This document shows, in pieces, positions 1 through 64,000 of a stretch of DNA of 64,000 nt. The stretch covers positions 5,357,001 through 5,421,000 of the forward strand of contig NC_092670.1 in assembly GCF_964355755.1 (NCBI RefSeq), written 5' to 3'. Below the pieces are notes generated by a model. It was not told the origin of the DNA. It did not search any database and saw only the letters and a list, made by a program, of their open reading frames with translations. Each line of letters starts with the position of its first letter. Within the stretch, counting starts at the first letter, position 1. This stretch comes from Antedon mediterranea. Its lineage: Eukaryota > Echinodermata > Crinoidea > Comatulida > Antedonidae. Both the position numbers and the translations under genes were made by a program.

Positions 1-414
1 GAAATTAGGCATATTCTGTTAATATATTATTCAAAAACAATGGTCTGAATTTCGCGGAATTTTGTTTGCCGCCCTCTACATTACGCAATAAAAAACAACA
101 TGATTTATATACAATTGTTACTTATTATATGTAATAAATAATAAAATAGTAGTAAGTGACATGAATTAACATTCAAATAAACTTTAATAATAATTTTTAT
201 TTTTTACCTTAACCCAATATTATAATTTTGAATTAAATATAATTAAATAATATGTGCAAGTTGAAAGTATTTATGTTCACTGAAACTAAAAAATGGCTGC
301 TCAACGTACTTGGACGATTTCTCAATCGCGAAGATTGATTTATTGTTGGTAGGCTTTGAACCACCGATACATTTCATCGATTAAAACCACTGTAAGAACT
401 ATACTTTTTTAACG
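1..414 (+). promoter_or_regulatory. AGO 5' flank / 5' UTR with an upstream ORF
   Basis: AT-rich DNA before the inferred AGO start. It contains a short upstream ORF (293-352, 19 codons plus stop) whose start aaaATGGCTGC is in a good initiation context. The same string resembles a YY1-type core-promoter motif. The transcription start site cannot be placed, so the ORF may be translated leader or only promoter sequence. Confidence 0.35.
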
Positions 415-22890
<22,476 letters not shown>

Positions 22891-23053
22891 GTCAGAACGC
22901 AATAAAAGAAAAGTGTCTGTAGCAGAGGAGGTTAGGATATTGAATAAATAGCAGAGGGGGATGGTTTATTTTTTGGAAAAGCTATCACACAGACAATGTT
23001 TGAGAGTGGAATTTTGAACAGAGGCAGGTACTTATTACCTGTGAGGTAAATAT

Positions 23054-23227
23054 GTATTACACCATTTTCACACAGATTATATCTTATGGTTTTTCCATTT
23101 TAATGTTCAACAAAATTAACATACTGTCTTAAAACTACTGTACGTTGCAAACATTTCACCAGTGAAGATAGCATTTTCTTCATTGAATCATTTAAAAAAC
23201 CTTTCTGTGTGAAAACGGTGTAATACC
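23054..23227. mobile_element. Small MITE (174 bp)
   Basis: Inverted termini gtattacaccattttcacac on the left and gtgtgaaaacggtgtaatac on the right are nearly perfect complements. The interior is non-coding and AT-rich. Confidence 0.8.
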
Positions 23228-23351
23228 TCCGAATTAGTTTCTAATGAAAAGAAAGTCTTGCAATACTTATTATCTGTACATATGTATATTAGTTTAATTA
23301 GCTAGAGAGAGTAATTACTGATTCAAAACATTCTATAGATCGCAAGGAGGA

Positions 23352-23687
23352 TAATGTTACACCCCTTTTACACTGCCAAGCTAAAAAGAACCTAGTGTAC
23401 AGAAAGCAATATGGCGTAAACTTTTGTAAGCCAATGGAGATTTATATACGCGGCAATGCCAATCAATTTTTTTAAATAACTTGAAAAACAACAAAGTTCA
23501 CCACTACATAACACACTCTGAGAATAAAATAGGTATTAACTGACCAATCATGCTAATAAAATAGCGCGCAACTATTCTTTCCTCCCGAGATTTCACAAGG
23601 TTCGCGTATGCGTGTGTGAAAACGTGTAATAAGTCGGGAGATTGTTGTAAGTTGTAACAATTTATGCAGATGTGAAAAGGGTATTAC
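23352..23687. mobile_element. MITE family B, copy 2
   Basis: Left terminus ttacaccccttttacactgc and right terminus cagatgtgaaaagggtatta are inverted. The right half matches the 21892 copy (gcgcgcaactattctttcct ... gtgtgaaaacgtgtaataag). A related but diverged member of the same family. Confidence 0.7.
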
Positions 23688-24058
23688 ATAACAACTCCGC
23701 AATTTTCGCTGGCAGAGTAAAAGGGGTAATAGTTGCGATTGCAATAAAGTGAGTGAGTATTTTTGAAGGAAGTAACAATAATGTTATAAATGTTCTATAG
23801 AGGTAATATATAAGTTTGGGGGTTTTTAATGGTGGTGTGTAATTAATATATTGAGTGTCCGAATCCTTTTAGCAATCGTGTGTGCCCATCCTCAATTTAT
23901 GGCACAATTTGGATTCTAGTTTTGCAGTATGTGTAATTTTTTTTTTAGGGGTTGTAAGAGTATACATTTTTATCATCTGGTCTAACAATTACGTTTTATA
24001 AATATAAAATAAGTGGTCAGCAGGACCAGATAAAGGTTAAGTACTGTCCACAATAAGA

Positions 24059-24170
24059 AATTGACCACCTGATCAAGTGAGCAGTTCTACATTTTAATTG
24101 TATATTGATTTTATTAATATTCAAAATTTGCTCTGATTTGAGAACGGTTCACTGAAACCAGGTGGTCAAT
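24059..24170. mobile_element. Short inverted-repeat element (112 bp)
   Basis: aattgaccacctgatcaagt on the left and gaaaccaggtggtcaat on the right form a diverged inverted pair of about 28 bp around a T-rich centre. Confidence 0.55.
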
Positions 24171-24924
24171 GAATAGTTTAACAAAATGAAAAATTTATTT
24201 ATAGTGTATATAACTCCCTTTACTGTTTATTAGAATGTCTATTACTTTGTTAAAAGTGTTAATAGCAAATTTTCTATGACTTTTGGACTGTTCTATTCAG
24301 CATAATAGGTGATTACAGCAATAGTGCGTAGAAAACATCTGCTCATACATATTTCATATAAATAGGCACACCTGAAAGGCCTGTACATTTTTTTAATACT
24401 GTTACAATGCAAAAAAATTTACATTAATTTCATTTTAGGACTTCATTTTTAGGCCCTGGGACCCCACTAATTAATCCTGGATCTGCCACTCAGGGTAATT
24501 GGTGTAGTTAAAGAAGTTATTGTAAAATGTAGCAGAGCCGATGCCAGGTTTGGTATCAAAATTGGAGGCAGACAATGTGGAATGGGGTTGTGTGGTCGTT
24601 CATGACTTCCAACTGTGTACAAATTAACGTGATAGAAAGTGTATCATATTAAAAATTTGTCAGATTTCACCAGACTATGTAAGGTTTGCAAAAATGTGCA
24701 GATGTTCTTACGTCCTATTGCTGTCACTGAATCTGCTTTAGTGCAATGAATTGACCTACTAAGCTTAGCAGAATACCATAAATACATACTGTTTTAATAA
24801 GTTTAACATTTTTACAATACATTACATCTATGCAGATGATGCACATAAACATAAAATATTGTTTAAATGTATGTAAGTATAGTATAGTAGTAACCCTCCT
24901 TTGGCACACCTCTATTCAAGCGAC

Positions 24925-25037
24925 ACCCCTATTAAAAGTCCTAATTATGACCCTATCAAGGGTCCTAATTGTGACCCCTATTAAGGGTCCTAATTGTGAC
25001 CCCTATTAAGGGTCCTAATTGTGACCCCTAATAGGGG
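24925..25037. repeat. 25-bp tandem repeat, about 4 copies
   Basis: Unit ccctattaagggtcctaatt-gtgac. The cctaatt core recurs at 24940, 24964, 24989 and 25014. Confidence 0.9.
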
Positions 25038-25830
25038 TTCAACTGTTGACAAGATCAGTTGCAACAAATTAGCAATCACAAATAAATCTTATTAATAATT
25101 ATAGCTTTTTAAAATAATATTGCCATGCATATTTATTATAATGCTGCATATTCTGTAATGTAGGCATCCAGATTTATATTATTTTTTAAATTATGAATTT
25201 ATTTTGTAGCATAAAAATCATCATTTTAGCATTGTTTTTATGTTTAATCTAGACAAACTGCACCACATGTTTTGTTTAAAGTGCACCTAATGTTTAAGTT
25301 TAACCTTTTCAGGATGTTTATGACTAAAATGTCAAGCAGTTGTTGCTCACTGGCTAAACCCAGGGCACCAGAGTTTAAGGGGCCCCAGATGAACAGCCTC
25401 AATGCAACTACCCAGCATTGGAAGGCCCCTTAGGTGTACTAAACCAGTGGCCTTTTCCCCTGTGTTACGCCACTTGTACAGTATCTGCACATGAATACAA
25501 ACCAATCATTTTTGCGATAGCTGCCTTCACAATGCTCATTGCTACCTCGATATCAAAGTTTTATTTGCACGATATTTTGCATTGCATAATTGTCACCATC
25601 GCATCGTGCCATAAAATATCATTACGTAAATATGACTAGAGAAGCAGTAGAAGAATTTAAATAAGTATTTTAGGTACTGAACAGTTTAATAATGTTCAAA
25701 TTGAATACTATTGCAACTACTGTGTTTGTATGATAGCAAGGGAATTATAGGGAGTACTGTATCCAATTGTAAATTTATATTGAACAATTTAATGATGTCA
25801 TGATTATGATTACTTTGTAATCATAAGTGT

Positions 25831-25967
25831 TTAAGCTTGGTTCCCACTGGGATGTAAGAACAATGCAAGCGAGTTGGCCAATGAGAAGAGACAGTTTGAA
25901 TGATACATCGCTTGGGATTGGTCAAAACACTTATGTTGTGTTGTGTCCTAGTGGTAGTCCAAGCTTT
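25831..25967. mobile_element. MITE with AAGCTTGG ends (about 135 bp)
   Basis: ta-agcttggttcccactgg on the left pairs with cctagtggtagtccaagctt-ta on the right. The interior contains two inverted ttggcca/gattggtca segments. Confidence 0.7.
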
Positions 25968-27439
25968 ACTGTCAATAATATAAAAAAACTTGAGTTACTA
26001 CAAACATAACTTAGGAGAAAATATTAATATTGTTTTTCTCCCTGCTACGAAGAAATCTGTTTTAATAATTAATGTATTGTGATTGCAATACTAAAAATAT
26101 GTAGGTTAATTTTCATATTTCATACACTTATTTCTTTGTAGTTTAAATGCAATTCTGTGGCGATTTTAACAGTCATTTTATCGAGGTACTTGTTTGGTAC
26201 TGTGCACAGTACCGGATCCACAATTTCATTTTAGCTGTAAAAATGGAGTAACTAACTCCTAGCGCAACTTGTCTGTTGTAGTGCGACTAAAGCCATATTA
26301 TTATAGTGGTCTGTACAGGCCAGATTGTGGACCACAGCTGTACAGTAGGCAATATTTTTAATTACAAAAGTTATATATTAGTTTCTTCATCCGTCGACCA
26401 TTTATTAAACAATAAATATTTAATTTAATTCTCTCATCATGTTGTGTTTAAAAATACTCATTGTTTGGGTAATATACATTTTTTGTTTGGTGTTTATTTG
26501 CGGTGTTTTAGATAGGCCCCACATAATTTTATATCTGTATATTTAAAAAAAATAGCAATCCATGAAATATGTATATTTAAACAGATGTAATGCAAGGCTT
26601 TACCTTGCAAAGTAAAATAATTTTGTACTGAAAAACATATGCCAACATTATGGGAAAACAAATTGGAAATGTGTTATATGTAAACAGAAAAATATTTTGT
26701 ACAAAATTGTGAATTTAAAGGATTATTCCTAATTGTGAATTGCCTGTTCATGAATCGATCACAAAATTTAAGATTTATTTAGAAAATTTTATATAGAAAA
26801 TAAAAATGATCATGGAATCAAAATGTTAATATAAATGTTTATTTAAATTTTAAGTGGTAATTTTGTATGATTTTATTTTATAATCTGGGAATCCCTGTAC
26901 ACCTAAAAAATAGATTTAAATGTAATGGTTGAGTAACTTCATTTAATAACAAGCTGTTTTGTCCAAAATTAATGTTTGGTTTCCATTCTGTATAACCCTT
27001 TCAGAACACTCATTTTTTATCCTAATTGCTAACTCTTAAAAAGTGATTTCAATTCCATAATACACACTGGTTGTATAAATCACGTTTGAAATTAAACTTA
27101 AGTACCATGTCAATTTAATTATTGCCCTTGTTTGGTATAATTTTATAAACACATTATTTGTTTCATACCCAAACATTTATAGGTTCTAATGACTTGTTCT
27201 ACATTAGGGATTGGTACATTATAATTAGTTTTTACAACCGTTATATAAATTATCTAATAATTTTTGTTGTAAATGAAAATATTATTGTATTCTATTTATA
27301 TCTATCGTAGCGATGTCAACTAAGGGTTTGGGTTTATTTTTTAAGTATATGTTATTAAAACATTTTATGATATATAGATGATTGATTGATGGATTTCATT
27401 CGATATTGAATTAAAATAGTAAAATATAAAAAGTACATA

Positions 27440-27800
27440 ATTAGACCTGTGGTAGAATATGCTACACCGGATTGGCACCCAAACCTTAGCGATGAACATA
27501 CCAATGCTATTGAAAGAGTATAAAAACGTGCGTGTCGAATCATCTTCAATTATGTCTCATATGACGCAGCTTGTTCAAATTACAACCCCTTAAGGAACGA
27601 AGAACTGAATTATGTATTAAGTTTCGTACTTCTTTACTTAATTCTGAATTTAAAGAATGGTCACCACCCCTAAGAGAAGAAGCCCATAAGTACAATTTAA
27701 GAAATAGGAAACACCATACGATCCCCAGTGTCAAAACAGAATGATACAAACGTAACCCCATTCCCTACCTCGTAAATATTTAAATAACCGGGCCTAATGC
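27440..27800 (+). mobile_element. CR1/L2-like LINE 3' remnant (RT C-terminal region, dead)
   Basis: Translates from 27440 as IRPVVEYATPDWHPNLSDEH, the signature end of LINE reverse transcriptases (xRPxxEYAxxxWxP...). An in-frame stop follows shortly after the ERV that comes next. Downstream it continues with KRACRIIFNYVSYDAAC and, in another frame, a Lys/Arg-rich HKYNLRNRKHHTIPSVKTE tail. It is 5' truncated and inactive. Confidence 0.8.
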
Positions 27801-28107
27801 ATTTTACTTTTAATTCATATTCGCGGGGCAATTTCATTTCATTTATCTTTTTATTTCGGAATATCATGGTGACATAATATTATATCCATAGCAAAAGAGA
27901 GAAAAAAAAAATCTTAATCTAACAATAATATTATATTATTCCAAATTTCTGTTTTTATAATTGTATTTTATTATATAATGTATATTTTAAATTGTTTATC
28001 ATTTGTGTTCAATTCAATTTATTTCGAATTTCACAATACAAACAATAACACATATATCACACATGTTAGAAGAGTTGACTCTTCCTTTTTTTTAAATTCA
28101 CTTATTT

Positions 28108-28113
28108 TTTATT
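28108..28113 (-). terminator. Polyadenylation signal of the CCDC127-like gene
   Basis: tttatt on the plus strand is AATAAA on the coding strand, about 32 bases downstream of the stop codon. Confidence 0.5.
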
Positions 28114-28144
28114 GGCATGATTTGCAAATGTAGCCTACTGTTCA

Positions 28145-28900
28145 CTATTTATTTTGCATTTGTGCAGATGCTTTTTCAAATTTAAGCAGCTTTGCCTTTG
28201 CTCGCCATAAATCAACTAATGTCCACATCATACATCCATTCTCATCCCTAGTGTTCCCACAATGTGTATCTTTTTCAAAGATCTCCTTCAATCCCTTGTA
28301 CAATGTCAAATCCTTGTCATACGGCCTTGAGTATCCAAAATCTAAAAGATGTTTCTCAACCTTTAACCGGTCTACTTTATTCTTGAACACGCTGCAAAAT
28401 ATGTCCTGCCTGTCTTTAAGTCCCTCGGCTATCTTATCTAAATCTTGGTTGATTTTTCTATATTCTGAATCCTGTTGATGAAGCGCTTTTTGAAATGAAA
28501 TCTGTGGATTTTTAGCTTCAAACTCATTCTCACGTTGTTTCAGAGCTGTAAGCTCACGTTGTAACTCTTCCTCTCTTTGGCGGTTTGAATTTTCTTTTCT
28601 TTTCGCAAGCCATACTGTAAAACAAAAAATTACAAATTCAAATAATAGTACTGTTGTATGAATGTTAATGGTCATACAAGCAATCATTCTTTTGATTTTG
28701 TGCTCATTTATATGCATCCTCCTTTAGTTCCCCCTCCCACCCAGCTTCCAAAACAAGAAAAAAACCAACTTACAAAAAAATGCAGTTGTCGCTGGTATTA
28801 AGAATGGAATCGCCTCACCAAAAATTCGACTAAGTCGCTGCTTCCATGGCTCATCACCAGGAGGCAGACTAAGATTATTTAATTTGATTTCATCTTTCAT
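28145..28900 (-). CDS. CCDC127: CCDC127-like coiled-coil membrane protein, 2 exons, 198 aa
   Basis: Exon 1 is 28900-28774 (42 codons plus 1 nt), the intron 28773-28615 (gtaagt ... tttacag), exon 2 28614-28145; the total is 199 codons with stop. The protein starts MKDEIKLNNLSLPPGDEPWK and has one hydrophobic segment at about residues 31-46. A KRK patch and a charged coiled coil (about 48-110) follow, then a conserved C-terminal block: RQDIFCSVF, IFEKDTHCG and MMWTLVDLW. I recognise this block (RQxIxCSxF ... IFxxDTxCG ... MW) as that of vertebrate CCDC127, a small, mitochondria-associated protein of poorly defined function. Identification rests on recalled family pattern. A likely acceptor (tttttcag) just upstream of the ATG suggests a 5' UTR intron. 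AATAAA on this strand (28113-28108) lies about 32 nt past the stop. Confidence 0.8.
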
Positions 28901-29832
28901 GGCTTGTTAGTATAGTCTGAAAAAAATGTAAAATAAAAATATTAGTAGAACTAGAAGTATGATCTTTATTTGTCATTTGCCTGTAGGCAATAAATAAATT
29001 ATAAATAGCGATTTATTTAGCTTTTTGGTGGCCATACTATTTGCTCAATTAATCATGACCGACGACGCAATAGTGCTGAAAACATCGCAGGTTTGATTTC
29101 ACGCAGGCGAGGGCAAACACAATTATTAGAAGGGCATTTTCTTACGTTGCGTAGATTGCGTTACGTCCCCCACCAGGAGTTTCATCCCTGAAAAGTTTCA
29201 CTTTCTTGCAACTTAGCCTGCACGACTTTTATTTCATGTTGACACAGTCTTCTTTTTTTTTGCCTAATTTCCAGGCCATTCTCAGGATCGGATAACCTTC
29301 AGTCTGTTGTTCATCCACCAACTAGGCAGTGCCTCTCTACCTACCTACCTACCCCCCCCCCCCCTACTAATAATAGGCCTAGGCCCTCTAGATAGATTAA
29401 GAGGCAATTTAGACTTTAGTTAGGCCTAGTAACTAGGCCTAGCCTAGTAGTAGGATAGGCCTACAACTTAACAATAACAATACATTTACAACACACAACA
29501 TCACTCACGCCGAAATAAAAACAGGACCGAAACGGACCTACAGTAGCTCCGCACGACCTACTACTACTATAGCAAATTACTATTACCTGTAGTGTGCTAG
29601 GCCTCTACTTTACCCAACCTTAAGTGAAAAATCAATAGGTCTAGCTAGGCCTAAAGGTAGGGTAGGCTGCACTTAATACGCACCACCTGCCTGCTGCATG
29701 CTGCTTGGATGATCCCTGTGATGTGACGTTTGTGGCTCTGGACAAAGAATATAAATGATATTCTTTGCTCTGGATCATATTTTTGAACAGCGCCACCAAT
29801 TTATGGGGCCCAATTTCCCTGGATCCCCCATT
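28901..29832. other. 5' flank of the CCDC127-like gene
   Basis: Contains the probable 5' UTR intron (acceptor at about 28919 on the minus strand), a poly-C run near 29353-29364 and aggcctag simple sequence at 29375-29460 and 29640-29665. No protein-coding signal seen. The less AT-rich 29640-29720 stretch could be the promoter region. Confidence 0.4.
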
Positions 29833-31005
29833 AAAGGGGAACCAATAAAGGGGAACCAATAAAGGGGAACCAATAAAGGGGAACCAATAAAGGGGAACCA
29901 ATAAAGGGGAACCAATAAAGGGGAACCAATAAAGGGGAACCAATAAAGGGGAACCAATAAAGGGGAACCAATAAAGGGGAACCAATAAAGGGGAACCAAT
30001 AAAGGGGAACCAATAAAGGGGAACCAATAAAGGGGAACCAATAAAGGGGAACCAATAAAGGGGAACCAATAAAGGGGAACCAATAAAGGGGAACCAATAA
30101 AGGGGAACCAATAAAGGGGAACCAATAAAGGGGAACCAATAAAGGGGAACCAATAAAGGGGAACCAATAAAGGGGAACCAATAAAGGGGAACCAATAAAG
30201 GGGAACCAATAAAGGGGAACCAATAAAGGGGAACCAATAAAGGGGAACCAATAAAGGGGAACCAATAAAGGGGAACCAATAAAGGGGAACCAATAAAGGG
30301 GAACCAATAAAGGGGAACCAATAAAGGGGAACCAATAAAGGGGAACCAATAAAGGGGAACCAATAAAGGGGAACCAATAAAGGGGAACCAATAAAGGGGA
30401 ACCAATAAAGGGGAACCAATAAAGGGGAACCAATAAAGGGGAACCAATAAAGGGGAACCAATAAAGGGGAACCAATAAAGGGGAACCAATAAAGGGGAAC
30501 CAATAAAGGGGAACCAATAAAGGGGAACCAATAAAGGGGAACCAATAAAGGGGAACCAATAAAGGGGAACCAATAAAGGGGAACCAATAAAGGGGAACCA
30601 ATAAAGGGGAACCAATAAAGGGGAACCAATAAAGGGGAACCAATAAAGGGGAACCAATAAAGGGGAACCAATAAAGGGGAACCAATAAAGGGGAACCAAT
30701 AAAGGGGAACCAATAAAGGGGAACCAATAAAGGGGAACCAATAAAGGGGAACCAATAAAGGGGAACCAATAAAGGGGAACCAATAAAGGGGAACCAATAA
30801 AGGGGAACCAATAAAGGGGAACCAATAAAGGGGAACCAATAAAGGGGAACCAATAAAGGGGAACCAATAAAGGGGAACCAATAAAGGGGAACCAATAAAG
30901 GGGAACCAATAAAGGGGAACCAATAAAGGGGAACCAATAAAGGGGAACCAATAAAGGGGAACCAATAAAGGGGAACCAATAAAGGGGAACCAATAAAGGG
31001 GAACC
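29833..31005. repeat. 14-bp satellite array, about 84 copies, essentially invariant
   Basis: Unit aaaggggaaccaat repeated head to tail over 1173 bp (83.8 copies). I saw no variant unit. Because 14 is not a multiple of 3 and the minus-strand unit lacks stops, all three minus frames stay open and give 382-464-aa ORFs of a 14-residue PLYWFPFIGSPLLV repeat. These are an arithmetic consequence of the repeat, not genes. Each unit carries a GGGG tract and a CCAAT pentamer. Confidence 0.97.
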
Positions 31006-33937
31006 TTTTTTGGTCCCAAAGTTAGTATCCAACAATAATAATGAATGCTTCCAATATCCAACTGTAATGTTCGCTCAAAAGAATCTTGCACCTCAATTGA
31101 TTTTTTTAAATTGGAAATCATCTCATACAGAAATGATGAAAAAATACAATGTATTCTGAAGACATTTGCAATGTGATGACATCATGTGATATATATTTAT
31201 TTATTTACAGTGACATGTTAATTAATTAATGAATATTAACTACTATAGTGTAAATTAGTATGGTATGTGTAATGTTATGACTTGTGGGTCCGAATAATGA
31301 CTATAATAACGCAATAGACGACTGTGTAAACTTTTATAACTTTTAATGCAGAAACTCCAGAATCAAGATGGCTGTCAAAACCATGTGCACGAATTGTGCG
31401 GTGTGGGGGCGCTGTACACATTACAGTTGTGTTCAGGCTTACAATCTCATTACAGTATGCTGCTAGTGAAATACCCTAGTTAAATTAAATGAAAAAAAAG
31501 ATGCACTTAAATTTTCTACAAAATTTATTTGTCCATGAAATAAATGACATGATCATTATCCACATTTACATTTTGAAATAGTCCTCCAGTTAGTAAATAC
31601 CCTACTAACGAAGTACCTATTACACACTATACAGTACGTCATGGTGGTCAATATTATAATTAGATTACAATTAAAAGAATCAATTTTATTTCATTGTTTT
31701 CAGTGTAGCAATGTAGAATTTGGAATATTCAATTGAAAACTGCAAATAGGGAAATGAGGAAATCTGTGACACTGAAAATAAAACAGCTCCGATAATTGTT
31801 ATAGGCTATATATAATAAGCACCACATCAGAAATTTAAAATTTCAAAATCGTTTTTTTATATGTAAATGATATAAATGATAAGGAAGGCTTTACAAATGC
31901 TACTATTCAAAATAACAATATAAATTTGGTTTTAAATATTATATAACAAATTGTATTAAAATCATCTATCAGCACACTTTTTAAACACTTTACATGGGTA
32001 AAAAATGTAAAAAAAATGTACAAATATTTGCACACATAATTTCAGAATCTACCTTAACACTCTACAATCCAAAAATACTGTGCCTGTTTTCGTCAAGATA
32101 AAATGGTTGACAACATGTAATTTCAAAATTGGCACTACACTGACTAATGGTCAAATTATAAAAATTACATTATCACACCCGCATAGGATTTGAATTAGAA
32201 TAACAATAATCACTTTAAACATACACTATACACTGTATATTATGCTCTAAAATTAACTTGTATATAATATATTAATAGTCAGGTATTCCAACCTGGTTCA
32301 TTCTTTCCCTCTGTATTCACATACAACTATTAATCACAAATGTAATGCATCTCTATTCATACTAGCAATTAGTGGTTGGAACTTAAAACCAATGTTATAC
32401 AATTATCTAGCCATAATTACTGTAATCACAACACAGGTCTCCCTTCAATTAGGATACTCTTAAGGCTAATTTACACAGATGAGCAGCAACAGTAAGCAAA
32501 AATCGTATCCCGCATAATACTCTATATCAATTCTGAGCATGCTTCCGTTCAACTGCCAGTCCACTACGTATACGGTCATAAGAAATTACATTTTGTTTTC
32601 GTTTACCCCTTGTCTCTGTAAACTGGCCTTTACTGTGACCAAAAGAACCAATAAGATAAGCTGGTAAAGAGATATAAATTATCAATGTCAATAATATGTT
32701 GATATAAAGTTGGAGCTACACCACGTAAAGTTTTAAAAAACTGTCGAATGCCTCAACGTTCGATCAATATACTTTGACCATCAACACAATTAGAGAGAGT
32801 AACAACTAGGACACCTGAGTGTATCCTTGCTATTTGATTGGTCAATTATGCATCACATGCTAATCTGTATGAAGCTGTTTTTACAATTTACTGTACAGAA
32901 GCTAAAATGTTCACGGACCAAAATGTACCACTTGCTGGCTCAAGTATAAACATCTACTCCTACAAGTTTGTGGTCAGTCAATGGTTAGCGGTTTGCTTAA
33001 CACATGCATATTTTTGCATAAAAACATTTAGAAATGGAGATTACACAGAAAATGCTTATATTCAAGTGAGATCAGGGTGGTTTACAATAACGCAAACAAC
33101 CTACAACAGTATTACAAAATCTAAACAGTCATCAAAAATACTATAAAAGCACCTAGTTGTATTGGAGGGATAGCCTACCTGCCCACTTTGTATTGCGCGC
33201 GATATATGGTCCAACATTCAAAGTTAAAACACACCATATATGTTACATTTAAAATATCACACATATTAAAAATTGCATCAGGAAAATTTAATTTAAAAAA
33301 TATATAATTCACACTTTTAAATAGGGCTTTTTGTACAAACAGTAGACCTGTATTGTTTTGTTAGAAAAGCCAACAATGGCTCTCGGACAATGTGTAGTTT
33401 GTTACTTTAAGTCAATGATTGCATATACAGTATCTTGTATTGTTAATCTTAACAATAACCAATTGTGGAAGTTATTTGTTAAAATAATGATACTAAAATG
33501 CTACCTATACAAGGAGGCAGTTTTAATATTTTTGGAATTATATTTGGAAAATAATTAGTTAAAACTGTAATATATTGTACATAAACATGTATTAAATCCA
33601 ATTTAATTAATATAATAAGGAGAATTTTAAATCTGAAAAAAATGGAACACAAGTATTTTATAATAGTAGTATGCGAGTGGGAATCAATCTTTTGGAGTTG
33701 GGTGCTAACCAAGGTCAAGGTTCAAATTAGGGCCTAAAAACATTTTACTGTGTGGGCAAGCCACTTACAGTCACTGTACAGTACAACATCCAATCTGTTA
33801 CAATTAATTAATTAATATGTAAAGGTCCACTAATAAGGTATATGATAAAAACAAACTCCGAAAAAAGTATAGGAAATTATGATTCATCACAATGGCTTGC
33901 GTCACTTTTTTCTGAGTTTGTTTTATATTGTCAACTA
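31006..33937. other. Intergenic / 3' UTR region downstream of the 868-aa zinc-finger gene
   Basis: AT-rich, no supported gene. It probably includes the 3' UTR of the minus-strand zinc-finger gene; candidate signals tttatt (AATAAA on the minus strand) lie at 31685 and 31524. It holds one MITE at 32461. Small ORFs at 32838-33146 and 33358-33718 show no domain. Confidence 0.45.
32461..32632. mobile_element. Diverged MITE with TAAGGCxxxTTTACA ends
   Basis: Left taaggctaatttacacagat and right tgtctctgtaaactggccttta form an imperfect inverted pair. The 172-bp interior is non-coding. Confidence 0.6.
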
Positions 33938-36544
33938 TCAAACATAGGTAAGCTTGCTATAATCAATAGCAGTTGTCTGCTCAGCACAGAATGATGTGTC
34001 TTCATCAACCTCTTTTACTGAACCTGAGGAATCTTCAGAGGACAATGGCGGTTTACTATCTAAAGGGGAAGATACTTTAACAGCTGAATCCATTATATTG
34101 TCTTGAGCGTTTCCAGAATTTATATCCGTTTTGATTATTAATGATTTTTTTAATGGAATGAACTTAGAATTATATGGTGGTGATGTTGGCTTAACGTTTG
34201 GCGATTTAGAATTGTGTGTACAGTTCTCAGACCTTACTTCAAAAAGACGTGTTGGTGTCGGTGGAATGTTCTCACTATATGAAGTGTTATTTAAGTCTTC
34301 TGACAATATTCTGGATGGAGTAGTCAATATTGAATGGAGTTTGTTAGATAAATTCTGTTCATTTAAACTGGATGAACTCTCTGAATGCTTCAAGTTAGCA
34401 CCGTGTCGTGTTTTGACTGACAAGTCTTCTGGCAGGAAACAAGAGTTATTTGTAAACTCTTCTGAAGATAAAAGTTGTTTTTCTGGTAAGCTATTGGACT
34501 GTTCTGGTGATGATGGACGAGAGTATATCGAGTCTGGAGTAGGAGCAGACTCTGCAGAAGAGTACAGAGAATCAGGTGTAGGTGCTGATTCAAGAGAAGA
34601 TGTAGAAATCGGCGATGCAGGGTATGGTTCAGGAGTAGTAGCTCGTAGAGGACTGATGGTACCTGGTAATGGACTTTCACTCCTATCTAACGATTCTTTA
34701 TGATTGTAGTCAAGTTCCAAAGATGAAGCTGCAACAGCTGCTGATTTTGCTGCAAGTGCCTCAAGTTTTTTCTCTTTTTTCACATGAGTTTTTACATGTC
34801 TGCGTAGATTACTACTACACCTAAATGTCTTTGGACATTGCCTGCAGTGGTATGGCCTCTCTTGTGTATGAACAAGTTCATGGTAATTTAGATCTTCATC
34901 CGTATCAAAACTCTTTGTACAAGTATTACATTTAAAAGGTTTATCTTTTTTGTGTGTGTGTTCATGTCGCTTCAGATTACTGTTGCATTTAAATCTTTTT
35001 TCACAAATTTTACACTCAAACGGTCGTTCTCCGGTGTGGGATCGTGTATGTAAAATTAGTTCGTCCTTACGGCCAAATTTTGATGGACACACGTCGCATT
35101 TATATGGCTTTTCTCCTGTATGTAATCGCTGATGCTTTCTAAAGCCACTTTTGTCAACAAAACATTTTGAACAAATGTCACATTGAAAAGGTTTTTCACC
35201 GGTATGTGAACGCCAATGAACAATCAAGTCATTCTTCCAAGTGAAACGACGTCCACATAACTCGCAAACATGACGCTTTTCTCCTGTGTGCTTACGCCTG
35301 TGTTTCGTTAAACTTCCGCGATGTGAGAATTTCAACGGGCAGTCTGGACATTGATATCGTTTTTTATTGTGAGCAATACGTTCATGATCTTCAAGTAATA
35401 ACTTTCGCTGAAAACGTTTCTCGCACATTTGGCACTCATATTTTAAAACTGGCGGTTTTGGAATTGGATTTTCATGAGATTTTCTATGCGATGCAAGGTA
35501 GTACGTTTGACTGAACCGTTTTCCGCAAAGATTACACTGAAAGGGTCTTGTGTGTATCAACCTGTGTTTACGCAAAGCCGATGGGGTTATAAAAAATTTT
35601 CCACAATCTTCACACGGACACTTTTTATCCCCGGTGTGATTCTTCATATGATTTGTGAGATGAAATCGTCTAGTAAACGTACGATCACAATGTAAACACG
35701 GAAACGGACGATCTCCGCGATGACTTTGCTCATGTCGACGTAGAACACCTCGACGTGCGAACTTGTTCCCACATTCACCACATTCATAAGGTTTCTCACC
35801 GGTGTGAACTCTTTCATGGATTTTGCAAGATGGGCGATCTTTAAAGAGCTTACCGCATTCAAAACAAGCATAGGGCTTTTCAGTTGAATGAACTTTCATA
35901 TGTTTGTTCAGCATGCTTTTAATGACAAATCCCTTTGAGCAGACTTCACAATGAAACCTCAACTCTCCAGAATGCACATATTTGTGTTCATCTAAATCTT
36001 CTTGCAATACAAAGGTCTTTGCACATTCTTCACATTTTAACATTTCCTGGTCTTTATGAGTAGTGAGGTGTTGCTTTAGAGTACATTTACGATGAAAACT
36101 TTTGCTACAATGGTTACATGAAAATATTTTTTCTCCGGTGTGTATCAATTTGTGTCTTTTCATAGTTGCTTTGTGTTGAAAAGTTTTCAAACATATATCA
36201 CACTGAAAAGGTTTCTCTTTACCAAATCTTGATGCTGTGCCACTCAAACCTCCACCAATGTCATCCACTTCCTCGACTTGACTCTCTGATTGTCCATCTT
36301 CTCCAGAATCTAAAGGAAGGTAAACAGCTTCATCATCAGAAAAGGAGACTGAAAGTCCCAGACCATCAGGATCGAGGCTGGGATGATCTTCACATTCAAG
36401 AAAGAGAACACAACTTTCTGGATCCACCACCTCTGCCTCTGAACTGCCTGTTGACTGGTTATCAAGATCATCTTGGATTGGCAGGGAATCTCCTGTTGTC
36501 AGAAGTATAGAGTTGTCTGTACTCTCAGCTGGAAAACTATCCAT
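33938..36544 (-). CDS. C2H2 zinc-finger protein, 17 fingers, 868 aa, single coding exon
   Basis: Likely nuclear DNA-binding transcription factor; no orthologue recognised. Residues 1-112 are acidic and Ser/Asp-rich with no KRAB, BTB, ZAD or SCAN domain visible. Fingers 1-17 span about 113-587 with mostly CX2CX12HX3H spacing and TGEKP-type linkers between several. Finger 10 has HX4H, and the finger 8-9 linker is shortened to HTRPF. A Ser/Pro-rich tail (588-868) follows, with a duplicated SAPTPDS(L/I)YS motif and a basic patch (KKEKK) just after the last finger. Start: the first Met, closely preceded upstream by a tttttttatag acceptor (exon from 36565), so the message probably has a 5' UTR intron. 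The tail ORFs on the opposite strand are shadows. Confidence 0.95.
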   Translation of the reverse strand: MDSFPAESTDNSILLTTGDSLPIQDDLDNQSTGSSEAEVVDPESCVLFLECEDHPSLDPDGLGLSVSFSDDEAVYLPLDSGEDGQSESQVEEVDDIGGGLSGTASRFGKEKPFQCDICLKTFQHKATMKRHKLIHTGEKIFSCNHCSKSFHRKCTLKQHLTTHKDQEMLKCEECAKTFVLQEDLDEHKYVHSGELRFHCEVCSKGFVIKSMLNKHMKVHSTEKPYACFECGKLFKDRPSCKIHERVHTGEKPYECGECGNKFARRGVLRRHEQSHRGDRPFPCLHCDRTFTRRFHLTNHMKNHTGDKKCPCEDCGKFFITPSALRKHRLIHTRPFQCNLCGKRFSQTYYLASHRKSHENPIPKPPVLKYECQMCEKRFQRKLLLEDHERIAHNKKRYQCPDCPLKFSHRGSLTKHRRKHTGEKRHVCELCGRRFTWKNDLIVHWRSHTGEKPFQCDICSKCFVDKSGFRKHQRLHTGEKPYKCDVCPSKFGRKDELILHTRSHTGERPFECKICEKRFKCNSNLKRHEHTHKKDKPFKCNTCTKSFDTDEDLNYHELVHTQERPYHCRQCPKTFRCSSNLRRHVKTHVKKEKKLEALAAKSAAVAASSLELDYNHKESLDRSESPLPGTISPLRATTPEPYPASPISTSSLESAPTPDSLYSSAESAPTPDSIYSRPSSPEQSNSLPEKQLLSSEEFTNNSCFLPEDLSVKTRHGANLKHSESSSSLNEQNLSNKLHSILTTPSRILSEDLNNTSYSENIPPTPTRLFEVRSENCTHNSKSPNVKPTSPPYNSKFIPLKKSLIIKTDINSGNAQDNIMDSAVKVSSPLDSKPPLSSEDSSGSVKEVDEDTSFCAEQTTAIDYSKLTYV

Positions 36545-36696
36545 GTTTGTTACATATCTTTGACACTATAAAAAAAACATATTTGTTTATTATTTACCAA
36601 TTATAAAGTATTTCAGAGAAAAGCAAATTGAAGGCAATTTCCCTGCATTTGTTTTACAAATTACAATATTTATAAAAATAATGCCTGTACTTTAAT

Positions 36697-36799
36697 TATA
36701 ATATTACTGTACATTAAACCAGGTCATTTCTTATAATATTACTGTACATTAAACCAGGTCATTTCTTATAATATTACTGTACATTAAACCAGGTCATTT
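36697..36799. repeat. 35-bp tandem triplication
   Basis: Three near-identical copies of ataatattactgtacattaa-accaggtcatttctt within the presumed 5' UTR intron of the zinc-finger gene. Confidence 0.95.
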
Positions 36800-37009
36800 C
36801 TTTTCTTAAATGATTTTACTGTGTACTGTGTGGTATTAATTATAATCAAAGAGAAAACAATGTACACAATGTACCGGTAAGGAGAGTGTCTTTAAATCAA
36901 AATTAAATTTTTAAAATAAATTAAAAAATGTAATTAAATTAAGTTTATGTTGTGTTTTTGTTGCAATTTTATATTTATTTTTACTATGAATTATATTCAA
37001 TTCACATTT

Positions 37010-37200
37010 ATTTACTCATCGTTTATAAATACAGTTTTATAGCATAAATGATGGCAAGGATCCTGCATAGAGAAGTTTACACTTCTGTTTTCGCAGGACC
37101 CTTTTACATAAAAAACATAAAACAATAAACACAACATAATAGATACAAAAAAAAACAAAAACATATAAACATGGTGTACATGACTTAAACTTCGGACAGA
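37010..37200 (-). repeat. Possible antisense LINE 3' tail with stem-loop
   Basis: catttatttactcatc is followed by a strong stem (ggatcctgc ... gcaggaccc, 37058-37102) and then an A-rich aaaacataaaacaataaac tract. Same layout as 18270. Likely the reverse complement of a retrotransposon 3' UTR; not proven. Confidence 0.4.
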
Positions 37201-38431
37201 AACATAGTTTAAAAAATATTTTTTTTTATATTTGGGAGATTGGATGCAATTCTGGCAGGCTTCCGGTGAAATTAGGATGTTTTTGGAACGTGTAAAGATG
37301 TAAAAAGGGTGTGTAGAGTACACACTTTATAGGGGAAAGGGGATTGTTTACTTGCAATCCCATTAAAGTGTTTTCACTTTTATTTAATCTTATACTTAAA
37401 AACTCCATTAAAATGTTGAGAGGGTTCAAATCAACACCAGGGACAAAGGTCAATGACTCGAGTCACTTTGCTTATTTTACAGTAATTATTTGAGTAAATG
37501 CTCCTGCTTTGAATAAACTCCCCCATACCTCGAACATTGTTTGGGAAACATCTTCCTGGAATAAACAAGGGCCTACAGTATATTGACTATATTGAACATT
37601 TTGAATTTTTATTTTATTCACTTCTTTTAATTTTATTTTTGTATAATGGTATTTTTCATATTTAGGGAGAATTGATTATACATGTTACCATATTATTATT
37701 ATTATTATTACACCCTAAAAAAACGGCAATTAATAATAATAATAAAATAATAGAGTTTAGTGGGTTGGGGTGGGGCTATGTATGTTGCATAGTATTCACT
37801 GCATACAATTTGTGTTATGTTTACAAAACATTTATCAATTAATGTGAAACTTTCTTTATGTAAAACATACTTTAGTAGGCCTACTGTCATGTTATAATCC
37901 TTACACACCTAAAGCAGGGCCTACCACCGCCGTTAGCATTCATACGAAACGCCAATTACGATGTGTGTGATGATGCATGCATTGCATGGTGTAGCAGTGG
38001 GAGTTGTGAACTGCAGCAGCAGCAATTGATTGACTTTACACGTTTTTTACAGCAATAATTATCTATTCCTTCAAGTAGAGGCCTACTGTATTTCTAATCT
38101 AATCATCGATTCAAATATTAAGTAAAATTCTATCAATACAGTCTGCTTTTGGAAAAAAGCTTACCATGTAGGCCTAGACTCGGCATACAAACAAGATGTT
38201 GTTTTTCCGGTTCAGACCTACTTACTCGCGTCACTAGGCCTAGGCTAGCCTTGATCAGAACCTAGAATCGCCGACCAACATTAGAAAACCCGTTAAAAAT
38301 GTACCTTATTGCGACTAATCTAACCATTGCGAGATATAGTATATAAGAATAAACATTAACGTTATGCTCAAAGCATCTATTTTGTGAATATTACCTCCAA
38401 ATATAAGTTAAATTCGGAAACTTATACATAC

Positions 38432-38550
38432 CCAGTATTTTTACCACCATGCATCGACCACAAACACTCTGTACGTTCTCAGGTCATAAAGAATGCTCAA
38501 CAAGGCGACTCGAAACCACGCCAATATGGCAGCGAGGTCGATCGCCGTGT
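38432..38550 (-). other. Probable 5' UTR exon and promoter of the 868-aa zinc-finger gene
   Basis: Read on the minus strand, this less AT-rich stretch ends at a good donor (gtatgt, 38431-38426) and would join the acceptor before 36565, an intron of about 1.9 kb. It contains gccatattggcg near 38520, a YY1-like core-promoter motif. No coding potential in frame. The 5' end is a guess. Confidence 0.35.
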
Positions 38551-38599
38551 AGTACAGTAGTATACACTCTTGATTGTTCCATATCATTATTAGTAGGCC

Positions 38600-39896
38600 T
38601 GGGCCTGGAAGATTATGGCATGATAATTGATAGGGCTATGTTTTCCTTTTTATTTAAATATATATTTTCCCACTGAAAAAAAATGTGTTTTTTTTTAAAT
38701 ATGCCATTTTGATGTTCTTAAAAAAAATTGATGGAAAAAAAAAAATTTACCTGAACATGTTTTTTTTCTGAGGAAGTGATTACATTAGGCCTATTAAAAG
38801 TAGGCCTACAAAAATAAAATGGCCTATTCAAAATCTGATTTTATTAATCTTCATTGTTTATGTTTTTGGGAGACAATTCATCTTTAAAAGATGTATTGTC
38901 CCCGAAAAAATTAAGATCAATAATAATCATCAGACTTTGAAAAAAAAAACGAAAAAAATTAATATTCTTTCACATAATAAAGGTTTTATTTTTATTTTTT
39001 TTAACTTCGGTATCTTTGCTGCTATGTATACGCCGTACGTTGGATGGATGCATACATTGACCGAAAACAAATTATTTATTTATAAATAACGTAACACAAA
39101 TCAACTAACTTTATAATTATAACAATTGTAGTTCTTGAGATATTTTTCACGCTGCTGCTCTAGCCCGCTACGTCCCATTAGAACTACTCAATAAAAAGCA
39201 AGCAGCAGTTATAGTTCTAAGGACGACAGTTTTGCGAAAATGGAAACTCCATATAATTTTATAGATTTCCAGCTGCTACTGTAGACCCAAAAAAACGTCT
39301 GGGAAAAGAGTCTATTAGGTCTTAAGACATGTCATGCTAAAATTACAAATCACAAAGCATTTCTGGTATTTATGACTTTTGACTGTAATTTACTGTCAGA
39401 TATTCATTGAATTATTATCGAAACAGTCCATACTAAACACTTGAAATATCTAGGGTGATAAAGTGACCCCCAGATTTGACCTTAGCAATAAAATTAACTA
39501 AAGTGACAGAAATTGAGTATTTACTTCTGTAACAACAAAATAATATTTATTCACATATAAAAAGAGAAAAGGAAACCCCAAACCATTGTCTGACAGACAA
39601 TTTAAGTATTTGTTGCTTTAAATTACTATTTTTTCAGGTAAAATAACTATTATGTGACAATAAAATGACACATTCAAAAACATTTGAAATAAAAAATATT
39701 TTTCAATAAGCGAGCAGCGTTTTTTGTAAGAAATATTTCTTGTTTACTCCTTTTTTTGGAGGGTGTTGGGGAAAATTTTTGTAAGTTGAGAAATCTTTTA
39801 CTGAAATCTTGGACTTTTTCTTCCTTGTTTTATGTTGGACAAATCAGAGGCCTACAGTACATGCATCTTTCACCATGTCCGTCCTTCGCTGTTATT
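38600..39896. other. AT-rich interval with repeat fragments
   Basis: No gene seen. At 38866-38905 two family-D MITE termini lie head to head (gacaattcatcttt / aaagatgtattgtcccc). At 38985-39015 a caca-taaaggttttattttt-aacttcggtatc segment recurs at 40562-40600, indicating another dispersed repeat. Confidence 0.5.
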
Positions 39897-40453
39897 TAAA
39901 GATGTATTGTCCCTTGGAACACAAAAAAATGAAGGTCAAAATATTCTAAATTTAAATTGGCTATATCAAAGTAATATTAAAGTTATTCACTTTAAGTCCA
40001 AAATTCGAGCCAAAAACAACAAGTTTACGTAATTAACAGGTAAAAATAGTTTGATTACATTTCGTCTGAAAAATCGTCACGAGCTAAAGTAAACAAAGAT
40101 TTCAAACCACGAGTATGCATTTAATTGCATATGCTAATTTGGATTGTTTACAACTCGATCGTCAATGTTGAGAAGGTGTTTTCACACAGATCGCAAGGAA
40201 GTTTATGATTATGCATACAGAGTAGCCAAACAAGCGCGTTCCATTATGGGACATGTTTTGATCGAAAACTTTGACTGGAAGTCAAAGTTATTTTTTGAAC
40301 AAAAAAACGTCTGTATTTCAGTTAAATGATTTTTTTTCCGACTAATTTTTGGTGAAAGTTAATAACTATTATGATCCTTCAAAATGACCCACTTTTTTTC
40401 GAAATCTTTTTTTTTTTTTTTTTTTTTTTTTCAAAGTGACAATACATCTTTAA
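39897..40453. mobile_element. MITE family D, copy 1 (0.56 kb)
   Basis: Termini ta-aagatgtattgtccctt and gtgacaatacatctt-ta are inverted with TA flanks. The interior is shared almost throughout with 43667-44209 (for example cactttaagtc-aaaattcgagccaaaaac and gactggaagtcaaagttatt). The poly-T tract at 40408-40432 is specific to this copy. No ORF of note. Confidence 0.9.
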
Positions 40454-40909
40454 TTATTGTTGACACATGAGTTGAAATTTCGTTTTTTTTTAAATTTAGC
40501 ATAGTATATTTCTTAGTTGTGTGTCCGCCCGCTTTTTAACAGCCCTAGAAGGAAATTCCACATAAAGGTTTTATTTTTGTTTTTTAACTTCGGTATCAGC
40601 GTTCCAACAAAGCTTCCACTTTTATACCAACAATGAGTACCATCCTCCAATGAAATTTAGAGTAGGCCTATTGATGGACAGACGTTAATTCAGTCAGATA
40701 GATAAGAATAAAAAAATGGAAATAACTCCTGACTTTTATCACGGAAGGTTTCAGCTTCTCCACCGTTAGCATGTGTGTTATGTCATCGGTTACAAAAGTG
40801 ATCTGAGTTTGAATTTAAAGATTGGTGTTCTATGTTCAAGCTGAAAATTAAGACCATATATCTAAAGGTTAACAGATTCAAGGACAGGACAAACGTTGTC
40901 AGTATAACA

Positions 40910-42070
40910 AAAAAGCGTTTTAGCAAAGTATCCGGATTTTGTTAAAAATCAAAACGGGAAAAAATTGAAGGATACCAAGTTTACTGGAGAAAACCAAACG
41001 CAACTCCTAATTATTCTCTGTGCACTAAAAGCACGAAATGAAAAAGACTGTAACGTTTTGAGGACCTTAATCGAGAAAGTAAACAGTATAGTGAGTTAGC
41101 CTCTTGCTTCACCGACAGTTATGTTGTTAAAGAAGACGGTATAAATCACTTTATTTATGAGTCTATATACCACACCACTAACGAACCTGCTATTATTGCA
41201 GAGGGAATAAATGTATTTTACGTACCGTTGCCAATAATATAATGTTTAACCTTCCATTTACTGATGTTGATCCATGTTCGTATTCTTTTTCTGTTCCGCA
41301 TAACGTTAGTTAGGACTACCGATTTGTTTTAAATGAATATAATTTCTTTCTACAAATAATACTGGGTCCTATAAATCTGGGAGTCTCCCCACTTATTCCA
41401 CACGTGCAATCAAGCCCACGACTGAGCTGGATCCACAGAGGTATGGAGGTAAAGTCCGGGGTAAAGTCATTGGTTCAGTCTCTTTTCATTGATCTTTAGA
41501 AAAGCTTTCGACCTTGTTGTTGATTATAGTATTACATAAACTTCCCTATTTAGTAGGCTATTAATGGCTTATTATCTGAATCGGTTATAGTGGTTCACAT
41601 CATACCTTTCTGGACGTTATCAACATGTCTTTTAAAATTCAACAATATCTTCACCTCAAAATGTTAATTAGAGCTGTTACTAATGGTTAAAGCATGTACT
41701 AAATTAATAATAATGCATTTTATTTCCTGAAATCCGACATGAATTTTGCAAAAGAAATTATATACACTATACACATATATTTTAATTTTTTTTTAGTCCC
41801 AAGGTGTATTTTTATTGTATAATTTTTTACTCATAGTGAATGATAATTTTATAAATGTATATAATATATAATAATATTTATTTCCACAAATAATAGAGCA
41901 AAATACAGAGTAGCATAATAAATAAACAACCGATAATGAACATATATAATGCAAGAAAAGAAATATATAAGTGGAAAATATAGTTTTCATAACTAAGCTA
42001 AAACGCCCTTGTGAAAATATACCTCTGGTTAGTGTTGTACCACCAATGTCTAAATAAAGTTGTTATTATT
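40910..42070 (+). pseudogene. Degenerate non-LTR retrotransposon (reverse transcriptase relic)
   Basis: Short in-frame pieces of a LINE RT are recognisable on the plus strand: FIDL and KAFDLV near 41486-41516 in different frames, and SYLSGRYQHVF near 41598-41631. Upstream pieces (SCFTDSYVVKEDG, ending near 41140) fit the region before the RT core. Many stops and frameshifts. The 3' end may be the ctaaataaagttgttattattat tail at about 42050-42072. CR1/L2/Jockey-type by motif. Confidence 0.65.
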
Positions 42071-42699
42071 ATAATTAATTTTATATACGGTAATACAGGT
42101 GAAAGAAAGTATTTTGTTATATTCTTGAGATTAAAATGAGTAGGCCTACTACTATTACAGGTCAAAGGTCAATAAACTTATTCTTGGTCATTTTCTTGGA
42201 AAAGTTCTGAATAGAAACCAATTAATTTGAGATCTATCTACGGAGTTATACATGTACGTCAAAGGTAAAAAATGCCCAAAGTTCGGGTCATTTTTGGACA
42301 ACGTTTCCATAAGAACGAATATTATTATGTATTCTCCAAATAATCTGACACTAACATTATTTCATTCAATTTTGTTTTCAATGGGTTAAAATATTCAAAT
42401 GTAAATAAAAAATGTAGTATTACAAAATCAAAACATCAAAATAAAAGAAATAAAATAATAATATAGTAGATAGTCCGGTACCTAAACAATTCCAGGTAAT
42501 TGAAAAATTATTTACAATACAATAAAAATTATTATTCCAAATCAAAACAAACATTATGATTAATTTGCACTTTCTATTTAGTTCGATAATGGGCCTATTC
42601 ATGTTCATTTACTGCATGTTATAGCCTAGCCTATTCATAATATTTCCTAGAATAACTTTACGTTTCCCTACTCGACGTGCGAGGCGCACTTTAAACTGA

Positions 42700-43560
42700 G
42701 TAAATGGCGCCCTACTTTTTGCTGTACACGATCGTTCGGAACTCAATCATAACTTCTTTTTCTGCAGATTTTTATGGGTTTCACTTTGAAACAAAGGTAA
42801 GATTTATTTTGATTTCTAAATCTATCCTATAGGCGGCTATACTGTACTTTCTAGGCTAAGAATCGTGACGATTCAGGATGATCCGATCGCCACTCACCCA
42901 ACCAGCCAGCCGCGCTGGACTGCACAGCCGATGCTTGGCTTGATGTGGCTGTCTGTGAGAGCACTCCCTGGTGTGAGAGTGTCTGTGAAGTCTGCCTTGC
43001 TGACTAATATAAAAGTCTGTACCTTGGCAGAGACCAGGTAACCGTTTGTATACTACTCTGTACTAGGCCTAGGTAGGCTAGGCCTATTTATATTAATAAT
43101 AAACAGGCTGTCTGGATCAGGGGGATCTTGCCGTCGTATGTATTCCAGAATCGAATGAATGATTCAGTAGTGAATGGAAATAATGCATTTGATCTTCACA
43201 ATAATAATTGATATTAATAGAATAGTAACGAAATTAATACATTCATCATCCGTGTACTGTACAGGGATTACGGTCGAAGCGGCCGCCAACTAAAGCGGCC
43301 GCTAGTTCAATAACGGTAATCTGTATGGAACGCCGTGTGCGCTTTGATTGTCGTTGTTTTGTAATCTTTGATTGTCATTGTTTCAACAGGTTTTCTTTAC
43401 CTCGGACGTAAATAACAATCTACATTATTATGTAACTTTTTCTCTTTTTTTTACAGATTGAATGTGATACGCGTACGTTCTTTTAAACGAAATGGCGAAT
43501 CGATGATTACTTATTTTAACTGTTCTAAATGATATGTTTAATAAAGTCTATAAAATACAT
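42700..43560 (+). other. Candidate small spliced transcript (32-codon ORF)
   Basis: An ATG at 42773 (MGFTLKQ) runs into a donor gtaaga at 42796. A canonical acceptor (ctttttctcttttttttacag) ends at 43456, after which the frame continues for about 25 codons to TGA near 43530, followed by AATAAA near 43540. The downstream exon lies inside the transposon at 43254-45621, so this may be chance or an exonised element. No family recognised. Confidence 0.2.
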
Positions 43561-43666
43561 TGGGGTGTTTATATTGTATATTAATATAATATAATAATAA
43601 GCCCATTATTAAGAATTATATATAAATAAACCAATCAATAAAGTATATCAAAATATATAAATATAT

Positions 43667-44209
43667 TAAAGATGTATTGTCCCTTGAAACACAAAAAATG
43701 AAAAAAAAAAAATTCTAAATTTAAATTGGCCATATCAAAGTAATATTAAAGTTATTCACTTTAAGTCGAAAATTCGAGCCAAAAACAGCAGTTTACGTAA
43801 TTAACAGGTAAATTAAATAGATTACATTTCGTCTGAGAAATCGTCGCAAGCGAAAGTAAACAAAGATTTCAAACCATGAGTATGCATTATGCATGATGCT
43901 AATTAGGATTGTTTACAACTTGAGAAGGTGTTTTCACACAGATTGCGAGGAAGTTTTATGATTATGCATACAGAGTAGCCAAACAAGCGCATTGCATTAT
44001 GGGATATGTTTTGATTGAAAACTTTGACTGGAAGTCAAAGTTATTCTTTGAACAAAAAAACATCTGTATTTCGGTTAAATTATTTTTTTTTAGACTAATT
44101 TTTGGTGAAAGTTAATAACTATTATGATACTTCAAAATGACCCACTTTTTTTCGAAATTAAAAAAAAAATTTTTTTGGGGAATTAGTCAAAGGGACAATA
44201 CATCTTTAA
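43667..44209. mobile_element. MITE family D, copy 2, nested
   Basis: Same ends and interior as the 39897 copy (taaagatgtattgtccctt ... gggacaatacatctttaa). It sits inside the 2.4-kb element, so it inserted after that element existed or was carried by it. Confidence 0.9.
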
Positions 44210-44576
44210 TAATTAAAAATATTTGTTATTGTATATTAATTAATTAGTAAAGTAACTAGTAGTGTTCGCAATCATAATTTAATTACAATAACATGATGAC
44301 AGCAATTTATTTAATATTCTACACTATTTTATTACTTCAGATATTTAAATATTGATCAATTGAAAATGAGTTTTAAATACTAAAATAAGATGAAAGTGTC
44401 TGTTTGATACGGTAATTAATTACGCGAATTTCTGCTAATAACTCGACTGACGGCCAGCAATAGTGCTGCTGCACATTAGGTGCGCGTCCCATGTTGCTTT
44501 ATTGAAAACACAAACAATGTATTACAATGGAATAACACTTAAATGTATAACACACCCTATTACTAATAATAAAAAC

Positions 44577-45495
44577 CAAGATTCGATAGTACCTGTAAAT
44601 GAGAATTATAATAAATATTCGGCAATACCGTACGTAAATTATTATTGCAATACTGTATAAAGATTCGATAGTATGTAAACAAGATATAAATATTCGGCAA
44701 TACCGTACGTAAATTATTAATGCAATACTGTATAAAGATTCGATAGTATGTAAACAAGATATAAATATTCGGCAATACCGTACATAAATTATTATTTAAT
44801 GCAATACTGTATAAAGATTCGATTAAGTCTGTAAATGAGATATCAAGATTCGGCAATACCGTACGTAAATTATTAATGCAATATTGTATAAAGATTCGAT
44901 AGTATGTAAAAATGAGATATAAAGATTCGGAAATACCGTACGTAAATTATTAATGCAATACTGTAAAGATTCAATAGTATGTAAACGAGATATAAAGATT
45001 CGGCAATACCGTACGTAAATTATTAATGCAATACTGTATAAAGATTCAATAGTACATATGTCAAATGAGATATCAAGATTCGGCAATACCGTACGTAAAT
45101 TATTAATGCAATACTGTATAAAGATTCGATAGTATGTAAAAATGAGATATAAAGATTCGGCAATACCGTACGTAAATTATTGCAATACTGTATAAAGATT
45201 CAATAGTATGTAAACGAGATATAAAGATTTGGCAATACCGTATACGTAAATTATTAATGCAATACTGTATAAAGATTCGATAGTATATAAACGAGATATA
45301 AATATTCGGCAATACCGTACGTAAATTATTATTGCAATACTGTATAAAGATTCAATAGTATGTAAATGAGATATAAAGATTCGGCAATACCGTACGTAAA
45401 TTATTAATGCAATACTGTATAAAATTCGATAGTATGTAAATGAGATATTAATATTCGGCAATACCGTACGTAAATTATTATTGCAATACTGTATT
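44577..45495. repeat. 75-bp minisatellite, about 12 copies
   Basis: Unit of roughly taaagattcgatagtatgta ... aatattcggcaataccgtac ... attaatgcaatactgta, period 73-81, with copies starting near 44658, 44733, 44814, 44889, 44963, 45037, 45117, 45190, 45268, 45345 and 45419. It gives long but meaningless minus-strand ORFs (87-97 aa) because the period is close to a multiple of three. Confidence 0.95.
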
Positions 45496-45621
45496 GCAAA
45501 CTTAAATCAACAATCACAATCAAAGATTAAAGCGCACATGGCGTTCCATACAAATGACGATATTAAACTGGCGGCCGCTTTGGTTGGCGGCCGCTTCGAC
45601 CATACTCCCTGTACAGTACCT

Positions 45622-47040
45622 ATTATTATAATATATAAGGTTAGAAATTCAACTCTTCCGGACCGGACATCGTTGGTGCTGACCCGATATGTCTGGTTTT
45701 CTAGAAATTCTGGTATTCGGAATGTGTTTTCGTTTCGTTTCGTGGTTATTTGGGAGAGTTTCTGGTTTTAAGAGATTCCGGTATTGGGAATGGGAGAGTT
45801 TACTGTGTACATTAAGAAGCAATTCCAAGCAGTTGGCTGCTCTAATGGTTGGTAGAAGATTTGTTGCTCTGGTAGTATCTGGTGGTGTTTAGTAAGTAGG
45901 CCAGCTTGACCTTTCCAGACTACTATTTTAGTATTGATATTATAAAAAGATGGCACCGGAATAGAGGTGTCCCATTCATTAATTTAGTGGGCTAATTTGT
46001 TAGAATACTGCTGCTTTTGTTCTATCTTATCTTTTGTTTGGTGCATTATGTTTAGAAACAGGCAAACGCCCTGCAAAGAGCAGAGTTAAACTAGAATTGA
46101 TTAAAAGTTCCAAGTTATATTATATTTATTCTGATGTTTGCGGTACAGACCACATATATTTAGGTCTGAAAAGAACTATTGAGTTTCTCGATTAAAGTAT
46201 TTTAATCAATTTCACAGCAACGTTGTCAGTGGGTTTGTTGTGGGATTTGTATATATTACAGTATAATATATAAATTATCTCAATTTCCACATTAAATCGA
46301 CGGTACATACTACAGTTCACTTCACCTTTATAGCACAACTGTTCACCATAGTTCCACTTCATCGTCTTCGTAATCAACCACTCATTTACTAAGGTGATTT
46401 CTGCCTATATTCCATGTTTCACAACCCATAGCACCTCCAACTGTTAATGCTGACGTCTACAACTCACAGCACTCCAACTATTAATGCTGACATCTAGGCC
46501 TATGCTTCTTAGCTCTTGAATGGCACTATTAGTATTATAACACAGACAAATATATCCCACAGAAGGAGGTCAGATGTTGTTGTTTTCCTTTGTTTTTACA
46601 ATTGTATCATGTCTTTCCATTCAATCTTAGCTGGATGATAGGTAATATTCTGTTGCATGTACTTAGTGTTATAATAGATTCTTTAGAAGAATACAAGTCT
46701 GCAATGTTGAATATCTTTAAAACTATGTTCATTGGACCAACATTCCTTGCAAACTATATTTTATTTTTATAATTTATTCATTTTTTATTTATTTTTACAT
46801 ACACAATTCTCTCTCTCAGCCAGCAGCAAAGACAATGTGATTGTGTCATGTGATGAGTCATATAAGCTGTAAGCTTTTCAATGACCCAATATCATCAAAC
46901 AAGTACAGTAATAGACACCCGGGCCTCTTTACATAAAACATAATACACCACACACCCTATCATTATCGGGGTGGCTGAAAACAGCACCTGATCCAAAACA
47001 GTAAGATCTTATTTTTTCTTTTCTGTAGGCCTAGGCCTAT
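45622..47040 (+). other. Upstream region of the zinc-finger array, possible 5' UTR exon
   Basis: The 45640-45891 stretch is less AT-rich and ends in a strong donor (gtaagtagg at 45892), which could be a non-coding first exon splicing to the acceptor before 47216 or before 51234. A small 40-bp duplication (caactcacagcac-tccaact-attaatgctgac) lies at about 46420-46495. Otherwise nothing recognised. Confidence 0.3.
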
Positions 47041-47115
47041 ATGGACAGATCTGCACATACTGTATCAAGTCAAAGCATGGTGATGGAAATGTGAAGAGAG
47101 TTTTGAAAGAAGGCA
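47041..47115 (+). pseudogene. Zinc-finger exon fragment related to the 51295 gene
   Basis: gacagatctgcacat followed by aagtcaaagcatggtgat and gtgaagagagttttgaaa closely matches 51667-51745 of the 943-aa gene (finger 3-4 region), with a small insertion (actgtatc) and a deletion that removes the second finger's cysteines. It is a relic of a duplicated copy of that gene just upstream of the array. Confidence 0.7.
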
Positions 47116-47263
47116 TACTGTACGTTATCTCATTGGTGTGTTGGTGGACAGTTATATGACTTTGTGCTTTTTATTTACACAAAATAGATATTGTAAATAT
47201 ACTGTAATAATACAGTTTAAAAAAAAAACTTTGCACAAGATCGTAGGATTAAACGAAAAAAAC

Positions 47264-49231
47264 ATGAAGTACAAATGTGAACACTGTGGAGATAAATTTG
47301 AATTCAGTGATCTGAAGGTACATTTAGGAATACATACACAGATAGCATTAAAATGTGAACATTACCAACAAGAGACAATATTGTATAATGAAGATGATTT
47401 TAAAACACTTTTTTTAGTAAGAGTAGATAAACAAGACAAAATAAATGAAAATCAACATTGTGGGAGGAATTTGAAAATGAACACAGCTGAGAAATCTTTT
47501 GAATGTGAACATTGTGGGAAGACATTTAAAGAAAGTGGAAATTTAGAAACACATTTGAGAATACATACAAGAGAGACACCATTTGAATGTGAACATTGTG
47601 GGAAGAAATTTAAAGAAAGTAGAAATTTAGAAACACATTTGAGAATACATACAAGAGAGACACCATTTGAATGTGAACATTGTGGGAAGAAATTTAAGGA
47701 TAGTGGAAATTTAGAAACACATTTGAGAATACATACAAGAGAGACACCATTTGAATGTGAACATTGTGGGAAGAAATTTAAAGAAAGTAGAAATTTAGCA
47801 ACACATTTGAGAATACATACAAGAGAGACACCATTTGAATGTGAACATTGTGGGAAGAAATTTAAGGATAGTGGAAATTTAGAAACACATTTGAGAATAC
47901 ATACAAGTGAGACACCATTTGAATGTGAACATTGTGGGAAGAAATTTAAAGAAAGTGGACATTTGAAAACACATTTGAGAATACATACAAAAGAGACACC
48001 ATTTGAATGTGAGCATTGTGGGAAGAAATTTAAAGAAAGTAGAAATTTAGCAACACATTTGAGAATACATACAAGAGAGACACCATTTGAATGTGAACAT
48101 TGTGGGAAGAAATTTAAGGATAGTGGAAATTTAGAAACACATTTGAGAATACATACAAGAGAGACACCATTTGAATGTGAACATTGTGGGAAGAAATTTA
48201 AAGAGAGTGGAAATTTAGAAACACATTTGAGAATACATACAAGAGAGACACTATTTCAATGTGAACTATGTGGGAAGAAATTTAAAGGAAGTGGAAATTT
48301 AAAAAGACATTTGAGAATACATACAAGAGAGACACCATTTGAATGTGAACATTGTGGGAAGAAATTTAAAGAAAGTGGACATTTGAAAACACATTTGAGA
48401 ATACATACAAAAGAGACACCATTTGAATGTGAGCATTGTGGGAAGAAATTTAAAGAAAGTGGACATTTGAAAACACATTTGAGAATACATACAAAAGAAT
48501 CACCATTTGAATGTGAACATTGTGGGAAGAAATTTAAAGAAAGTGGACATTTGAAAACACATTTGAGAATACATACAAAAGAGACACCATTTGAATGTGA
48601 ACATTGTGGGAAGAAATTTAAAGAAAGTGGACATTTGAAAACACATTTGAGAATACATACAAAAGAGACACCATTTGAATGTGAACATTGTGGGAAGAAA
48701 TTTAAAGAAAGTGGACATTTGAAAACACATTTGAGAATACATACAAGAGAGACACCATTTGAATGTGAACATTGTGGGAAGAAATTTAAACAAAAAGGAA
48801 ATTTAAAAACACATTTGAGAATACATACAAAAGAGACACCATTTGAATGTGAACATTGTGGGAAGAAATTTAACCACAAGGGAGATTTCAAAAAGCATTT
48901 GAGAATACACACAGGAGAGACACCATTTGAATGTGAACATTGTGGGAAGAAATTTAAAGAAAGTGGAAATTTAGAAACACATTTGAGAATACATACAAGA
49001 GAGACACCATTTGAATGTGAACATTGTGGGAAGAAATTTAAAGAAAGTAGAAATTTAGAAACACATTTGAGAATACATACAAGAGAGACACCATTTGAAT
49101 GTGAACATTGTGGGAAGAAATTTAAAGAAAGTAGAAATTTAGAAACACATTTGAGAATACATACAGTACAAGAGAGACACCATTTGAATGTGAACATTGT
49201 GGGAAGAAATTTAAAACAAGTGGGAATTTGA
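47264..49231 (+). CDS. Tandem C2H2 zinc-finger array, 5' part (21 fingers), ends by frameshift
   Basis: Probable DNA-binding nuclear protein. Start taken at 47264 ([12 protein letters not shown]); the ORF is open from 47138, but a tactgtaataatacag acceptor at about 47215 suggests that the first part is intron. After one diverged finger and a degenerate stretch (about residues 25-70) come 20 near-identical 28-residue fingers of the form [18 protein letters not shown], joined by a [11 protein letters not shown] or HTKETPF linker instead of canonical TGEKP. The DNA unit is 84 bp. Helix variation is small (ESGN, ESRN, DSGN, ESGH, QKGN, NHKGD). A 5-bp insertion at about 49166-49170 shifts the frame into a stop after a garbled tail (VQERHHLN...). 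No effector domain. Confidence 0.8.
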
Positions 49232-50610
49232 AAATTCATTTGAGAATACACACAGTAGATACACCATATGCATGTGAACATTGTGAGAAGAAATTTAAAC
49301 AAAGTGGAAATTTAAAAACACATTTGAGAATACATACAAGAGTTACATCATTTGAATGTGAACATTTTGGGAAGAAATTTAACCACAAGGGAGATTTCAA
49401 AAAGCATTTGAGAATACACACAGGAGAGACACCATTAGAATGTGAACATTGTGGGAAGAAATTTAAATTAAGTGGAAATTTAAAAACACATTTGAGAATA
49501 CATACAAGAGAGACACCACTTGAATGTAAACATTGTGGGAAGAAATTTAAAGAAAGTAGAAATTTAGAAACACATTTGAGAATACATACAAGAGAGACAC
49601 CATTTGAATGTGAACATTGTGGGAAGAAATTTAAACAAAAAGGAAATTTAATAACACATTTGAGAATACATACAAGAGAGACACCATTTGAATGTGAACA
49701 TTGTGGGAAGAAATTTGAAACAAGTGGGAATTTGAAAATTCATTTGAGAATACACACTGGAGAGACACCATTTGAATGTGAACATTGTGGGAAGAAATTT
49801 AAACAAAGTGGAAATTTGAAAATGCATTTGAGAATACACACAGTAGATACACCATATGCATGTCAACATTGTGAGAAGAAATTTAAAGAAAGTGAAAATT
49901 TAAAAATACATTTGAGAATACACATAAGAGAGACACCATTTGAATGTGAACATTGTGGGAAGAAATTTAACCACAAGGGGGATTTCAAAAAGCATTTGAG
50001 AATACACACAGGAGAGACACCATTTGAATGTGAACATTGTGGGAAGAAATTTAAACAAAATGGAAGTTTAGAAAGACATTTGAGAATACATACAAGAGAG
50101 ACACCATATGGATGTGAACATTGTGGGAAGAAATTTAAAGAAAGTGGAAGTTTAAAAAGACATTTGAGAATACATGCAGGAGAGACACCATTTGAATGTG
50201 AACATTGTGGGAAGAAATTTAAACAAAGTGGAAGTTTAAAAAGACATTTGAGAATACATACAAGAGAGACACCATATGGATGTGAAAATTGTGGGAAGAA
50301 ATTTAAAGAAAGTGGAAGTTTAAAAAGACATTTGAGAATACATACAAGAGAGACACCATATGCATGTGAACATTGTGGGAAGAAATTTGGACAAAGTGGA
50401 AACTTGAAAAAGCATTTAAGAATACACACAGGAGAGACACATTTTGAATGTAAACATTGTGGGAAGAAATTGAACCATAAGGGAGATTTGAAAAAGCATT
50501 TGAGAATACACACAGGATTGAGGTTGAGAATGCACAAAAGAGGGACACCATATAAATGTGAACACGGTGTAAATAAGTTTAAACAAAGTCGGAATTTGAA
50601 AACACATTAG
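49171..50610 (+). pseudogene. Tandem C2H2 zinc-finger array, 3' part (about 17 fingers), out of frame
   Basis: Same array in the frame that follows the 5-bp insertion, open to a stop at 50608. Sixteen recognisable fingers plus a last degenerate one lacking its second cysteine (CEHGVNKF). Another finger has Cys replaced (CEHFGKKF). Fingers here are more varied ([28 protein letters not shown]). An out-of-frame finger remnant ([10 protein letters not shown]) continues at 50640-50670. Either the gene is dying from the 3' end, the insertion is polymorphic or a sequencing error, or the part is translated from an internal start. AATAAA lies at 51061. Confidence 0.6.
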
Positions 50611-51233
50611 GCCTATAGAGAAGAGAGACACACCATATGAATGTGAACTTTGTGGAAAGAAATTTAATCTACATAAAGAGTTTTGTGAAATCTGTAATTT
50701 TACCAAAAATTGAAGTTTTCCAACCAAAAAAAGGCAAATTTACAGCAATTTCAATTTTAGTTTTCATAAATTGCCACATTTTATAGTTTTTCTAGTTGAG
50801 AATGATTGCAACAGGTTTTTTGGGAGTGTGAAATCTGTAATTTTCTCAAACCCTACATTGTAAGTTATATAGTGATATAGTTATAGTTTATTAAAAAATC
50901 AAGATTAACATTTTAAATTAGATTTATTTATTATAACATAGTGTAAAAGTTTAAACTGACACCAAATAATCTGAGGGAAGCCATCATTTGATGTTTTGGT
51001 TATACATTACTCTAATGAGCAAAATAATTGTTAGATAAATCGATGTACATCGTATTAAACAATAAATATTAAGATCAATCCATTCTTTATTCTGTGAGGT
51101 CAGCTTCACCATGGCTTCGTGTCTGACTTAATTAAAGTTGTATGACACTTTGGCCATAAGACCTTGTTTCTTCTAGAGAAAATGGTTGAAAATGTGAAAC
51201 ACAGCATAAAATAATTTCTCTTTTTTTTGTTAG
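50611..51233 (+). other. 3' flank of the array and intron before the next zinc-finger exon
   Basis: AT-rich with no gene. It ends at a ctttttttttgttag acceptor at 51233, which opens the exon of the next gene. Candidate AATAAA at 51061. Confidence 0.5.
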
Positions 51234-51294
51234 GAATGAAGTAACAAGACGATATTTCAAGAAGAGTGAGTTTATTCAGAAAAGAAGAGAGAAA

Positions 51295-54126
51295 ATGAAT
51301 CCAGAAATATTGCAAAAGAATGAAAGACTCCAGGTAGTTGATGAAAAACTACACTATGTGTGGCACTGCAAGAATTGTCCAAAGACATTTGAAACTAAAG
51401 AGACACTTAAGAACCATAAGGAAAATCAGTGTTATGCTGATGACAGGTTGTTAAACTGTGATGAGTGTAAGGACAAATTTAATGACAAACTTTCTCTAAT
51501 GATGCACAAACAAACACATGCCAAGATCAGGAACATACCATGTACAAAATGTGACGTCAAATTCTCATCAAAATATTACCTTTATCTACATCAGCAGAGT
51601 ATACACAAACAAGGATCAAACCCTTTTCCATGTTACATATGTAATGAAACATTCACTTATAAACTTGACAGATCTGCACACATCAAGTCAAAGCATGGTG
51701 ATATAAATTCATATTACTGTTACAAATGTGAAAAGAGTTTTAAATCGCGTAATGAATTAAAGAATCATAAAAAGACAACTTGCAAAACGTATGACTGTAA
51801 TTTATGTGATATGAAGTTTTCTGAAAATTCTCATCTTAAAAAACATGTACGTAACAATCATATGAATGGAAAACCTCACAAATGTGAGTTTTGTGAGGAA
51901 CGTTTTGTGAAGAAATGCGAGTTACTTGTTCATGAAAGAATCCATGGAAAAGAAAAGGTGTTTCAGTGTGAAATATGTTTGAAGCGCTATTCGAGTAGGA
52001 AAAGTCTGAAATGTCACCAGCAAGTTCATACTGGCAAACCATTACCAACATGTAAAGTCTGCAATTGCACATTTCTAATAAAAAGCCAACTTGCCAAGCA
52101 TGAGATCACTCATACTGAAGGAAAACCATTTAAATGTGATATTTGTCCAAAACGATATACTACGAAATTCCATCTTCAAGAGCACATGCGTGTTCATTTG
52201 AAAGATAAATCCTTTCAGTGTGAATATTGCGGAAAAATATTTCCATACAAACAAAGTTTAAAAGTCCATGTGCGTAGTCACACCGGTGAAAAGCCATATA
52301 GCTGTCCTCTTTGTAATTTGAGGTTTTCTAACAGTAGGCCTTATAAAAATCATAAAAAACGTTGTACTGATACCAAAAAAGTAAGGTTAGGTGACCACAA
52401 TGATAATGACACAAATTGTCCTTCAGATGATCATAAAATTGCTAGTACTCTTGTAACTAATTTTAGTTCTGGTGACGATTCATCAGTGATTCAGTTTGAA
52501 GTTGTTGTTTCAGATACAAATACTATTTCAATGCCTCAAAAAATTGAAATCAAAGCCAATAAATGCAGTAAAAAAATTTCTCCAACTGACAACCAAGAAA
52601 CTCTTAATGATGGTTGTGTTTCAACAGAGGAGAATTCTTCTCAGAACCAATGTCAACAGTCAGAGGTTATGTTATCGTTAGCAAAACTCCTTCAGAACTT
52701 TTCTGAAAATATTTGTAAACCTGATTATGAACATACTTGTACACAAGTAACTAGAATTAATGTTGGAAAAAATGTGGATACTAATTGTGAAGAACTGCAG
52801 AGTAACCTTATGAAATCCCTTGACCAAACTTTCAAGTGTGTTCACAAAGGGTTTGAAACAACAACAGTATCAGACAAAATTGTTGACCTTGAAAAAGTAC
52901 TTAAAGTGTCAACAAACTCTGAAATTGTTCTAGAAAGTGGAAACATTTTGCAGAATACTGAGCTTGAAAGCCCCAAATTGCAAACAATTGGCGAGACATT
53001 GGTTGAAGATTTAATTGTGGTTATAAATGACAAAGATGTAAGAAATAGCTATGAAGAGAAGGATGTGATTGCTGAAATTAAAGATATATCTAATATTAAG
53101 AGCACTGTATCTTCAGAAGGACATACAGTTTCTGAAAATAATGACAAAGTCTGTATATGTAGATACTGCAAAAGTGTCTTTCAAAATAGATACAGATTGA
53201 ATCAACATAATGCCACCTGTCAGTGTCATGGTGGCAAGAAGATTAAGTGTCAAGAATGTAAAGAGACATTTCCTTCTTTTTATTTTCTCAACAAACATGT
53301 TAAACTAAATCATGTTGGGGTAAAAGCATTCACTTGTGATAAGTGTGGTGAAAGCTTTATTGAAAGAAAAGACTTTAATATTCATATTCACAATTGCATG
53401 AAAATGAATGTTCCTTCACAGTTGAAATCGCACGTGACATTAAAAGAAGGAGAGGATCAAAGCTATGTATCTGTCTATTTATGTAAAATCTGTAACAAAC
53501 ATTTTATGTATAGAAAGCAACTATTAGAACACGAAGAGAAACATTTACCGCCTGCAAAGACATCCAAAACCTCAGAAATATTTGAATGTGAAGAGTGCTC
53601 AAAAGTTTTTGAAAACAGAAGACGAATGAAGTGGCATCAGCGTTTGCATAAGTATGGGAGGCCATATGTATGCAAGATCTGTGGGAGAAAGTTTGTTGAA
53701 AAGTGTACATTGGTGCACCATGAGAAAATTCATGAAGAAGGATTACCTCACCAGTGTAATTTGTGTCCAAAAAGATTTGACACAATAGGTCACCTGAAAG
53801 AACATTTTCTAGTTCATTCCAAAGAGAAGTCGTATCAATGCGAGACTTGTGGAAAAATGTTTGGCTTAATGAGAACATTAAAGAGACATGTCCGTGTTCA
53901 CACAGGAGAAAAGCCATATCAATGTAGCATATGCAAAAGACGATTCCCAGATGCCGGGAAGGTTAGAAGTCATCAGAAGCGTATTCACACTGAACATACT
54001 GATGCATGTGTATTAAAAGTTGATGATAACATTGATGCAGAGGCAGAAACAGAAGTTGTACTTAACCGCACTTGTGATGAGACTGTTTTTGTATCAGAAC
54101 TCATTGAAGTTGTTCCTAACTGCTAA
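51295..54126 (+). CDS. C2H2 zinc-finger protein, about 21 fingers in two clusters, 943 aa
   Basis: Likely nuclear DNA-binding protein; no orthologue recognised. The coding exon opens after an acceptor at 51233, with 61 nt of leader. Cluster 1 (about residues 20-360) has 12 fingers, several ending C2HC (NHKENQC, NHKKTTC, NHKKRC). A 260-residue acidic, Ser/Asn-rich, finger-free linker follows. Cluster 2 (about 620-905) has 9 fingers starting CRYCKSVF. The two clusters look like an internal duplication: each ends with a YQCE/FQCE-CGK finger, a HVR-H-TGEKPY linker and a final finger. Unlike the neighbouring array its fingers are diverged and the frame is intact, indicating a maintained gene. AATAAA follows near 54466. 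Confidence 0.93.
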   Translation: MNPEILQKNERLQVVDEKLHYVWHCKNCPKTFETKETLKNHKENQCYADDRLLNCDECKDKFNDKLSLMMHKQTHAKIRNIPCTKCDVKFSSKYYLYLHQQSIHKQGSNPFPCYICNETFTYKLDRSAHIKSKHGDINSYYCYKCEKSFKSRNELKNHKKTTCKTYDCNLCDMKFSENSHLKKHVRNNHMNGKPHKCEFCEERFVKKCELLVHERIHGKEKVFQCEICLKRYSSRKSLKCHQQVHTGKPLPTCKVCNCTFLIKSQLAKHEITHTEGKPFKCDICPKRYTTKFHLQEHMRVHLKDKSFQCEYCGKIFPYKQSLKVHVRSHTGEKPYSCPLCNLRFSNSRPYKNHKKRCTDTKKVRLGDHNDNDTNCPSDDHKIASTLVTNFSSGDDSSVIQFEVVVSDTNTISMPQKIEIKANKCSKKISPTDNQETLNDGCVSTEENSSQNQCQQSEVMLSLAKLLQNFSENICKPDYEHTCTQVTRINVGKNVDTNCEELQSNLMKSLDQTFKCVHKGFETTTVSDKIVDLEKVLKVSTNSEIVLESGNILQNTELESPKLQTIGETLVEDLIVVINDKDVRNSYEEKDVIAEIKDISNIKSTVSSEGHTVSENNDKVCICRYCKSVFQNRYRLNQHNATCQCHGGKKIKCQECKETFPSFYFLNKHVKLNHVGVKAFTCDKCGESFIERKDFNIHIHNCMKMNVPSQLKSHVTLKEGEDQSYVSVYLCKICNKHFMYRKQLLEHEEKHLPPAKTSKTSEIFECEECSKVFENRRRMKWHQRLHKYGRPYVCKICGRKFVEKCTLVHHEKIHEEGLPHQCNLCPKRFDTIGHLKEHFLVHSKEKSYQCETCGKMFGLMRTLKRHVRVHTGEKPYQCSICKRRFPDAGKVRSHQKRIHTEHTDACVLKVDDNIDAEAETEVVLNRTCDETVFVSELIEVVPNC

Positions 54127-54332
54127 TAGAATACAGATAGAGAGTAGTAGAGTATAGATAAGAGATTTGTTAAGACTTTTTTGAAAAGCTAAGATCTTTA
54201 TCGACTGACTGCTTGATTGACACTATCGGACATTTTATCCATTACGGTATTGTTATGTAACACAGAAAATCTGTTTCTATTTTATTACTTAATGTATAAA
54301 CATCATGAATGTTTATGAGATATTTGCATGAG

Positions 54333-54400
54333 TTGAAAGATTGAATGTTTCATTCAATGAGACAGAGCTGAGTTGAATGGAACAAACAATCTTTCAATTT
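54333..54400. repeat. Short hairpin related to the 13428 hairpin
   Basis: ttgaaagattgaatgtttca and ttgaatggaacaaacaatctttcaa are an inverted pair around tgagacagagctgag. The loop resembles that at 13501-13516, and gaatgtttatgag precedes both. Confidence 0.7.
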
Positions 54401-54816
54401 ATTTAAATATATAGCATTTTTTTAATTTTGTGTAATGTAATTGGCTGTTGGATATAAAATGCCACAAATAAATAAACATTTTGCCAATGTGCTGGCTGTG
54501 ATGTTGATTGGAACCATAGAATATTGCTCAAATCAAATTGAGCTGAAACTGTTCTATGAAGAGTAATTCGCTCCTTAACGAACCATGAGTTGAGTGCGGT
54601 AACATTTTTAATCATTGTCAATCAAAATTAATGTCAATGTGTTAGTTTTAACAGTTAGTATTTTGTAAGGAGAAGTGCTCAAAGGCTTTGTATGATTTTT
54701 AATTTCAACCTTTGATATAATGACATAAATAATTCTTGTTAGAGTATTTTCATTAAAACAAATGAGTACACTTTGACTACATATTCTCAATTATTTTCAG
54801 ATTCATCCTGGCAAAT

Positions 54817-55202
54817 GGGGTGTCTCGAAAACAGAGACCTCGAAAACAGAGACCAGAGACCCAGGGTCTCTGTTTTCGAGAAAATCTCGAAAACAGAGAC
54901 CCCCACTAAAACGTCTCAATATTACGTAATATAGGGGGTCTCTGTTTTCGAGTTCTCGAAAACAGAGACCCCACTAAAACGTCTCAATATTACGTTATAT
55001 AGGGGGTCTCAGAGATCCCCTATATAACGTAATATTGACTTAATATTGAGACATTTTAGTGGGGGTCTCTGTTTTCGAGAACTCAAAAACAGAGACCCCC
55101 CTATATTACGTAATATTGAGACGTTTTAGTGGGGTCTCTGTTTTCGAGATTTTCTCAAAAACAGAGACCCTGGGTCTCTGGTCTCTGTTTTCGAGACACC
55201 CC
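54817..55202. repeat. Nested 386-bp palindrome built from GGTCTCTGTTTTCGAG
   Basis: Centre near 55010. The arms are almost perfect complements (ggggtgtctcgaaaacagag at the left edge, ctctgttttcgagacacccc at the right edge). Within each arm the 16-mer ggtctctgttttcgag and its complement alternate, making smaller hairpins, separated by cactaaaacgtctcaatatt-acgt segments. About 11 copies of the 16-mer in total. No coding potential. Confidence 0.95.
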
Positions 55203-56735
55203 TGGAAAATACTATCTGACAACAGAAGTTTTAAATTTGATATTGATACATACATGTCTTTATTTGTCAATTGAATGCACAACAAATTACTGTCAGATAA
55301 AATTGAACCCTCGAAGCCCAACATGGCTTGTTACAACAAGTAGATAGGGGCCAATACTTATAAAAATCACAACTAAACACACAGAACCAACAGAAGTAAT
55401 ATTAAAATACTAATACTGTATTGAAAAACATAAATTATGAAATTGTACCTTAAAAAAAATTATTGTTATTACTTGTATAGCACACATTATACAACATTTA
55501 ATTATAATCAGCGGCGCTTCACATCAATCGGTATTGTAACATTATTTGAAATATAGTGCTTTTAAATGTTTTTTAAACTAAAAATATTTGTGAATGATAT
55601 GAAAGTTGATAACTGAATGTTTTTTTTATGAAGATATTTGTTTTCTGTTTTTACTAAAATTAGTGTAAATAAAAGTCTCTTGTATTTGATAAACATATTG
55701 AGACCTACTTACCATTCAAATATCAGCATACTACTGCTGTACTTACTACAAATCTGAACTAAAACTGGAACAGATTTGAAATTATTAAATTAAAACATGC
55801 TGTTCTTTGATAAAACTTAACTTTCTGCTGTTTATACGTTTTAAGTAAATAATAGTTCGCAATATCTAAAAAAACCTATTGAGAGTACAGCTGACCAATC
55901 AAATATTAGGATTTTAAAAGGTCAAGTAAACAATAAATAATTGACAAAATAGTGTCAAGCATAGATATTGTAACATTTGGGATAATCATGAAAAAATTAA
56001 AGTTTTGCCGATGTAATAGTTTCAGTCACACTGCAGCAAGACTAAATTCCATTTAAGATCCGGATGAATACGTTTATTTAGTCTGTTTGTTTTTTTTATT
56101 GACAAAATAAATGCCGAAAAGACAATATGAAAGAGTTAATTACACTGAGTACACCCCACTATATGTATGAACTATCACCTATAATTGTTCATATAAACCT
56201 ATTGTTAATTTGATGACGCAGTCCTGAGTCTTCTAATATTTAAAGTTCCTCTCGGATCTGAGCCAACCGCAATGGTATGTGGTAAGTGGAAATGGTCATT
56301 ATATAAAAATGGAAGTTATAATCTGACAATATAATCTAATTCGCTATTCTTATGTTTGGTTTTATTTAAATGTAATGCACATAATTGTTATTTGTATTAT
56401 TTTGTACAAAACGTTAACTGAGTTTAGAAATTGACGTTTTTGTAGTCATTTTCTAGGGTAGTTATATAATTAAACATACCTATTTAATGATGGAATCGTC
56501 TCGTGTGTGAATCGAACGATCGTCTCATTATGCTGACGCCCCCAAACTATTCACGTGACAGAAGGCTAGGCCATCAGTTAGTTACAAATCGACGAACGAG
56601 AAGTGAGGAGGTTGTGTTTTTCACACAACACAGCCAGCCTAGCTTGCCTAGCCCAAAATCGACCGGCAGCGGACCAGCCCACCTTGATAATATAGTTGCT
56701 TGGAAAATCCACCAACATTGAGATAACGAATAATC
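55203..56735. other. Intergenic region and NPC1 5' flank
   Basis: AT-rich to about 56480 with no gene. 56490-56735 is less AT-rich and probably holds the NPC1 promoter and 5' UTR. The 72-aa ORF at 56503 has no domain. A gtatagcaca-cattata segment near 55475 resembles one near 6650 (dispersed repeat). Confidence 0.4.
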
Positions 56736-59700
56736 ATGTTAACATTAATTCATCTGAAGGTTTTAGCAATATTATCAATTTATATTTTTATAGCACAGGT
56801 AAGTGTTTTGTTTGCTTTATTTTAGAATTGTCTAGCCTAGCTAGGGCCTAGCTAGATAGGCTAGGCTAGGCCTCTAGGTAGGCCTAATGTCTTTATTATC
56901 AATCAGTAAGAAGGCGAGGCCTAGTAGGGTAGCCTAGGTTATGTACACTGTGTGTGTGTGACAATTTGCTGTACATGTAAACTGTAAGCTTATTAGACCT
57001 AGATAAGCCTACATTTTAAGGAACATTACTGTATATAGTTAGGGACTGGCATATATTTTTTAATTTATCTTTCTGCATTTGAATAGTGTTCAGTTTGAAA
57101 GAGTATATAATCGTAAGCATTTTAAACTTTAAATCAACAAAATTGATTGAGTATTTAGAAAGTTATGAATAAAATAAGGTGTAAAAATTTGGCACCATCA
57201 CTAGGCCTACTATGCTTTGTTTACATAGGAATCCCCACCCCGCGTTTGTGACCTTGTACACAAATAGTCACTGGGTGAAAATACTACTAAAACACATATA
57301 AATACATTTTATGAACATATTTTTAATTAGAAAGTTGATGGTGACAAATATATATTTGCATAGTACCACATTTTGTTTGGAAATTGTGTCAAAATCACAA
57401 AAATAAGATAGAAAGTACTTATTTTATGTTTACCCGGCGCTAGTTCCGTTTCGCACCTGTCATTTATTTCGACTCAAAATGTGTTAAGAAACTTTATCGC
57501 GAGTACCACACCTTAGAATTAGGCCTCAAAAATACTTTTACGAAGGAGATCACACAAAAAGTAAAAAATAAATGCTTTAAATTGATGAATTTACAGACGT
57601 GTTTCTCGCACATCGGTTCATCAATTTCGCATACGCCATGTTCAATGTTGTTGTTTCTATGGAGCGCCAAAGGAGCAATCATAATAGAGGGCTAAAAACT
57701 CAATATAATGCGTATATTTAATGCATTTATTGGTGAAAATTACGTTCAATTTTACTATACTGTATTTTGTCAATGTCAATGCAACAAAACCCTAGGCCTA
57801 AATCAGCATCACTACCATGGAGTAATCACTACCTAGCCTAGGCCTAATAAGACTAAGAGGAATATTATTTAGATCATTGAGGTATAAATAAAAACTACAG
57901 TACATGTAATATGATGATGAATTTGTCGATTTTCATTCTTAAAAGTTAACGAAAACTGCGAAAACCATGTACAGTATCAACAGTAACATTTTTTTTTGCA
58001 TTGACATTGACAAAATATATTAAAATTGAACGTAATTTTCACCAATAAATGCATTAAATATACGCATTATATTGAGTTTTTAGCCCTCTATTATGATTGC
58101 TCTTTTGGCGCTCCATAAAAACTACAACATTGAACATGGCGTATGGAACCGATGTGCGAGAAACACGTCTGTAAATTCATCACTTTAAAGCATTTATTTT
58201 TTACTTTTTGTGTGATCTCCTTCGTAAAAGTATTTTTGAGGCCTAATTCTAAGGTGTGGTACTCACGATAAAGTTTCTTAACACATTTTGAGTCGAAATA
58301 AATGACAGGTGCGAAACGGAACTAGCGCCGTTTACCCTCTCCCCGGACTGCGCGAATGTCCCGGAGGAATACCCCCACCTCAGCCAGGCTGTGTGATGAC
58401 GTCATCAGGCACTTCGCGGCCTAGAATTGCTTACTCACCAAGCATCAGGTGATTAAAAACCTTTTGTGATCCAATATAGGTGATATTTATGTAAAACCAA
58501 AAATTTTACTAACATTTCGAGCCCAAAATAAAATGTCATCGCGAAGACATGTGGGCAAAGGAATTTCAAATTTTTCATCGGAATTTTCCGGAAAAGATCG
58601 TACAGTCATTCGTTTTTTCTGAATAGCCAATCAGAGTTCGTAAATTCATGCGCAAGTTGACCCCTTTTTAACAGGTTAAGGGTCGCACTTGTCTATTCCC
58701 TAAATATGTCTGCTGCCCTCTAGCGGTTTTGCTAGTCGCTAATATAGTGATTATGATGTGTACATATTCTTTGTCATCAATCTTTTTCATTTAAATATTT
58801 ATTTATTAGAAAAACAAATGAAAGACAAAGTTTCATGGCTATCATTATCAATAGCATGGCCTAAAAAGAACGCCGTGGCTAAAGATACGGTACCGTATTC
58901 TAACTTCTGTTTATTAAAGGTACGGTAAAATTGCATTACGTCATAATCACCCAAATGGGGTGCTGGTACGTGTGTGACGTCATCGTATAAGGACTTTGGA
59001 TTTTTTTCATATCGCGAAAACATTGATCAACCGCATTTTCTTTATGCTTCATTTATCGCCGTCCTGTGTGACAAAAACTAAATGTAGCCTACGTCTGTTA
59101 TTATTATTGAAAAGCCAAAACATGTTGATTTTAATTCTAGAATACAGAAAACCGTTTCAAAAGAGGCCTAGGCCTACTTACTACGTACTATAACCTCATA
59201 TAAGTTTGTTTGTGTAAGGAAAGCGATGCCAGGCTGCATTGATGACCGAATAAATATTATTATTATTATTATTATTATGTGTGCGCTGATTTCTGTGACT
59301 CAGCCCCGAAATCATAGTATTTGTTGAGGGCCCCTTTATTGTCCGCATTTGCTTGTTGCATTGTAAACAAAGTTTAATAAAAAATATACTGTAGGCCTAA
59401 ATAGGCCATTTGGAATAAAAATTAAAACCCTCACACATCCATGCAGCCTGGCGCCGCCGACAGGAATTCTCTACATACAACAGATGCGATATGAAAAAAA
59501 ATCGAAAGTCCTTATACGATGACGTCACACACACGTACCAGCACCCCATTGGCTGATTATGACGTAATACAATTTTACCGTACCTTTAGTAAACAGAAGT
59601 TAGAATACGGTACCGTATCTTTAGCCACGGCGTAAAAAAACCTTGTGTGATTGCTGAACGTGCATACTTTAGCATTGTTTTTTTTTTAAATTGAGGTAAA

Positions 59701-62596
59701 CTAATAACTAAAATAACCCGAATTATTATGTACAGTACAAGTAATAAGTAAAATAATAAAACAAGCCATATCAAGTCACTAATCCTTATAGGTGGTATTA
59801 ATTTCTACCAGTATGTCAGACCATACCCTCATGATGTTGAAATTCAAACTTTCTAGTAAGAACTTTAAACCATTAGAAAGTAACTGATTCATGTAACTTT
59901 CAAATTGCTGGCAGTGAGTGTGTAACATCATCTGGATGCTATCAATTAGGCCGCATTCATCAGATTTATATAACATTCAATTTTGTTTTTGTTGGGTTCG
60001 AAAAATGAAAGGAGAATTTGATCAAATCTTAAATTTGTTGCTTCTTGAAATTGAATCAGAAAATCTGAAAATTAAGTAGGTTAGGATAATATTAAAAGTA
60101 GTGCATAACTGTAGTTTTATTTCTTAATTTAAAAGGATGTAAATTGTGCCCTAAAAATAGGCCTACTGAAATTTTAAGTTACATAGTACAACCCCTTCAA
60201 TTGTAAGATAACTTATTTTGATAAACCCATAAACCATTATGTAATGCTGGGTCAATACAATTTATAATCAGTATAGCACTCTCTACTATCTATTCTAGGT
60301 GCCAATATTTGTTTAAATATAACAACTGTCAGTGCCATTGAGATATAATTGGCCTACAGTATTTCAAAATCTCTTGGAATAGGTTCTTTGAAAGAAAACA
60401 TTATACAAAGCATTGCAATGCAATTTGTTACATTTAGGATTTAAGATTGGGTGTCAATCTTATATAAATGACCCTTGGCCTTTCAAGTACAGTTGTGTTA
60501 TTGATTTTAATAAAAACTAAATTGTTCATAATTTCCACACCGTCAATGATTAATTTAAGCACTTTTTACTATAAAAAATTTCACATTTTAAGTTAAGACA
60601 TGTTTTCAAAAGAATAATATTTATTATTTTTAATTATGTTTTAGTAACATGGTTATTAGCATTTAGATTTTTTCCCAAATGTTCAAATTTAATGAAATTG
60701 TTTTTCTTTCTTGTAACAGAGTGCTAAAGTTATTCATGAACCAGGCCGATGTATATGGTACGATCAATGCGGAACAAATCCTGATACAGGCAAGCCAGTA
60801 AACTGCTTTTATAATGGCAAAGCAAAGCCTCTAATGGATCCAGAAGGACTTAAAATTCTGAATGATCTCTGTCCATGGTTAGTAACTGGTGACCACCCAC
60901 TGACATGCTGTTCAACATCACAGATGAAGACATTTCAAGGAAGTCTCCAAGTTCCCCAGCAGACGTTCGCAAGATGTCCTTCATGTTATCGTAACTTTGC
61001 CAACCTCTACTGTATGATGACATGCAGTCCTGATAACAGTCTTTTTGTAAATCCAACGAAAGTTATAAATGTCACAGATTCTTCTTATTTGAAAATTGAA
61101 AAACTGACCCCAAAGGACATCGGTCAAGATGTAACCAATGAGGAAATTAAAGAAACAAAAGTACTTGCCGCAGAAAATTCCCCGAAAAACATCACCAATT
61201 CTACTACCGCCATCACTTCCATCGATTACATTTTAGCACATGATTACGCTGATGGATTCTATAATTCTTGCTACCATGTCAACTTTCCAAGTTCAAATGT
61301 GAAAGCATTATCTCTTTTCTGCGGTCTTTGTGGCGGCTATGATAAATGCGCACCAGAATGTTTCCTCAATTTCATGGGTGACATCAACAATGGACAGACA
61401 CCGTTTGCCATTAATTTCACAATCACCGATAATCCACTTCCAGATAACATGGTAGCCGCTAACCACACTGCTCATAAATGTAGTGAGGGCGTAGGCAACA
61501 GCTCACTACCTTGCAGTTGTCAGGATTGCCCGGCAACGTGTCCACCATCGCCACCACGTCCAATGCCCACACCGCCGTGTATGGTAGGTAAATTAGGCTG
61601 TGTCACTTTTGCTATGATAATGGGTTTTATTGCTTTTGTAATGGTTTTTACCTTGGCGTTTATATGCTGTGTAAAATCTAACAAATGTCACCAAGGAACC
61701 TCGCTTAACGCAGCAAATGAGGATATATTTTATCGTAAGCCAGCGATCACAGAGAAAGATGTCGGATGTCGGGAATCTATTGGACAGAAAGAACAGCAGA
61801 TGCTCAACATGCTATTCCAAAAGTGGGGAACGATGTGTGCTGGTCATCCGTTTGTCGTTCTCTTCATCGGACTTGTCGTCATTTGTGGAGCGGGTATTGG
61901 CATCAGACAGTTTATAGTCATCACAGATCCAGTTGAATTGTGGTCACCACCAAAGAGCCAGTCAAGATTGGAGAAGAACTACTTCGATGACAACTTTGGA
62001 CCTTTCTATCGCACGGAACAACTCATTATCACAGCTCCATCATTTCATGCAAAACCATATGAAACCTACCAAGGTGAGACCATTCCATTCGGACCAGTCT
62101 TACAGAAAGAAATTTTGCACCAGGTTAGTGATATTCACTGCTACAGTACTGTACCCGAACTAATACCCTACTTATATTTACATCTGGACTGGGACAATGA
62201 CACCAAATTAAATCCCTTACAATTACATAATGTGATATTATTACACTACTAAGACCCCATTGTCGTAGATGATTTGATTAACATTTCTCTTTTTATTGTA
62301 TTGATGAACTAAAATGTACTGTGCTTTTGTGGGTGGTGAAAATGAAACCTTTGTTTATTTTCTTCCTAAAAGGTTTTGGATCTTCAAGATAGCATTGCGA
62401 ATCTGAAAGTTCCTTATAAAGACTCAACCATCACCTTAGACGATATCTGTTACAAGCCTCTATCTGAGAACTGTACCATAATGAGCGTCCTTAACTATTG
62501 GCAGAATAGCCATAAAGAACTGGACAGGGTACAGAAGGACCAGCAAGGATTCTGGACAGTGGCAGACTATCATGACCACTTTATGGCATGCATTGT
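56736..62596 (+). CDS. NPC1: NPC intracellular cholesterol transporter 1, 5' part (first 3 exons)
   Basis: Late-endosome/lysosome membrane protein that takes cholesterol from NPC2 and exports it. Exons 56736-56798 (21 codons), 60720-62123 (468 codons, unusually large) and 62373-62596 (phase 2 end); the gene runs off the right edge. Residues 1-21 are a signal peptide (LKVLAILSIYIFIAQ). The Cys-rich sterol-binding N-terminal domain follows (CIWYDQCGTN, CPWLVTG, CCSTSQM, CPSCYRNFANLYCMMTCSP) with several NxS/T sites. A proline-rich linker (PPSPPRPMPTPP) precedes TM1 at about 314-339 and TM2 at about 398-416. Next comes TDPVELWSPPKSQSRLEKNY, a hallmark of NPC1-type proteins, and then lumenal domain 2. 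NPC1L1 is possible but that split is vertebrate; an invertebrate pro-orthologue is likelier. Confidence 0.95.
57436..58329. mobile_element. Long-TIR element, about 340-bp arms, 8-bp target-site duplication (NPC1 intron 1)
   Basis: Left arm 57436-57783 and right arm about 57997-58329 are near-identical inverted copies (ends ggcgctagttcc / ggaactagcgcc). They differ by a few substitutions and small indels (the left arm has an extra tcatcaatttcg-like block near 57620). The spacer is about 210 bp. The direct repeat GTTTACCC flanks it exactly (57428-57435 and 58330-58337). No transposase. An 8-bp duplication fits hAT, Merlin or MULE-type elements. Confidence 0.93.
58870..59633. mobile_element. Second long-TIR element, about 160-bp arms (NPC1 intron 1)
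   Basis: acgccgtggctaaagatacg at 58870 is mirrored by gtatctttagccacggcgt ending at 59633. The arms continue through tacggtaccgtattctaac, gacgtcatcgtataagga and a tatga/tcata end, to about 59025 and from about 59488. The spacer includes a LINE-like tail (gaccgaataaatattattat, 59247-59280). The target duplication is obscured by A-runs. Confidence 0.85.
59252..59279 (+). repeat. (TTA)n microsatellite
   Basis: About eight att/tta units directly after gaccgaataaat, typical of a CR1/Daphne-like LINE 3' end. Confidence 0.85.
59634..60719 (+). other. Remainder of NPC1 intron 1
   Basis: AT-rich, without recognisable genes or elements. It ends in tttctttcttgtaacag before exon 2. Confidence 0.6.
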
Positions 62597-64000
62597 GTAA
62601 GTTAGTTTTATTCAATAATAATCATACTACAGGGAAAAATTCTTAATTTGAAACTTTAGCAATATTGCTATCAAACTGAATTTTGTGATACGAAACATAG
62701 TATAGTTTTGTATTGAATGTTTTGTACACATTTTATAATGTGTAGTGTAACTTGTAAGGTAGTTTTGTATAGCTTGTTGATGTGCTACACCTAGTGAAAT
62801 AATTCTCTGCAATATAATTCTTGTTTCTCAAACTTTGTGCTTTGAAGACCTTTTGAAACTTTTTATTTGCACTTGATTTGGTAGTGGTATTATAGAGAAT
62901 AATCTATGTTATATCCATTAAACCAGGAAATGTGTAAGTGCAATAAAAGTACTTTTAGCTACTAAATCCTCTTAAACACCTTTTTGTTCTCAAATTAACA
63001 ATTGCTAGAATATCCAGCAAGTCATTGATGATTGCAATATATATTCTAATACTATACTTGGAATTTAGATTTCATTTAGCCTCGTCTGTACCATGGAGTG
63101 ACTGGCCACTTTTTAGCCCATCTTAAACTTGAAAATCATGACTTACAGTTTATCTCCTTTTAATTTTTTTTTTTGTATCTTTTTGTCTTTCCTTTTTGTA
63201 AAAAGTTCATCAATCCATATTATATTTGTAAAAAAACTAAATAATTTTATGGTGTCTTATATAATTATATTATAAGATGATGGCCTATTAGTTATTACCA
63301 ATAGGCCAAAAAGATTGAGTATATACAGTAGGAAACATTTTTTATAAACCAAGTTTCCTTTTTCTCTAGATGACCTTTTAAACAGATCAATGTGTTTCTC
63401 CATTTCATTGTCTGTTGAACTTTGATCTAAAAATTCATCAATGATCAACTTTAGCAGAAACTGCAATGGGATCTACTAAACCTCCCTGCATAAGTTGAAT
63501 AATTGATTATTAGTCAGTGACTCATGACGTTATTTATCAGGCCACACTCTATTTGAATAGTGACTTATGTAACCTGTAGCTGGTATTAGCTTGTTTTGGC
63601 TACTATAATCTCCAACCTTTGATTATACAATCTAGTACATTGGGAAATGTATTAGCTGTTACCATTAGGTTTTTGTCATAGCTAATAGATAATAAAAAAT
63701 TACCTACCTACTGTACCACTTTGTTATAATATAAATAACAATAAAATGTACATTTTTACTGATACTGTATTACTATAGTTAGGTTATTGAATGTTCTCAT
63801 CAATTTGAAAACTACAATTCCTCTTTTGGGGCATCCCTATTCATGTGATTTTTAAGCGGAAACATTCTCTTGTAAATGAACGATTGATAGAAAACACTGT
63901 CACCTTAATAGGAATTTTATTGTACTTTAGGACAAACAAGCATAATTTTTATACAGTGTGAATAACAATATTGAATGTAACCAGGGAAACAAAATGCTAT
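62597..64000 (+). other. NPC1 intron 3 (incomplete)
   Basis: Begins gtaagt at 62597. I find no further NPC1 coding sequence up to the window edge, so the next exon lies outside. AT-rich; nothing else recognised. Confidence 0.6.

Follow-up and report, generated by a model that had tools for sequence, protein, structure and literature searches.

The window, meaning the whole analysed stretch of Antedon mediterranea DNA (64,000 nucleotides of contig NC_092670.1), contains an NPC1 gene whose first intron carries a long hairpin-forming element, and an AGO gene on the same strand. Scanning 54.1-60.7 kb for a hydrophobic leader followed by a good donor yielded a single candidate first exon, 56736-56798, which is in phase with exon 2. 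Since this candidate ends at 56798 and exon 2 begins at 60720, the element lies within NPC1 intron 1, as the initial annotation had proposed. The features of this part of the gene are as follows.

56736..56798, plus strand: coding part of NPC1 exon 1, encoding the signal peptide, MLTLIHLKVLAILSIYIFIAQ; donor CAG/GTAAGT, phase 0
56799..60719, plus strand: NPC1 intron 1, which hosts the element
about 58870-59633 (also delimited as 58868-59640), plus strand: second inverted-repeat MITE in NPC1 intron 1, separate from the hairpin; arms of 149 nt at 94.6%
60720..62252, plus strand: NPC1 exon 2 region, covering NPC1_N (Pfam, E 7e-65) and the start of the middle luminal domain; the 3' end of the exon may differ from 62252

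Near-full-length relatives of the second MITE number in the dozens and are 80-86% identical, which makes its family older than that of the hairpin; that the same intron holds another hairpin-forming element shows such structures to be commonplace here. Other repeats in the window include a 14-bp tandem repeat, CCAATAAAGGGGAA, at 29828-31005 (84 near-perfect copies, 99%, giving spurious long open frames); a 75-bp tandem repeat at 44611-45494 (11.6 copies at 90%); about 36 tandem 84-bp units encoding C2H2 zinc fingers at 47498-50514 (90% identity, with frame breaks at ~49.2 kb); and, between the zinc-finger gene and NPC1, a mirrored GGGTCTCTGTTTTCGAG repeat block at 54830-55200, which is another palindromic structure. 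The exons of the AGO gene run from 3552 to ~18.9 kb, and all four catalytic motifs are present, GADVTHP, RQEI, YRDGVSE, and AYYAHL (DEDH), in line with a predicted slicer-type protein. A slicer-type AGO encoded 35 kb away had been offered in favor of an RNA role for the hairpin. The slicer motifs are there, and the distance is ~38 kb rather than 35 kb; proximity fails as an argument, because AGO acts in trans and the distance of its gene has no bearing on the hairpin.

The near-perfect long inverted repeat and its 8-bp flanking duplication, both described in the initial annotation, were recovered at exactly the coordinates given there. The parts of the element are as follows.

57428..57435, plus strand: left copy of the target site duplication (TSD), GTTTACCC, a perfect match to the right copy
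57436..57790, plus strand: left arm, at the B-end position, replaced by A-type sequence in an ancestor
57500, plus strand: the sole private substitution of the window copy, C where five sister copies have T
57791..57990, plus strand: loop, 200 bp, across the junction at which the long element, L041, has lost its interior; pieces of the loop match L041 615-730 and 7660-7694
57991..58329, minus strand: right arm, A-type end, matching the right end of L041 at 92%; both arms fall in the A clade
58330..58337, plus strand: right copy of the TSD, GTTTACCC

The element proper (57436-58329) is 894 bp long, begins with GGCGCTAGTTCCG and ends with CGGAACTAGCGCC, and has arms of 355 and 339 bp that are 98% identical over aligned bases, with 6-7 mismatches and ~15 gap columns that take in an indel of 10 bp and another of 5 bp. 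The predicted RNA fold of the stretch has an energy of -588 kcal/mol, against -196 +/- 8 in shuffled sequences (n=20; z -49), and thus shows the duplex capacity of a long inverted repeat that is looked for in a hairpin RNA (hpRNA) locus. An Rfam search of the window returned no match.

The same structure recurs throughout the genome. The arm matches many places in the 354-Mb genome, with 1595 candidates at first look, and the terminal 24-mer, allowing up to 2 mismatches, occurs at least 195 times in forward and at least 192 times in reverse orientation genome-wide, against 0 in a reversed control; these copy numbers are lower bounds, since scoring in the genome searches was limited to the best candidates. 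A perfect 8-bp duplication flanks 36 of the 40 distinct insertions that were read, L041 included, and the duplicated sequences differ. The copies L051 (C1:11.51 Mb) and L052 (C1:14.52 Mb), which are in opposite orientation, have a common duplication and a nested arm structure, and therefore either the element-containing segment itself was duplicated or the assembly repeats the segment. Inverted terminal repeats, a TSD of fixed length, many dispersed copies, and internal deletion from a coding element are the features that characterize MITEs, and all of them are found in this family. Judged by its sequence, the hairpin belongs to a dispersed family of non-autonomous foldback transposons (MITEs) and is not a dedicated hairpin-RNA locus. 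Like MITEs and foldback elements in general, the members of this family are short and non-coding, with long inverted ends, duplications of fixed length, many copies, and an origin by internal deletion of a coding element; they differ in that their ends, at ~350 bp, are unusually long and that end replacement has given these ends two states, asymmetric and symmetric.

The coding relative, L041, is 7,824 bp long (219-8042 of its locus) and is flanked by the duplication GGCTAGCC; it shares its ends with the short copies and carries a multi-exon transposase-like gene. The asymmetric short copies align end to end with L041 219-730 (91-96%) and 7651-8042 (96-99%), and one junction, at which ~6.9 kb of L041 is removed, is common to all of them. 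These alignments show most family copies to be, by descent, internal deletions of an L041-type 7.8-kb element of which only the two ends were kept; the short copies are classed as non-autonomous MITE derivatives because they retain the L041 ends and lack the interior from a common junction. The genome search found no currently active source: it turned up a single close long sibling, L041, whose first long reading frame is interrupted by an in-frame stop.

Comparison of the arms reveals how one branch of the family came to form near-perfect hairpins. In the arm tree, which has two clades, the two arms of an asymmetric copy always fall in different clades, and those of symmetric copies both fall in the A clade; arm identity within copies is 84-86% in the former and 96-99.7% in the latter. 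The placement of both symmetric arms in the A clade means that the ancestral B-type end was replaced by an inverted A-type copy, and by this tree end replacement is shown to be the event that made the arms near-identical in the branch that includes the window copy. At sites 217, 222, and 237, the right arm of the copy L003 shows the states of the left arm, of which 237G is derived; this pattern suggests arm-to-arm gene conversion within the element. Most arm-arm differences, namely, the 10-bp and 5-bp indels and those at arm sites 217, 222, 237, and 350, are common to the sister copies. The near-identity of the arms, from which the initial annotation had argued that the insertion is recent, is therefore no basis for dating it, because the differences predate the insertion and replacement or conversion can homogenize arms. 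The comparison of sister copies does date the insertion, and the conclusion holds on this ground: the window copy differs from L002, which lies at another site with another duplication, by 1 mismatch in 894 aligned positions, and in a comparison of six sister copies a single substitution, at 57500, is private to it over the whole 894 bp. By this measure, the insertion in the window is recent.

The course of events may be read as follows. An L041-type element lost its interior and kept its two ends, giving the short non-autonomous family; in one branch the B-type end was replaced by an inverted A-type copy, which produced near-identical arms; and a transposase acting in trans on the common termini probably moved one such copy into NPC1 intron 1, creating the 8-bp TSD. 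The transcribed intron could fold into a dsRNA of ~340 bp, which would most likely be edited, unwound, or degraded with the intron, and any small RNAs arising from it would mainly match the transposon family itself. We hold this full account, an L041-derived MITE with a replaced end, recently mobilized in trans into NPC1 intron 1 and forming dsRNA incidentally, to be very probably correct.

Several other readings were weighed against it. A hairpin made in place by local inverted duplication, with no transposon involved, would account for near-identical arms that flank a unique-looking loop. It was rejected on the evidence of copies across the genome that have the same ends and differing 8-bp duplications, and its probability is close to nil. 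The initial annotation had proposed an endo-siRNA (hpRNA) locus, in which 21-23-nt siRNAs, cut from the hairpin by dicing, would enter the slicer AGO and direct the silencing of a host gene or of the transposon family. The ~340-bp near-perfect duplex in a presumably transcribed intron speaks for this proposal, as do the Dicer-type dimer domains encoded in the genome, the AGO with DEDH motifs, and the occurrence of transposon-derived arms among Drosophila hpRNAs (PMC10317233). Drosophila hpRNA loci likewise consist of a long, transcribable inverted repeat, but the hairpin described here is one of many repeat copies and lies inside the intron of a protein-coding gene. Moreover, hpRNA loci are recognized by Dicer-dependent siRNAs and usually also by a complementary target (PMC10317233), and the search of the window for a host-gene target of the arms yielded nothing better than 31 nt at 84%; the top genome-wide arm matches are copies of the same transposon family, to many of which small-RNA reads would map. 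The structure is fully explained by the transposon ends. In addition, private arm changes in the sister copies break pairs, and no compensating changes were found opposite them (~10 sites, a small sample), weak evidence that gives no sign of selection for arm pairing. An hpRNA locus is thus very unlikely, and siRNA production from the hairpin, although possible, finds no support in the sequence.

If NPC1 is transcribed, dsRNA from its pre-mRNA is plausible, and the presence of both Dicer-type and adenosine-deaminase genes means that dicing and editing are both possible. The genome has several adenosine-deaminase (ADAR-like) loci, and ADAR generally accepts long dsRNA from introns as a substrate, for which it competes with RNAi (PMC4710571). 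Hyper-editing by ADAR, or a change in splicing caused by the intronic hairpin, may therefore be considered, with some effect on NPC1 expression. However, a strong splicing effect is not expected, because the hairpin is more than 630 nt from the intron 1 donor and 2.3 kb from the acceptor, and editing without consequence fits the transposon account equally well; an effect on NPC1 is accordingly doubtful, though it keeps a modest chance. Under the preferred reading of a recently landed MITE, dsRNA is an incidental property of the insertion, and editing or decay with the intron is likelier than siRNA production.

The protein that would mobilize the family was approached through L041 and its relatives. 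Pfam detects a weak DUF6589 match in L041 and L062 and one above the cut-off in L063 (E 1e-6), with a sub-threshold CXC (TCR) match; no P element or hAT signature domains were reported in the Pfam search of the L041-type proteins. A PDB sequence search with the L041 protein gave insignificant matches only, and a literature search on DUF6589 found no paper. The loci L061-L067 hold diverse large transposase-like genes that combine a DUF6589-type core, a FEN1/XPG-type nuclease, and a CXC tail, several of them with uninterrupted frames of more than 1,000 amino acids; relatives in the same genome reach at most ~39% identity to the L041 protein over the full length and 58% over one exon. Structure models were made for relatives at ~39% identity or less to L041, not for L041 itself. 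Residues 627-994 of the L061 relative, which was modeled at a mean pLDDT of 66, match EXO1, FEN1, and XPG with Z-scores from 15.3 to ~11, and the conserved acidic motifs DG, EEAD, DTD, and TGCDTTS-GKGK fit this nuclease family. The model of the L063 DUF6589-type core (mean pLDDT 77, pTM 0.79) has the P element transposase as its top structural match (Z 10.1 over 362 residues, rmsd 5.5, 9% identity), followed at lower scores by ISCth4, Hermes (Z ~7.6), and RAG1, and the DN-D, DQ, and D-EQ motifs conserved in this core may supply the catalytic residues of a DDE enzyme. With Foldseek by itself, neither the L061 nor the L063 model had a match at E <0.001; the statements on fold draw on a VIA-align second look and on motif conservation, to which the 8-bp duplication is added in the case of the DDE core. 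Because the Z-scores are moderate and Foldseek alone is without a match, the assignment is made by the combination of fold, motifs, and 8-bp duplication. With moderate confidence, the relatives of L041 are predicted to contain a DDE transposase core and a FEN1/XPG-type nuclease. No TSD could be delimited for the L061 relative.

Both the P element and hAT superfamilies make 8-bp duplications. They supply the best structural matches of the DUF6589-type core, and both are also like this family in duplication length; the proteins and ends described here differ in the added FEN1-type nuclease, the C-terminal CXC cysteine cluster, and termini starting with GGCGC. AcademX transposons encode a nuclease of the XPG/FEN1 type, and the large transposase-like protein with such a nuclease modeled from the L061 relative resembles theirs. 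PMC10045372 indicates the AcademX nuclease as well and quotes duplications of 3-4 bp for AcademX and 9-10 bp for AcademH, whereas those of the present family are 8 bp. The mobilizing element, compared with AcademX through published descriptions, was not filed there because its duplications are 8 bp rather than the 3-4 bp reported for AcademX.

The hairpin of NPC1 intron 1 illustrates cleanly, in a natural setting, how end replacement followed by transposition can leave a long hairpin in an intron without any RNA function being involved, and it cautions against dating a foldback insertion by the near-identity of its arms. The transposon that presumably mobilizes it is the more unusual part, its nuclease recalling AcademX and its 8-bp duplications not. 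We tentatively raise the possibility, unlikely as it may be, that it belongs to a lineage of animal DNA transposons described poorly or not at all, with a P/hAT-like DDE core of DUF6589 type, a FEN1/XPG nuclease, a CXC tail, 8-bp duplications, and ends that switch from asymmetric to symmetric and spawn near-perfect hairpins. If the lineage is new, it would extend the catalogue by a DDE transposase fused to a nuclease and provide a testable system for the role of a FEN1-type nuclease in transposition.
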